Source: Lysobacter sp. yr284
GTDB taxonomy: Bacteria > Pseudomonadota > Gammaproteobacteria > Xanthomonadales > Xanthomonadaceae
Direction: 5' to 3'
Length of the DNA: 63,229 bases
NCBI RefSeq assembly: GCF_900107375.1
Contig: NZ_FNPT01000002.1
Location: 119,106-182,334, forward strand
Every line of letters starts with the position of its first letter. Positions within the stretch are counted from its first letter, which is position 1. Below, piece by piece: positions 1-63,229 of the stretch. A program made the translations under genes and the position numbers. Below the pieces are notes generated by a model. The model was not told where the DNA came from. It saw only the letters and a list, made by a program, of their open reading frames with translations, and ran no database searches.

Positions 1-318
1 GCCGCGGTCGCGGCTCGCGCCGCTCCTACAGGGAGCGGTTTGTAGGCGCGGTCTCGCACAGGTGGCGGGCGCAGCGGCTGTAGGAGCTGCGCAAGCTGCG
101 ACCGCGGGGTAGCCGGTCGCGTCGCAAGCGCGGTGCCGCGGTCGCGGCTCGCGCCGCTCCTACAGGGAGCGGTTGCGAGCGCGTCGTGTAGGCGCGGTCT
201 CGCACGGTTGGCGGGCGCAGCGGCTGTAGGCGCTGCGCAAGCTGCGACCGCGGGGTGGCCGGTCGCGTCGCAAGCGCGATGCCGCGCACGCGGCTCGCAC
301 GGTTCCTGGCAGGGAACG
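1..318. repeat. Tandemly duplicated family of inverted REP-like elements
   Basis: A composite of about 133-146 bp occurs twice in tandem (about 1-133 and 134-280), with a decayed third start near 281-318. Each composite contains one copy of a roughly 30-bp element (TGTAGGAGC...GCGACCGCGG) on the minus strand (about 3-35 and 136-165) and one on the plus strand (78-107 and 223-253). The same element recurs as an inverted pair at 43691-43820. Such 'tgtaggagcggcgcaagccgcgaccg' elements are common dispersed repeats in this bacterial family. No coding gene is supported in 1-396. Confidence 0.75.
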
Positions 319-338
319 AACCCGAGCCCACAACGCAA

Positions 339-360
339 CAGGCCGCCCTAAGGCGGCCTG
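339..360 (-). terminator. Hairpin after the first NlpC/P60 gene
   Basis: Perfect 9-bp stem (CAGGCCGCC / GGCGGCCTG) with a CTAA loop, placed 36 bases beyond the stop of the minus-strand hydrolase gene. The T-run on the minus strand is weak, so it may work as a Rho-independent terminator or as a 3'-end stabilising hairpin. Confidence 0.55.
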
Positions 361-396
361 TCGAATGCGTGAAGCTGCGCGCGCTGCGGCGCGGGC

Positions 397-1143
397 TCAG
401 ATCCCGTCGACCCGGCGCGCTTCCATGAACTTGCCGCTCCAGTAGCCGCTGTCCAGGCTCGAGACGGTCACGTCCTTGCCGGTGCGCGGGGCGTGCACGA
501 AGCGGCCGTCGCCGAGGTAGATGCCGACGTGGTCGACCCGGCCGCGGCGGCCGAAGAACACCAGGTCGCCTTCGGTCATGGCGTCGCGGTCGATCACTTC
601 GCCGGTCTTGGCCATCTCGCGCGAGACGCGCGGCAGTTCGATGCCCAGGGCGTTGCGGAACACGTAGCCGACCAGGCCCGAGCAGTCGAAGCCCTGGTCC
701 GGCGAGGTGCCGCCCCAGCGGTAGGGCGTGCCCAGCAGGGCCAGCGCCTTCTGCAGCATGCCCTTGATCCGGCCCTGCTCGGCGACCGGCAGGTCGGTCT
801 TGCTCAGCGGGATGTCCTGGCCCTGGCCGAGCATGCGGTTCAGGTCGGTGGCCAGCATCAGGGCGCGGTCGGAGAGGGTCATCGCCTCCGGCAGCATGTG
901 GCCGCCGCTGGCTTCCGGCGCGTCGGCCGAGTCGTTGCGCAGCGACGGGCCGCCCGGCAGCAGGGACGAGGCCATGCCGGCGGAGGTGGACTGGGCGAAG
1001 GCGGGAACGGCGCAGACCGCCAGGGCGGCGGTCAGCAGGATGCGTTGGGTGGCCCGGCGGCCGGGGCGTCGGCCTTGGGCGGTGTCGCGAGATGCTTGGG
1101 GGGTGGCAGTCTGGCGGTTGTGGCGATGGGTCGAAGTCGTCAC
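397..1143 (-). CDS. Secreted NlpC/P60 (C40) cell-wall hydrolase
   Basis: 248 residues from a GTG start. After a basic N-terminus, residues 33-50 form a Sec signal peptide ending AVPAFA-QS. The C-terminal half is an NlpC/P60 domain: catalytic Cys154 in FDCSGLVGYV, His205 in RVDHVGIYLG and a second conserved His217 in RFVHAP. The family cleaves peptide bonds in peptidoglycan stems (D-Glu to diamino acid), so the protein should act in the periplasm or outside the cell. Its nearest paralogue follows at 1297-1929 on the same strand. A perfect CRP/Clp-type site lies about 100 bp upstream, suggesting control by the global regulator Clp. The GTG has no obvious Shine-Dalgarno, so the exact start is uncertain. 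Confidence 0.85.
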   Translation of the reverse strand: MTTSTHRHNRQTATPQASRDTAQGRRPGRRATQRILLTAALAVCAVPAFAQSTSAGMASSLLPGGPSLRNDSADAPEASGGHMLPEAMTLSDRALMLATDLNRMLGQGQDIPLSKTDLPVAEQGRIKGMLQKALALLGTPYRWGGTSPDQGFDCSGLVGYVFRNALGIELPRVSREMAKTGEVIDRDAMTEGDLVFFGRRGRVDHVGIYLGDGRFVHAPRTGKDVTVSSLDSGYWSGKFMEARRVDGI

Positions 1144-1234
1144 TTAGTAATCACAGAGTCGTCACCGGAGAAGGACAATACCCGCCAGGCGAGACAGTGT
1201 GGTTCAAATTTCGTTAGAGGGCCGTAAACAGGCA

Positions 1235-1250
1235 TGTGATTTTGCTCACA
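1235..1250 (-). promoter_or_regulatory. Perfect CRP/Clp operator upstream of the NlpC/P60 gene
   Basis: TGTGATTTTGCTCACA matches the consensus TGTGA-N6-TCACA at all ten half-site positions. It is centred about 100 bp upstream of the GTG of the hydrolase at 397-1143, in an AT-richer patch (about 1200-1300). In Xanthomonadaceae the CRP homologue Clp controls secreted enzymes. A direct repeat AGTCGTCAC (1135-1143 and 1157-1165, 22 bp apart, about two helical turns) overlaps the start region and may be another regulator site. Confidence 0.7.
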
Positions 1251-1296
1251 TTTCTGACGTGTACGAGACCGCAGTCCTGTTCAGATTGTCTCAAAT

Positions 1297-1929
1297 TTAT
1301 CTGAGAATTCGCTTGGCGCCGCTGTAGTGATCGCGCCAGTACGGGCCGTCCAGGCGGTCCAGGCGGACCGTGCCGCCGCTGCTGGGGGCGTGGACGAAGC
1401 GGCCCTCGCCGACGTAGATGCCGACGTGGGTGACGCTGCCGGCGCTGCCGAAGAAGACCAGGTCGCCGGCGGCCAGGCGCAGCGGGTCGATGCGCGGGCC
1501 CTGGTAGCCGGCCAGGTCGCGCGAGGTGCGCGGCAGGTTCAGCGCCAGCATGTCGCGGTAGACGTAGTTGACCAAGCCGCTGCAGTCGAAGCCGCCTTCC
1601 GGGGTGTTGCCGCCGTAGCGGTAGGGCGTGCCGACCAGGCTGAAGGCGCGCATCAGCACGGCGTTGGCGGCCTGGGGGTTGTCCGGGTCCACGTGCGGCC
1701 AGGCCCGGGTCGGCTGGGCCGGCGGCGGGGTGCGGCGCACGGTTTGCTTGCCGCCGCCGCAGGCGGCCAGCAGGCCGCACAGGACGGCGGCGACGACCGC
1801 GGCGGGGAGCGGTCCCGGCCATGCGCGGCGCCCGCGAACTGGCGCGGGAGCGGTGTTGCCGGGATAATGCGCGGCCTTCGTCACGCCGATAGCTTGGCGG
1901 CTCGCGGCGGCGGCGACAAGACAATCCAT
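1297..1929 (-). CDS. NlpC/P60 (C40) hydrolase, predicted lipoprotein
   Basis: About 210 residues if translated from the ATG at 1929. A GTG at 1884 is an alternative; neither has a clear ribosome binding site. A hydrophobic stretch ends in the lipobox LLAAC followed by GGG, so the mature protein is probably lipid-anchored. The C-terminal NlpC/P60 domain has FDCSGLVNYV (nucleophile Cys), VTHVGIYVG and RFVHAP (histidines), and YWRDHYSGAKR near the end. It is a paralogue of the hydrolase at 397-1143 but membrane-anchored rather than soluble, like Spr/MepS-type endopeptidases, which open peptidoglycan cross-links during growth. It is divergent from slyD, with under 90 bp between start codons. Confidence 0.82.
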   Translation of the reverse strand: MDCLVAAAASRQAIGVTKAAHYPGNTAPAPVRGRRAWPGPLPAAVVAAVLCGLLAACGGGKQTVRRTPPPAQPTRAWPHVDPDNPQAANAVLMRAFSLVGTPYRYGGNTPEGGFDCSGLVNYVYRDMLALNLPRTSRDLAGYQGPRIDPLRLAAGDLVFFGSAGSVTHVGIYVGEGRFVHAPSSGGTVRLDRLDGPYWRDHYSGAKRILR

Positions 1930-2017
1930 GTGTCGTTTTGTGGCGGCCGGCGCAGCCTGGCCGTCGATTCCTCTACTTCCCCGGGCGCGTCGTGCGCGTC
2001 CACCAGCCGGACTAGCC

Positions 2018-2497
2018 ATGAAAATCGAAAAAGATCGCGTCGTGCGTTTCCACTACACCGTAGCCGAGCAGGGCGGCGAGCCCGTCGAGAGCTCGGAAGA
2101 CCGCGAACCGCTGGCGATCCTGATCGGCCACAACAACATCATCCCGGGCCTGGAAAAGGCGATGGACGGCCGCGAGGCCGGCGACAAGTTCGAAGTCGAC
2201 GTGCCGGCGGCCGAGGCTTACGGCGAGCGCCAGGAAGGCCTGACCCAGCGCGTGCCGAAGAAGTACTTCAAGGACGCCAAGCTGGTCCCGGGCATGCAGG
2301 CGGTGCTGCCGACCAACTTCGGCCCGCGCGCGGTGACGATCCAGAAGGTCGGCATGAGCGTGGTCGACGTCGACCTGAACCACCCGATGGCGGGCAAGGA
2401 CCTGCACTTCGCGATCGAGATCGTGGAAGTGCGCGAAGCCGCGGCGGAAGAGGTCGAGCACGGCCACGTCCATGGCGACGGCGGCCACGCCCACTGA
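2018..2497 (+). CDS. slyD: FKBP-type peptidyl-prolyl isomerase SlyD
   Basis: 159 residues, start MKIEKDRVV. The FKBP half carries the SlyD-type pattern IGHNNIIPGLEKAMDG, followed by the insert-in-flap chaperone domain (roughly residues 65-130) and a return to FKBP at HFAIEIVEV. The tail EHGHVHGDGGHAH is histidine-rich and acidic, like the metal-binding tail of E. coli SlyD but shorter. SlyD catalyses proline cis-trans isomerisation, acts as a folding chaperone and binds nickel in the cytoplasm. An in-frame start at 1928 would add 30 residues with no family counterpart, so the internal ATG was chosen. A strong terminator follows. Confidence 0.92.
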   Translation: MKIEKDRVVRFHYTVAEQGGEPVESSEDREPLAILIGHNNIIPGLEKAMDGREAGDKFEVDVPAAEAYGERQEGLTQRVPKKYFKDAKLVPGMQAVLPTNFGPRAVTIQKVGMSVVDVDLNHPMAGKDLHFAIEIVEVREAAAEEVEHGHVHGDGGHAH

Positions 2498-2534
2498 GCC
2501 GCGCGGCCCGCTCGGGCCGCTGAGGCGATACCGG

Positions 2535-2562
2535 ACGGCCCGCGCTTGCGGGCCGTTCGTTT
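2535..2562 (+). terminator. Rho-independent terminator of slyD
   Basis: ACGGCCCGC (2535-2543), loop GCTT, GCGGGCCGT (2548-2556), then TCGTTTTG. Perfect 9-bp GC-rich stem and a T-rich tail 37 bases after the slyD stop. Confidence 0.85.
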
Positions 2563-2608
2563 TGTGGGACGGGTCGATCCGATGGCGCAGCGCGACCTGA
2601 GCGAAGGG

Positions 2609-2712
2609 CATCGGGGCTGAAGCCCCTCCCACAACAGCAGACCGGTGCGGCCGGGGCTTCTGAGGGATGACCTTCGGGGCTTTCGTGGCAGGGCCTTCAG
2701 GCCCGACGCTCT
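2609..2712. repeat. Dispersed 'ggggctgaagcccc' type repeat with a related arm
   Basis: 2609-2634 holds an imperfect palindrome built on GGGGCTTCAGCCCC plus CTCCCACAA, a dispersed element seen in Xanthomonadaceae/Lysobacter intergenic DNA. A second block, 2660-2712, repeats related words (GGGGCTTCTGAGG, GGGCCTTCAGGCCC). The same 'ccttcaggcccga' word recurs near 51810-51830. Non-coding. Confidence 0.5.
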
Positions 2713-2792
2713 CGCATCCGATCGCCGTACCCACCGCCCCTTCCCACGCATACTCGCGGCGGCATTGCGCTGTCCGCTGCAGGCTTCCGTCG

Positions 2793-4037
2793 ATGACCGC
2801 ATCCGTCCCCGAACTCGCGCCCGTATCCGTCCCCGAGCGCGTGGCCGCGCTCGATGCGCTGCGCGGGCTGGCCTTGCTCGGCATCCTGCTAAGCAACCTC
2901 GCCGCTTTCGCCGGGCCGTTGTACGAGTTGCACGACGGCATCGATCCGGCGCTGCGCGGCGGCGACCGGGCGCTGGCGACGTTCGTCTACGTGGCGATCC
3001 GCGACAAGGCCTGGACCTTGTTCGCGCTGCTGTTCGGGATGGGCTTCGCCGCCATGCTCGGGCGCGCGCAGGCGACGGGGCGCGGGTTCGGCGCGGTCTA
3101 CCTGCGCCGCAGCCTCGGCCTGGCCGCGATCGGCCTGGTCCATGCCTGGGCGATCTGGGCCGGCGACATCCTGGTCACCTACGCGCTGTGCGCGTTCGCG
3201 TTGCTGGCGCTGCGCCGGCTCTCCGACGAGGCCTGGCTGGCGCTGGGCTGCACGCTGTACCTGGCCGGGACCGGCTTCATGCTGCTGGTGGCCGCGTCGC
3301 TGACCCTGCCCGGCGTGGCCCAGGGCGGCGCGCGCGAACTGGCGCGGGCGCAGGCCGAGCGCGCGGCCGAGGTCGCGGCCTATGCCCACGGCGACTACGC
3401 CGCGGCGACCGCGCAGCGCGTGCATTTCTTCTTCGACACCACGCTGCCGGGCTGGGCGGTGATGCTGCCGCTGGCGTTGGGGCTGTTCCTGATCGGCGCG
3501 GCGCTGATGCGCAGCGGCACGCTCGCCGACCCGGCGCGCCATCGCGCGCGCCTGCAGGCGATGCTGCGTTACGGCGGCGCGTTCGGCGTCGGCCTGACCG
3601 CGGCCAGCGTGGCGCTGGAGCCGGCGCCGTCGGTGGCGGTGTACACCGCCTCGTCGGTGCTGGCGCAGACCCTGCACATCGCCGGCGGCTTGCCGCTGGC
3701 GCTGGCCGCGATCGCCGCGGTGGCGCTGCTGCTCGACGCCGGCGCGCGCTGGCCGCTGCGCTTCGCCGCCGCCGGACGCATGGCGCTGACCCATTACCTG
3801 GCGCAGTCGCTGGTCGCGACCTGGCTGTTGTACGGCCACGGCCTGGGCCAATGGGGCCGCTGGTCGTACAGCGCGCTGGTGCTGGCCGCGCTGGCGCTGT
3901 TCGCCGCGCAGATGGCGTTCAGCGCGTGGTGGCTGCAACGGTTCCGGTTCGGGCCGGTGGAATGGCTGTGGCGCGCCTTCACTTACGGGCGCTGGCCGCC
4001 GCTGCGGATCGAGCGCGGGCACGCGCGCCAGGTCTGA
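2793..4037 (+). CDS. DUF418-family integral membrane protein
   Basis: 414 residues. The N-terminus ERVAALDALRGLALLGILLSN is the signature of the DUF418/acyltransferase-3-like membrane families, and the C-terminal region (RMALTHYLAQSLVATWLLYG to ERGHARQV) matches the DUF418 end. Many hydrophobic segments separated by short loops predict about ten membrane helices. The biochemical function of DUF418 proteins is not established; some are linked to export or envelope modification. The start MTASVPELAPVSVPERV was chosen because the 42 in-frame residues upstream are repeat-derived and lack family character. It stands alone; the downstream neighbour is convergent. Confidence 0.85.
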   Translation: MTASVPELAPVSVPERVAALDALRGLALLGILLSNLAAFAGPLYELHDGIDPALRGGDRALATFVYVAIRDKAWTLFALLFGMGFAAMLGRAQATGRGFGAVYLRRSLGLAAIGLVHAWAIWAGDILVTYALCAFALLALRRLSDEAWLALGCTLYLAGTGFMLLVAASLTLPGVAQGGARELARAQAERAAEVAAYAHGDYAAATAQRVHFFFDTTLPGWAVMLPLALGLFLIGAALMRSGTLADPARHRARLQAMLRYGGAFGVGLTAASVALEPAPSVAVYTASSVLAQTLHIAGGLPLALAAIAAVALLLDAGARWPLRFAAAGRMALTHYLAQSLVATWLLYGHGLGQWGRWSYSALVLAALALFAAQMAFSAWWLQRFRFGPVEWLWRAFTYGRWPPLRIERGHARQV

Positions 4038-4106
4038 GCCGATCCGCGCCGCTGGTGCCGGGCGATGGACGCGGCGCCGCAACCCGGCGCCGGGCCGCGT
4101 AAAACA

Positions 4107-4132
4107 CGACGGCCCGCCGAAGCGGGCCGTCG
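4107..4132 (-). terminator. Terminator of the first M4 protease gene
   Basis: Perfect 11-bp stem CGACGGCCCGC / GCGGGCCGTCG around a CGAA loop. Read on the minus strand it is followed by TGTTTTA, 42 bases after the protease stop. It could also end the convergent DUF418 transcript. Confidence 0.8.
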
Positions 4133-4174
4133 TCGCGCCGCCGCGCGGCGGCGCAGGCGAACCTCACGCCGCGG

Positions 4175-5965
4175 TCAGTTGACGTTGACCGCGCTCCACA
4201 CCCGCGCCAGCGCGGTGTACTCGGCCGAGTTGGCGCCGTACAGGTCGGTCGCCGCCTGCAGCGTCCAGGTGCGCGCCTGCGGATAGGTCGTGCTGGAGAC
4301 GAAGTAGCGGGTCAACGCGCGGTACATGATCGCGCCCATCTTGTTGCGGCCGATGCCGGCGATGGCGGTGTCGCCGTTGCAGACCATCTGCGCCTTGGTG
4401 TAGTTGAAGCCGGCCGGCACGTTGGCGCCTTCCGAGCCCAGGTAGAACACGCGGTTGAGCACGCCGGAGGTGTAGTGCGGGTCGAACGGGCCGCGCGCGT
4501 AGGTCTGCGAGGCGGTGAAGCCGCCGCTGGGATAGCAGACCTTCGACGCGCCGTCGGCGTCCTGCTTGAACATCTGGCGCAGCGCCTTCTTGTCGCCGGG
4601 GTTGCTGATGTAGACCTCTTCGCCGATCAGGTAGTCGCCCGGATCGTTGGCGTTGGCGACGCTGAACTCGACCAGGGTGCCGAAGATGTCGGAGATGCCC
4701 TCGTTGATGCCGCCGGAGTCCTTGATGTTGTAGTAGCCCAGCCGCGCGGTCGCGCCGGTGACGCCGTGGGTCATCTCGTGGCCGGCCACGTCCAGCGCCA
4801 CCAGCGGGCGGTAGGTGGTGCCGTCGCCGTCGCCGTAGAGCATCGCCGAGCCGTCCCAGTAGGCGTTGACCAGGTTGGTCGGGCCGTAGTGGACGTAGCT
4901 CTTGACCCCGCGGCCGTCGTTGAAGATGCCGTTGCGGCCGTGCACGTTCTTGTAATAGTCCCAGGTCGCGGCGACGCCGTAGTGGGCGTCGGCGGCGGCG
5001 GAGGCGCGGTCGGAGGTGGTGTTGTTGCCCCACACGTTGTCGGCGTCCTTGAACAGCGTGCCGCTGGCGACGCTGCGGTTGCCGGCGTCGAGGGTCTGGC
5101 CGTTGCCGCGGTTGGGATCGGTCATCTCGAAACCGCCGCTGACCGAGTTGGTGACGATGCCGACGTTGCCCAGGGTCAGGGTCTTGCCGGTGCCGTTGGC
5201 GGCCGCGGCGTGGACGTGGTCCTCTTCGTGCAGCAGCGCGCCGTTGCTCGCGTCGATGAAGTAGCTGAGGTTGCCCGGCGCCGGGTCGTTGTTGCGTTCG
5301 CCGCGCACGTCGACCTGGTAGGCCAGGGTCGGCTCGACGCCGCGCGCGAACACCACCAACTGCGGCTGCGACACCGACGAGGCGGTGCCGTCGAACGCGG
5401 CGCCGGCCTCGATGCGGGCGCGCTCGGCGCCGATCGCCGGCTTCAGCGCGGGGCGGACGAGGGTGCGCATGTCGTCGCCCTGGCTGATCGACAGCAACTG
5501 GCCGTCGCGGCTGTGCACGACGAAGTCGCCGCCGACCACCGGCAGGCCCTGGTAGCTGCGCTCCATGCGCACGTGCTCGGTGCCGTCGCGGTCGATCATG
5601 ACGTCGCGGGCGCTGAAGCCGTCGGCGGCGACGCGGTGCAACTGTTCGCCGGCGGCGCCGGCGAGCAGGCCGCGCGCGCGGGCGGCGGCGGGCGAGGCGT
5701 CGGCCTGCGCCGGCGAAGCCGAGGCGGCGGCCAGTTCGCTGCCGGCGCGCGCGCCGGTGCCGGCCGACAGCATCGCGATCGGCGAGTTGCGGTGCGCGGC
5801 CGCCGGCAGCGCGTTCGCGGCGGCGGCGGACGCGGCGCCGGCGGCGCGGGCACCGGCATCGGCGACGCGCGCGCCGGTTGCGGTGCCGCTGTCGGCCGAC
5901 TGGCTTGCGAGCACGGCCACCGCGGCGAGGATGGCGGCGCCGAGCAGGGCGATCTTCGGTTGCAT
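4175..5965 (-). CDS. Secreted M4 (thermolysin-like) zinc metalloprotease
   Basis: 596 residues from ATG 5965, which has GGGGAAG five bases upstream; an in-frame GTG at 5971 lies too close to it. Signal peptide (residues 1-22), then a long propeptide with FTP and PepSY character (VMIDRDGTEHVRMERSYQ, AYQVDVRGE), then the M4 catalytic domain. HEMTH (about 396-400) supplies the zinc histidines and catalytic Glu; GGINEGISD (about 420-428) the third ligand; DPHYTSGVLN the transition-state His. No C-terminal pre-peptidase domain is visible. A broad-specificity extracellular protease is expected, activated by propeptide removal. The paralogue at 6331-8163 is its upstream neighbour on the same strand, so a tandem duplication is likely. 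Confidence 0.93.
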   Translation of the reverse strand: MQPKIALLGAAILAAVAVLASQSADSGTATGARVADAGARAAGAASAAAANALPAAAHRNSPIAMLSAGTGARAGSELAAASASPAQADASPAAARARGLLAGAAGEQLHRVAADGFSARDVMIDRDGTEHVRMERSYQGLPVVGGDFVVHSRDGQLLSISQGDDMRTLVRPALKPAIGAERARIEAGAAFDGTASSVSQPQLVVFARGVEPTLAYQVDVRGERNNDPAPGNLSYFIDASNGALLHEEDHVHAAAANGTGKTLTLGNVGIVTNSVSGGFEMTDPNRGNGQTLDAGNRSVASGTLFKDADNVWGNNTTSDRASAAADAHYGVAATWDYYKNVHGRNGIFNDGRGVKSYVHYGPTNLVNAYWDGSAMLYGDGDGTTYRPLVALDVAGHEMTHGVTGATARLGYYNIKDSGGINEGISDIFGTLVEFSVANANDPGDYLIGEEVYISNPGDKKALRQMFKQDADGASKVCYPSGGFTASQTYARGPFDPHYTSGVLNRVFYLGSEGANVPAGFNYTKAQMVCNGDTAIAGIGRNKMGAIMYRALTRYFVSSTTYPQARTWTLQAATDLYGANSAEYTALARVWSAVNVN

Positions 5966-6330
5966 GTGCACTTCCCCTTCGAATCTAAATGGATGAAAGG
6001 TGGCCGCACGCCTTCGGCGCCGCGTCGCGCGCGGAACGTGAGGCGGCGGGCCGCAGCGGTGCGGCGGATAGGAATGGGGCCGTTCGCCGATGCAGCCATG
6101 GCACGTTAGGCGCGCTCGAAAGGCACGTCGAAGCTGAATCCCTTGTCGGCATCACACAATCGCGCACGCCGATTCGCTGCGCGTCACATATCGCTTTTTG
6201 CTCATGACGCCGCGGCGCGGGATTCGATCCGCGCGGGCGCGTCGGCGGCGTGCGCGTGCGCGCCAACGCGAACGGCCCGCGTGCGCGGGCCGTTCGTGAG
6301 CGCCGGGACGCGGCGCGGTGCCGCCGCAGG
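5966..6330 (-). promoter_or_regulatory. Promoter region of the first M4 protease, with a motif shared with its paralogue
   Basis: This gap contains the 9-mer CACGTTAGG at 6102-6110 (CCTAACGTG on the coding strand), 137 bp before the start codon. The same 9-mer lies at 8300-8308, also exactly 137 bp before the start of the second M4 gene, though the surrounding sequence is not alike. The TAACGT core could be a -10 element, implying a leader of roughly 130 bases. The only other feature is a hairpin at 6271-6294; no gene is supported here. Confidence 0.45.
6271..6294 (-). terminator. Hairpin after the second M4 protease gene
   Basis: AACGGCCCGCG (6271-6281) and CGCGGGCCGTT (6284-6294) form a long inverted repeat 37 bases beyond the protease stop. 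The T-tract on the minus strand is poor, so efficiency is uncertain. Confidence 0.6.
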
Positions 6331-8163
6331 TCAGCCGACCTTGACCGCCGACCAGGCGCGCGCGACCGCCTGATGCTCGGCCGAACCGTTGCCGTACAGA
6401 TCGGCCGCGGCCTGCAGCGTGCCGGCGCGCGCGCCGGGGTAGTCGGTGCTGGAGACGAAGTACTTGGTCAGCGCGCGATACCAGATCGCGCCGGCCTTGG
6501 CCAAACCGATGCCGGCGATGGCGGTGTCGCCGTTGCACGACAGGTCGGCCGCGGTCAGGCCCGCGTAGCCCGCCGGCGGCTGCGATCCCTGCGCCATCAG
6601 GTAGAAGGCCAGGTTGGCGACGCCGGAGGTGAAGTGCGGGTCGAACTTGTCGCCCTTCTTGGTATACGCGGCGGTGAAGCCGCCGGCCGGATAGCACTTG
6701 AACGAGGCCATGCCGTTGCTGCGGAAGGCCGCGTCCAGGTTCTGCTGGAACATCACCCGCAGCGGATGCTCCTGGCCGCCGGCGGCCGGGCGGAAGCGCA
6801 GCTTCTCGCCGATCAGGAAGTCGCCGGGATCGCTGGCGTTGCCGACGCTGAACTCGACCAGGGTGCCGAAGATGTCGGACACGGCTTCGTTGAGGCCGCC
6901 GGCATCCTTGATGCTGTAGTAGCCCAGCTTGGCGGTGGCGCCGGTGACGCCGTGGCTCATTTCGTGGCCGGCCACGTCGAGCGCGACCAGCGGCGTATTG
7001 CCGTTGCTGGCGTCGCCGTCGCCGTAGAGCATGGCGTTGCCGTCCCAGAAGGCGTTGAACACGTTGGCGCCGTAGTGGACGTAGCTCTTCACGCCCTTGC
7101 CGTCGTTCTTGATGCCGTTGCGGCCGTGCACGGCCTTGTAGTAATCCCAGGTCGCGGCCACGCCGTAGTGGGCGTCGACCGCCGCGCTCGCGCGGTCGCT
7201 GGTGGCGTTGTTGCCCCACACGTTGTCGGCGTCGGAGAACGCGGCGGCGAGGAAGGTGAACTGGTAGTTCTTGGCGTCCAGCGTCTGGCCGCCGCCGCGC
7301 GACGGGTCGGTCAGGGCGTAGCCGTTGTTGCTGGAGTCGGCGATGAGGCCGACGTTGCCCAGCAGCAGGCTCTTGCCGGTGCCGGCCGCGGCGGCGGCTT
7401 CGACGTGGTCCTCGGCTTCCAGCAGGCGGCCGTCGCGGGCGTCGAGGAAGTAGGAGAACACGCCCGGCGCCGGATCGTCGCGGCGTTCGCCGCGCAGATC
7501 GACCTGGTAGGCGAGCGTCGGCTCGATGCCGTTGCGCGCGTACACCACCAGCGTGGCCTGATCGAGTTCGGCGATGCGGCCATCGAAGTGCGCGCCGGCT
7601 TCGCGCCGCGCTTGCGCAGTGTCGATGCCCGGCTGCAGTTGCGGCCGCAGCGTGGTGCGCAGGTTGCCGCCCTGGGTGACCGAGAGCAGTTGGCCGTCGC
7701 GCGAATGCACGACCATGTCGGCGCCGATCACCGGCAGGCCCTGGTAGCTGCGTTCCATGCGCACGTGCTCGGTGCCGTCGCGGTCGATCATCACGTCGCG
7801 GGCGTTGAAGCCGTCGGCCTGGGCGAGATTGACCTCGCGCGCGGCGGCGGTGGCGAGCAGCTGGCGTGCGCGCTCGGCCGCCGCGGTGCGGTCGGCCTGT
7901 TCGGGCGAGCTGCTGGCCCAGGCCTGCTGGCTGCCGGGACGGGCGCGGGTGTCGGCCAGCGCGCGCAGCGCGGCGGTGTTCTGCGCGGCGGCAGCGAGGG
8001 CATGGGCGGAAGCGGCCGGCGTCGCCACGGCTGCGGTCCGGGCCGGATCAGCGGCGGCAGCGCTGCCGGCGACGACGGCGGGACCGGAGCGGGCGCCGTA
8101 GACGGCCACGCCGGCGAGCGCGGCGACGACGGCGGTGCTGAGTAGAGCGGTCTTCAACTGCAT
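6331..8163 (-). CDS. Secreted M4 (thermolysin-like) zinc metalloprotease, paralogue
   Basis: 610 residues with a signal peptide (MQLKTALLSTAVVAALAGVAVYGA). The propeptide shares VMIDRDGTEHVRMERSYQGLP with the neighbour at 4175-5965. The catalytic domain has HEMSHGVTGA (zinc His and catalytic Glu), GGLNEAVSD (third ligand) and DPHFTSGVAN (active-site His), so it should be active. Compared with its neighbour it has small insertions (for example FRPAAGGQEHPLR and YTKKGDKFDP), suggesting different substrate preference. Upstream lie two strong palindromes (8359-8403) absent from the neighbour's promoter, so the two copies may be controlled differently. Confidence 0.93.
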   Translation of the reverse strand: MQLKTALLSTAVVAALAGVAVYGARSGPAVVAGSAAAADPARTAAVATPAASAHALAAAAQNTAALRALADTRARPGSQQAWASSSPEQADRTAAAERARQLLATAAAREVNLAQADGFNARDVMIDRDGTEHVRMERSYQGLPVIGADMVVHSRDGQLLSVTQGGNLRTTLRPQLQPGIDTAQARREAGAHFDGRIAELDQATLVVYARNGIEPTLAYQVDLRGERRDDPAPGVFSYFLDARDGRLLEAEDHVEAAAAAGTGKSLLLGNVGLIADSSNNGYALTDPSRGGGQTLDAKNYQFTFLAAAFSDADNVWGNNATSDRASAAVDAHYGVAATWDYYKAVHGRNGIKNDGKGVKSYVHYGANVFNAFWDGNAMLYGDGDASNGNTPLVALDVAGHEMSHGVTGATAKLGYYSIKDAGGLNEAVSDIFGTLVEFSVGNASDPGDFLIGEKLRFRPAAGGQEHPLRVMFQQNLDAAFRSNGMASFKCYPAGGFTAAYTKKGDKFDPHFTSGVANLAFYLMAQGSQPPAGYAGLTAADLSCNGDTAIAGIGLAKAGAIWYRALTKYFVSSTDYPGARAGTLQAAADLYGNGSAEHQAVARAWSAVKVG

Positions 8164-8358
8164 GGAAGCGGTCCCCGGAAAAGCGATGCGGAAGACGGCG
8201 CGCGGGACGGTCGGGCCCGTGGGGCCCGGCGCGGCGGCGCCGGAACGGCTCGGGCGGCGCGTCCGGCGACGGCGGACGGCGGCGCGGCGAGTCGGAATCC
8301 ACGTTAGGGGCGGCCGATCGCGGCGATGCGGCCTGGAAACGTTTTTTCATAATTAGAA

Positions 8359-8403
8359 AATGCGACTTAAATCGCATTATTTTTGAATTAGGACGAGTCC
8401 TAA
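8359..8403. promoter_or_regulatory. Two perfect palindromes in an AT-rich patch upstream of the second M4 gene
   Basis: Palindrome 1: AATGCGA (8359-8365), 6-nt spacer CTTAAA, TCGCATT (8372-8378). Palindrome 2: TTAGGAC (8388-8394), GA, GTCCTAA (8397-8403). Both sit about 195-240 bp upstream of the M4 protease start in a strikingly AT-rich island. Palindrome 2 has the TTAGGA-N4-TCCTAA layout typical of NarL/FixJ-type regulators; that assignment is inference. The rest of the 8164-8724 gap (including 8404-8724 before the oxidoreductase) shows no gene or other structure. Confidence 0.5.
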
Positions 8404-8724
8404 GGCGGGATTCGCTTGGCGCTAAGCAAACGCGTGCGAAGGCGGAACGAGGGCGGATATGCCGACGCACGCCTCCGGGGTGCGACGCCGGTAGCGCGAA
8501 GGCGCGCAAGCCTGGGCCGCTCGCGGCTTCGGCGCGCGCGGCGCCGGATCGGCTACAGCGAGCCGCCCGCTCGAGCAAAGCCGCGATCGTGCCGCGCCGC
8601 GCAACCGCGTCACCGAAACCCTGTATCCGATCCGCATCGCATCTGCATCGCCGTGCGCTCGTTACTATGTCGACGGCGCCGCGCGCGGATGCGTGCGGCG
8701 GTTGCAACCAAGCGACGGAGCACC

Positions 8725-10023
8725 ATGGGCGCAGCGCAGGTGGATGTGGAAACGGCCGACCCCGCCGGGGCGCGGCGCGAGGACGTGGTGATCGTCGGCG
8801 CCGGCGTGATCGGCCTGGCCTGCGCGCTGATCCTGCTCGAGGACGGGCGCCGGGTGCGGGTGATCGATGCCGGCCGCATCGGCGGCGGCAGCTCGCACGG
8901 CAACTGCGGCACCATCACCCCCAGCCACGCCACCCCGCTGGCCGCGCCCGGCGTCATCGCGCAGGCGATCAAATGGGTGCTGACCCCGGACGCGCCGCTG
9001 TATTTGCATCCGCGGCTCGACCCGCAGCTGTGGGGCTGGCTGCTGCGCTTCGCCGCGCGCTGCAACGCACGCGACTGGCGCGCCAGCGCCGAGGCGAAGG
9101 CGGCGTTGCTCAACGATTCGCGCGAGCGCCTGCAGGACTGGGTGGCGCGGTACGGGCTGGTCTGCGAATTCGACGGCTCCGGCGTCGACTACGTGTTTCG
9201 CTCCGAGGCCGGCTACGCCCACGGCCAGCATGAGCTCGACCTGCTGCGCGAATTCGGCGTCGGCGTGGAACTGATCGACGGCGGCGCCTACGAGGCCCAG
9301 GACCCGGCGTTCAAGCCCGGCGTGGTCGGCGCGATCCGTTTCGCCCACGACGCGGTGCTGCGTCCGGACCGCTACGTCGCCGAGCTGGCGCGCGCGGTGC
9401 GCGAGCGCGGCGGCGAGTTGCAGGAATACTGCGCGCTCAAGGACCTGCGCGAGGACGCCGACGGCGTCGCGCTCGACACCAGCCACGGCGTGCTGCTGGC
9501 GCGCGAGGCGGTGGTGGCGCTGGGCGCGTGGTCGCCGAAGCTGGCCGAGGCCATCGGTCTGCCGGCGCTGAAGGCCGCGATCCAGCCCGGCAAGGGCTAT
9601 TCGATCACCTACGACCGGCCGCAGCTGCTGCCGCGGCGGCCGGTGGTGCTGAAGGAGCCCAAGGTCTGCGTGACCATGTGGGACAGCGGCTACCGGCTCG
9701 GCAGCACCATGGAATTCTCGGGTTACGACGAAAGCCTCAACCCGCGCCGGCTGGCGGCGCTGGAGCGCGGCGCGGCGCAGTTCCTGCACCAGCCGCTGGG
9801 CCCGGTCGAGCGCGAGCGCTGGTACGGCTGGCGGCCGATGAGCATCGACGACGTGCCGCTGATCGGCCGCGTGCCGGGCCGCCGGCGGCTGTGGATCGCC
9901 AACGGCCACGGCATGATGGGCGTGAGCATGAGCGCCGGCACCGGCCAGCTGCTGGCCGACCTGATCGGCGGGCGCGCGCCCGCGATCGACCCGCATCCCT
10001 ATCGACCGGAACGCATTGCATGA
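8725..10023 (+). CDS. FAD-dependent amino-acid oxidoreductase (DadA-like)
   Basis: 432 residues. The N-terminal Rossmann fold begins DVVIVGAGVIGLACALILLEDG (GxGxxG for FAD ADP), followed by GGGSSHGNCGTITPSHATPL, typical of D-amino-acid dehydrogenase/DAO-fold enzymes. Near the C-terminus WYGWRPMSIDDVPLIGR and NGHGMMGVSMSAGTGQL are conserved FAD-contact segments of the DadA group. The likely reaction is oxidative deamination of a D-amino acid or imino acid (possibly hydroxyproline-type) feeding the quinone pool, but the substrate cannot be read from sequence. The ATG was chosen for its ACGGAG site six bases upstream. Its stop overlaps the ATG of the reductase (ATGA), so the two are translationally coupled. 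Confidence 0.85.
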   Translation: MGAAQVDVETADPAGARREDVVIVGAGVIGLACALILLEDGRRVRVIDAGRIGGGSSHGNCGTITPSHATPLAAPGVIAQAIKWVLTPDAPLYLHPRLDPQLWGWLLRFAARCNARDWRASAEAKAALLNDSRERLQDWVARYGLVCEFDGSGVDYVFRSEAGYAHGQHELDLLREFGVGVELIDGGAYEAQDPAFKPGVVGAIRFAHDAVLRPDRYVAELARAVRERGGELQEYCALKDLREDADGVALDTSHGVLLAREAVVALGAWSPKLAEAIGLPALKAAIQPGKGYSITYDRPQLLPRRPVVLKEPKVCVTMWDSGYRLGSTMEFSGYDESLNPRRLAALERGAAQFLHQPLGPVERERWYGWRPMSIDDVPLIGRVPGRRRLWIANGHGMMGVSMSAGTGQLLADLIGGRAPAIDPHPYRPERIA

Positions 10024-11405
10024 GCGAGAACGACGTGAGCGAGCGACAAGCCCAATTCGACCTGATCGTCGTCGGCGGCGGTTCCGGCGGCCTGGCCGGC
10101 GCGTTCCGCGCGGCCGAGCACGGCGCGCGGGTGGCGCTGCTGGAACCCAGCCTGCTCGGCGGCACCTGCGTCAACGTCGGCTGCGTGCCGAAGAAAGCGA
10201 TGTGGCTGGCCGCCGACATCGGCGCCAAGCTGCGCATGGCCCAGTCGCTGGGCTTCGCCGTCGACGCGCCGCCGCAGCAGCCGTGCGAACTGGACTGGCC
10301 GACCTTCATCGTCCACCGCCAGCGCTACATCGCCGGCATCCACGACAGCTACCGCAAGCGCCTGGACAAGGCCGGCATCGTGGTCGCGCCGATGCGCGCG
10401 CGCCTGCTCGACGCGGGCACGGTGGAGTGCGAGAACGGCGCGCGCATGGGCGCCTCGCGCATCCTCATCGCCACCGGCGGCCACGCGGTCAAGCCGGCGA
10501 TCCCCGGCGCGCAGCTGGGCGGCACCTCCGACGATTTCTTCCAGTGGACCGCCGCGCCCAAGCGCGTGGCCATCGTCGGCGCCGGCTACATCGCGGTCGA
10601 GCTGGCCGGGGTGCTGCAGGCGCTGGGCAGCCAGGTCGAACTGTTCGCGCGCGGCCAGCGGCTGCTGGAGGGCTTCGACCACGAACTCACCGCGCAACTG
10701 GCCGACGACTACTGCCAGAGCGGCGTGCGCCTGCACTTCGGCCACGCCGTCGCCGCGCTGGAGGCCGACGGCGCGCGGGTGCGGGTGCGCTGCGCCGACG
10801 GCTCGCTGAGCGAGCCGTTCGACCGGGTGCTGTTCGCGACCGGGCGCAAGCCCAACACCGCCGGCCTGGGCCTGGAACGCGCGGGCGTGGCGCTGGACGA
10901 AAACGGCTTCATCCGCATCGACGCGCTCAACGCCACCGGCGTGGCCGGCATCGACGCGGTCGGCGACGTCACCACCGACCCGCCGCTGACCCCGGTGGCG
11001 ATCGCCGCCGCGCGCCGGCTGATGGACAGGCTCTACGGCGGCGGCAGCGCCACCTTGGACCGCAACGACATCCCCACCGTGGTGTTCGCGCATCCGCCGA
11101 TCGGCAAGGTCGGGCTGACCGAGGCCGAGGCGCGGGCGCGGCATGGTGACAATCTGCACATCTATCGTGCCGGATTTCGGCCGATGCTGTACGCCCTGGC
11201 CGAGTCGCCGCAGCGCAGCCTGTTCAAGCTGGTCTGCGTCGGCCAGGAGCGCCGCGTGGTCGGCATCCACCTGCTCGGCGACGCCGCCGACGAGATGCTG
11301 CAAGGCTTCGCGGTGGCGCTCAAGCGCGGCATCACCCTGGACGACCTGCGCGATACGGTCGCCCTCCATCCGACCAGCGCCGAGGAAGTGGTGCTGATGC
11401 GCTGA
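10020..11405 (+). CDS. gor: Glutathione-disulfide reductase
   Basis: 461 residues. FAD-binding GGGSGGLAGAFRAAEHG; redox-active disulfide in GGTCVNVGCVPKKAMW; NADPH Rossmann motif GAGYIAVELAGVLQALG; C-terminal dimer interface ALHPTSAEE with the acid-base His-Glu. This gene order and the VNVGCVPKK form fit glutathione reductase rather than dihydrolipoyl or mercuric reductase. It reduces glutathione disulfide with NADPH in the cytoplasm. The start ATG overlaps the TGA of the FAD oxidoreductase upstream, suggesting a two-gene operon linking amino-acid oxidation with redox buffering. Confidence 0.9.
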   Translation: MSENDVSERQAQFDLIVVGGGSGGLAGAFRAAEHGARVALLEPSLLGGTCVNVGCVPKKAMWLAADIGAKLRMAQSLGFAVDAPPQQPCELDWPTFIVHRQRYIAGIHDSYRKRLDKAGIVVAPMRARLLDAGTVECENGARMGASRILIATGGHAVKPAIPGAQLGGTSDDFFQWTAAPKRVAIVGAGYIAVELAGVLQALGSQVELFARGQRLLEGFDHELTAQLADDYCQSGVRLHFGHAVAALEADGARVRVRCADGSLSEPFDRVLFATGRKPNTAGLGLERAGVALDENGFIRIDALNATGVAGIDAVGDVTTDPPLTPVAIAAARRLMDRLYGGGSATLDRNDIPTVVFAHPPIGKVGLTEAEARARHGDNLHIYRAGFRPMLYALAESPQRSLFKLVCVGQERRVVGIHLLGDAADEMLQGFAVALKRGITLDDLRDTVALHPTSAEEVVLMR

Positions 11406-11459
11406 AGGCCGCCGCCCTCGCGCCTGGTCGACCGATCACCCCTCAGGCAGGACGGACGA

Positions 11460-13595
11460 ATGAGCAAGGGCAGGGCAGGCGGGATGCGGCGCGGCGCGGT
11501 GCGCGCGCTGGGAATGGCGGCGTTGTCGTCGCTGCTGTCGTCGGCGTTCGCGGCCGCGCCGGCGCGGCCGGCGTTCGATATCGACGACCTGCTCAGCGCG
11601 CCGCAGCCCGAGCAGCTCACCGCCGCGGCGGCGGTGCCGGTCATCGCCTGGGTCGCCAACGAGCGCGGCGTGCGCAACCTGTGGAGCGCGCGCGCGCCGC
11701 AGTTCGTCCCGCGCAAGCTCAGCGGCTACGACGAGGACGACGGCCAGCTGCTGACCGGCCTGCAGCTCAGCCGCGACGGCCGCTGGCTGGCCTACGTGCG
11801 CGGCGGCAGCGCCGATGCGGCCGGCAGCAACAGCAATCCCGACTGGAATCCCGACGGCCGCGAGCAGGCGGTGTGGGTGGTCGCCAGCGACGGCAGCGGC
11901 CAGCCGCAGCGCATCGCCGCCGGCCGTTCGGTGTCGTTCGCGCCGGGCGGCGATGCGCTGATCGTGCAGGGCCGCAGCCTGGGCTGCCATGCGCTGCCGG
12001 GCGCCGCCGCGCCGTCGTGGTGCAAGGAAGCGCTGCTCAAGACCCGCGGCGCCAACAGCGCCGGGGAGTTTTCCCCCGACGGCAAGTCGCTGGCCTTCGT
12101 CAGCAACCGCGGCGACCACAGCTTCATCGGCCTGCTCGACCTGGAAAAGCGCCAGGTGCGCTGGATGGGCGCGGATTTCAACAACGACGCCAGTCCGGCG
12201 TTCTCGCCGGACGGACGCCGGATCGCGTTCCTGCGCACCGATGCGGCGCGGCCGGGCGAATCCTTCGATCTGACCAAAGCCAATCCGTTCGAGATCTGGG
12301 TCGCCGATACCGATACGGGGCTGGCGAACCGGGTGTTCCGCTCCAGCGACAACGCCGGCGGCTACGCCCAGTTCAACGGCGCCGATCCGCTGATGTGGAG
12401 CCGCGACGGCCGCCTGATCTTCGCCTCCGAGCAAAGCGGCTGGCTGCACTGGTACGCGCTCGCGCCCGAAGGCGGCACGCCGCAAGCGCTGAGCCGCGGC
12501 GAATGCGAGGCCGAGAGCGTGGCCCTGGCCGAGGACGGCGCGTTCGTGTTCAGCGGCAACTGCGCGCAGATCGATTACCGCCAGGTCTTCAGCGTGGACG
12601 CGCAGGGCAAGGCGCAGACCTTGCTGACCGCGAAGCAGGAGATCGCGGTCGAACCGCTGCCGCTGGCCGGCGGCGAGTGGATCGCGCTGCGCCACGCCGA
12701 CGCGCGCCGGCCGACCGCGATCGCGGTGATGCCGCGCGCGGGCGGCGAGCCCCGGCGGATCTTCCCGGCGCAGCTGCCCGAACGCTTCCCGCTCGACGCG
12801 CTGGTGCAGCCGGCGACGATCACCCTCAAGGCCAGCGACGGCATCGTTTCGCACGCGACCGTGTTCGAGCCGCCGGCCTCGTTCAAGGGCAAGCGCCCGG
12901 CGCTGGTTTATGTGCACGGCGGCCCGATCCGGCAGATGCTGCCGGGCTGGCATTACAGCGGCTATTACTACAGCGACTACGCCAACAACCAGTGGCTGGC
13001 CAGCCGCGGCTACGTGGTGCTGGCGCTGAACTACCGCGACGGCACCGGCTATGGGCAGACGTTCCGCCTGGCCGAGAAGCAAGGCCCGCGCGGGGCGTCG
13101 GAGTACCAGGACGTGCTCGCCGCGCACGCGTGGCTGGCCGCGCGCGGCGACGTCGATGCGCGCCGCATCGGCATCTACGGCGGCTCCTACGGCGGCTTCC
13201 TCACTTCGACCGCGCTGGCGCGCAACTCCGACCTGTTCGCCGCCGGCGCCGACCGCCACGGCGTGCACGACTGGCGCGAGAGCGCCAAGGGCGGCGACAA
13301 CAGCGGCCTGTGGGGGCTCAAGCCCGACGAACTCGAACTGGCGTTCCAGTCCTCGCCGGTCTCGCGCATCGACGGCTGGCGCTCGCCGGTGCTGGTGATC
13401 CACGGCGACGACGACCGCGCGGTGAAGTTCGCCCAGGGCATCGACCTGGTCGAGCGCCTGCGCGAGCGCAAGCTGCCGGTGCAGACCCTGGTGATTCCCG
13501 ACGAAGACCATCTGTTCCTGCGCCATGCGACCTGGCTCAAGGTGCATCGCACCACCGAGGCGTTCTTCCGGCGGCAGCTCAAGCCCGGCGATTGA
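11460..13595 (+). CDS. Secreted S9-family serine peptidase (prolyl oligopeptidase type)
   Basis: 711 residues with an N-terminal signal (residues about 10-32, ending SAFAAAPA). A WD40/Tol-like beta-propeller follows (repeats such as FSPDGKSLAFVSNRGDHS and FSPDGRRIAFLRTD), then an alpha/beta-hydrolase domain: YVHGGPIRQM, nucleophile Ser in GIYGGSYGGFL, Asp in HGDDDRAVKF and His in PDEDHLFLRH. The family cleaves short peptides, often after proline or as dipeptidyl/acylaminoacyl peptidases. Export points to periplasmic or extracellular peptide degradation. The next gene is a close paralogue, and the cluster continues through coupled genes to 17872. Confidence 0.9.
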   Translation: MSKGRAGGMRRGAVRALGMAALSSLLSSAFAAAPARPAFDIDDLLSAPQPEQLTAAAAVPVIAWVANERGVRNLWSARAPQFVPRKLSGYDEDDGQLLTGLQLSRDGRWLAYVRGGSADAAGSNSNPDWNPDGREQAVWVVASDGSGQPQRIAAGRSVSFAPGGDALIVQGRSLGCHALPGAAAPSWCKEALLKTRGANSAGEFSPDGKSLAFVSNRGDHSFIGLLDLEKRQVRWMGADFNNDASPAFSPDGRRIAFLRTDAARPGESFDLTKANPFEIWVADTDTGLANRVFRSSDNAGGYAQFNGADPLMWSRDGRLIFASEQSGWLHWYALAPEGGTPQALSRGECEAESVALAEDGAFVFSGNCAQIDYRQVFSVDAQGKAQTLLTAKQEIAVEPLPLAGGEWIALRHADARRPTAIAVMPRAGGEPRRIFPAQLPERFPLDALVQPATITLKASDGIVSHATVFEPPASFKGKRPALVYVHGGPIRQMLPGWHYSGYYYSDYANNQWLASRGYVVLALNYRDGTGYGQTFRLAEKQGPRGASEYQDVLAAHAWLAARGDVDARRIGIYGGSYGGFLTSTALARNSDLFAAGADRHGVHDWRESAKGGDNSGLWGLKPDELELAFQSSPVSRIDGWRSPVLVIHGDDDRAVKFAQGIDLVERLRERKLPVQTLVIPDEDHLFLRHATWLKVHRTTEAFFRRQLKPGD

Positions 13596-13629
13596 GCGCT
13601 CGCGGCGGCGCGCGGCGCCAGGAGGCGGC

Positions 13630-15762
13630 ATGCAAGGAGTTCGCACGCACGCTCGTACTCGCCTGCTGCGCATCGGCGCCGCTGCGCTGGCGGCGTCGCT
13701 GGCTGCGGCGCCGGCGGCGTCCGCCTTCGACATCGACGACCTGCTCGCCCCGTCGCAGCCCGAACAACTGGTCGCCGCCGCCGACGCGCCGCTGATCGCC
13801 TGGGTCGGCAACGAGCGCGGCGTGCGCAACGTATGGATGGCGCGGGCGCCGCGGTTCGAACCGCGGCGGTTGACCGGCTACGACCGCGACGACGGGCAGT
13901 TGCTGGGTGGACTGCAGCTCAGCCGCGACGGCCGCTGGCTGGTCTACGTGCGCGGCAACAAGGCCGATGGGGCCGGCCAGGAAGGCAACCCCGACGGCGA
14001 TCCCGACGGCCGCGAGCAGGCGGTGTGGGCGGTGGCCACCGACGGCGCCGGCGCGCCGCAGCGCATCGCCGCCGGCCGCGCGGCGTTGCTGTCGCCGCGC
14101 GGCGATGCGGTGGTGGTGCAGCAGGCGCGCGCATTGGCCTGCCATGGCTTGCCGGACGCGCCGCCGCCATCGTGGTGCAAGCCGCTGCTGCTGAACCTGC
14201 GCGGCCGCAACCGCGCCGCCGCGTTTTCGCCCGACGGCCGGCTGCTGGCCGTCGTCAGCGACCGCGGCGACCGCGCCTTCGTCGGCGTACTCGACCTGGA
14301 TGCGCGCGCGCTGCGCTGGATGGGCCCGGACTTCAACCGCGACAGCGAGCCGGCGTTCTCGCCCGACGGCCGCCGCATCGCGTTCCTGCGCATCGCCGCC
14401 GGCCGGCCGCAGGCGCCGTACGACCTGAGCCGGGCGACGCCGTTCGAACTGTGGACCGCCGATGTCGCCGACGGCCGCGCGCGCCGGGTCTTCGTCAGCA
14501 ACGCGCGCGCCGGCGGCTACGAGCAATACAACGATGCGCCCACCTTGTTGTGGGCCGGAGACGGCCGCCTGCTGTTCGCCTCCGAACAGGACGGCTGGCG
14601 GCGCTGGTACGCGCTTTCGCCCGAGGGCGGAGCGCCGCGCGCGTTGAGCCGCGGCCGCTGCGAGGCCGAAACCGTGGCCCTGGCGGCGGACGGCGCGCTG
14701 GTGTTCAGTGGCAACTGCGCGCAGCTCGATCATCGCCAGTTGTTCGCGGTCGGCGCCGGCGGCCGCCAGCGGCAGCTGACGCCGACGCGCGAGATCGCCA
14801 GCGAGCCGGTCGCGGTCGCGGGCGGGCAATGGCTGGCCCTGCGCCATGCCGATGCGCGCCTGCTGACCGCGATCGCGGTGTTGCCGCGCGCCGGCGGCGC
14901 GCCGCGGCGGATCTTCCCGGCGCAGCTGCCCGAACGCTTCGCGCTGGCGCGATTGCGCGCGCCGCGCACGATCGAACTGACCGCCGCCGACGGCCTGCGC
15001 ACGCACGCGTTCGTGTTCGAGCCGCCGGGCCCGGCGCGAACGCGCCGCGCGGCCATCGTCTACGTCCACGGCGGACCGATCTGGCAGACGCTGCCGGGCT
15101 GGCACTACGACAGTTATTTCGCCCACGACTACGCGATGAACCAATGGCTGGCCAGCCAGGGCTATGTGGTGCTGGCGCTGAACTTCCGCGCCGGCACCGG
15201 CTACGGCCAGGCGTTCCGGCTGGCCGCGCAGCAGGGGCCGCGCGGCGCCTCCGAGTACCGCGACGTGCTCGCCGCGCAGGCGTGGCTGGCCGCGCGCGCG
15301 GACGTCGATCCGCGCCGCATCGGCATCTACGGCGGTTCGTTCGGCGGCTTCCTGACCGCGCTGGCGCTGGCGCGCGACTCCGACAAGTTCGCCGCCGGCG
15401 TCGACCGCCACGGCGTGCACGACTGGCGCGAAGCGGCCAACGGCGGCGACAACAGCGCGTTGTGGGGCCTGCGGCCCGATGAGCTGGAACTGGCCTGGCG
15501 ATCCTCGCCGGCGTTCGACGCGGCGCGCTGGCGCTCGCCGTTGCTGCTGATCCACGGCGACGACGACCGCGCGGTGCGCTACGCCCAAAGCCTTGCGCTC
15601 GCCGCCGCGCTGCGCGCCCGCGGCGTGAGCGTGGAAACCCTGGCCCTGCCCGACGAGGACCACGTTTTCGCCCGCCACGCCAGCTGGCTGCGCGCGCATC
15701 GCAGTACCATGCACTTCTTCCGCCGGCACCTGCCGACCGGCGAGGACGCCACCGAACCATGA
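13630..15762 (+). CDS. Secreted S9-family serine peptidase, paralogue
   Basis: 710 residues from ATG 13630, preceded by GGAGG; an in-frame ATG 35 codons upstream lacks a signal peptide context. Signal peptide ends AAPAASA-FDIDDLL, and the mature start FDIDDLLAP matches the neighbour's FDIDDLLSA. Propeller repeats (FSPDGRRIAFLRIA) precede a complete triad: Ser in GIYGGSFGGFL, Asp in HGDDDRAVRY, His in PDEDHVFARH. It is a tandem duplicate of 11460-13595 with extensive identity across both domains. Its TGA overlaps the ATG of the amidohydrolase at 15759. Confidence 0.9.
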   Translation: MQGVRTHARTRLLRIGAAALAASLAAAPAASAFDIDDLLAPSQPEQLVAAADAPLIAWVGNERGVRNVWMARAPRFEPRRLTGYDRDDGQLLGGLQLSRDGRWLVYVRGNKADGAGQEGNPDGDPDGREQAVWAVATDGAGAPQRIAAGRAALLSPRGDAVVVQQARALACHGLPDAPPPSWCKPLLLNLRGRNRAAAFSPDGRLLAVVSDRGDRAFVGVLDLDARALRWMGPDFNRDSEPAFSPDGRRIAFLRIAAGRPQAPYDLSRATPFELWTADVADGRARRVFVSNARAGGYEQYNDAPTLLWAGDGRLLFASEQDGWRRWYALSPEGGAPRALSRGRCEAETVALAADGALVFSGNCAQLDHRQLFAVGAGGRQRQLTPTREIASEPVAVAGGQWLALRHADARLLTAIAVLPRAGGAPRRIFPAQLPERFALARLRAPRTIELTAADGLRTHAFVFEPPGPARTRRAAIVYVHGGPIWQTLPGWHYDSYFAHDYAMNQWLASQGYVVLALNFRAGTGYGQAFRLAAQQGPRGASEYRDVLAAQAWLAARADVDPRRIGIYGGSFGGFLTALALARDSDKFAAGVDRHGVHDWREAANGGDNSALWGLRPDELELAWRSSPAFDAARWRSPLLLIHGDDDRAVRYAQSLALAAALRARGVSVETLALPDEDHVFARHASWLRAHRSTMHFFRRHLPTGEDATEP

Positions 15763-16568
15763 ACATTCCCGCCCCCGTCTGGCCCGTGTTCCAGCTGCAT
15801 CGCGGCCACGCGCCGCTGCTGATCAGCCTGCCGCACGACGGCTCGATGATTCCCGACGAATTTTCCGCGCGCATGGTCGAGTCCGCGCGGCATGCGCCGG
15901 ACACCGACTGGCACGTCTCGCGCCTGTACGGCTTCGCCCGCGAGCTCGGCGCCTCGATCCTGGTGCCGCGCTACTCGCGCTACGTCGTCGACCTCAACCG
16001 TCCGCCCGACGACACCTCGCTGTACCCGGGCCAGAACACCACCGGCCTGTGCCCGGCGGTACAGTTCAGCGGCGAGCCGGTCTACCTCGACGGCCAGGCG
16101 CCGGACGAGGCCGAAGTGGCGCAGCGCGTGGAACTGTACTGGCGCCCGTACCACGAGACCCTGGTCGCCGAGCTCGACCGCATCCGCGGCGAACACGGCC
16201 GCGCGCTGCTGTGGGAAGGCCATTCGATCCGCGGCGAAGTGCCGTTCCTGTTCGACGGCCGCCTGCCCGACCTCAACCTCGGCACCGCCGCCGGCCACAG
16301 CTGCCAGCCGGCCACCCAGGCGCGCCTGGAAGCGGTGCTGGCGGGGCAGGGCGAGTACGACTGGGTCGCCAACGGCCGCTTCAAGGGCGGCTACATCACC
16401 CGCCATTACGGCGATCCGCAGATCGAAGTCGAAGCGGTGCAGCTGGAGCTGAGCCAGCGCAACTATATGGACGAGGATTCCTTCGCCTACGACGAGGCCA
16501 AGGCGGCCAAGCTGCAGCCGCTGCTGCGCGCGCTGTTGCAGGCGGCGCTGGATTCGCAGCGCGGATGA
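15759..16568 (+). CDS. hutG: N-formylglutamate amidohydrolase family protein (HutG-like)
   Basis: 269 residues. The opening FQLHRGHAPLLISLPHDGSMIP and the following RYVVDLNRPPD, LYPGQNTTGL, WEGHSIRGEVPFLFDGRLPDLNLGT and YGDPQIEVEAVQLELSQRNYM match the N-formylglutamate deformylase family, with metal-binding His/Glu residues in the SLPHDG and GHS motifs. HutG hydrolyses N-formyl-L-glutamate to glutamate and formate, the last step of one histidine degradation route. No other hut gene is in this window; instead the gene is coupled to a secreted S9 peptidase upstream (ATGA overlap) and to ycaQ downstream (ATGA overlap). The true substrate may therefore be another N-formylated or N-acylated amino acid. 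Confidence 0.82.
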   Translation: MNIPAPVWPVFQLHRGHAPLLISLPHDGSMIPDEFSARMVESARHAPDTDWHVSRLYGFARELGASILVPRYSRYVVDLNRPPDDTSLYPGQNTTGLCPAVQFSGEPVYLDGQAPDEAEVAQRVELYWRPYHETLVAELDRIRGEHGRALLWEGHSIRGEVPFLFDGRLPDLNLGTAAGHSCQPATQARLEAVLAGQGEYDWVANGRFKGGYITRHYGDPQIEVEAVQLELSQRNYMDEDSFAYDEAKAAKLQPLLRALLQAALDSQRG

Positions 16569-17872
16569 GCCCGGCGCGCGGCGCAGCGGCAGGCGGCGGC
16601 GAGGGCCCCGCGGACAAATCCGCGCCGGCGCCGCTGTCGCTGGCCCAGGCGCGCGCGCTGCACCTGCACGCCCAGGGCCTGCTCGCGCGTCCGCGCCGGC
16701 GCGCGCGCAAGGCCGACGCGCTGGCGGCGATCGCGCGCATGCAGCTGTTGCAGATCGATACGATCCACGTGGTCGCGCGCAGCCCGTACCTGGTGCTGTT
16801 CTCGCGCCTGGGCGGGTACGAGCCGCGTTGGCTGGAAGAACTGCTGGCGCAGCGCGCGATCTTCGAAGTGTGGGCGCACGAAGCCTGCTTCGCGCCGATG
16901 GACGATTACCTGTTGCACCGCAACGCGCTGCACCAGCGCGAACACCATTGGGCGATCCGCAACGCTCAGCGCCACCGCGCCGGCCGCGGCGGCGAGATCG
17001 ACCGCCTGCTCGCGCACATCCGCGCGCTCGGCCCGGTCAAGTCCTCGGACTTCGAGCGCGAGGACAAGGGCCAGGGCGGCGGCTGGTGGGGCTGGAAGGA
17101 CGAGAAGCGCTGGCTCGAAGCCGGCTTCGCCCTGGGCGAGTTGATGGTGGCGCGGCGCGAGAACTTCCAGCGCGTCTACGACCTGGCCGAACGCGTGGCC
17201 GGCGTCGCGGTGCCGGACTGGGATCGCACCGCGATCGAACCGGCGCAGGTGCGCCGCGACACGATCCTCAAGTCGGTGGCCGCGCTCGGCATCGCCCAGG
17301 CGCGCTGGATCGCCGACTACTACCGGACCAAGCCGCGCCTGCGCGACCGCGACCTCGACGAACTGGTCGCGCACGGCGCGCTGCTGCGGGTGGCGGTGAA
17401 GGGCTGGGACGCGCCCGGCTACGTCCATCCCGAGCACGCCGACGCGCTGGCCAAGGCCGCCGCGGGCCGCCTGCGCGCGACCCGCAGCACGCTGCTGTCG
17501 CCGTTCGACCCGGTGGTGTGGGATCGCGAACGCGCGCGCGAATTCTTCGGCTTCGACTACACCCTGGAGTGCTACACGCCCGAGCCCAAGCGCCGCTACG
17601 GCTATTTCGTGCTGCCGATCCTGGCGCGCGGGCGGCTGGTGGGGCGCTTGGACGCGAAGGCGCACCGCGCGGCGGGGGTGTTCGAGGTCAAGGCCTTGTA
17701 TCTGGAAGAGGGCGCCGAGGGCGACGCGGCCCTGGCCGAGGACATCGCTGCGGCGATCGACGAATGCGCGCGCTGGCACGGCACGCCGCAGGTCAAGCTC
17801 GGCCGCTGCAGGCCCGCGGCGTTCGCCAGGCCGCTCAAGACGGCGCTGGCCGCCCTGGCGCGCGCGGGCTAG
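16565..17872 (+). CDS. ycaQ: YcaQ/AlkX-type interstrand crosslink DNA glycosylase (HTH_42)
   Basis: 435 residues. Start MSPARGAAAGG overlaps the previous stop (ATGA). SLAQARALHLHAQGLL begins the HTH_42 fold; LLQIDTIHVVARSPYLVLFSRLGGY contains the catalytic Q-x-D triplet (QID) that separates AlkX/YcaQ from AlkZ, which has Q-x-Q. Later blocks (IFEVWAHEACF, WWGWKDEKRWLE, LSPFDPVVWDRERA, RYGYFVLPIL, GRLDAKAHR) are typical of YcaQ. The family unhooks DNA interstrand crosslinks and bulky alkylpurines. Its tail overlaps a convergent small membrane-protein gene by four bases. Confidence 0.88.
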   Translation: MSPARGAAAGGGEGPADKSAPAPLSLAQARALHLHAQGLLARPRRRARKADALAAIARMQLLQIDTIHVVARSPYLVLFSRLGGYEPRWLEELLAQRAIFEVWAHEACFAPMDDYLLHRNALHQREHHWAIRNAQRHRAGRGGEIDRLLAHIRALGPVKSSDFEREDKGQGGGWWGWKDEKRWLEAGFALGELMVARRENFQRVYDLAERVAGVAVPDWDRTAIEPAQVRRDTILKSVAALGIAQARWIADYYRTKPRLRDRDLDELVAHGALLRVAVKGWDAPGYVHPEHADALAKAAAGRLRATRSTLLSPFDPVVWDRERAREFFGFDYTLECYTPEPKRRYGYFVLPILARGRLVGRLDAKAHRAAGVFEVKALYLEEGAEGDAALAEDIAAAIDECARWHGTPQVKLGRCRPAAFARPLKTALAALARAG

Positions 17873-18231
17873 GCGCGCTCGGCCAGGAACAGGTAGGCGG
17901 CCAGCAGCCCCAGCAGCGGGATCAGGTTCAACACCAGGGCCGGCACCGCCAGCCCGCGGCGTTCGCCGCGGAACAGCGCGACGATGGCGAGCAGGCTGCC
18001 GAACAGCCAGCTCGCCGCGCTGTACAGCACCGCCTTGCCGGTGCAGTGCAGGCTCCAGTCGCCGCACTGGGCGTCGGGGGTCAGGCCGAACACGATCAGC
18101 CAGGCCGCGGCCGGGCCGAGCAACAGCGCGCACCAGGCCAGCGCGCCGAACAAACGGCCGCGCGAGGGTTCGGGATCGACGAGGTCGTCGGGCGCGGACA
18201 GGCCGTAACCGGCGCGGCGGTCAACGGCCAC
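17869..18231 (-). CDS. Small predicted membrane protein
   Basis: 120 residues with three or four hydrophobic segments (LFGALAWCALLLGPAAAW; AVLYSAASWLFGSLLAIVAL; LAVPALVLNLIPLLGLLAAYL). A Cys pair flanks the first periplasmic loop (DAQCGDWSLHC). No family is recognised. It is convergent with ycaQ, overlapping its end by four bases. The 234 bases up to parE hold nothing identifiable. Confidence 0.6.
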   Translation of the reverse strand: MAVDRRAGYGLSAPDDLVDPEPSRGRLFGALAWCALLLGPAAAWLIVFGLTPDAQCGDWSLHCTGKAVLYSAASWLFGSLLAIVALFRGERRGLAVPALVLNLIPLLGLLAAYLFLAERA

Positions 18232-18465
18232 GGCGGCGGTCTGCGCGGTCGGCGGCGGAAAAACGCCCGCGCGCGGCGGGCAGGGCAGTGCGGCATCCTT
18301 TCATATCGATCTCCTGGCCGGTTATCGATGCGCGCACCTTGGCGCATCGGGCGGCAGCGCGGCGTGACGGCCGCGGGCAACAACAGCGGACAGCGCGCGG
18401 CAGAAGCCAGAGGCGGGCGAAGCGTTCGATCCCGGCGTTCGCTCTTGTCCGCGCGCTTGCGGCTT

Positions 18466-20385
18466 TCAGACTTCCAGCGTGGCCAGATCGCCCTTCGTCT
18501 CCAGCCAGGTCTTGCGGTCGCCGGCGCGCTTCTTCGCCAGCAGCATGTCCATCAGCGACACGGTCTGGGCGTTGTCGTCGACGGTCAGCTGGACCAGGCG
18601 GCGGGTGTCGGGGTGGATGGTCGACTCGCGCAGCTGCGAGGCGTTCATCTCGCCCAGGCCCTTGAAGCGGGTGACGTTGATCGCGCCGCTCAGGCCCTTC
18701 TTGCGGTCGCCCTTCTCGCGCTCGATCTTCTCCAGCAGGATGCGCTTCTCTTCCTCGTCCAGGGCGTAGAACACGGTCTTGCCCACGTCGATGCGGAACA
18801 GCGGCGGCATCGCCACGAAGATGTGGCCGGCCGCGACCAGCGCCGGGAAGTGGCGCAGGAACAGCGCGCTGAGCAAGGTGGCGATGTGCAGGCCGTCGGA
18901 GTCGGCGTCGGCCAGGATCACGACCTTGCCGTAGCGCAGCCCGCCGATGTCTTCCTTGCCCGGGTCGCAGCCGATCGCCACCGCCAGGTCGTGCACTTCC
19001 TGCGACGCCAGCACGCTGCCGGAGGCGACTTCCCAGGTGTTGAGGATCTTGCCGCGCAGCGGCAGGATCGCCTGGAAGTCCTTGTCGCGGGCCTGCCGCG
19101 CGCTGCCGCCGGCGGAGTCGCCTTCGACCAGGAACAGTTCGGTGCGCGAGAGGTCCTGCGAGCTGCAGTCGGCGAGTTTGCCGGGCAGGGCCGGACCCTG
19201 GGTGATCTTCTTGCGGACGATCTGCTTTTCGGTCTTGAGCCGCGCGCTGGCGCGTTCGATCGCCAACTGGGCGATCTTCTCGCCCAGGTCGGTGTGCTGG
19301 TTGAGCCACAGCGAGAACGCATCGTGCGCCGCGCCTTCGACGAAACCGGCGGCCTGGCGCGAGGACAGGCGCTCCTTGGTCTGGCCACTGAACTGCGGGT
19401 CGGTCATCTTGATGCTGAGCACGAAGGCGGCCCGGTCCCACACGTCTTCCGGCGCCAGCTTGACCCCGCGCGGCAGCAGGTTGCGGAAGTCGCAGAACTC
19501 GCGCAGCGCGTCGGTGAAGCCGGTGCGCAGGCCGTTGACGTGGGTGCCGTGCTGGGCGGTCGGGATCAGGTTGACGTAGCTTTCCTGGGTCAGCTCGCCG
19601 TCCGGCGCCCAGGCCACCGCCCAGTCGACCACTTCGGTGTCCTTCTTGAGCTGGCCGACGAACAGGTCCGGCGGCAGCAATTCGCGCTGCGGCTGGCCTT
19701 CGCGCAGCGCGCCGGAAAGGTAATCGCGCAGGCCGTCCTCGTAGTACCACTCCAGCCGCTCGCCGGTCGCCTCGTCGAACAGCTTGACGTTGAGGCCCGG
19801 GCACAGCACCGCCTTGGCCCGCAGCACGTGCTTGAGCGCGCGCAGGCTGAACTTGGGGCTGTCGAAATACTTGGGGTCGGGCCAGAAGCGCACGCGGGTG
19901 CCGGTGTTCTTCTTGCCGACGCTGCCGACCACTTCCAGCGGGCTGGCGCGGTCGCCGTCCTTGAACGACATGCGGTATTCGTTGCCTTCGCGCTTGATGT
20001 ACACGTCGACATGCTTGGACAGCGCGTTGACCACGCTCACGCCGACGCCGTGCAGGCCGCCGGAGAAGGTGTAGTTCTTGTTGCTGAACTTGCCGCCCGC
20101 GTGCAGGCGGGTGAGGATCAACTCGACGCCGGGCACCTTCTCTTCCGGGTGGATGTCCACCGGCATGCCGCGGCCGTCGTCGGACACCTCGCAGCTGCCG
20201 TCGGCGTAGACGGTGACCTCGATGCTGCGGGCATGGCCGGCCAGGGCTTCGTCGACCGCGTTGTCGATGACTTCCTGGGCCAGGTGGTTCGGCCGCGCGG
20301 TGTCGGTGTACATGCCGGGCCGGCGCTTGACCGGGTCCAGGCCGGAGAGGACTTCGATGTCTGCGGCGTTGTAGCGACTGCTCAT
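18466..20385 (-). CDS. parE: DNA topoisomerase IV subunit B
   Basis: 639 residues, the usual ParE length. Start MSSRYNAADIEVLSGLDPV with RRPGMYTD. GHKL ATPase motifs: VIDNAVDEALAG (Mg/ATP), EVSDDGRGMPVD, GGLHGVGVSVVNALS and GTRVRFWPD. TOPRIM motifs: LFLVEGDSAGGSA and ILADADSDGLHI. The C-terminus has RFKGLGEMNASQLRESTI. With ParC it decatenates daughter chromosomes and relaxes supercoils. The 72 in-frame residues upstream of ATG 20385 are low-complexity and not part of the family. The gene stands alone on this strand. Confidence 0.95.
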   Translation of the reverse strand: MSSRYNAADIEVLSGLDPVKRRPGMYTDTARPNHLAQEVIDNAVDEALAGHARSIEVTVYADGSCEVSDDGRGMPVDIHPEEKVPGVELILTRLHAGGKFSNKNYTFSGGLHGVGVSVVNALSKHVDVYIKREGNEYRMSFKDGDRASPLEVVGSVGKKNTGTRVRFWPDPKYFDSPKFSLRALKHVLRAKAVLCPGLNVKLFDEATGERLEWYYEDGLRDYLSGALREGQPQRELLPPDLFVGQLKKDTEVVDWAVAWAPDGELTQESYVNLIPTAQHGTHVNGLRTGFTDALREFCDFRNLLPRGVKLAPEDVWDRAAFVLSIKMTDPQFSGQTKERLSSRQAAGFVEGAAHDAFSLWLNQHTDLGEKIAQLAIERASARLKTEKQIVRKKITQGPALPGKLADCSSQDLSRTELFLVEGDSAGGSARQARDKDFQAILPLRGKILNTWEVASGSVLASQEVHDLAVAIGCDPGKEDIGGLRYGKVVILADADSDGLHIATLLSALFLRHFPALVAAGHIFVAMPPLFRIDVGKTVFYALDEEEKRILLEKIEREKGDRKKGLSGAINVTRFKGLGEMNASQLRESTIHPDTRRLVQLTVDDNAQTVSLMDMLLAKKRAGDRKTWLETKGDLATLEV

Positions 20386-20796
20386 GAAACCTGCGTCAGT
20401 AGTAAGGAGTGGCGTCCGGGGCGGCGCCGCGCGGGGCGCGGGTGCCGGCGGGACGGGCCGGGCGGGCGACGGCGGCCATCTTGCCATCGGCCGGTGACGG
20501 CGGCGCATCGGCAGGGCCGGGCGCGGGGCGCAGCGAGCATGGCGACCGGGGGCGGCCGGGTCAAGCGATGCCGCACGGGCCGCGGCGGCGCGGGCGCACA
20601 TTCACGCCCGCCGCCGTCTCGCCGGTTGCGACCGCGGCTGCGATGGGCGTCGCAGCGCGCCAGGTCCGGCTCGCGCGCCGCGGATGCGGCCACGCCGCCG
20701 GCTTGATCTGGCGCAAGCCGCGCCGTCGCGGCCGCTGTCATCCTGCGCGCCGTTCCCCACCCCCATGTCCGAGTCCCCACGCCACAGGAGGGCACC
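20386..20796. other. Gene-free divergent region between parE and the globin gene
   Basis: 411 bases with very GC-rich sequence and no supported reading frame. It must hold the parE promoter and the globin promoter, but no clear -10/-35 pair, operator or hairpin could be identified. The globin ribosome binding site AGGAGG is at 20786-20791. Confidence 0.4.
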
Positions 20797-21207
20797 GTGT
20801 CCGCCCAGGACCAGTACTACGATCTGCAGCAGAGCTACGGCCGCTGCCTCATCCGCAAGGGCTTCATCGAGCGCTTCTACGAAATCTTCATGGCCAGCCA
20901 CCCCGACGTGGCGCCGCTGTTCGCGCGCACCGATTTCCAGAAGCAGCGCCTGGCCCTGCGCCGCGGCATCAGCGTGGCGATCTTCTATGCCGCCGGCAGC
21001 GCGGTGGTGAAGCGCACCAGCGAGCAGATGGCCGACGTGCACGCGCGCGCCGGCCGCACCCCGGTGCGGCCGGAACTGTATCCGTACTGGATCGACAGCC
21101 TGCTGCTGGCGGTGCGCGAGTTCGACGAGCAGGCCGACGACGCGCTGCTGCGCCGCTGGCGCCAGGCCATGCAGGCGGTGACCCAGATGTTCAGCGGGCG
21201 CTATTGA
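20797..21207 (+). CDS. Single-domain globin
   Basis: 136 residues from a GTG start preceded by AGGAGG. DLQQSYGRCL, FYEIFMASHPDVAPLF and DFQKQRLALRRGIS are the A-to-E helix pattern of bacterial globins. MADVHARAGRTPVRPELYPYWIDSLL holds the proximal His region and the F/G helices of the single-domain globin group, close to the globin part of flavohaemoglobins. No FAD/NAD domain is attached. The expected role is haem-based oxygen or nitric-oxide binding, or sensing with a partner reductase. It has no operon partner here. Confidence 0.85.
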   Translation: MSAQDQYYDLQQSYGRCLIRKGFIERFYEIFMASHPDVAPLFARTDFQKQRLALRRGISVAIFYAAGSAVVKRTSEQMADVHARAGRTPVRPELYPYWIDSLLLAVREFDEQADDALLRRWRQAMQAVTQMFSGRY

Positions 21208-21436
21208 GCGCGCCCTGGCCGCCGCCGGCGGGCGCCCGCGACGATTGAAAAACCGCCCCGCCGCCCCCATTCCATGTACCGTCTACCGCAGTCGTGCGAC
21301 CCATCCGGCCGTTCGTTCAGCCCCTGGCGAGGCGGCCGGCGCTAGGGTTCGCGGCGTCGCGGCACGGATGCCCCGGCCCGCCCGCGGACCGGGCGCCCGC
21401 CCCGGTTCCGGTCATTCCACTTTTTGGAGGTATGCC

Positions 21437-21664
21437 ATGAAGATCCGCAAGCTGCTGCTCCCCGCCGCCGTAGTCGCGGCCCTGGCCGTGCTGGTCGCGC
21501 CGAGCGCGTTCGCCCAGCAGGATCCGCAGGCCGACAAGAAGGCCGAGGAGGCCAAGAAGGCCGACGACGCGAAGAAGGCCGAGGCCAAGAAGAAGGCCGA
21601 AGCCGACAAGCGCCAGAAGTCCGGCGACCGCGGGGTCGAGCCGGAGGAAGAGGGCAACAAGTAA
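21437..21664 (+). CDS. Small secreted Lys/Ala/Asp-rich protein
   Basis: 75 residues with GGAGG six bases before the ATG. A classical signal peptide (KLLLPAAVVAALAVLVAPSAFA) is followed by a mature chain of about 50 residues made of KKAEEAKKADDAKKAEAKKK repeats and an acidic tail EPEEEGNK. It is charged, probably a helical periplasmic peptide resembling TolA-like linkers; no family function is known. A terminator follows, so it is a single-gene unit. Confidence 0.75.
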   Translation: MKIRKLLLPAAVVAALAVLVAPSAFAQQDPQADKKAEEAKKADDAKKAEAKKKAEADKRQKSGDRGVEPEEEGNK

Positions 21665-21713
21665 GCCTGTCCTTATGGCAGCGTCGAAAGGTCGCTGCCG
21701 CCGTGAAATTCAT

Positions 21714-21745
21714 AAACCCCGGCCCGATCGGTCGGGGTTTTCTTG
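21714..21745 (+). terminator. Rho-independent terminator of the Lys-rich peptide gene
   Basis: AAACCCCG (21714-21721) pairs with CGGGGTTT (21733-21740), followed by TCTTG. A second perfect hairpin, GGCAGCG / CGCTGCC, lies just before it at 21677-21699. Confidence 0.8.
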
Positions 21746-21957
21746 TTCGGCGCCCAGCGTAAGAGGCGCCGACGTTACGCCGGATTAGGCGATTCAAGCG
21801 CGATTCGCACCTGCCGGGGAGCGCGGCGATCCCCTTGGTATCGATCAGCGCTACTTTGCTTTTCGGCTTGCCGCGGAAGTTCGTTGCGCCAGCCGCGGCG
21901 CTAGGATCGATCTGTCGAACCGGCCTGCCGGGCCGGTGGTATCCGGGCAGATTCGTC

Positions 21958-22368
21958 ATGAAGAACATGGTGATAGCGATATTGCGCGTGGCGGTCGGGC
22001 TGGCGCTGGTCTGGATCGGCTTGTCGTGGGCCGTGCTGTCGATGGTGCCGATAGACGAGGGCGAGACCTTCGGATGGCGATCGCTGGGGGCGTTCACGTT
22101 GGTCGTCGCCGTGATCGGTTTCATATCGGGTTTGATTTCCGGTCGTTATCTGCTCGTGCCGGCGCTTTTGCTATCCACAGTGGGATGGCTGTTGCTGATC
22201 AATGTGCTCCAGTGGCCCGAGATCAAGGGCGGCACCGGCACGTTCATGAGCGGTGTGATCGAACGAGCGCCGCAGGTGCTTTGGTGCAATGCATGCCTGG
22301 CGTTGGGCATTTCAATGGGGTACCGGCTTGCGCGTCGATGGAAATGGGCGGCGCCGGCGCGGAACTGA
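21958..22368 (+). CDS. Small predicted membrane protein of unknown function
   Basis: 136 residues from ATG 21958. Four hydrophobic segments: VIAILRVAVGLALVWIGLSW, LGAFTLVVAVIGFISGLISG, YLLVPALLLSTVGWLLLI and LWCNACLALGISMGYRLA. It ends in a basic tail. Codon use is less GC-rich than its neighbours (ATA codons appear near the start), hinting at relaxed selection or foreign origin. No domain was recognised. The upstream 293-bp gap contains only the terminator above. Confidence 0.6.
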   Translation: MKNMVIAILRVAVGLALVWIGLSWAVLSMVPIDEGETFGWRSLGAFTLVVAVIGFISGLISGRYLLVPALLLSTVGWLLLINVLQWPEIKGGTGTFMSGVIERAPQVLWCNACLALGISMGYRLARRWKWAAPARN

Positions 22369-22423
22369 GCCTTTGTAGCTACTGCGGCTAGGATGGTGCC
22401 AATCTCATCTGGAATACCGCTCG

Positions 22424-23143
22424 ATGCGCCGTGCCGCCGCCTGCGTCTGCCTCGCTCTGGCCTCGCTGCTGGGTCTGCCCGCGGCCGCGCGCGAACCGCG
22501 CTACACGGTGCTGCGGATCGACACGCGCAGCCAGCCGCTGGCGCTGTATTTGAACGACGAACGCGGCCGCCCGTTCCATCGCTTCAAGACCCTCGACGCC
22601 TGGCTGCACGCGCGCGGCCAGCGCCTGCGCTTGGCGATGAACGCCGGCATGTTCGAGCCGGATTATTCGCCGGTCGGCCTGTTCGTCGCCGACGGGCGCG
22701 AGCGGGCGCCGCTGAACCTGCGCGACGGCGCGGGCAATTTCTACCTCAAGCCCAACGGCGTGTTCCTGCTCGACCGCGACGGCCGGCCGCGGGTGGTCGA
22801 GGCTTCGCGCTACCCCGGCCTGGCGCCGGGCGTGCGCCTGGCGACCCAGTCCGGGCCGCTGCTGGTCGCGGGCGGACGCATCCATCCGGCGCTGGACCCG
22901 CAGTCGCGCTCGCGCCACCGCCGCAACGGCATCGGGGTCAAGGGCGACGAAGTGATCTGGGCGATCAGCGACGACAAGGTCAGCCTGTACGAATTCGCCC
23001 GCTATTTCCGCGAGGAACTCGGCTGCCAGGACGCGCTGTACCTCGACGGCACGCTGTCGTCGCTGTATGCGCCGCAGTTGAAGCGCGCCGACCGGCGCGG
23101 CAAGCTCGGGCCGATCCTGGCGGTGACCGAACCGCTGGAGTGA
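22424..23143 (+). CDS. Phosphodiester glycosidase-family (DUF2233/NAGPA) exported protein
   Basis: 239 residues with a signal peptide (ACVCLALASLLGLPAAA-REP). LRLAMNAGMFEPDYSPVGL, NFYLKPNGVFL, ATQSGPLLVAGGRIHP, RNGIGVKGDEVIWAIS and ALYLDGTLSSLYAP are the conserved blocks of the NAGPA/DUF2233 fold, which includes the 'uncovering enzyme' phosphodiester glycosidase. The bacterial substrate is unknown; a periplasmic phosphodiester or glycan remodelling role is plausible. It is followed closely by a DUF488 gene. Confidence 0.82.
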   Translation: MRRAAACVCLALASLLGLPAAAREPRYTVLRIDTRSQPLALYLNDERGRPFHRFKTLDAWLHARGQRLRLAMNAGMFEPDYSPVGLFVADGRERAPLNLRDGAGNFYLKPNGVFLLDRDGRPRVVEASRYPGLAPGVRLATQSGPLLVAGGRIHPALDPQSRSRHRRNGIGVKGDEVIWAISDDKVSLYEFARYFREELGCQDALYLDGTLSSLYAPQLKRADRRGKLGPILAVTEPLE

Positions 23144-23185
23144 TTCAATCCACGGCGGCGCCGGGCGCCGCGACAGGAGCGCGTC

Positions 23186-23572
23186 ATGGCCATCCGCATC
23201 GTCCGACTCGGCACCCCGCGCAGCCCGCACGAAGGCCTGCGCATCGGCACCGTGCGGCGGCCGCCGCGCGGCGTGCCCAAGGCCGAATTCGCGAAACAGG
23301 ACTGGTACGACGTGTGGTTTCCGACCCTCGCGCCGAGCCTGGAGACGATGAAGCAGGCCCAGGCCGCGACGACGCCGGCGCAGTGGAACGCGTTCGTGCG
23401 CAAGTACAAGGCCGAGATGAAGGGCCACGACGCGCAGCATGCGTTGGACCTGCTGGCGGCGATGTCGCGGCACAGCGATTTTTCCGTGGGGTGCTATTGC
23501 GAGGACGAATCGCACTGCCACCGCTCGATCCTGCGCGGGCTGCTGGCGGACAAGGGCGCGACGCTGGTCTGA
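23186..23572 (+). CDS. DUF488 family protein (YeaO-like)
   Basis: 128 residues with AGGAG upstream of ATG 23186. RIVRLGTPRSPHEGLRIGTV, DWYDVWFPTLAPS, WNAFVRKYKAEM and VGCYCEDESHCHRSILRGLL match DUF488. The Cys-Tyr-Cys...His-Cys-His cluster near the C-terminus is a conserved feature of the family and may bind metal. Its biochemical function is not established. It lies 42 bp after the glycosidase gene and may be co-transcribed. Confidence 0.8.
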   Translation: MAIRIVRLGTPRSPHEGLRIGTVRRPPRGVPKAEFAKQDWYDVWFPTLAPSLETMKQAQAATTPAQWNAFVRKYKAEMKGHDAQHALDLLAAMSRHSDFSVGCYCEDESHCHRSILRGLLADKGATLV

Positions 23573-23740
23573 GCCGGTGCGCCCGGACCGAGGCCGGCGA
23601 CCCGGGCCTGAGCCGGTAGCGCAACGATCGACCGCGGGGGCGCGGCCGGCGCTACTTGCGCGACGGCTCGCGACCGCCGCGGTCGCGGCGCGCCTTGCCG
23701 GCCTACGATCGGGCCGTCATGGCGCATCGGGGGCGGTGGG

Positions 23741-26365
<2,625 letters not shown>

Positions 26366-26461
26366 GCGCGACCGCGCTTGCGCCGGCAGCCGGCGGCACC
26401 CATGTGATGGCGATATCTCGCGCGGGCTCGAACGCGCACTCATGAACCTAGGAAGCAAGCG

Positions 26462-27295
26462 ATGAAACTCTGCGGCTTTGACGTCGGTCTCGACCAGCCT
26501 TTCTTCCTGATCGCCGGCCCCTGCGTGATCGAATCGATGCAGCTGCAGCTCGACGTCGCCGGTCAGCTCAAGGAGATCACTTCGGCGCTGGGCATCCCCT
26601 TCATCTTCAAGTCCAGCTTCGACAAGGCCAACCGCACCTCGGCGACGAGCTTCCGCGGCCCGGGCCTGGAAGAGGGGCTGAAGGTGCTGGCCGAGGTCAA
26701 GCGCCAGATCGGCGTGCCGGTGCTGACCGACGTGCACGAATACACCCCGATGAATGAGGTCGCCGCGGTGGTCGACGTGCTGCAGACCCCGGCGTTCCTG
26801 TGCCGGCAGACCGACTTCATCCAGAACGTGGCGCGTGCCGGCAAGCCGGTCAACATCAAGAAGGGCCAGTTCCTCTCGCCCTGGGAGATGAAGCACGTCA
26901 CCGCCAAGGCCAAGGCCACCGGCAACGAGGCGATCATGGCCTGCGAGCGCGGCGCCAGCTTCGGCTACAACAACCTGGTCAGCGACATGCGCTCGCTGAG
27001 CGTGATGCGCGACACCGGCTGCCCGGTGGTGTTCGACGCGACCCACTCGGTGCAACTGCCCGGCGGCATGGACGGCAAGTCCGGCGGCCAGCGCGAGTTC
27101 GTGCCGGTGCTGGCGCGCGCGGCGATCGCCGTGGGCGTGTCGGGCGTGTTCATGGAAACCCACCCGCGGCCCGAGGAAGCGCTGTCCGACGGCCCCAACG
27201 CGGTGCCGCTGCCGAAGATGCGCGGCCTGCTGGAGACCCTGGTCGAGCTCGACCGGATCACCAAGAAGAACGGGTTCCTGGAGCAGGATTTCTGA
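26462..27295 (+). CDS. kdsA: 3-deoxy-8-phosphooctulonate (KDO-8-P) synthase
   Basis: 277 residues, usual length. [75 protein letters not shown] and [18 protein letters not shown] are KdsA signatures. It condenses phosphoenolpyruvate with arabinose-5-phosphate for the KDO of lipid A core. The NIKKGQF lysine and Cys in GPCV are catalytic or metal-site residues. AGGAAG precedes the ATG. Confidence 0.97.
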
Positions 27296-27424
27296 TGCCC
27301 GACCCAGCGCGGCCCGATCCGACCGCCAAGACGGCCGCGGCCCATGCCGCGGCCGCGATTTTCAGCGTTTCCCGCCATTCCGGCCGCCGCCCACGCGCGC
27401 GGCGGCGCGCCTGAGCCGGCGCCG

Positions 27425-28967
<1,543 letters not shown>

Positions 28968-28988
28968 GGCGCGGCCGACGCAACCGGT

Positions 28989-29471
28989 ATGGCCGAGACG
29001 TCGCGCAAGGCGTGGCTGGGCGTAGTGGCGCTGGCGCTGCTGGCGCTGCTGGCTGCGTTGCAGTACCGGCTGTGGTGGGCCGGCGGCGGAGGCGGCGGCA
29101 GCGTCGCCGCGCTGCAGGCCCAGGTCGACGGGCAGACCCGCGAGAACCAGGGCCTGCAGCAGCGCAACGATGCGCTCGCCGCCGAAGTCGAGGACCTCAA
29201 GTCCGGCGAGGCGGCGGTGGAGGAGCGCGCGCGCAGCGAGTTGGGCATGATCAAGCCCGGCGAGACCTTCTACCGCGTGGTCGAGGCCAAGCCGCAGCCG
29301 CCGGGGCCCAACGCCGCGGCCGCGGTCAGCGCGGTGCAGAACGGCGCCGCCGCGGGCCAGGATGCGGCCGACGACGAGCCGTCGCTGGAAGAGCAAGTCG
29401 ACGAGCCGCCGACCGAAGTCCCGCCGTCCACGCCCGAACCGCATCCGATGCCGGCGCCGGTGCAGCATTGA
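28989..29471 (+). CDS. ftsB: Cell division protein FtsB (long C-terminal tail)
   Basis: 160 residues. A short cytoplasmic start, one membrane helix (GVVALALLALLAALQYRLWW), then a coiled coil (VAALQAQVDGQTRENQGLQQRNDALAAEVEDL) and the conserved ERARSELGMIKPGETFYRVVE block identify FtsB. With FtsL and FtsQ it activates septal peptidoglycan synthesis. The protein continues for about 55 residues rich in Pro, Ala and acidic residues (DDEPSLEEQVDEPPTEVPPS); E. coli FtsB stops near 103. It lies between eno and ispD as in many gammaproteobacteria. Confidence 0.93.
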   Translation: MAETSRKAWLGVVALALLALLAALQYRLWWAGGGGGGSVAALQAQVDGQTRENQGLQQRNDALAAEVEDLKSGEAAVEERARSELGMIKPGETFYRVVEAKPQPPGPNAAAAVSAVQNGAAAGQDAADDEPSLEEQVDEPPTEVPPSTPEPHPMPAPVQH

Positions 29472-29637
29472 GCCTGCCCGCCTCGTCGCCCGCGGCCTTC
29501 GCCCGGCGCGACGCCGGGTGGGGCGGCGCCGCCGCCGTTGCGGCGAAGCCCGCGGCCCCTCGCGCTTTTGCCGTCGCCGCCTTGGTCGGCGACGATAGCC
29601 GCCCCGGCGTTCCTGCGATGATCGAACTCACCACGCC

Positions 29638-30318
29638 ATGATCTGGGCCGTCCTTCCCGCCGCCGGCCGCGGCCAGCGCTTCGGCGGCGACACCCCGAAG
29701 CAATACCTGCACATCGCCGGCAAGCCGCTGATCGAACACGCCCTGGCCGCGCTGCTGGCGCACCCGCGCGTGGCCGGGGCGATGGTCGCGCTGTCGGCGA
29801 GCGACGAACTGTGGCCCGGCTGGAGCGAACTGCTCGGCAAGCCGGTGCTGCGCTGCACCGGCGGCAACGAGCGCGCCGACTCGGTGCTGGCGGCGCTGCG
29901 CGCGCTGCCGCCGCAGGTCGGCGAGGACGCCCTGGTCCTGGTCCACGACGCCGCGCGGCCGAACCTGCGCGGCGAGGACATCGGCCGCCTGATCGCCGCC
30001 GCCGAGGCCGCGCCCGACGGCGCCATCCTCGGCGCGCCGCTGCGCGACACGCTCAAGCGCGCCGGCCGCGGCCGCATCGTCGGCACCGAGCCGCGCGACG
30101 GCCTGTGGCGCGCGTTCACCCCGCAGGCGTTCCGCCGCGGCGCGTTGACCGCCGCGCTGGCCGACGCCGCGCGCGCCGGCGTCGCCGTCACCGACGAGGC
30201 CTCGGCGATGGAGCGCAGCGGCGCCCAGCCCTGGCTGGTGGAGGGGCGCGAGGACAATCTGAAGGTCACCACGCCGGCGGATCTGGCCCTGGCCGAGTAT
30301 CTGATCGGCCGCCATTGA
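29638..30318 (+). CDS. ispD: 2-C-methyl-D-erythritol 4-phosphate cytidylyltransferase
   Basis: 226 residues. [22 protein letters not shown] is the CTP-binding loop; [47 protein letters not shown] and [15 protein letters not shown] complete the IspD pattern. It makes CDP-methylerythritol in the non-mevalonate isoprenoid pathway, using the CTP made by PyrG. It is separated from ftsB by 166 bp of GC-rich sequence with no feature. ispF follows. Confidence 0.96.
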
Positions 30319-30450
30319 ACCGCCGGCGCCGGCGCGCGGGCGCCGGCGGCCGGCCGAACCGCGATGCGCGCGCGTCGCTGCGGCGCCCGGCGCTGGCCGA
30401 CGCCCGCTGCCTGCCCGCTAATTTCCATGTCTCTCTTCCAGGTCCCATCC

Positions 30451-30930
30451 ATGAACATCCGCATCGGCCAAGGCTACGACGTCCACGCATTCGGCGAGGG
30501 CGACCACGTGATGCTCGGCGGCGTGCGCGTGGCGCACGAACGCGGCGTGCTCGCCCATTCCGACGGCGACGTCGTGCTGCATGCGTTGTGCGACGCGATG
30601 CTCGGCGCGCTGGCGCTGGGCGACATCGGCAAGCACTTTCCGCCCAGCGACGAGCGCTGGCGCGGGGCCGACAGCCGCAGCTTCCTGCGCCACTGCAACG
30701 ACTTGATCGCCCAGCGCGGTTACGCGGTCGGCAACTGCGACGTCACCGTGGTGTGCGAACGGCCCAAGGTCGGCCCGCATGCGCAGGCGATGCGCGAGCG
30801 CATCGCCGAAGACCTGGGCATCGCGGCGGATGCGGTCAGCGTCAAGGCCACCACTTCGGAAAAGCTCGGCTTCACCGGCCGCGGCGAAGGCATCGCGGCG
30901 ACGGCGGTGTGCCTGTTGGTGCGCGCATGA
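30451..30930 (+). CDS. ispF: 2-C-methyl-D-erythritol 2,4-cyclodiphosphate synthase
   Basis: 159 residues from [24 protein letters not shown]; an in-frame ATG 8 codons earlier is possible. GYDVHAF supplies the zinc Asp and His; [20 protein letters not shown] and [11 protein letters not shown] are family hallmarks; [19 protein letters not shown] is the C-terminal substrate loop. It acts two steps after IspD. Its stop overlaps the truD start (ATGA). Confidence 0.96.
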
Positions 30931-31991
30931 GCGGCGGCGACGACAACGGCCTGGGCGAGCTGCCGCGCGCGCACGGCGCGCCGGCGCTGCGCGCGCGCAT
31001 CCGCAGCGCGCCGGAGGATTTCCGGGTCGAGGAGCTGCCGTCGTTCGCCGCCAGCGGCAGCGGCGAACACCTGCTGCTGACCGTGGAAAAGCGCGGCATG
31101 AACACCGCCTTCGCCGCCAAGCGGCTGGCGCAGTGGGCCGGGGTGGGCGAGGTCGCGATCGGCTACGCCGGGCTCAAGGACCGCCACGCGGTGACCGTGC
31201 AGCGCTTCAGCGTGCACCTGCCCAAGCGGGTGGCGCCGGAGTTGGCGGCGCTGGAAAGCGACGAGTTGCGCGTGCTCGAACATCACTGGCACGCCAAGAA
31301 GCTGCCGCGCGGCGCGCTCGCCGGCAACCGCTTCGTGCTGGCCTTGCGCGAGGTCGAAGGCGAGCGCGAGGCGATCGAACGGCGCCTGCAGGCGATCGCC
31401 GCCGACGGCGTGCCCAACTACTTCGGCGAACAGCGCTTCGGCCGCGACGGCGACAACGTCGCCAACGCGCTGGCGATGTTCGCCGGCCGCCGCGTCCGCC
31501 GCGAGCAGCGCAGCCTGCTGCTGTCGGCGGCGCGTTCGGAACTGTTCAACCGCGCCCTGGCCGCGCGCGTGGGCGACGGCAGTTGGGCCGGCCTGCGCGA
31601 TGGCGCCGGGCTCGACGGCGAGGTGTGGTCGCTGGCCGGCAGCCGCAGCGTGTTCGGGCCGGAAGCGTGGAGCCAGGCCCTGGCCGAGCGCTTGGCGCGC
31701 AGCGACATCCATCCCAGCGGCCCGCTGTGGGGCCGCGGCGAATTGCGCAGCGCCGGCGCGGTGCGCGCGCTGGAGCTGGCGGCCTTGCAGGACCAGCAGG
31801 CGCTGGCGCTGCGCGCGGGCCTGGAGGCGGCCGGCCTGGAGCAGGAGCGGCGCGCGCTGCGGCTGCGCGCGGAGTCGATGCAGTGGCGCTGGCTCGACGA
31901 CGGCGCGCTCGAACTCGGCTTCGTGTTGCCGGCCGGCGCCTACGCGACCGTGGTGCTGGCCGAACTGGGCCGGATCGACGGCGTGCGCTGA
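30927..31991 (+). CDS. truD: tRNA pseudouridine(13) synthase
   Basis: 354 residues. [11 protein letters not shown] (N-terminal motif), [34 protein letters not shown] with the catalytic Asp, [19 protein letters not shown] (TruD insertion-domain signature), and a C-terminal [16 protein letters not shown]. It isomerises U13 of tRNA-Glu. Translationally coupled to ispF, the common arrangement in gammaproteobacteria. The following 294 bp to the lipoprotein gene hold only a possible -10 (TATAAG near 32199). Confidence 0.94.
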
Positions 31992-32285
31992 CGCCGATCC
32001 GGCGGGTGTCGCGGTCGCCGCTGCGCCGCCCGCGGACGCTCGGTTCTGCGGGCGGCGGCGGGCGTGGACCGCCGGGGCGGGGTTCCGGCCAGCGGGTTTC
32101 CCGTGCGTCCGCGCTTGCCCGGGATTGCGCATTCGCGCGCGCCGCGCGACCGCTCGTCGGGTGGTGAATGCCGGCACTGGCCCGCGCCGACCGGCGGCGT
32201 ATAAGCCGAATCGACAGCTGCGAAAACGCGGTTGCCGCCCGGCGCCGATCGCGCGTCCGGGTCCACACGTCAGGGAGCCGGAGCC

Positions 32286-32534
32286 ATGAACGCCTGCTTG
32301 CGTATTGCCGTCCTGTCGTTGTCCGTCCTGGGGCTGGCCGCCTGCGCCGGGACCCAGAGCAAGAGCGCCTATGTCGCGCCGGCCACGGTCGGCGCGCCGC
32401 AGTCCGCGGCGCTGACCCGCGACGAGGTGTATGTCGCCCAGGTCGAGCGCATCGCCCGTCGCCGCGGCATCGGCCTGGTCTGGGTCAACCCGCCGCCCAA
32501 GCGCGGAGCGGTGGTGGCCCAGGTCGGCCACTGA
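32286..32534 (+). CDS. Small lipoprotein
   Basis: 82 residues with a clear lipoprotein signal (CLRIAVLSLSVLGLAAC-AGTQ). The mature part of about 60 residues contains DEVYVAQVERIARRRGIGLVWVNPPPKR, a short conserved-looking basic region. No family function is known. CAGGGAGCC upstream of the ATG can act as ribosome binding site. It is convergent with the Smr gene, with 27 bp between their ends. Confidence 0.7.
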   Translation: MNACLRIAVLSLSVLGLAACAGTQSKSAYVAPATVGAPQSAALTRDEVYVAQVERIARRRGIGLVWVNPPPKRGAVVAQVGH

Positions 32535-32561
32535 GCGCAGCGCGCGCCGCAGCGCCGTCGC

Positions 32562-33146
32562 TCAGCGCCGGCGTTGCGGCCGCGCCAGCAACACCACCAC
32601 CGCGCCGGTGCCGCCCTGCGCGGGCGGCGCGGAATGGAAGGCCAGCACGTCCGCGCGCTGGCGCAGCATCCGGTCGACCAGGTTCTTGAGCACCGGCAGC
32701 CCGCGGCTGTCGAGGAAGTCGTTGCCGCCGCCGCGGCCCTTGCCGTGGATGATGCGCACGCAGCCCAGTTCGTGGTTGCGCGCATCGTTGAGGAAGGCGC
32801 GCAGCAGCGATTCGGCCTCGCGCACGGGGCTGCCGTGCAGGTCGAGCTCTTCCTGCGCCGAAATCTCGCCGCGGCGCAACCGCGCGAACACCTTCGGCGG
32901 CAGTTCGTCGCGGCGATAGCTCAGCGCATCGCCGGCCTCCAGCAATTGTTCGTCCAGGGCGTGGCGGAATTCCTCGCGCGCCAGCGCCTCGTCGCGCTCG
33001 GCCATGCGCGGGCGCGGGCGCGGCTTGGGCGCGGCCGGCGGCAGCGCGGCCTCGGGCAGGCGGCGGACCTCGCCGATGGCGGCGCGGAACAGCGCCGCAT
33101 CGTCGTCGTCGCCGGCGTCTTCGGGGCGGTCGGGGTGGGACGTCAT
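32562..33146 (-). CDS. Smr-domain protein (SmrA/MutS2-type small nuclease)
   Basis: 194 residues. The C-terminal half is an Smr domain: EELDLHGSPVREAESLLRAF (LDLHG motif), VRIIHGKGRGGG (HGKG motif) and a final VVVLLARP. The N-terminal half is Asp-rich and proline/basic, linker-like. Smr domains are found in DNA nickases and ribosome-rescue endonucleases; stand-alone SmrA-type proteins remain poorly defined. An in-frame upstream extension to 33557 is not supported by any motif. Confidence 0.85.
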   Translation of the reverse strand: MTSHPDRPEDAGDDDDAALFRAAIGEVRRLPEAALPPAAPKPRPRPRMAERDEALAREEFRHALDEQLLEAGDALSYRRDELPPKVFARLRRGEISAQEELDLHGSPVREAESLLRAFLNDARNHELGCVRIIHGKGRGGGNDFLDSRGLPVLKNLVDRMLRQRADVLAFHSAPPAQGGTGAVVVLLARPQRRR

Positions 33147-33375
33147 CGGCACAGGATAATCGCCGCGCAGCGAAGGCGCCGCGCGGGGATCGGGGAAAAA
33201 GAAAGCCCCGGCCCTTCCATGGGACTTGCGGCCCGTCGGTATCGGGCCGTCACCGGGGAAACACGGAATGAGAAGCGCGGCACGCGCTGCGCTGTCCCCT
33301 CGCGCCGTCGGCGCGCAGTCGAGGGTGCCGCGAACGCGTAGTTCATCACGCTTGGCGCGATGGGCGAGGGCGGTC

Positions 33376-33391
33376 CTGTCAGAAGTGACAG
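33376..33391. promoter_or_regulatory. Lux-box-like palindrome near the LuxR solo
   Basis: CTGTCAGAAGTGACAG is a perfect inverted repeat (6-bp arms, 4-nt centre) with the CT-N12-AG layout of LuxR-family boxes. It lies in the 444-bp gap 33147-33590, about 230 bp upstream of the Smr gene and 200 bp past the end of the luxR gene. The gap also holds a hairpin CGGCCCG / CGGGCCG at 33229-33249, enclosed by CCCCGG (33206-33211) and CCGGGG (33252-33257). No gene is supported in the gap. Confidence 0.45.
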
Positions 33392-33590
33392 TCGCACGAG
33401 CGCGGCGAAAGACGCGGCGAAAGGCCCAGGCCGAATGGATTGCGGCGCGCCCCGCAACGAGGGCCGTCGAGGTGCGGCAGGGCGTCGGCGGCGCGGACGT
33501 TGCGCGGCGTGCCGCACCTCGCCCGCGCAGACGGCGGCGAACCGGCCGATTCGGCAAAGCCCGCGCCGGCCGCCGCGGCGCGCCGCGCGG

Positions 33591-34331
33591 CTACAGCGCG
33601 ATCAACCCCAGCGCGACCGCGCGCGCGCAGGCCGCGCGCCGGCCCTTGACCCCGAGCTTGCGCGCCACCTGCTGCAGGTGGAAGTTCACCGTGCGCTCGC
33701 TGATCTGCAGGATCATCGAGATCTCCCACGAGGTCTTGCCCACCGCCGACCAGCGCAGCACCTCGCATTCGCGTTCGCTGAGCTTGGGCGCGTGGCGCGG
33801 CCGGCGCAGCAGCCGGTCCATCGCCGCGTGCATGCAGCTGACGAAATACACCGCCTGGCCCAGGGTCGGCACCAGTTCGCGCGGATCGGCCAGGGCGTTG
33901 ACGGTGAAGGTGGTGAACGACCACTGCGTGCCCGGCGACCAGCTCGGCACGGTGATGCCGCCGTGCAGGCCGAATTCGCCGGCCGCCATCAGGGTGCGGC
34001 GGCCGATCTGGTACAGCTGCGGGCGCGGCTCCCAAGTGGTGCGGCCGCGCGAATTCCAGGCCACCGCCGGCAACCCCTCGCGCGAGAGGGTGATGCGCGG
34101 GTCGCTGCGCTCGGCGTCGGACGCGGCCAGCGCCGGGTAGGTCTTCGACCAGTCGCTGTCGAAGTCCTCGAAGAACACGAAATCCGAACCGCCCGGCAGC
34201 GGTTCGCGCAGCTTGGTCGCGTAGCCGTGGTTGTGGAAGCCGACCGCGCGGGAAAAGGCCGAGGTCACTGACTTGACCTCGTCCAGCGTCGCGGCGCGCA
34301 GCACTCGATCGATATGGTCCCAATACTCCAT
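33591..34331 (-). CDS. LuxR-family solo with intact acyl-homoserine-lactone pocket
   Basis: 246 residues from ATG 34331; a GTG 15 bases earlier is possible. The N-terminal autoinducer-binding domain keeps every hallmark residue: Trp61 and Tyr65 in DWSKTY, Asp77-Pro78 in SDPRI, Trp92 in AVAWNS and Gly121 in EFGLHGG. The C-terminal GerE helix-turn-helix reads [25 protein letters not shown] and [18 protein letters not shown]. No luxI synthase is present in the window, so it is a solo, perhaps sensing signals from other bacteria. Lysobacter enzymogenes has a LuxR solo, LesR, that affects antibiotic production; whether this is LesR cannot be told here. Confidence 0.9.
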
Positions 34332-34582
34332 GCCGTGCCTGATCACCTGCGTTCCGGCGGGTTCGAGCCATCATACATACGCACGCCGCGTGCCGCCGAT
34401 CTCAGATCGCAACCGGGCCGCAGCGCACCTTCCGGCTGCGCATGGCGAGCCGCCGCGCCGCCCCGAAACGCGCGCCAGGCAAGGCCGCAGGCCGTTTGTA
34501 ACGCGGCCGCGCGGGAAGCCCGCGGCCCTATCGGGTATCATCCCGGGCTCCCCCACGTCTGTCTTTCCGTCAGCGGAGTCTC

Positions 34583-35377
34583 ATGCGCGTATTGGTCAGC
34601 AACGACGACGGCGTCGACGCGCCCGGCATCCGCATCCTCGCCCAGGGGCTGCGCGAGGCCGGACACGAAGTGCTGGTGGTCGCGCCCGACCGCGACCGCT
34701 CCGGCGCGAGCAATTCGCTGACCCTGGACATGCCGGTGCGGGTCGCCCGCCTGGACGAGACGACGTGGCGGGTCTACGGCACCCCGACCGACTGCGTGCA
34801 CGTGGCCCTGGCCGGCATGCTCGAGCTGGAGCCCGATATCGTCGTCTCCGGCATCAACACCACCGCCAACATGGGCGACGACGTGATCTATTCGGGCACC
34901 GTCGCCGCGGCGATGGAAGGCCGCTTCCTCGGCCTGCCGGCGGTGGCGATGTCGCTGGCCGCGGCCGACCACGACGGCCGCCATTACGAAACCGCGGCGC
35001 GCGCGGCGGTGGAGATCATCGCCCGCCTGCGCACCGATCCGCTGCCGGCCGACACCATCCTCAACGTCAACGTGCCCGACCTGGCGTGGGACGAGATCGC
35101 CGGCTTCGAGGTCACCCGCCTGGGCAACCGCCACCGCGCCGAGGCCTGCATCCCGCAGCGCGACCCGCGCGGGCGCCAGTGGTGGTGGATCGGCCCGGCC
35201 GGCGCCGAGGCCGACGCCGGCGCCGGCACCGATTTCCACGCTGTGCGCACCGGCAACATCTCGATCACCCCGATCCACGTCGACCTGACCCGCTATCAGG
35301 CGCTGGACCAGGTCGCCAGCTGGGTCGGCGGCCTGGCCGCGTCGCTGGACGCGCCCACGCCGGAGCGCGCGGCATGA
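34583..35377 (+). CDS. surE: 5'/3'-nucleotidase SurE
   Basis: 264 residues. [16 protein letters not shown] (metal Asp-Asp), [30 protein letters not shown] and [26 protein letters not shown] are complete SurE motifs. It dephosphorylates nucleoside monophosphates and short polyphosphates and is a stationary-phase survival factor. It heads the conserved surE-pcm-yqaA-nlpD operon. An inverted repeat GGCCGCGCGGG/CCCGCGGCC lies in the 5' region near 34504-34527. Confidence 0.96.
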
Positions 35378-36054
35378 TCCAGCGCATGCGCCTGCAGCCG
35401 GAGGCCATCGGCAGCGGCCTGACCTCGCAGCGCGTGCGCGACCGCCTGGTCGAGCGCCTGCGCGAGGCCGGCATCCGCGACGAGCGCGTGCTCAACGCGA
35501 TCCGCACCGTGCCGCGCCACCTGTTCGTCGACGAAGCGCTGGCGATGCGCGCCTACGAGGACACCGCGCTGCCGATCGGCCATAACCAGACCATCTCCCA
35601 GCCGTGGGTGGTGGCGCGCATGACCGAGGCGCTGTTCGAGGACGGCCCGCCGGCCAAGGTGCTGGAGATCGGCACCGGCTCGGGCTACCAGGCCGCGATC
35701 CTGGCCGCGCTGGGGCTGGAAGTGCACACCGTCGAGCGCATCGGCGAACTGCTGCGCACCGCGCGCAAGCGCTTCCGCCAGCTCGGCCTGAATGTGCGCA
35801 GCAAGCACGACGACGGCCGCATCGGCTGGCCGGAGAACGGCCCGTTCGACGCGATCATCGTCACCGCCGCGGCGCCGGCGCTGGTCGATGCGCTGACCGA
35901 GCAGCTCGCGCCCGGCGGCACCCTGGTCGCGCCGGTCGGCGCCGCCTCGTCGCAGTCGTTGCTCAAGCTGCGCAAGGACGCGGACGGCAACGTCGCCCAA
36001 ACCACGCTCGCGCCGGTGGTGTTCGTGCCGCTGCTGTCGGGCATGATCGACTGA
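35374..36054 (+). CDS. pcm: Protein-L-isoaspartate O-methyltransferase
   Basis: 226 residues; ATG overlaps the surE stop (ATGA). [35 protein letters not shown], the SAM loop [30 protein letters not shown] and [12 protein letters not shown] are PCMT signatures. It methylates isoaspartyl residues so they can revert to aspartate, repairing aged proteins. Coupling with surE is the classical arrangement. Confidence 0.96.
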
Positions 36055-36127
36055 CCCCTGCGGCGGCCGTGAGGCCGCCCGCGCCCCTCCAGCGGCCTGG
36101 CGGCCGCGTCTTCGGCCGACCTTGCGC

Positions 36128-36745
36128 ATGGCATTGAAAATCTTCGGACCGCTCTACGAGCGCACCATCTCCTGGGCCCGCCATCGCCACGCCCCGGCGT
36201 ACCTGACCGGGCTGAGCTTCGTCGAGGCGATCATCTTCCCGATCATGCCCGAGGTGATGCTGGCGCCGATGTCGGTGGCCCAGCCCAAGCGCGCGTTCTG
36301 GTTCGCGACCTTGAGCATCGTCGGCTCGATGCTCGGCGCCCTGGTCGGCTACGCGCTCGGCCACTACGCCTTCGAAGCGCTCAAGCCGATGTTCGCCGCG
36401 CTCGGCATGCTGCCCTCGATCGAGGCCGGCATCGCCACGGTCCAGGCCAAGATGGTCGAGTCGCCGTGGGCGGTGTTCACCTTCCTGGTGCTCGGCGGCT
36501 TCATGCCGATCCCGATGAAGGTGTTCACCTGGGCGTCGGGCATCGTCGGCGTGCCTATGCTGCAATACCTGCCCAGCATGTTCATCGGCCGGGCCAAGCG
36601 GGTGTACCTGCTGGCGCTGGCGATCCGCATCGGCGGCGAACGCGCCGAAGCGGCGTTGCGCCGCTACATCGAGCCGATCGGCTGGATCGCCACCGCCGTG
36701 GTGGCGGTCGCGATCGCCGTGCTGGTCTGGCATTCACAGCGCTGA
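36128..36745 (+). CDS. YqaA-family DedA/SNARE-associated membrane protein
   Basis: 205 residues. YLTGLSFVEAIIFPIMPEVMLAPM is the family opening; LVGYALGHYAFEALKPM and FLVLGGFMPIPMKVFTWASGIV follow, with several hydrophobic helices. Members of the DedA superfamily help move or flip lipid carriers and maintain envelope integrity; YqaA's own substrate is unknown. A TTG two codons upstream is an alternative start. It sits between pcm and nlpD as in related genomes. Confidence 0.88.
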   Translation: MALKIFGPLYERTISWARHRHAPAYLTGLSFVEAIIFPIMPEVMLAPMSVAQPKRAFWFATLSIVGSMLGALVGYALGHYAFEALKPMFAALGMLPSIEAGIATVQAKMVESPWAVFTFLVLGGFMPIPMKVFTWASGIVGVPMLQYLPSMFIGRAKRVYLLALAIRIGGERAEAALRRYIEPIGWIATAVVAVAIAVLVWHSQR

Positions 36746-36860
36746 GGCGCGCGTCCGGCGACACTGGCGCACATCACCGCGGGACGGCGGGCCTCCACGG
36801 CCGGCCGGATCGAGACAGCGACACCACGCGCCCGGCGAGCGGCGCGGCAAGAGGACGATC

Positions 36861-37643
36861 ATGAGCGAGACGAACCGAACCCCGACCCTGGCGATGGCCG
36901 CCTGCCTGCTGGCCACGCTCGCCCTGATCGGTTGTTCGAGTTCGGTCGTGCGCGAACCCTCGCGCGGCGGTTCGCGCGGCGGCCGCCCGGCGACGCCGGC
37001 GCAGCGCCCCTCGGTGGCCAAGCCCGGCGCGACCGTGGTCGTGCAGCGCGGCGAAGGCCTGTACCGGATCGCCGCCAACAACGGCATCCAGATGGCCGAC
37101 CTGGCCGCCTGGAACGGCCTGTCGCCGCCGTACAGCCTGTATCCGGGCCAGCGCCTGAAGCTGTATCCGCCGGGGCGCGGTTCCTCGTCCTCGGGCGGTT
37201 CGTCTTCCGGCGGCTCCAGCGGCACGCGTCCCAGCGCGCCTGCGCCCGCACCGGCCGCGCCGATCGACAGCGGCATCCGCTGGCGCTGGCCGGCCGACGG
37301 CCCGTTGCTGGGCCGCTACGTCGCCAACGAGCCGACCAAGCAGGGCGTCGACATCGGCGGCGCGCCGGGTTCGCCGGTGCGCGCGGCCGCCGACGGCGTG
37401 GTGGTGTATTCCGGCACCGGCCTGGTCGGCTACGGCGAGCTGATCATCGTCAAGCACAACGAACAGTGGCTGTCGGCGTACGGCCACAACCGCAAGCGTC
37501 TGGTCAACGAAGGCCAGCTGGTGAAGTCCGGCCAGCAGATCGCCGAGATGGGCCGCAGCGGCGCCGCGCGCGAGCAGCTGCACTTCGAGGTGCGCTACAA
37601 CGCCAAGCCGGTGGATCCGTTGTTGTACCTGCCGGCGAAGTAA
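36861..37643 (+). CDS. nlpD: NlpD-type lipoprotein with LysM and LytM domains
   Basis: 260 residues. Lipoprotein signal ends LATLALIGC-SSS. LysM (VVVQRGEGLYRIAANNGIQMADLAAWNGL...YPGQRLKLYP) binds peptidoglycan; a Ser/Gly/Pro linker follows; the M23/LytM domain begins WRWPADGPLLGRYVANEPTKQGVDIGGAPGSPVRAAADG and ends QLHFEVRYNAKPVDPLLYLP. Where active M23 enzymes have HxGxD, this has QGVDIG, so a catalytic His is missing: it is a degenerate, amidase-activating LytM factor as expected for NlpD (activator of AmiC). It closes the surE-pcm-yqaA cluster. Confidence 0.94.
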   Translation: MSETNRTPTLAMAACLLATLALIGCSSSVVREPSRGGSRGGRPATPAQRPSVAKPGATVVVQRGEGLYRIAANNGIQMADLAAWNGLSPPYSLYPGQRLKLYPPGRGSSSSGGSSSGGSSGTRPSAPAPAPAAPIDSGIRWRWPADGPLLGRYVANEPTKQGVDIGGAPGSPVRAAADGVVVYSGTGLVGYGELIIVKHNEQWLSAYGHNRKRLVNEGQLVKSGQQIAEMGRSGAAREQLHFEVRYNAKPVDPLLYLPAK

Positions 37644-37671
37644 CCGGCGCGGATCGCGCCGGCGCGGCGAA

Positions 37672-37980
37672 ATGACGGACAAGCCTGTGGATTTCGCGAC
37701 ATTGAAGGCGGCCTGGCCGTGGACCGGGATCGTCGGTTGTCCGGGCCGGTTCGTGCTCAAGGACGCCCGCCTCGCGTTGACGCCCGCGGACCTGCTCGGC
37801 CCCGATGTGCCGGTATCCGAACACCGTAGTCCATCGGCGCGCGATGTCGTGCTGGTCGCGCGATGGGCCGATGGCGGGCTGATCTCCTATCGCCGTCCCG
37901 ACGGCGGCTGCCTGCACACGCTCAATACGCCCGAAGGCCTGGCGCGCAAGCTCGCGCAGCTGGGGATCGCGCCGGCATAG
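37672..37980 (+). CDS. Small protein of unknown function downstream of nlpD
   Basis: 102 residues, cytoplasmic, no signal or membrane helix. Features: DFATLKAAWPWTGIVGCPGRFVLK near the start, SARDVVLVARWADGGLISYRRPDGGCLHTLNTPEGLARKLAQLG at the end. A role cannot be assigned. It begins 29 bp after nlpD and may be the last gene of that operon. Confidence 0.6.
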   Translation: MTDKPVDFATLKAAWPWTGIVGCPGRFVLKDARLALTPADLLGPDVPVSEHRSPSARDVVLVARWADGGLISYRRPDGGCLHTLNTPEGLARKLAQLGIAPA

Positions 37981-38131
37981 CCGCTGCGGCGATTGCGCCG
38001 TTTTCGCCGGATCGCGCGCCGCCGCATCCCGGCGGCCGGATGACCGCGTCGGCACCGTCGTGCATGATGCCGGCCAGATGCGGCGCACCTGCGCGCCGCC
38101 GACGCGCAAGGCAAGGACGGGGATCGTCGAC

Positions 38132-38689
38132 ATGGCGGCAGCGGCCAGCGCAGCGAAAACCGAACCGCTCAGCGAATGCGAGCGCAGCCGGCTCGCGGCG
38201 CGCAAGACGGGGGGGTGCGGTTTGATCGCAATGCTCGCGGGCGTGGCCTTGCTCGTCGTGGTCCTTCCCGTCGTCTTAATCGCCATGGAACCCGCAGGCT
38301 TGAGTTGGGGCGCGGCCGGGGCGATCGCTTTTTTCGTCGTCTGCGGCCTGGGCTTGACCGCGTTGGTGACGGCCAACGCCGACGGCCGGGTCGAAGCCGA
38401 CGCCGCTGCGGGAATCAAGCTGATCGTCACCGGGCGGATCGTGCAGATGCCCACCGATTCCTCCGATGGCGGGCCGCCGTACCGTTACCTGTGGGTGGCG
38501 ATCGATGGTGGGCCGTCGCGGCCGCTGATTTTCCACGTGGACGAGGCCGTGTACGGCTCGGTCCGCACCGACGACGCGGTTCGGATCGCCTATGTCCCGA
38601 ACAGCAAGACCCTCATCGAGTTGCGCACGGCCGGGTACGCGTACTCCATCTGCGATAAGGGCGAGGCGGAGGAAAAGCGGCCGGCATAG
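38132..38689 (+). CDS. Two-helix membrane protein with a C-terminal beta-rich domain (paralogue of 38750-39334)
   Basis: 185 residues. Two membrane helices (LIAMLAGVALLVVVLPVVLI and GAIAFFVVCGLGLTALVTAN) precede a cytoplasmic or periplasmic domain of about 105 residues: DAAAGIKLIVTGRIVQMP, PYRYLWVAIDGGPSRPLIFHVD, VRTDDAVRIAYVPNSKTLIELR. The same blocks, in the same order, occur in the convergent gene at 38750-39334. No known family was recognised. Codon use is less GC-rich than the core genes. It follows nlpD and the 102-residue gene. Confidence 0.6.
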   Translation: MAAAASAAKTEPLSECERSRLAARKTGGCGLIAMLAGVALLVVVLPVVLIAMEPAGLSWGAAGAIAFFVVCGLGLTALVTANADGRVEADAAAGIKLIVTGRIVQMPTDSSDGGPPYRYLWVAIDGGPSRPLIFHVDEAVYGSVRTDDAVRIAYVPNSKTLIELRTAGYAYSICDKGEAEEKRPA

Positions 38690-38749
38690 CGGCCCCGGCC
38701 GGAGTCGCAACGGTCCGGCGCGGCGCCGCGCCGATGCGGATCGCGGCGC

Positions 38750-39334
38750 TCACGGCGGCGGCGGATGCACGTCGTACTGCCGGTTGACCGCGACGTAGTC
38801 GTATTCGCCCTGGACCAGGTTCAACAGCCGCAACGCCTTGGGCGCATAGGCGATGCGCACGCGCCGGTCGGTGCGCACGGCCTGGTAGCAATGCCACGGC
38901 ACCGAGAACCGCGTCGGCAGTTCGGGGTCGTCGTCGTCGAGGGCGATGTACAGGCAGTAGATCGGCGGCCAGCTTTCGCCGTCGTCGCGTTCCATCACGC
39001 CGGTGAGCACGCCTTCGCGCCAGAGCTTGATCCCGGCGGCGAGGTCGTCGCGCAGGTTGGATTGATCCAGCGATTCGCTCCACGCGAGCAAGGCCATGAA
39101 GCCGATCGCCGCGCAGATGCCGGCGATCGCCCAGACATTGCGGAAATCCGGATCGAAGACGATCGCGGGCACGAAGCAGGCCGCCCCCAGCGCGACGCAC
39201 GACCACAGCGTCCGCGGCGCTCCGCGCGATTGTTTGGCGCGCAGGAAATCGCGTTCGCGCGTATCCAGCGCTTGCGCGCCTTCGGCGGCGAGGGCAGGAG
39301 CGGCGGCGTCGGTTGCGGTGCGGTCCTGGGTCAT
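38750..39334 (-). CDS. Two-helix membrane protein, paralogue of 38132-38689
   Basis: 194 residues. An acidic/basic 40-residue head, then two helices (WSCVALGAACFVPAIVF and VWAIAGICAAIGFMALLAWS), then LAAGIKLWREGVLTGVM, WPPIYCLYIALDDDDPELP, VRTDRRVRIAYAPKALRLLNLV. Alignment by eye with 38132-38689 gives AGIKL...G, PxYxxLxxAxD, VRTDxxVRIAYxPxxxxLxxL, so the two are an old inverted duplicate pair. Function unknown. The start is ATG 39334. Confidence 0.6.
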   Translation of the reverse strand: MTQDRTATDAAAPALAAEGAQALDTRERDFLRAKQSRGAPRTLWSCVALGAACFVPAIVFDPDFRNVWAIAGICAAIGFMALLAWSESLDQSNLRDDLAAGIKLWREGVLTGVMERDDGESWPPIYCLYIALDDDDPELPTRFSVPWHCYQAVRTDRRVRIAYAPKALRLLNLVQGEYDYVAVNRQYDVHPPPP

Positions 39335-39381
39335 GCGCCACCTTGCGCGGGCGATCGCGGCGGTCGGCCGCGTCGGCGCCG

Positions 39382-40014
39382 TTATAACGCCGCGGCCGGG
39401 CCGGCGCCAACCGCGGCCGGGCGCAGGCAGGGCGAGGTCTTGCGGGTGTAGTCGCCGCCCCAGGTGCGCAGGCCGGCGGTGTCCACGTGCAGGCGGCGGC
39501 GGTCGTAGAAACCCAGGCCGAAGCCGGTGGCGGGGCCGCGCCGGCGCCAGAACGCGCACAGCCTGGCGCCGTCGGTGTCGGCGGCCAGTTCCAGGTCGTA
39601 GGCGCCGCCGGCCATATGGCGGCTCTGGCGGCTGCCGCCTTCGCAGCGGTTGAAGTCGGGCGCGCGGTAGCCCGAGACGATGCGCGCGCCGTCGATCAGC
39701 CCGGCCGCGCGTAGTTCGGCCAGCAGGCGCAGGCTCGCCACGCTTTGCGGCCACGACGCGCGCGGCGGCAGGGCGAACTCGTCGGCGCCGCACCCACGCC
39801 AGTTGCGCCCGCTGCGCAACTGCTGCGAAAGCGGCGCGGCCGCAGCGACGCCTTGGCGGGCGAGGTAGTCGGTGTAGGCGCGGACCGCTTCGTCGCGCCC
39901 GTCGCCGCGCCAGCGCGCGAAGCGCTGCTCGGGCGTGTCCGCCGCGCAGCCGGCCAGCAGCAATGCCGCGGCGCCGGTCTTGAACAGGGTTGAGACGCCG
40001 GCCGGCGCCCGCAC
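39382..40014 (-). CDS. M15-like D-Ala-D-Ala peptidase-fold lipoprotein
   Basis: 210 residues from a GTG that directly follows the upstream TGA. Lipobox LLAGC after a short signal. The C-terminal part reads IVSGYRAPDFNRCEGGSRQSRHMAGGAYDLELA (SGYR, SxH...D zinc-site pattern) and later RRLHVDTAGLRTWG (H-x-D), the M15/YcbK carboxypeptidase motifs. It should act on peptidoglycan stem peptides in the periplasm, or bind them. It lies directly downstream of an Mth938-like gene on the same strand. Confidence 0.78.
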   Translation of the reverse strand: MRAPAGVSTLFKTGAAALLLAGCAADTPEQRFARWRGDGRDEAVRAYTDYLARQGVAAAAPLSQQLRSGRNWRGCGADEFALPPRASWPQSVASLRLLAELRAAGLIDGARIVSGYRAPDFNRCEGGSRQSRHMAGGAYDLELAADTDGARLCAFWRRRGPATGFGLGFYDRRRLHVDTAGLRTWGGDYTRKTSPCLRPAAVGAGPAAAL

Positions 40015-40389
40015 TCAGGCGCCCAGCACGAACCCGGCGACCACGCGCCGGCCTTCGCCGGCGAGCACGTTGAAGGTGCGCGCGGCGGCCGCGTTGGTCA
40101 TCGATTCCAGCCCGACCTTGCGGCCCAGGCACGCGGCCAGGGTCGCCGCCGGCGGGAACGCCTGGGTGGCGCCGCAGCCGAGCACGATCAGCTCCGGCTG
40201 CAGCGCGAACAGCGGTTCCAGGTCGGCCAGGGCCAGGACGCGCACGTCGGCGACCGGCCAGTCCTGGATCAACGTATTGGGCGCCAGGATGAAGCTGCGC
40301 TCCAGCCGGCGGTCGTTGACCAGGGCCGCGCGGCCATCGGCGCCGCGCAGGAAGAACTCGTGGTCGGGGCGTTCCAGGGTCAGTTGCAT
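40015..40389 (-). CDS. Mth938-like (DUF498) domain protein
   Basis: 124 residues. SFILAPNTLIQDWPV, LIVLGCGATQAFPP and GLESMTNAAAARTFNVLAGEGRRVVAGFVL are the Mth938/NDUFAF3-like pattern. In eukaryotes the relative assists respiratory complex I assembly; the bacterial role is uncertain. Its stop (TGA) abuts the GTG of the M15-like lipoprotein gene, so the pair is co-translated. Confidence 0.82.
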   Translation of the reverse strand: MQLTLERPDHEFFLRGADGRAALVNDRRLERSFILAPNTLIQDWPVADVRVLALADLEPLFALQPELIVLGCGATQAFPPAATLAACLGRKVGLESMTNAAAARTFNVLAGEGRRVVAGFVLGA

Positions 40390-40494
40390 GAGGGCGGCGG
40401 GTGTCGGGGCGGTGGGCTCGGGGCTCGCTGGGACGCCGGCAGGTCGGCGGCTGGCCTCACGATCGCGCGCAGCCGGAGCGTGGCGTCCCGGCGC

Positions 40495-40800
40495 TTACGC
40501 CCGCGGCAGCACGATCTGGCGCTTGTCCTTGCTCGGCCGGTACAGCACGGCGGTATGGCCGATGCGCTGGACCAGGGCGGCGCCGGTGCGCTCGGCGAGG
40601 TCGGCGATCAGGGTGTCGCGGGCGTCGCGGTCTTCGGCGCCGACCTTGACCTTGATCAGCTCGTGATGCTCCAGGGCCAGGTCGATCTCGGCGATCAGGG
40701 CATCGGTGACGCCTTTGCCGCCGACCTGCAACATGGCCTTGAGATCGTGGGCCTGTCCGCGCAGGAAACGGGTCTGGGCGGAGGTCAACAGGGTCGGCAT
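40495..40800 (-). CDS. yhbY: Ribosome assembly RNA-binding protein YhbY
   Basis: 101 residues. LTSAQTRFLRGQAHDLKAMLQVGGKGVTDALIAEIDLALEHHELIKVKV is the CRM domain with the conserved GxxG (GGKG) RNA-binding loop. It binds 23S rRNA precursors during 50S assembly. It is divergent from rlmE, with 80 bp between start codons, the standard yhbY/rlmE/ftsH arrangement. Confidence 0.94.
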   Translation of the reverse strand: MPTLLTSAQTRFLRGQAHDLKAMLQVGGKGVTDALIAEIDLALEHHELIKVKVGAEDRDARDTLIADLAERTGAALVQRIGHTAVLYRPSKDKRQIVLPRA

Positions 40801-40880
40801 CGGGACACGCGAACTAAGCGGAAAGGGCGCTCAGGGTATCATGGCGCCCCCACCCCCCATCCGGACCGGCGCCCCACGCC

Positions 40881-41528
40881 ATGGCGACGCGCAGCAAATC
40901 CAGCCAGCGCTGGCTCAAGGAACACTTCTCCGACCCCTTCGTGAAGAAGGCCAAGTCCGAAGGCCTGCGCTCGCGCGCGGCCTACAAACTGGAGGAACTG
41001 GTCGAGCGCGACCGCCTGCTCAAGCCGGGCATGGTGGTGGTTGACCTGGGCGCCGCCCCGGGCGGCTGGTCGCAATGGGTCCGCCAGGAAATGGAGCGGC
41101 TGTGGCCGAAACAGCCCGGCCGGCTCGTGGCCCTGGACATCCTGGACATGCCCGGCCTGGCCGGGGTCGAGTTCATTCACGGCGATTTCCGCGAAGATGC
41201 GGTGCTGGCCCAGCTGGAATCCACGCTGGACGGCCAGGTCGTGGACCTTGTGCTGTCCGACATGGCCCCCAATATGAGCGGGGTGGACGCGGTCGACCTG
41301 CCGCGAGCGATGCACCTTTCGGAGCTGGCGATGGACTTCGCCGACCGGCACCTGAGGGTCGAAGGCACCTTCCTGATCAAGCTGTTCCAGGGAGTGGGCT
41401 TCGACGAGTACGTGCGCGAACTGCGCCGGCGCTACGCCAAGGTCTCGATCCGCAAGCCGGCGGCCTCGCGCAAGCGGTCGCCGGAGGTCTATGCGCTGGC
41501 CCAAGGCAAACGGGCGACGCCGACCTGA
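40881..41528 (+). CDS. rlmE: 23S rRNA (uridine(2552)-2'-O)-methyltransferase
   Basis: 215 residues. [11 protein letters not shown] carries the first catalytic Lys, [14 protein letters not shown] is the SAM loop, [17 protein letters not shown] the catalytic Asp, [11 protein letters not shown] the second Lys and [13 protein letters not shown] the Glu of the K-D-K-E tetrad. It methylates U2552 in the ribosomal A-loop at a late stage of 50S assembly. ftsH follows 173 bp later. Confidence 0.96.
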
Positions 41529-41701
41529 CCGGGGCCGCCCGGACAGGCCGGGCAAGCGGGGCTTGCTGAACGAGCCTGTTCGTGAACGGCGCCGCTGCCG
41601 GCAGATGTACCGGGGCGGTGGGTGTGAGAATCTGGCAGTTACCGCGGGCGCAAGAGGCGTTCGCGGCCACGGGTCCCGCGGGGCCGCAGGGTAGGAAACA
41701 A

Positions 41702-43600
<1,899 letters not shown>

Positions 43601-43628
43601 CGAAGTTGCGTTCAACGCGCCCCAACAA

Positions 43629-43660
43629 AACGCCGGGATCTCCCGGCGTTTTTGTTTTTG
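43629..43660 (+). terminator. Rho-independent terminator of ftsH
   Basis: AACGCCGGGA pairs with TCCCGGCGTT (43629-43650), followed by TTTGTTTTT. It separates ftsH from folP transcription. Confidence 0.9.
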
Positions 43661-43690
43661 CTCCCAACTGGCCACAGTCTCGTAGCCTCC

Positions 43691-43820
43691 CTGTAGGAGC
43701 GGCGCAAGCCGCGACCGCGCCACAACGCCTGCCTCGCGTCTCTCCATCCCGACGATCCCGACTTCGTGCCTGCGCCGTCCGCCCACGTTCGCGGTCGCGA
43801 CTCGCGTCGCTCCTACAGGG
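43691..43820. repeat. Inverted pair of the 'tgtaggagcggcgcaagccgcgaccgcg' REP-like element
   Basis: Plus-strand copy at about 43691-43720 and minus-strand copy at about 43787-43820 face each other in the ftsH-folP gap, with roughly 65 bp between. It is the same family as the elements at 1-280. Such pairs form long hairpins in RNA and are typical BIME-like units. Confidence 0.75.
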
Positions 43821-43888
43821 GGCGATCCCAACAGCGCGGGCCGGCGAGCGGGTAGCATTCGAGACTTAGCCGCCTGTGGACCCGCCCC

Positions 43889-44788
43889 ATGTTCGACCTG
43901 TCCCCGACCCTGGACTGCAACGGCCGTGTCCTCAAGCTCGATCGCCCGCGGGTGATGGGCATCGTCAACGTCACTCCCGATTCGTTTTCCGACGGCGGCG
44001 CCCACGACACGCTCGAAGCCGCGGTCGCGCACGGCCTGCAACTGGCCGCGCAGGGCGCCGACCTGCTCGACATCGGCGGCGAGTCCACTCGGCCCGGCGC
44101 GGCCGAGGTGCCGGTGGAGGAGGAGCTGCGGCGCACGATCCCGGTGATCGAGCGCCTCGCCCGCGAGACCGCGCTGCCGATCAGCATCGATACCTCCAAG
44201 CCCGAGGTGATGCGCGCCGCGGTCGCCGCCGGCGCCGGCCTGATCAACGATGTCTACGGCCTGCGCCGCGAAGGCGCGCTCGACGCCGCCGCCGCGCTCG
44301 GCGTGCCGGTGGTGCTGATGCACATGCAGGGCGAGCCGCGCTCGATGCAGCACGAGCCGCACTACGAGGACGTGGTGGCCGAAGTGCACCGGTTCCTGGC
44401 CGAACGCATCTTCGCCGCCGAGATGGCCGGCATCGCCAAGAAGCGCATCGTGGTCGATCCGGGCTTCGGCTTCGGCAAGACCCTGCAGCACAACCTGACC
44501 CTGCTGGCCCAGCTGGAACGCTTCGGCGAACTCGGCGTGCCGGTGCTGGCGGGGCTGTCGCGCAAGCGCAGCATCGGCGAGCTGACCGGCCGCGAGGACG
44601 CGCGCGAGCGCGTGCACGGCTCGGTCGCCGCGCACCTGATCGCGGCCCAGCGCGGCGCGCGCCTGCTGCGCGCGCACGACGTGGCCGCGACCGTGGACGC
44701 GCTGAAGGTCTGGGAAGCGGTGGCCGCGCAGGTCCAGCCGCGCCGCGCGGCGGCGCCGGCGATGCCGAAGTGGCCCGACGAGGATTGA
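43889..44788 (+). CDS. folP: Dihydropteroate synthase
   Basis: 299 residues. PRVMGIVNVTPDSFSDGG, LLDIGGESTRPGA, PISIDTSKPEVMRAAVAAGAGLINDVYG, VLMHMQGEP, DPGFGFGKT, GLSRKRSIGEL and GSVAAHLIAA form the DHPS signature set. It joins p-aminobenzoate with hydroxymethyl-dihydropterin diphosphate for folate and is the sulfonamide target. In many gammaproteobacteria glmM follows folP; here a repeat array follows. Confidence 0.96.
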   Translation: MFDLSPTLDCNGRVLKLDRPRVMGIVNVTPDSFSDGGAHDTLEAAVAHGLQLAAQGADLLDIGGESTRPGAAEVPVEEELRRTIPVIERLARETALPISIDTSKPEVMRAAVAAGAGLINDVYGLRREGALDAAAALGVPVVLMHMQGEPRSMQHEPHYEDVVAEVHRFLAERIFAAEMAGIAKKRIVVDPGFGFGKTLQHNLTLLAQLERFGELGVPVLAGLSRKRSIGELTGREDARERVHGSVAAHLIAAQRGARLLRAHDVAATVDALKVWEAVAAQVQPRRAAAPAMPKWPDED

Positions 44789-44835
44789 CGGGCGAGGTGC
44801 GCGCGCGGGCGCGCGATTGTTTTCTCGCCGATCCC

Positions 44836-44930
44836 GCCGAGACCTTGGCGCTGCAGGCGTGGAACCCGGTTCCCGGATGCTTGTGCGCATGCGTGTCCAT
44901 CGCCTTGTCGATAGCGCAGCGGGCGCAGGC
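44836..44930. repeat. Decayed copy preceding the 206-bp repeat array
   Basis: The stretch from GCCGAGACCTTGGCGCTGC to the word CTTGTCGATAGCG aligns by eye, with many substitutions, to the first half of the 206-bp units (GCCGAAGCCTTGTCGCATAA...GTGTGGATAGCG). The DnaA-box-like pair has been lost here. It marks an older member of the array. Confidence 0.5.
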
Positions 44931-45000
44931 GTGTCGTGGCGCGGCGTGGCGCTGCGAGCCGATGCGGCGCGCGGCCGCCGGTGGGCGCTGCGATGGGCTG

Positions 45001-45720
45001 GACAAAAAACAGCCAAACTCACCGAAGCCTTGTCGCATAAGGCGTGAAACCCGATTCCACGGCATGTGTCCCAATGCTTGTCCACAGGCTGTGTGGATAG
45101 CGGCGGGCCCGCGCGGCGAGGCGCTTGCAGCGAAACGCGAAAAAAGCAAGGCCGCAGCGTTGGAATGCGTCGTCGGCGCGCGCGCATCGGGCATGAATCG
45201 GTGTTGGACAAAAAATGATCAAACTCGCCGAAGCCTTGTCCCGTAAGGCGTGAAACCCGATTCCACGGCGTGTGTCCCAATGCTTGTCCACAGGCTGTGT
45301 GGATAGCGGCGGGCCCGCGCGGCGAGGCGCTTGCAGCGAAACGCGAAAAAAGCAAGGCCGCAGCGTCGGATTTAGTCGTCGGCGCGCGTGTGGCGGGCCT
45401 GAATCGGCGTTGGACAAAAAATGATCAAACTCGCCGAGGCCTTGTCGCATAAGGCGTGAAACCCGATTCCACTGCGTGTGTCCCAATGCTTGTCCACAGG
45501 CTGTGTGGACAGCGGCGAGCCCGCGCGGCGAGGCGCTTGCAGCGAAACGCGAAAAAAGCAAGGCCGCAGCATCGGAATCCGTCGTCGGCGCGTGCGCTTC
45601 GGGCTTGAATCGGTGTTGGACAAAAAATGATCAAACTCGCCGAAGCCTTGTCCCGTAAGGCGTGAAACCCGATTCCACTGCGTGTGTCCCAATGCTTGTC
45701 CACAGGCTGTGTGGATAGCG
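45001..45720. repeat. Array of 206-bp tandem repeats, 3.5 copies, each with an inverted DnaA-box-like pair
   Basis: Units begin with GACAAAAAA at 45001, 45207, 45413 and 45619; the fourth stops matching at about 45720. The period is exactly 206 bp each time, and units 2 and 3 differ at about 17 positions, mostly in the last 50 bp. Because 206 is not a multiple of three and stops occur in each frame, the array is not a repeated protein. Each unit contains TTGTCCACA, spacer GGCTG, TGTGGATAG (TGTGGACAG in unit 3): 45078-45100, 45284-45306, 45490-45512 and 45696-45718. TTGTCCACA is one base from the enteric DnaA box TTATCCACA and equals the preferred box of high-GC actinobacteria. The remaining sequence 45721-46060 has no gene or repeat. 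Confidence 0.85.
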
Positions 45721-46059
45721 ATGGCGCGGCCGCTCGGCGTGGCGCGAGCCGGAGCCGGTGCGCGGCGCGAACGCACGCAGGCGCGAAGCGGGCAGGGGAC
45801 GCTGGCCCGCCGCTGCCTGGTGCGCTGCAGCACGCGGCGCAGGCCGCAGGGGCGTCGAGCGCATCGTCTGCCGGACGCCCGGCGACTGTGCGGCCGGGGC
45901 CGGCGAGCGCGGCGATCGCGCCGAAGTCCCGTCTGCGCAGGCGCAAACATCGATCCGCACGCCAGCGTCCGCGCGCCTGTCGCCGCCGCCGCGCAAGCCC
46001 CGGTCGCCGATGCCGATGCCTGCGGCAAAGTCAAGGAAATTCACTGGCGAATTTCTCGC

Positions 46060-46160
46060 CAAACCTCTTGCAATGCTTATGCCGCAAGGCTTCGCGGACG
46101 CAATCGAAAAACTGTCCGCAGGCTTGTCCACAGGGGATGTGGACAACTGCAACGGGCTGG
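46060..46160. repeat. Diverged solitary member of the repeat family upstream of miaA
   Basis: CAAACCTCTTGCAATGCTTA and the following GCCGCAAGGC resemble CAAACTCGCCGAAGCCTTGTCGCATAAGGC of the array units, and are followed after a similar distance by the inverted TTGTCCACA pair at 46124-46146. It is clearly less GC-rich than its surroundings. An in-frame translation exists but matches nothing known. Confidence 0.5.
46124..46146. promoter_or_regulatory. Perfect inverted pair of TTGTCCACA 9-mers
   Basis: TTGTCCACA (46124-46132), spacer GGGGA, TGTGGACAA (46138-46146): both 9-mers identical on opposite strands with the same 5-nt spacing seen in the four array units. It lies about 200 bp upstream of miaA. 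It may be a DnaA-binding site or the stem of a hairpin RNA. Confidence 0.6.
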
Positions 46161-46342
46161 TCAAGAAATGGGCAAATTCCTGTAAAGCCGGGCCCGGCGC
46201 GGGCCGCCGGGCCGCCGCCGAACGCCCGCCGCAGCGCGGTTGCGCAGCGGCCGGGGCCTGTTCGCGGCGGCGGCGGGCCGGCTTCCGCAGGCCGCGCGCC
46301 TGTGCGAGGCTGCGCGTCGCCCACCGCCGTACCCGCCCGCGC

Positions 46343-47332
46343 ATGACCGCCTCCCTCGACCCGCGCCCGCTCGCCATCGCCCTGATGGGCCCGACCGCCT
46401 CGGGCAAGACCGCGCTCGCGCTGGATTGGGCGCAGCGCCTGGATGCGGAGATCGTCAGCGTCGACTCGGCCCTGGTCTACCGCGGCCTGGACATCGGCGC
46501 GGCCAAGCCGAGCGCAGCCGAGCGCGCGGCGGTGCCGCACCACCTGATCGACGTGCGCGAGCCGTGGCAGGCCTATTCGGCGGCCGAGTTCGCCAGCGAT
46601 GCGCGCGCGGCGATGGCGCAGATCGCCGCGCGCGGGCGCCTGCCGATCCTGGCCGGCGGCACCGGGCTGTACTTCCACGCCCTGCTGCACGGCCTGTCGG
46701 ACATGCCCGAGGCCGACCCGGCCACCCGCGCCGCGCTGACCGCCGAGGCCGCGCAGCGCGGCTGGGCGGCGCTGCACGCCGAGCTGGCCGCGCTCGACCC
46801 GGAGGCGGCCGCGCGCATCCACGCCACCGACGCCCAGCGCATCCAGCGCGCGCTCGAGGTCTGGCGCCTGTCCGGCCGCACCATCAGCGACTGGCGCCGG
46901 GCCTCGGCGGCGCGCCCGCGGCTGCCGTTCCGGGTGCTCAAGCTGGTGCTGGCGCCGGCCGAGCGCGCGGTGCTGCACGCGCGGATCGAACGCCGCTTCG
47001 AGCAGATGCTGGCCGACGGCTTCCTCGACGAGGTCCGCGCGCTGCGCGCGCTGCCGGGGCTGGCTGCGCATCCCAGCCCGCTGGAGCTGCCGGCGATCCG
47101 CGCGGTCGGCTACCGCCAGGCCTGGGAACACCTCGACGGCGCGTTCGACGCGGCGCAGCTGCGCGACCGCGGCGTGTTCGCCACCCGCCAGCTGGCCAAG
47201 CGCCAGCTGACCTGGCTACGCGGCGAACTTGACGCGCGCTGGTTCGATCCTTTGCGCGACGCGGCCGAACTGGAGCGCGCGGTCGGGCTGTTCGCCGGCG
47301 CCCGCCTGCGCGCGCGCGCCCAGGGCGCTTAG
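46343..47332 (+). CDS. miaA: tRNA dimethylallyltransferase
   Basis: 329 residues. [19 protein letters not shown] (P-loop), [60 protein letters not shown] and [17 protein letters not shown] are the IPT signature. It adds the dimethylallyl group to A37 of tRNAs reading UNN codons, using isoprenoid made via IspD/IspF. The ATG at 46343 was chosen; the open frame continues upstream into repeat-derived sequence without family match. hfq follows, the classical miaA-hfq order. Confidence 0.96.
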
Positions 47333-47532
47333 CGGCGCCCGCGCCAGCGCGCGCAAACCCCGACCCGGGTCGCAATGTTTGCTTGCACTTGCGTTAACAT
47401 CGGGCGGTCGCCCCTGTGGGGACAACAGCCGGCGATACGGAAGCGACCGTTTCCGGGCTCCCGGGCCTACCGCCCGGTCCCGACGGCGGGTCGCGCCGTC
47501 CTAATAACTAGAACATGCTGGGGAATTAGAAG

Positions 47533-47805
47533 ATGTCTAAGGGGCAATCCCTGCAGGATCCTTTCCTGAATGCGCTGCGTCGCGAACGCGTACCGGTCTC
47601 GGTCTACCTGGTCAACGGCATCAAGCTGCAGGGCACGATCGAATCCTTCGACCAGTTCGTGGTGCTGTTGCGCAATACCGTGAGCCAGATGGTCTACAAG
47701 CACGCCATTTCCACCGTGGTCCCCGCGCGCAACGTCCGCGTCGGCCCGGGCGGCGGCTATGTCCAGTCCGCCGACGGCGGCGATGGCAGCGACGAGAACG
47801 AATAA
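47533..47805 (+). CDS. hfq: RNA chaperone Hfq
   Basis: 90 residues. [43 protein letters not shown] (Sm1) and [11 protein letters not shown] (Sm2, YKHA proximal-face motif) are textbook Hfq. It pairs small RNAs with mRNAs as a hexamer. The C-terminus is a short Gly/Asp-rich tail. Its 200-bp upstream region is expected to hold a promoter separate from miaA, but none could be assigned with confidence. Confidence 0.97.
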
Positions 47806-47902
47806 GCGCTCGCGGCGCGGCGGACGATTGAGAAACCGGCGCGGCGCCACCATCTGCCAGGGTTCGTCCCCGGGCACGGCCCGCCAGTCAGCTTCCTGAT
47901 CG

Positions 47903-49201
<1,299 letters not shown>

Positions 49202-49357
49202 AATCGACAGGTTCGCGCGCGCTGAATGCGCGTGCGACCCGCCGCGGGCGCCCCAGCGTCCGCGGACCGGCGCCGGCCCTGCCGCGGCCGGTGCCGGTTG
49301 GAACCGCCTTGCTCGCGCAGGACGCTCCGTTCGGCCTCCACTTTCTTAGGAGCAGGC

Positions 49358-50479
49358 ATGGCCTGGAACACCCCCGGCAGTGACAATTCCGGCGACAACC
49401 GACCGTCGCGGCAACGCAAACCCCAAGGCCGCGGCCTGGACGCCCTGATCGACTCCGCGCGCGGCCTGTTCGGCGGCGGCGGCGCCGGCAGCATCCTGCG
49501 CTGGGTCGGCGTGCTGGTCGCGCTGTGGCTGGCGTTCAACTGCTTCGTGTTGGTGACCGAGCAGGAACGCGGCGTGGTCCTGCGCTTCGGCACCTTCTCG
49601 CGCGTGCTCCAGCCCGGCCCGCACTTCAAGCTGCCGTGGCCGGTGGAGAGCGTGCAGAAGGTCAACGCGACCCAGAGCAAGGCCTACAGCGAGAACGTTC
49701 CGGTCCTGACCCGCGACGGCAACATGGTCAACGTCGAGATCAACGTCCAGTACCGGATCGAGTCGCCGCGCCAGTACCTGTTCGGCTCGCGCGCGCCGGA
49801 AGAAGTGCTCAAGCAGGCCGCGCAGAGCGCGGTGCGCGAGCAGATCGGCCGCTCCGACCTGGACACCGTGCTCGGCGCGCGCAGCGTGCTGACCACCCAG
49901 GTGCGCCAGCGCCTGCAGGCCTCGCTGAAGGATTACGAGACCGGCCTGACCGTCACCGAGCTCAACCTGCCCAACGCGCGCCCGCCGGACGAGGTCAAGG
50001 ACGCGTTCGACGAGGCCCAGCGCGCCAACGCCGACAAGTCCACCGCGATCAACGAGGCCCAGGCCTACGCCAAGAAGATCGTGCCGGAAGCGCGCGGCGA
50101 CGCGCAGCGCATCCGCACCACCGCCGAGGGCTACAAGACCTCGATCGTGGCGCGCGCGCAAGGCGACGCGGCGCGCTTCACGCTGCTGGTCGAGCAGTAC
50201 AAGGGCGCGCCGGAAGTGACCCGCAAGCGGCTGTGGCTGGATGCGGTGCAGGAAGTGCTGTCCAACAACCGCAAGATCGTCGGCGGCGATTCGCGCCAGA
50301 TCCTGCAGATTCCGCTGACCGACCGCGGCGGCGTGCCGCTGACCCCAGGCCCGGTCAGCGTGCCGCTGGCCCAGCCCGAACTGCTGCCCTCGGTGACGGC
50401 GACCGATTCTTCGCGGTCGTCCGCGCCCTACAGCGGCCGTCCCGAGCGCCCGAAGACCCGCGATGAGGTGATGCGATGA
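49358..50479 (+). CDS. hflK: FtsH modulator HflK
   Basis: 373 residues. Gly/Arg-rich cytoplasmic start, one membrane helix (WVGVLVALWLAFNCFVLV), then the SPFH/band-7 domain TEQERGVVLRFGTFSRVLQPGPHFKLPWPVESV with RDGNMVNVEINVQYRI. A coiled coil follows (RAQGDAARFTLLVEQYKGAPEVTRKRLWL). With HflC it forms the large periplasmic cage around FtsH. Start chosen for TAGGAG upstream. Its stop overlaps the hflC start. Confidence 0.95.
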   Translation: MAWNTPGSDNSGDNRPSRQRKPQGRGLDALIDSARGLFGGGGAGSILRWVGVLVALWLAFNCFVLVTEQERGVVLRFGTFSRVLQPGPHFKLPWPVESVQKVNATQSKAYSENVPVLTRDGNMVNVEINVQYRIESPRQYLFGSRAPEEVLKQAAQSAVREQIGRSDLDTVLGARSVLTTQVRQRLQASLKDYETGLTVTELNLPNARPPDEVKDAFDEAQRANADKSTAINEAQAYAKKIVPEARGDAQRIRTTAEGYKTSIVARAQGDAARFTLLVEQYKGAPEVTRKRLWLDAVQEVLSNNRKIVGGDSRQILQIPLTDRGGVPLTPGPVSVPLAQPELLPSVTATDSSRSSAPYSGRPERPKTRDEVMR

Positions 50480-51339
50480 GAGTTCCTGCCCTGATCGCAG
50501 CGGGCGTGGCCCTGCTGCTGGCCCTGCTGGGCTCGATGTTCGTGGTCAAGGAAGGCCACAGCGCGATCGTGTTCCGCCTCGGCACCGTGGTGCGCGAGGA
50601 CGTCGCCCCCGGCCTGCGCTTCAAGTGGCCGCTGATCGAGACCGCGCGCACCTTCGACCGCCGCCTCAACGTGCTGCCGGCCGAGCCGGAGCGCTACCTG
50701 ACCGCCGACAAGCTCGACATCAGCATCGACTTCTTCGCGCTCGGCCGGATCGAGGACATGCGCCGCTTCTTCCAGGCCACCGGCGGCAACGAGGAAGTCG
50801 CGGCCGAGCGCCTGAAGCCGATCATCCGCGACGCGCTGCGCAACGAGATCAACTCGCTCAAGCTGCTCGACGTGGTCAAGGGCGACCGCGAGGCGGTGAT
50901 CGGCAAGCAGCTGATGGCGATCAACCGCGGCGCGGCGACCCTGGGCGTGAAGATCCAGGACATCCGGATCAAGCGCATCGACCTGCCGCAGGACAGCAAC
51001 GTGCTGCAGTCGGTCTACAACCAGATGCGCTCGCAGCGCCTGCAGGTGGCCAGCCAGCTGCGCGCGGAAGGCTTCGAGCAGTCGCAGGCGGTGCGCGCGT
51101 CGGCCGACCGCGACAAGACCGTGCTGCTGGCCGAGGCCGAGCGCGACGCCCAGCGCCTGCGCGGCGAAGGCGACGCCGAGGCCGCGCGCCTGTACGGCGA
51201 GGCGGCGTCGAAGGACCCGTCGTTCTTCACCTTCCAGCGCAGCCTGGATTCCTACCGCAAGGCGTTCGCCGACGGCCAGAGCGTGATCGTGCTCGACCGC
51301 GACGATCCGTATCTGCAGTACCTCAAGTCCGACCGCTGA
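50476..51339 (+). CDS. hflC: FtsH modulator HflC
   Basis: 287 residues; ATG overlaps the hflK stop (ATGA). Signal-anchor helix (LIAAGVALLLALLGSMFVV), SPFH domain (KEGHSAIVFRLGTVVREDVAPGLRFKWPL), then IKRIDLPQDSNVLQSVYNQMRSQR and the FFTFQRSLDSYRKAF-type C-terminus. Partner of HflK in the inner-membrane HflKC-FtsH assembly. Confidence 0.95.
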   Translation: MRVPALIAAGVALLLALLGSMFVVKEGHSAIVFRLGTVVREDVAPGLRFKWPLIETARTFDRRLNVLPAEPERYLTADKLDISIDFFALGRIEDMRRFFQATGGNEEVAAERLKPIIRDALRNEINSLKLLDVVKGDREAVIGKQLMAINRGAATLGVKIQDIRIKRIDLPQDSNVLQSVYNQMRSQRLQVASQLRAEGFEQSQAVRASADRDKTVLLAEAERDAQRLRGEGDAEAARLYGEAASKDPSFFTFQRSLDSYRKAFADGQSVIVLDRDDPYLQYLKSDR

Positions 51340-51348
51340 GGCCGGCCG

Positions 51349-51540
51349 ATGGCCGGCGAAGTGTGGCGGGCCGTGTGCCTGGTCGTGGTGCTCGAGGGCC
51401 TGATGCTGTTCGTCGCCCCCGGCGGCTGGAAGCGCGCGGCCGAGCAGCTGCGCTCCTTGCCCGACCCGCACCTGCGCGCGGTCGGCGGGATCATGGTGGC
51501 GATGGCGCTGACCGGCCTGTGGTGCCTGCGCCAGGGCTGA
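51349..51540 (+). CDS. DUF2065 (YjeT-like) small membrane protein
   Basis: 63 residues: two helices (VCLVVVLEGLMLFVAPGGW and AVGGIMVAMALTGLWCLRQG) separated by KRAAEQLRSLPDPHLR. This is the DUF2065 protein usually between hflC and purA. Its function is not known; position suggests a link to HflKC. Confidence 0.85.
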   Translation: MAGEVWRAVCLVVVLEGLMLFVAPGGWKRAAEQLRSLPDPHLRAVGGIMVAMALTGLWCLRQG

Positions 51541-52247
51541 GGCCGCGGCCTTGCCCGGGGCTGATGTTGTCCGAGCCGCTCCGATTCACCCGCCGTGCTG
51601 AAGGCCTTGGGGATGAAGCACGTCCCCGCGGCGGGCTTGGCTTGCTTGAGGCCGCAGGCTGAAGTCTCTGGATCCCCGCGTTCGCGGGGATGACGGTCTG
51701 GAGAGGGACGGGGCAGCCCACCTGCCGTCGTTACCGCGCCCGCGGGAACCCAGGGCGTTATCGAGGCAGGATCCTGAAGTCCCTGGCCCGCGGCTTCGCA
51801 GGCGCAGTAGGAGCGCCTTCAGGCCCGATACCCTTCGATCCGCCCCGGCCGATCCGCCCTGAGCCGATCCGCTACAAGCCAAACCCGCTCCAAGCCCTCA
51901 GCGCCGAAGCCGCCGCCATGGCCGCTTCCACAAGAAATCCATAAATCCAGCACGCGACTGCGGTCATGCGCGCGCCTCGACGCGCATCGCAGTTCCTCGC
52001 GCATCGCCGCCGGCGCTGCGAAACCTTCCCCCGACGAACCCGAAAACGCCCTGGTTTCGCCCTGTCGCGACGAGGCGGGTGCGGCTAGACAGTGGGCGGC
52101 GAGGCGTGCGCCGGCGCTGCAGGAAGGCGCGGCGCCGCATGCGGGAGACGACGCCGGCGGTGGCCGGCGCCGGGTCCGGCGGCCTCGCGGCCGTCGCAGG
52201 CGCAGGTGCGTCGCGGCGGACCCTCATTCCATTTCAGGAGAACCGTC
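51541..52247. repeat. Repeat-rich gap between the hflC cluster and the secreted protein gene
   Basis: Contains a perfect palindrome ATCCCCGCGTTCGCGGGGAT (51673-51692), the core of a widespread proteobacterial dispersed repeat (tggatccccgcgttcgcggggatgacg). Around 51590-51660 and 51795-51840 are further repeat-like words ('tgaaggccttggggatgaagc', 'gcgccttcaggcccgat') shared with 2609-2712. No gene is supported; 52250 onward is coding, with CAGGAG upstream of its ATG. Confidence 0.6.
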
Positions 52248-53999
52248 ATGAAGGATTCTGAGCGTAGCCGCTTCGTTCGCCGCAGTGCGCTGGCCTTGGC
52301 GTTGATGTCGTTGACCAGCCCGGCGTGGGCGGGCTGCCTGGGCGCCGGCGTGCCCAAGGGCAACAACTTGTACCTGATGTTCGCCAACGCGGCGACCCCG
52401 TACCTGGAGTTCGGCCAGCTGCCGAATTCGCCGACCAGCCCGGCGCAGCCGTTCGCGCTGTCCGGCATCCCCAGCTACGCCGGCACCGCCGCCGACCTGC
52501 AGACCGCGGTGACCTCGGTGGTGGAAATGGACTTCTGCGAATTCAACGTCAAGGTGCACGCGACCAACGCGTTCCCGCCGACCGCCTTGTCCCGCCGCAA
52601 CATCGTCGCGGTGACCACCCAGAACGCCTTCCTCGACGGCCTGCTGTCCAAGCCGCAGCGGCTCGACACCGGCGACCTGTACCAGGTCGATTATTCCTAC
52701 GTGTACGGCGGCACCTTCCAAAGCTGGCTCGGCGGCAGCGGCGGCGCGCTCAACGGGATCAACTCCACGCTGACCCGCTGGGCCAACGCGCTGGGCGGCT
52801 CGGCCGCGCTGGCGGCGGCCAACAACTACGGCGTCAGCAACTCCACCACCGTGCGTCCGGGCGAGGACAGCGCCGCGCGCCACATCATGTCGACCGGCAG
52901 CGCGGTCACGCCGGAGAATCGCGTCGGCTACCGCCGCCATTTCAGCGATACCTCGTTCTCGGTGCTGGCCAGCAACGTCGGCCTGTCGTTCAAGACCATG
53001 TGGAACTGGGACCTGGTCAACCCCAACGCGCAGACCGCGCACGCGCTGGAAATGACCGTGCTGTATCCCAGCGCGACCCCGCCGGTGATCGGCTGGTACT
53101 ACGGGCAGTCGCCGGCCGAATGCCATTCGCCGTGGAAAACCCCGACGGTGACCGGCCCGACCGGCCCGGCGCAGGCGTTCCACGACGGCATCTACTACCC
53201 GTACACGGTGCGCTGGGATACGCCGAATCCGTATTGGGGCAACGGCCCGTGCACCGGCGCGACCGGCGCGCCGGGCCAGGCGATCGGCGGCGCGTATTAC
53301 CACATCGGCGCGACCTTCACCGACATCAATCCCAACACCACGGTGGTCAACGCGCTGGTGGTCAAGGACATCCGCCTGTACGGCGCGACCAACAACCTGC
53401 TCTCGCTCAAGCCGCGCCTGCACGGCCTCGACGCCGGCACCTTCGATCCGTTCGGCAGCTTCCGCCTGAGCGTGTTCAATCTCGCCGACGCCGCCACCGT
53501 GCTGCGCAACGTGGAGCTGCGCGAGCTGCCGCGCGTGGTCGGACTCAACGAGATGGTCGTCGGCGGCCGCATCGCCGACGCCAACGGCGAGGAATTCCAG
53601 CCCTGGAACACCCGCACCCTGGTGCGCGAGGCCAAGTTCGACGTGGGCCAGAGTCTGGCGATCCCGGTGGCCAAGGTCGGCCAGCAGCGCCACGTCAGCG
53701 AGGTGATCACCGCCGAGGACTGCCAGCGCCAGCGCGCCGGCGACGCCATCGGCGATCCGGCGCCGGTGCCGTGCACGCCGCGGGTCAACGTCGACCTGTT
53801 CCCCTCGACCACGCTGTACCTCACCGCCGACACGGTCGAGCCCAACGCGACCTTCTGGGACGCCAAGCAGCGCAAGTACGTAACCGGGCCGCTGAGCACG
53901 CGCACCTACTACCAGGTCACCGGGCGGCGCCTGGACCAGAACCGCAACGGCGTGGACGACTTCGTCGACGCGCACGCGCCGGCGGCCCAGCCGAAGTGA
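52248..53999 (+). CDS. Large secreted protein resembling a metzincin metalloprotease that lost its zinc ligands
   Basis: 583 residues; signal peptide ends LTSPAWA-GC. Residues about 184-198 read GSAALAAANNYGVSN. Aligned with the metzincin pattern HExxHxxGxxH (e.g. GTAAHEAGHNYGLSH), the three His and the Glu are replaced by L188, N192, N198 and A189, while the Gly stays. A Met-turn-like ARHIMSTGS follows at 211-219. Before it, VVEMDFCEFNVKVHAT resembles the preceding protease strands. The C-terminus has LDQNRNGVDDFVD, a Ca-loop-like D-x-N-x-N-G-x-x-D. Family identity is inference; no full domain was recognised. The gene interrupts the usual hflC-DUF2065-purA order and ends in a strong terminator, so it is an inserted single-gene unit. 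Confidence 0.75.
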   Translation: MKDSERSRFVRRSALALALMSLTSPAWAGCLGAGVPKGNNLYLMFANAATPYLEFGQLPNSPTSPAQPFALSGIPSYAGTAADLQTAVTSVVEMDFCEFNVKVHATNAFPPTALSRRNIVAVTTQNAFLDGLLSKPQRLDTGDLYQVDYSYVYGGTFQSWLGGSGGALNGINSTLTRWANALGGSAALAAANNYGVSNSTTVRPGEDSAARHIMSTGSAVTPENRVGYRRHFSDTSFSVLASNVGLSFKTMWNWDLVNPNAQTAHALEMTVLYPSATPPVIGWYYGQSPAECHSPWKTPTVTGPTGPAQAFHDGIYYPYTVRWDTPNPYWGNGPCTGATGAPGQAIGGAYYHIGATFTDINPNTTVVNALVVKDIRLYGATNNLLSLKPRLHGLDAGTFDPFGSFRLSVFNLADAATVLRNVELRELPRVVGLNEMVVGGRIADANGEEFQPWNTRTLVREAKFDVGQSLAIPVAKVGQQRHVSEVITAEDCQRQRAGDAIGDPAPVPCTPRVNVDLFPSTTLYLTADTVEPNATFWDAKQRKYVTGPLSTRTYYQVTGRRLDQNRNGVDDFVDAHAPAAQPK

Positions 54000-54045
54000 C
54001 GGGCTGAGCGCTTAGGCCATCGGGCGGATCGCACCGCCCGCGGTT

Positions 54046-54077
54046 GCGGGCCCGGCGCAACGCCGGGCCCGCGTTTT
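54046..54077 (+). terminator. Terminator of the pseudo-metzincin gene
   Basis: Perfect 12-bp stem GCGGGCCCGGCG (54046-54057) / CGCCGGGCCCGC (54061-54072), loop CAA, followed by GTTTTC. Confidence 0.85.
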
Positions 54078-54159
54078 CGCCGCGCGCGTCGCGGCGCCGG
54101 TGCGCGCGCATCGTCGCACCCGCTGCCGGCGCGATCGCCGCTCGCGCCGTCCGGCGCGA

Positions 54160-54402
54160 TCACCTCTGGCGGAAATGGTGCAGGTGGCTGCGGCTGACCG
54201 GCAGGGTTTCGGCGCGTCCTTTGAGATGGATCAGCGCGGCGACGTGGCCGCGCGGGAACACCAGGTTCCAGTCGCCCCAGCGGCCGCGCAGCGCGGCATG
54301 GCCGTAGAAACCGGCGATGTAGGCGGCGAACAAGACCGGCCCGAGCGCGGCGACGCCGACCCAGGCGGTCGCAGCGACGCGCAGCAGGCGGCCGGCCGCG
54401 GC
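54160..54402 (-). pseudogene. Chimeric gene remnant: DUF2306-like membrane head joined to a LytTR tail
   Basis: An open minus-strand frame ends at 54160. Its last 26 residues (AALIHLKGRAETLPVSRSHL plus HHFRQR) look like the end of a LytTR DNA-binding domain (PVSRRHL-type). Just before, LRVAATAWVGVAALGPVLFA and GFYGHAALRGRWGDWNLVFP resemble the first helix and WN-x-V-x-P motif of DUF2306 membrane proteins. The bulk of both domains is missing. Farther upstream (54403-54834) the frame is Arg/Pro/Ala-rich and looks non-coding. Likely a deletion product; it could instead be a short real membrane protein. Nothing else is seen in 54078-54725. Confidence 0.35.
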
Positions 54403-54725
54403 GGCGCGGTCGCGGCCGGCGGCGCGGGGCGATGTGGGCGCGGGGCGGGCAGGGCGACGAGCTGCGGTTCCGGAGCGACGGGCTGCGCCCGACGGCGACG
54501 GACGGGGACGCCGCGCTCGGGCCGGGCGCGCTTGCGCGGCGCGTGCGGCCGCGGCCCGGCAGGCCCTGGATTGGGGCGGTACGACGGCCTTCCCGCCCGC
54601 CAAGGATCGGCCCGGCGGATCGTCCCGAGGCGCCGGCCCCGGCGCGCCGCGCCGCCAGGCTGAGCCGAATCTGTCCGCTGGCTCGCCCGGGGTGGCCTTG
54701 GCCGCCCGAAACCCGGATAATGCAC

Positions 54726-54760
54726 AAAAGCCGGACGGGGCCATCCCCGCCGGCTTTTTT
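54726..54760 (+). terminator. Bidirectional terminator upstream of purA
   Basis: AAAAGCCGG, bulged A, CGGGG, loop CCAT, CCCCG, CCGGCTTTTTT: 14 paired positions with A-run and T-run on either side. No plus-strand gene ends just before it, so it may be the former end of the hflKC operon, or a purA leader attenuator. Confidence 0.75.
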
Positions 54761-54840
54761 CCGTTCATGGCCCTGTGGCGCGGCGAGGACTGCGACTGGG
54801 CGTGGGCGGACCATGCGGCGACCGCCGCTTTCACAGCTAG

Positions 54841-56145
<1,305 letters not shown>

Positions 56146-56168
56146 GCGCCGGCCGCTGAGAGATGAGG

Positions 56169-56195
56169 AAAACCCCGCGGAAGCGGGGTTTTTCT
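56169..56195 (+). terminator. Rho-independent terminator of purA
   Basis: AAAACCCCGC (56169-56178), loop GGAA, GCGGGGTTTT (56183-56192), T-tail. Perfect 10-bp stem; may also serve the convergent effector gene. Confidence 0.92.
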
Positions 56196-56231
56196 TTGGT
56201 GCGGCCGCAACTGCGGCGCAGCATTCGCCGC

Positions 56232-57164
56232 TTAGCGTATTTGCGGCGCCGGTGCCTGCGGTTGAGGTTCAGCAGAGGCCGCTTCGAGTCGCCGGGACTC
56301 GCGCAGTTGCGCAATGCGCCCGGACGAGTCGGCGAGTTCGGTGGCGGCGACTTGCGTCATCGGCATCATCGCGAGATTCGCATAAGGATCAGGATTCCGG
56401 GACCGTCCCTGGACGCACAGCAATTCGCCGGCGCGATGATCGCGCGTCTGCGCATTGAGCCCCACCGAGACGATCTCTTCGAACCCGTCGCGCTCGCCCA
56501 GATACGCCGCGCAAGCAGCCATGCGTTCGCTCTCGCGATTCCATTCGTGTCCGCGCGCGGCTTCCATGCGCTGCGTGGCCAGCCGCGCCTGAGCATGAAG
56601 CTCCGAGACGTTCGCGTCCTCGCGACCGCCTTCGAGAGCGCTCGTGCGTTCGGCCGGCGACGCGGGCACGTCGATCGCCGGCGCAGGCCGCGGGTTGTAG
56701 CCATCTCGATCGAACGGGCCGGGGCGCGCTTCCCGCAACCACTTGTGCCGGTCGTCGTAGTCGTATCGGCGCAGTTCGTCGTCGGGGCCCAGGACGAACA
56801 AGCTGACATCGGTGCGGTCCGCGAACTGGGCGCGCGCGCTGTTCCAGTCGTTCTCCGACGGCAGCCGGTTGGCCGCGAGCGTATCGGGCTGGTTGTCGGA
56901 GCGCCGTACGATCTCCATCGGATGGTTGTGCACCAGCGCCACCACCCGGTCGGCGCCGCCGGCTGCGGCGATGGCGGGCGCGGCATCCGCGCGGAAGTGG
57001 TTGTTTTCGGTGAACAGCCGGGTGACCCGCAAGGTATCGCCGTCGCGATAGATGGCGGCGACGTACTCGACTCTGTCGTGGTCGGGGCGCAGGCGGATGG
57101 CTTGTGCGGTTTCTACCGCCAACGCCTGGATAGTTTGCTCTTCGTTGGTGATGGGGTCCGGCAT
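56232..57164 (-). CDS. Putative type IV secretion effector: JAMM-motif domain plus XVIPCD-like C-terminus
   Basis: 310 residues from ATG 57164, with AAGGAG at proper distance; the in-frame ATG 57182 lies upstream of that site. N-terminal domain (1-150): VEYVAAIYRDGDTLRV, then HNHP (His79-x-His81), then LPSENDW (Ser103-x-x-Asp106), the HxH...SxxD layout of JAB/MPN (RadC/DUF4329-like) folds, with an enlarged loop between. Residues about 185-295 (ATQRMEAARGHEWNRESERM, ERDGFEEIVSVGLN, AGELLCVQGRSRNPDPYANL, MTQVAATELADSSGRIAQL) match the XVIPCD pattern recognised by VirD4 in the bacteria-killing T4SS of Xanthomonas and Lysobacter. The tail is Gln/Pro-rich, as usual. No signal peptide. The upstream lipoprotein gene is the probable immunity partner. 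Confidence 0.8.
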   Translation of the reverse strand: MPDPITNEEQTIQALAVETAQAIRLRPDHDRVEYVAAIYRDGDTLRVTRLFTENNHFRADAAPAIAAAGGADRVVALVHNHPMEIVRRSDNQPDTLAANRLPSENDWNSARAQFADRTDVSLFVLGPDDELRRYDYDDRHKWLREARPGPFDRDGYNPRPAPAIDVPASPAERTSALEGGREDANVSELHAQARLATQRMEAARGHEWNRESERMAACAAYLGERDGFEEIVSVGLNAQTRDHRAGELLCVQGRSRNPDPYANLAMMPMTQVAATELADSSGRIAQLRESRRLEAASAEPQPQAPAPQIR

Positions 57165-57198
57165 GGATGCGCTCCTTGGCATCGTACGGATGCAGCGG

Positions 57199-57642
57199 TC
57201 ATCGGAACTCGACGTTTGCGCTTTCGTCGATGACGAAGATCGGCCCGGCCTCGCGCGATACCCCGCCTTTGGCGCGATCGACCAGCCTGATCTCGACTCG
57301 CGCCGCGCCTTCCATGCAGGTGACCCACGGGCGTTCCTGCAAGGCGTCGGCAGGGAATCTGCGATTTATCTGCGTCAAGACCGATGCGTTCGCCTCGGCC
57401 TTGCCGATCGACAGCGCGGTGACTCGCGCTGCGTAGCCTCCACTGTCGCGCCAACGCGAATCGCCGGAAATACGCACCGCAGGAAGCGGGCGAGGGCAGG
57501 CGTATTCGAAGGTGTAGGCGGTGTTTTGCGGCGCTATCGGTTCCGACAGCACCGCCGCGCCGTCTTTCGCGGCTGCGGTGCAGCCGCTCAACAGCAGCGC
57601 TGCCGAGATCAGCGCGGTGCGCGTGCGAAGAAATTCGGGCAT
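57199..57642 (-). CDS. Lipoprotein, probable immunity protein for the JAMM effector
   Basis: 147 residues from MPEFLRTRTALISAALLLSGC, a clear lipobox. The mature domain of about 125 residues contains YTFEYACPRPLPAVRISG, LTQINRRFPADAL, WVTCMEGAARVEIRLVD and ends IFVIDESANVEFR; two Cys (ACP, TCM) could pair. No family was recognised. Immunity proteins of X-Tfe effectors are typically periplasmic lipoproteins encoded immediately upstream of the effector, exactly as here (35 bp gap, same strand). The 212-bp gap to the divergent oxidoreductase gene should hold the promoter of both genes. Confidence 0.7.
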   Translation of the reverse strand: MPEFLRTRTALISAALLLSGCTAAAKDGAAVLSEPIAPQNTAYTFEYACPRPLPAVRISGDSRWRDSGGYAARVTALSIGKAEANASVLTQINRRFPADALQERPWVTCMEGAARVEIRLVDRAKGGVSREAGPIFVIDESANVEFR

Positions 57643-57854
57643 CGACGGAATTCCTGTTGCGCCGGGCGACGGGGCTGCAGGAAGTGAACGACCTGGCGCG
57701 GCACCTGTCAACGCTGGCCCGGCATTGGCCGGAAACACGTGCCGGCTGGGTATCGATTGGTTCCTGACGTTCCACATTGAAAGCGCCATGAAGAGCCCTG
57801 CCGCGCTGTGCGCATCTCTATGCTGCGCCGAACCAATCCCATGATTCTGCCCCC

Positions 57855-58649
57855 ATGAAAAAGCACATCCTCATCGTCCACGCCCACCCCGAACCGGCCT
57901 CGCTCAATAGCGCGCTCAAGGACGCGATGCACGCGCACTTGCTCGCGCAGGGGCATACGGTCGAAGTCAGCGATCTCTACGCGATGGGCTGGAAATCCGC
58001 GGTCGATGCCGCCGATTTCCCCCAGCGCGATGGGTCCGCGCGCCTGCGTGTGCCGAAGGATTCGCACGCCGCCTTCGCCGGCGACGCGCTCACCGCCGAC
58101 GTGCGCGCCGAGCAGGACAAGCTGCGTCGCGCCGATGCGCTGATCCTGCAGTTCCCGCTGTGGTGGTTCTCGATGCCGGCGATCCTCAAGGGCTGGTTCG
58201 ACCGGGTCTATTCCTACGGTTTCGGCTATGGCGTGGGCGAGCATTCCGATACCCACTGGGGCGATCGCTACGGCGAAGGGGCGCTGGCCGGCAAGCGCGC
58301 GCTGGTGTCGGTCACCGCCGGCGGCTGGCAGCCGCATTACTCGCCGCGCGGAATCAACGGGCCGATCGACGACCTGCTGTTCCCGATCAATCACGGCTTG
58401 TTGCACTACCCGGGCTTCGAGGTGCTGCCGCCGTACGTGGTGTATCGCAGCGACCGCGTCGATGCCGCGCAGTTCGCCCAGGCGCGCGATGGCCTGCTGC
58501 GGCGCCTGGACGGGCTGTGGAGCGATGCGCCGATCGCCTACCGGCGCCAGAACGGCGGCGACTACGCCGTGCCCTCGCTGGAGCTCAAGTCCGGTCGCGA
58601 GGCCGGCGGCGAACGCGGCTTCGCCTTACACGTGGCGCCGGCGGCGTGA
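57855..58649 (+). CDS. NAD(P)H-dependent flavodoxin-fold oxidoreductase (NQO1-like)
   Basis: 264 residues. HILIVHAHPEPASLNSAL (FMN/FAD phosphate loop), ADALILQFPLWWFSMPAILKGWFDRVYSYGFGYG and KRALVSVTAGG are the NAD(P)H:quinone oxidoreductase (flavodoxin_2) signature, also found in KefF/MdaB relatives. It reduces quinones or electrophiles by two electrons in the cytoplasm. It has no operon partner; divergent from the effector/immunity pair. Confidence 0.87.
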   Translation: MKKHILIVHAHPEPASLNSALKDAMHAHLLAQGHTVEVSDLYAMGWKSAVDAADFPQRDGSARLRVPKDSHAAFAGDALTADVRAEQDKLRRADALILQFPLWWFSMPAILKGWFDRVYSYGFGYGVGEHSDTHWGDRYGEGALAGKRALVSVTAGGWQPHYSPRGINGPIDDLLFPINHGLLHYPGFEVLPPYVVYRSDRVDAAQFAQARDGLLRRLDGLWSDAPIAYRRQNGGDYAVPSLELKSGREAGGERGFALHVAPAA

Positions 58650-58736
58650 GGCGCGGGCAGGCGGGCGCATCGCGTCGTCATGAGTCATGTTGCTGAACCC
58701 CTGAGGCCGTCCGACGCCTAGGCAGAAGCTTGCGGT

Positions 58737-58767
58737 ACAGCACATAATATTTGTGCTGTTCGTCACA
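58737..58767 (+). promoter_or_regulatory. Overlapping palindrome and Clp-like site upstream of the DUF11 surface gene
   Basis: ACAGCACA (58737-58744), spacer TAATATT, TGTGCTGT (58752-58759): perfect 8-bp inverted repeat. Its right arm overlaps TGTGCTGTTCGTCACA (58752-58767), which matches TGTGA-N6-TCACA at nine of ten half-site positions. The site is about 140 bp upstream of the ATG at 58901, within an AT-rich stretch. Confidence 0.55.
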
Positions 58768-58900
58768 TTTTCTGTTCAGTTCGTTCAGGCGGCAATCGTC
58801 GCCCACCCCGTGGCGCCGCGCTCGGTCGAGCGCGACGCGCCCCCGCCCTGCAGCGGGACGCGGCTGGGCGTGGCGGCGTACAGGGGGAATCCAGCGGCTC

Positions 58901-60808
58901 ATGAGCATGTCTTTCGGGCGCGGTCTGCGTGGACCGCGCGTGACTTTACTCGCAGCGTTCCTGGCTGCGGCGACGCTGTCGCCGGCCCAGGCCCAGGTCC
59001 AGCGCACCTTCGTCAACCTCGGCTTCGAGCAGCCCGACCTGGGCACGGGCGCCTGCGTCGGCTATTTCGCCGGCCCGCAGCAGGTGACCGGGTGGAACAC
59101 CACCCATCCCAGCCGCGCCACCGGCGGCTGCGGCATCGTCGCCACTCCGGCCACCGGGCCGATCATCGAGCTGTGGGGCAACAGCTTCAACAGCACGCCC
59201 GCGCGCGCCGGCAAGCAGCATGCCGAGCTCAACGCCGACCAAGCCTCGCGCATCTACCAGAACATCTGCCTCACCAACGGCGAAGTGATCGGCTGGCGCT
59301 TGAGCCACCGCGGCCGCAATTCGGCCAGCACGCCGGACGTGATGAGCTTCGGCGTCAACGCCTCCGGCAGCACCACCACCGCGGTGAGCGACGAGATCGC
59401 GCGCATCGGCACCACCAACAACGGCACCGACCGGGTCGACACCGGCGGCACCGCGTCCTCGGCCACCCAGGGCACGATGACCATCGGCGGCACCAGCAAC
59501 GGCTGGCGCGACTACAGCGGCAGCTTCACCTACGGCGGCACCACCGGCGTGCAGCAGGTCGGCTTCGCCGCGGTCAGCAGCAGCGGCGGCATTTCGCTGG
59601 GCAATTTCCTCGACGAGATCCAGGTCACCCTGCGTCCGTACGTCGAGTTCGACGCCGCCAACTACACCGTGCGCGAAGGCCAGAGCGCCGGCCTGCCGCG
59701 CTTGCGGGTGATCGGCACCGTGCCCAGCGGCGGCATCGTCGTGCCGGTGCGGATCACCGGCGGCACCGCGACCCGCGGCAGCGACTACACGGTGTCCAGC
59801 GGCAACGGCAACATCGTCAACGTGTCGATCCCGGCCGGCACCTACGACAACGCCACCTTCGACCTGCCGATCGCGGTGGTCGACGACACGATCATCGAGG
59901 ACAACGAGACGGCGACGTTCCAGGTCCAGACCGACGCCAACGCCTACACGCTGACCTCGACCACCGCCTGTTCGACCAGCGCCTCGGTGCAGGCGACCGC
60001 GACGCTGACCATCGTCGACAACGACGTCGACCTGCGCACGACCAAGCAGGTCGACAACGCCGCGCCGGCAGCGGGCGGCACGGTCGCCTACACCGTGACC
60101 TTCCGCAACAACACCGCGCGTCCGACCGTGGGCGACACCACCGCGCACGATGCGTCGGTGAGCCTGGCCGATGCGGTGCCGGCGGGACTGACCTTCACCG
60201 CCTGGACCTGCACCCCGATCGGCAGCGCGACCTGTCCCGCGGCCAGCGGCACCGGCGCGATTTCCGCCACCGCCACGCTGCCGGCCGGCAACGCGGCGGC
60301 GGGCGCCGGCCTGACCTACCGCATCCAGGCCAAGCTCGCCGACGGCCAGTGCGCGGCGATCGCCAACACCGCGACCATCGCCGCCAACGCGCCGTTCGCC
60401 GAAGGCGCTTCGGCGCAGTCGGGGTTCGTCACCCCGGCGCCGGGCGGCAGCGCCGACAACAGCGCCAGCGTCAGTGTCGATCCGGTGTGCGTGTCGCTGT
60501 CGCTGAAGAAGGACGACGGCCGCGCCACCTACACGCCGGGCGGGCAGAGCGACTACTTGCTGACCGCCTGCAACACCAGCGGCCCCGACGCGGCGGCCGG
60601 GGCCAGCATCAGCGACACCCTGCCGCGCGGCGTCAGCCTGCGCACCGGCTGGTCCTGCCGCACGCTGTCCGGCGGCGGTACCTGCCCGGCCGGAGGCGGC
60701 GCGGCGGGCGAAACCACGGTCCAGGTCGGCAACCTGCAACTGCCGGTCGGCGCCTGTGTCGAGGTGACGGTGCCGGTGCGGTTCAGCGCGACGCCCGGCG
60801 ACTATTGA
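58901..60808 (+). CDS. Large secreted surface protein with Calx-beta and DUF11 repeats
   Basis: 635 residues. Signal peptide (VTLLAAFLAAATLSPAQA-QVQ). An N-terminal domain (FVNLGFEQPDLGTGACVGYF, VTGWNTTHPS) looks like a carbohydrate-binding or DUF642-type jelly roll. Residues about 250-365 are a Calx-beta domain (YTVREGQSAGLPRLRVIG, VPVRITGGTATRGSDYTVS, VVDDTIIEDNETATFQVQ). Two DUF11-like repeats follow (TKQVDNAAPAAGGTVAYTVT and SLKKDDGRATYTPGGQSDYL). It ends after an Ig-like fold without an anchor. Its likely role is adhesion or extracellular scaffold. Confidence 0.75.
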   Translation: MSMSFGRGLRGPRVTLLAAFLAAATLSPAQAQVQRTFVNLGFEQPDLGTGACVGYFAGPQQVTGWNTTHPSRATGGCGIVATPATGPIIELWGNSFNSTPARAGKQHAELNADQASRIYQNICLTNGEVIGWRLSHRGRNSASTPDVMSFGVNASGSTTTAVSDEIARIGTTNNGTDRVDTGGTASSATQGTMTIGGTSNGWRDYSGSFTYGGTTGVQQVGFAAVSSSGGISLGNFLDEIQVTLRPYVEFDAANYTVREGQSAGLPRLRVIGTVPSGGIVVPVRITGGTATRGSDYTVSSGNGNIVNVSIPAGTYDNATFDLPIAVVDDTIIEDNETATFQVQTDANAYTLTSTTACSTSASVQATATLTIVDNDVDLRTTKQVDNAAPAAGGTVAYTVTFRNNTARPTVGDTTAHDASVSLADAVPAGLTFTAWTCTPIGSATCPAASGTGAISATATLPAGNAAAGAGLTYRIQAKLADGQCAAIANTATIAANAPFAEGASAQSGFVTPAPGGSADNSASVSVDPVCVSLSLKKDDGRATYTPGGQSDYLLTACNTSGPDAAAGASISDTLPRGVSLRTGWSCRTLSGGGTCPAGGGAAGETTVQVGNLQLPVGACVEVTVPVRFSATPGDY

Positions 60809-60868
60809 GGGCGCGAGCGAGGCGTCGCCCGGCTTCGGGATCGGACGAGCCCGGAATCGGGAACCGGA

Positions 60869-60896
60869 ACGGCGGGGCGCGAGCCTCGCCGTTTTT
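60869..60896 (+). terminator. Rho-independent terminator of the DUF11 surface gene
   Basis: ACGGCG (60869-60874) pairs with CGCCGT (60887-60892), with an inner GGC/GCC pair around GCGA, then TTTTT. About 60 bases after the stop. Confidence 0.8.
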
Positions 60897-61096
60897 CGTT
60901 GCGCCGGCGGGCGGCCGGCTTCGGCACCGGTCGCCGGGTTTCGTGCGACCGAGGCCGCAAAACGGCAGATACGGACCCGGGCGGACGTTTTATTCAGCTT
61001 TTGCGCCAAAAGTGTGACTTGGTTCCGGCTACAGCGCACCCTGGTTCTTGTTAGGCTCCTGAAGCCACGGTACGTGGCCGTATGTCGTTTCGCGCA

Positions 61097-61180
61097 ACGG
61101 TAGGGGAGTACCGTCGCGCCGCAGCACCCTCCCGCCTGCGCGGCGGGCCTCGGGGAAAGTCCGTCAGGTACTCAGGAGGA
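61097..61180 (+). promoter_or_regulatory. Structured 5' leader of the ankyrin gene
   Basis: ACGGTA (61097-61102), GGGGAG, TACCGT (61109-61114) forms a perfect hairpin. A second, CCCGCC/GGCGGG, lies near 61130-61147. GAGTACC near 61106-61112 can alternatively pair with GGTACTC near 61168-61174, just before the AGGAGGA ribosome binding site. The presence of two exclusive pairings hints at a switching RNA. The GGGGAGTA word recalls the L1 loop of yybP-ykoY riboswitches, but the second conserved loop was not identified. The rest of the 60809-61186 gap holds only the terminator above. Confidence 0.35.
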
Positions 61181-61186
61181 GTCGCT

Positions 61187-61864
61187 ATGTCCGAAGCACA
61201 GCCGCAGTCGCTGGCTGCCCAGGTATTCGCCGATCCGGCCGCGGCCGAGCTCGCCGACGCCGTCGCCGCGGGCGACCGCGCGCAGATCCGCCGCCTGGTC
61301 GAGCGCGCGCCGGCCGCGTTGTCCGCGCGCGGCGACAAGAACGTCACCCTGCCGGAGTGGGCGGTGTTCAACCAGAGCCCGGAGGGGCTGGACGAATTGC
61401 TGGCGCTGGGCGCCGATCCGTCGCGGCCGGGCGTGGACGGTTCCACCGTCGTGCACCTGGCGGCGATGGCGCGCGATCCGGTCTACCTGGAAACGCTGCT
61501 CGCGCGCGGCGCCGACCCCAACATCGAGCACGCCCACACCGGCGCCGCGCCGCTGGCCGCGGCCTTGATGGGCGACCGCGAAATCCAGTTCCGCCGCCTG
61601 CTCGCCGCCGGCGCCGATCCGCGCCACGCCGACCGCATGGGCAACACCGCGCTGCACGTCGCCGGCAAGGTCAACCAGCCCGACCTCGCCCTGGAACTGC
61701 TCAAGGCCGGCACCGACCCGCATGCGCGCAACGCCCAGAACGTGAGCTTCCAGCGCTATGCGTTCATGACCCCGCCGAGCCTGCTCAGCGCCAAGGCGCG
61801 CGCCGACCGCGAGGCGCTGGCGGCGTGGATGCGCGAGCGCGGCATCGCGCTGGAAAGCGCCTGA
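61187..61864 (+). CDS. Ankyrin-repeat protein, possible immunity partner of the lipase effector
   Basis: 225 residues from ATG 61187, with AGGAGGA upstream. It has no signal peptide. About five ankyrin repeats: ADAVAAGDRAQIRRLVERAP, LPEWAVFNQSPEGLDELLALGADPS, STVVHLAAMARDPVYLETLLARGADPN, APLAAALMGDREIQFRRLLAAGADPR and NTALHVAGKVNQPDLALELLKAGTDPH. Ankyrin proteins serve as protein-binding scaffolds, and some are cognate immunity factors of bacterial phospholipase toxins. It precedes the lipase effector by 56 bp on the same strand. Cytoplasmic location would be unusual for T4SS immunity, so the pairing is inference. Confidence 0.8.
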   Translation: MSEAQPQSLAAQVFADPAAAELADAVAAGDRAQIRRLVERAPAALSARGDKNVTLPEWAVFNQSPEGLDELLALGADPSRPGVDGSTVVHLAAMARDPVYLETLLARGADPNIEHAHTGAAPLAAALMGDREIQFRRLLAAGADPRHADRMGNTALHVAGKVNQPDLALELLKAGTDPHARNAQNVSFQRYAFMTPPSLLSAKARADREALAAWMRERGIALESA

Positions 61865-61920
61865 GCGCGCGCGACCCCTTTCAGGAACACGGTACGCCAA
61901 GGAATTCAGGAGACCGCAGC

Positions 61921-63132
61921 ATGAGCCAGCAGACCGAACCGACCGCCGGCGCGCAGCCGCCGCAGTCCTTCGCCGACCAGGTGCGCGGCACCCAGGCCAA
62001 GCCGATCGACAAGACCCTGTCGCGGCTGATGGACGATCTGTACGAACAGGGGCCGGGCATCGACGGCTTCAAACCGCTCGACGCCGACCAGTTGCGCGCC
62101 AAGGGCATCGACCCGGCGACGCTGGAGAACAAGGATTCGGGCTTCCTCGCCCGCATCTACGGCGACGAGCACGGACATTACGTGCTGGCCTATTCGGGCA
62201 CCGACGAGGGCAAGGACTGGCTGACCAACTTCCGCCAGGGCCTGGGCTTCGAGGACGCGCAGTACAACCAGGCCATGGCGCTGGCGCGCGAGGCCAAGGT
62301 CGCCTTCGGCGACGAAGTGGTGATCACCGGCCATTCGCTCGGCGGCGGCCTAGCCGCGGCGGCTTCGATCACCAGCGGCATTCCGGCGGTGACCTTCAAC
62401 GCCTCCGGCGTGCACGACAAGACGCTCGAACGCATCGGCATCGACGCCGACGCGGCCAAGCGCGAGATGGCCGACAACGGCCAGATCCGCCGCTACGCGG
62501 TCAAGAACGAAATCCTGACCGACCTGCAGGAGCACAGCATTCCGCTCAAGTGGGCGATGCCCGACGCGGTCGGGCACAAGATCGAACTGCCCGACCCGGA
62601 CCCGCAATCGTTCTGGCAGAAGCTGATTCCCGGCAGCGGCATCAAGCACGGCATCGACATCCACTACATCGAGGCGGTGATCAAGGCCCAGGAGATGGCG
62701 ACGCCGGGCGAGCGCGGCCACGACGCCGGCCGCGCCGCGGCGGCGACCGGCGCGCGCGAAGCCACCGCGCGCGACGGCCTGGCCGACGCGGCGCACCCGC
62801 AGAACGGCATGTATCAGCAGGCCTTGCACGGCCTGCGCGGCCTGCCGCCGGGCGCGCTGGAATTCGGCGGCGAACAGGGCCTGCGCAACGCCGCGACCCA
62901 CGCCGCGCTGGATGCGGGCGGGCAGGGCATGCGCAACATCGACCACATCATCGCCGGCCGCGACGGCCGCGGTTTCTTCGCGGTCGAAGGCGGCCTGGAC
63001 GACCCGAGCCACCGCCGCGTGTTCCTCGACCAGCAGCGCGCGGTGAGCCCCCCGCAGAACACCGCACCGGCGCAGCCGCAAGCCGATACGGCGCCGGCGC
63101 AGCAGGAAAGCAAGCGGGCGCTGATGAACTGA
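61921..63132 (+). CDS. Putative type IV secretion effector: class-3 lipase with XVIPCD-like tail
   Basis: 403 residues, CAGGAG before ATG. Lipase part (about 30-255): YVLAYSGTDEGKDWLTNFRQGL (oxyanion region), VVITGHSLGGGLAAAASI with nucleophile Ser139, and HGIDIHYIEAV with a candidate catalytic His248; an Asp near 201 (NEILTDLQ) may complete the triad. The C-terminus (about 287-380: AHPQNGMYQQALHGLRGLPP, NIDHIIAGRDGRGFFAVEGG, DDPSHRRVFLDQQRAVSPPQ) carries the XVIPCD hallmarks of T4SS antibacterial effectors, followed by a Gln/Ala/Pro-rich tail. It would act on phospholipids of target bacteria. The 97 bases after the stop show no gene. Confidence 0.83.
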   Translation: MSQQTEPTAGAQPPQSFADQVRGTQAKPIDKTLSRLMDDLYEQGPGIDGFKPLDADQLRAKGIDPATLENKDSGFLARIYGDEHGHYVLAYSGTDEGKDWLTNFRQGLGFEDAQYNQAMALAREAKVAFGDEVVITGHSLGGGLAAAASITSGIPAVTFNASGVHDKTLERIGIDADAAKREMADNGQIRRYAVKNEILTDLQEHSIPLKWAMPDAVGHKIELPDPDPQSFWQKLIPGSGIKHGIDIHYIEAVIKAQEMATPGERGHDAGRAAAATGAREATARDGLADAAHPQNGMYQQALHGLRGLPPGALEFGGEQGLRNAATHAALDAGGQGMRNIDHIIAGRDGRGFFAVEGGLDDPSHRRVFLDQQRAVSPPQNTAPAQPQADTAPAQQESKRALMN

Positions 63133-63229
63133 GCGGCGGCTTGCCGCAAGGCCTTGCGTTGCAGCGCGAGCGCCTGCGGGGCCGTTGCTGCTGGCGGCAG
63201 ACGCAAAGCCTTCCGCTCCGAGGGGCGGG

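Follow-up and report, generated by a model that had tools for sequence, protein, structure and literature searches.

The window, a 63,229-nucleotide stretch of Lysobacter DNA that forms part of contig C31 of a 6.25-Mb genome (G000), carries a tandem repeat array in the gap between folP and miaA. Both genes lie on the plus strand and score above their NCBIfam cut-offs: the upstream neighbour, folP (43889..44788), matches TIGR01496 with 330 bits against a cut-off of 162.6, and the downstream neighbour, miaA (46343..47332), matches TIGR00174 with 306 bits against 148.65. On the plus strand at 44999..45720, TRF reports a period of 206 bp, 3.5 copies and 92% matches; the first copy is 93–94% identical to the others in the array over 300 nt. 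These values agree with the initial annotation, which had placed three full units and one partial unit of 206 bp between the two genes and whose description of the locus is correct in nearly all respects. It is half right about the decayed copies said to flank the array. On the left, local alignment identifies such a copy at about 44835..44942 (plus strand), whose score of 59 exceeds that of all 200 shuffles (at most 31). The right side offers no more than a lone core; its score of 32 is below the shuffle maximum of 33, and a decayed copy there was rejected. Protein coding was likewise set aside as unlikely: only mechanical ORFs cross the array, and genomes differ in its period and copy number.

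Each unit contains TTGTCCACA, a 5-nt spacer and an inverted partner, as had been described, with the pairs starting at 45078, 45284, 45490 and 45696. The right arms within the array read TGTGGATAG or TGTGGACAG, so the four array pairs are imperfect palindromes, and the predicted fifth, perfect pair of the same geometry does lie alone at 46124–46146. In every core a third box, weaker and co-oriented with TTGTCCACA, is found 3 bp 5′ of it (12 bases 5′ of its start). Every core in this genome therefore has the layout 9-3-9-5-9, that is, box III, 3 bp, box II, 5 bp and an inverted box I, which we call a DARS-like core by comparison with the DnaA-reactivating sequences of Escherichia coli considered below. 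All five in the gap are on the plus strand: core 1 at 45066..45100 (box III GTGTCCCAA, box II TTGTCCACA, inverted box I TGTGGATAG), core 2 at 45272..45306, core 3 at 45478..45512 (box I TGTGGACAG), core 4 at 45684..45718, in the last, partial unit, and the lone core 5 at 46112..46146 (CTGTCCGCA-GGC-TTGTCCACA-GGGGA-TGTGGACAA). An A/T-tract bounded by TGG- and CAA-like ends, read from the sequence and the array profile, lies 67 bp 5′ of box III at 45205..45224 (plus strand) and occupies the same place in the other units, starting at 44999, 45411 and 45617; by eye, the lone core has an element of the same kind 67 bp 5′ of its box III (46045..46064, plus strand). Such a tract, 67–68 bp 5′ of box III, is by eye common to the array cores and to the priA and kinase loci described below.

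The boxes resemble the DnaA box of the species. Box II is one base from TTATCCACA and box I is close to it, and two TTATCCACA boxes in opposite orientation lie in the gap just 3′ of dnaA (contig C13), before a gene that is presumably dnaN. Box III of our cores is weaker, with two or three mismatches to TTGTCCACA by eye, and the box III of E. coli DARS1 and DARS2 is likewise weaker. The 9-mer TTRTCCACA occurs 48 times in the genome and its reversed control 27 times, so single boxes taken alone are weak evidence; 30 of the 48 are on the dnaA contig, and the cores account for 14 of the remaining 18. The initial annotation had read the pairs as DnaA boxes of a replication-control locus, and the TTATCCACA boxes near dnaA, together with the layout of the array, which is that of known E. 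coli DnaA sites, support this by sequence. The annotation had compared the box with that of high-GC actinobacteria; the host, Lysobacter, is a gammaproteobacterial genus. Its two more specific proposals, a parallel with datA and an amplified hairpin RNA gene, fared less well, as set out below.

The genome-wide search that had been proposed for such pairs gave 10 distinct sites for TTGTCCACA-N5-TGTGGA in 6.25 Mb and none for the reversed control pattern. Four sites are in each of two arrays, one is the lone pair and one lies in a kinase/response-regulator gap. With pairs of this geometry confined to these sites, the genome does not show the abundance of similar clusters that would have marked an ordinary dispersed repeat. 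Counting a TTATCCACA core on contig C23, the genome has at least 11 cores in four places, a lower bound because the search misses cores with an altered box II. The second array consists of four cores in reverse orientation on the same contig, 60 kb off (L010 4140-4740). It is flanked by a HemJ-like gene on one side and, on the other, by an alkaline-phosphatase-like gene with a small ORF (both family matches below curated cut-offs). The core on contig C32 is located between hybrid-kinase-like and response-regulator-like genes (L011 4679-4701) and has a single one-mismatch IHF match nearby.

The folP-miaA array is a conserved feature. It was found in all 20 Lysobacter genomes and in all nine sampled genomes of a second genus of the family (g38), and the comparison of copy number called for in the initial annotation showed three to 10 strong cores per gap across both genera, with variable periods and never fewer than three in any of the 29 genomes. 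A relaxed scan gave 167 cores over 32 genomes. For profiles we used the 127 units, from 31 of the 32 genomes, in which box II is exactly TTGTCCACA and is thus fixed by choice; cores with TTGCCCACA as box II, mostly from G003, G004 and G011, fall outside this set. Among the 127 units, box III conforms to [CG]TGTCC[GC][CA]A with positions 2, 4, 5 and 6 invariant, and the spacer starts with G in 118. Between units of one genome, identity is 0.71–1.0 in box III and 0.78–1.0 in box I (1.0 in box II, by row choice), against 0.22–0.49, near background, in the downstream flank on the box I side and an intermediate 0.34–0.63 in the flank on the box III side. Across 27 genomes the cores are spaced 147 to 431 bp apart, and the 58 distinct spacings show no helical phasing (Rayleigh p 0.48–0.72), so the cores may act singly.

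A weaker core with the same arrangement of boxes is found 114 bp past the last strong core, close to miaA, in all 24 genomes outside the clade of our strain, in both genera (115 bp in G011; for example TTGCCCCAG-CGG-TTCTCCACA-N5-TGTGGAAAG). It is absent from all five genomes of that clade (G000, G005, G006, G016 and G019), which keep the array. Beyond the two genera, we examined one genome from each of 30 others; in 27 of them the stretch 5′ of miaA, at most 1.5 kb long and often too short to include folP, shows no core. Among 80 named loci from a MiaA scan, six have three or more strong cores, including those of L. antibioticus and L. niastensis, but their cores are identical to those of genomes already counted, so that they add names rather than independent cases. 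Two of the remainder have one strong and one weak core, seven a single weaker candidate and 65 none; folP was not found in eight of the fetched stretches, two stretches end before miaA, and close relatives are possibly absent from the set. The Xanthomonas and Stenotrophomonas loci examined have no array, and wherever both genes were seen there they are 6–12 bp apart. Two cores 161 bp apart were observed in another genus (G052:C3:122131-122314; L083 1501-1684), with neither folP nor miaA in the 3-kb stretch, and are possibly an independent small array.

The array is intergenic and, like DARS, located between oriC and the terminus. By hand computation its distance from dnaA is 28–34% of genome length in nine of 10 genomes and 10% in G001; for G008 and G017, which have three contigs, the large contig was taken as circular. 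Conserved folP-miaA synteny alone could explain the constancy of this distance. E. coli oriC is at 84.6 min. With this position, and minutes taken from an excerpt of PMC5742627, DARS1 lies ∼33% of the genome from oriC.

According to the excerpted text of PMC5742627, DARS1 and DARS2 have in common three equally spaced DnaA boxes with box I reversed, and a prominent feature is that the DnaA molecules bound to boxes I and II touch head to head; an excerpt of PMC8682772 describes such sites in E. coli, where there are two loci, and in relatives as far as Vibrio and Shewanella. Our cores have three boxes at the DARS1 and DARS2 spacing, with box I opposite in orientation to boxes II and III. On the minus strand of the bioD-uvrB gap, DARS1 reads TAATACACA-TGG-TTATCCACA-GGAAT-AGTGGATAA, again 9-3-9-5-9 with an inverted box I and a spacer that starts with GG, and is identical to unit 2 at 22 of 35 core letters. 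As with the array cores, no IHF consensus was found near it when one mismatch was allowed in the 200 bp on either side. It differs from the array in being present in single copy and in having TTATCCACA where our box II is TTGTCCACA, and TAATACACA where our box III is GTGTCCCAA or CTGTCCGCA. DARS2, upstream of mutH and with one core overlapping the ygdT reading frame, resembles the array in core geometry and in having two cores, 316 bp apart, but our TTGTCCACA cores share only 17–20 of 35 letters with it. DARS2 has one-mismatch IHF matches at 97 bp, on the same strand as the sites of the priA cores described below, and at 172 bp, either of which may not be the published site, whereas no IHF consensus lies near the nine array cores of our genome. 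The 29 folP-miaA gaps (39,432 bp) contain only eight scattered one-mismatch matches, and the array therefore does not show the IHF arrangement of DARS2-type control. In copy number, single cores or a pair in E. coli compare with long arrays in Lysobacter.

The inverted box at 5 bp distinguishes DARS from other E. coli DnaA sites. We tested 10 of the 13 distinct double-box sites in a ChIP table excerpted from PMC11317965, leaving out rne, rpoH and dnaA; the three DARS cores have the inverted box with one, two and three mismatches, and it is lacking in nrdA, oriC, mioC, polA, purH, nrdD and datA (five to eight mismatches). The case of datA bears on the parallel drawn in the initial annotation. 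Like the array, datA is a DnaA-box cluster outside oriC, and it has one co-oriented pair 3 bp apart, but its sequence at the place of the inverted box has five mismatches; the excerpt of PMC5742627 further describes an IHF site in datA and a role in promoting ATP hydrolysis, and our cores have no IHF match. Because datA has no inverted box at 5 bp and our cores no IHF match, we rejected a datA-like locus as the closest parallel; it is DARS1 and DARS2 that have the inverted box.

The core pattern is widespread in Gammaproteobacteria. In its loose form it was found in 145 of 281 genomes, with no matches in the controls; the other 136 have no core under the pattern used, and none of the 281 but our own has more than five matches. 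When convergent pairs of perfect boxes were sought with any spacer from 0 to 25, they were present in 71 of 140 genomes (one of 140 in the control), and by hand count the spacer is exactly 5 in 71 of the 75 pairs among the sites listed, the others being 17, 17, 22 and 24. Within the family of the host, a scan of one genome from each of 43 genera gave a match with no more than one mismatch in 42. A single core lies upstream of a priA homologue in 29 of 30 loci fetched from other genera (L256-L285), and our own genome has a priA-linked core as well, on contig C23 (L057 3738-3772; PriA by TIGR00595). At 29 priA-linked sites we counted 13 exact and 29 one-mismatch-or-better IHF consensus matches on the box III side against 3.2 in shuffles, and one against 1.1 on the box I side; in 24 loci the IHF-like site is 98–100 bp from box III, close to the 97 bp of one DARS2 match. 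The priA core thus mostly has an IHF-like site on the box III side, as in the DARS2 type, and is probably, to judge from these sequence features, the DARS2-type counterpart in the family. Its presence suggests that a DARS system exists in this family. A search of open-licence papers returned none that treats a DnaA-reactivating sequence together with Xanthomonas, and no title on DARS in this family.

On balance we favour the view that the array consists of tandem DnaA-reactivating cores of the IHF-less, DARS1 type, which would regenerate ATP-DnaA. This reading is supported by the geometry, the specificity of the inverted box, the selection on the boxes, the folP-miaA synteny, the wider occurrence of the pattern and the priA core; it suggests that the folP-miaA array is an amplified version of the timing control by which E. 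coli recharges DnaA. Several points count against it: box III of the 206-bp units, GTGTCCCAA, is three bases from TTGTCCACA and hence a weak box; the array cores have no IHF consensus; about half of the gammaproteobacterial genomes have no core under the pattern used; and long arrays are not a feature of E. coli. DARS sites prefer ADP-DnaA and promote the release of its ADP. By analogy with E. coli, two DnaA molecules would occupy boxes III and II, which point the same way, and a third would bind the inverted box I at a distance of five base pairs. The ADP-bound molecules at boxes II and I would make head-to-head contact and drop their ADP, and the apo-DnaA would leave and rebind ATP, so that the level of ATP-DnaA rises and the next initiation is promoted. 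Because the array lacks the IHF match of the DARS2 type, it should act like DARS1, in a basal and IHF-independent manner, with a dosage presumably set by the number of cores.

The pairs could also serve DnaA titration or the transcription of miaA-hfq. Titration is the main rival, although we think it rather unlikely: strong boxes, as in the B. subtilis clusters or on the titrating side of datA, would bind DnaA and delay initiation, its nucleotide state being unimportant. A gap with as many as 10 strong cores would suit such a role, and some titration would follow from binding anyway, so that it may act together with reactivation. B. subtilis, which we compared by description and not by sequence, similarly has repeated boxes outside oriC, in six clusters, and an excerpt of PMC13220808 describes initiation there as sensitive to free DnaA; unlike what we propose for the array, those clusters are linked to the level of free DnaA. 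Titration, however, needs boxes and not a fixed three-box geometry, and here both the 5-bp spacer and the 3-bp distance of box III are preserved, although the spacing between cores varies from 147 to 431 bp. The geometry is missing from datA, and the want of an IHF match at our cores argues against hydrolysis of the datA type. We consider it improbable that the array is a DnaA-controlled regulatory region for miaA-hfq-hflX, despite the weak core near miaA in the 24 genomes and the several E. coli DnaA sites that regulate genes (PMC11317965, in excerpt). The same genome has other cores next to priA, next to a HemJ-like gene and at a kinase pair, the five genomes of our clade keep the array without the weak core, and arrays reach up to about 2 kb from miaA. 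A promoter scan of 44700-46400 found none, which says little as only 0.1 was expected; a terminator scan gave three against 2.2 expected.

We think it very unlikely that a single ancestral core was merely duplicated in tandem by neutral processes, the extra copies bringing no functional gain. Our own units, ∼92% alike, are evidently recent, and copy number and period do differ among genomes, as neutral duplication would predict, but the cores persist beside box I-side flanks whose identity has fallen almost to background, and at least three strong cores are retained throughout the 29 genomes of both genera. An amplified hairpin RNA gene, or another transcribed element, seems least credible of all. 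The dyad of boxes II and I can pair as RNA, allowing G-U wobbles, in 110–127 of the 127 units at each pair. Upstream there is also a loose inverted repeat, but it is often broken; none of the nine pairs shows a compensatory change in the 127 units (a weak test, since box II was fixed by row choice), and box III is conserved to about the same degree as box I although it lies outside the hairpin. With no compensatory changes and no Rfam match, we rejected the hairpin RNA.

If the array does reactivate DnaA, the Lysobacter genomes provide a natural DARS dosage series of three to 11 array cores, and the standing question of how the timing of initiation is set by the dosage and position of DARS sites becomes directly testable. 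Each genome has three to 10 array cores in the one gap and up to 11 with a second array. In 18 of 20 Lysobacter genomes (G011 and G013 left out; counts for G003 and G004 include the TTGCCCACA cores), core number rises with genome size (Spearman 0.53, p 0.025, kinship ignored). We speculate that Lysobacter has made DnaA reactivation into an adjustable high-copy device, in which IHF-independent DARS cores replicated together in mid-replichore would set initiation mass in the manner of a dosage pulse or a rheostat, perhaps with scaling to a larger genome. With the III-3-II-5-I signature, DARS loci can also be sought easily across Gammaproteobacteria, and it is by this signature that a candidate DARS locus is placed upstream of priA in the family.

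Three further observations concern sites outside the folP-miaA gap. An array beside a HemJ-like gene, with four or five cores, is present in five related genomes (L010, L059, L061, L062 and L073), and the lone core of the kinase/response-regulator gap, with spacer GGCTG, is kept in at least five (L011, L084, L085, L086 and L093). Contig C13 carries another array of DnaA boxes at 34142-35623 (L056 4142-5623), between genes that we take to be exbD and pdxJ; it is without the DARS layout and consists of seven TTATCCACA and one TTGTCCACA every ∼100 bp and four TTATCCACA every 55 bp.
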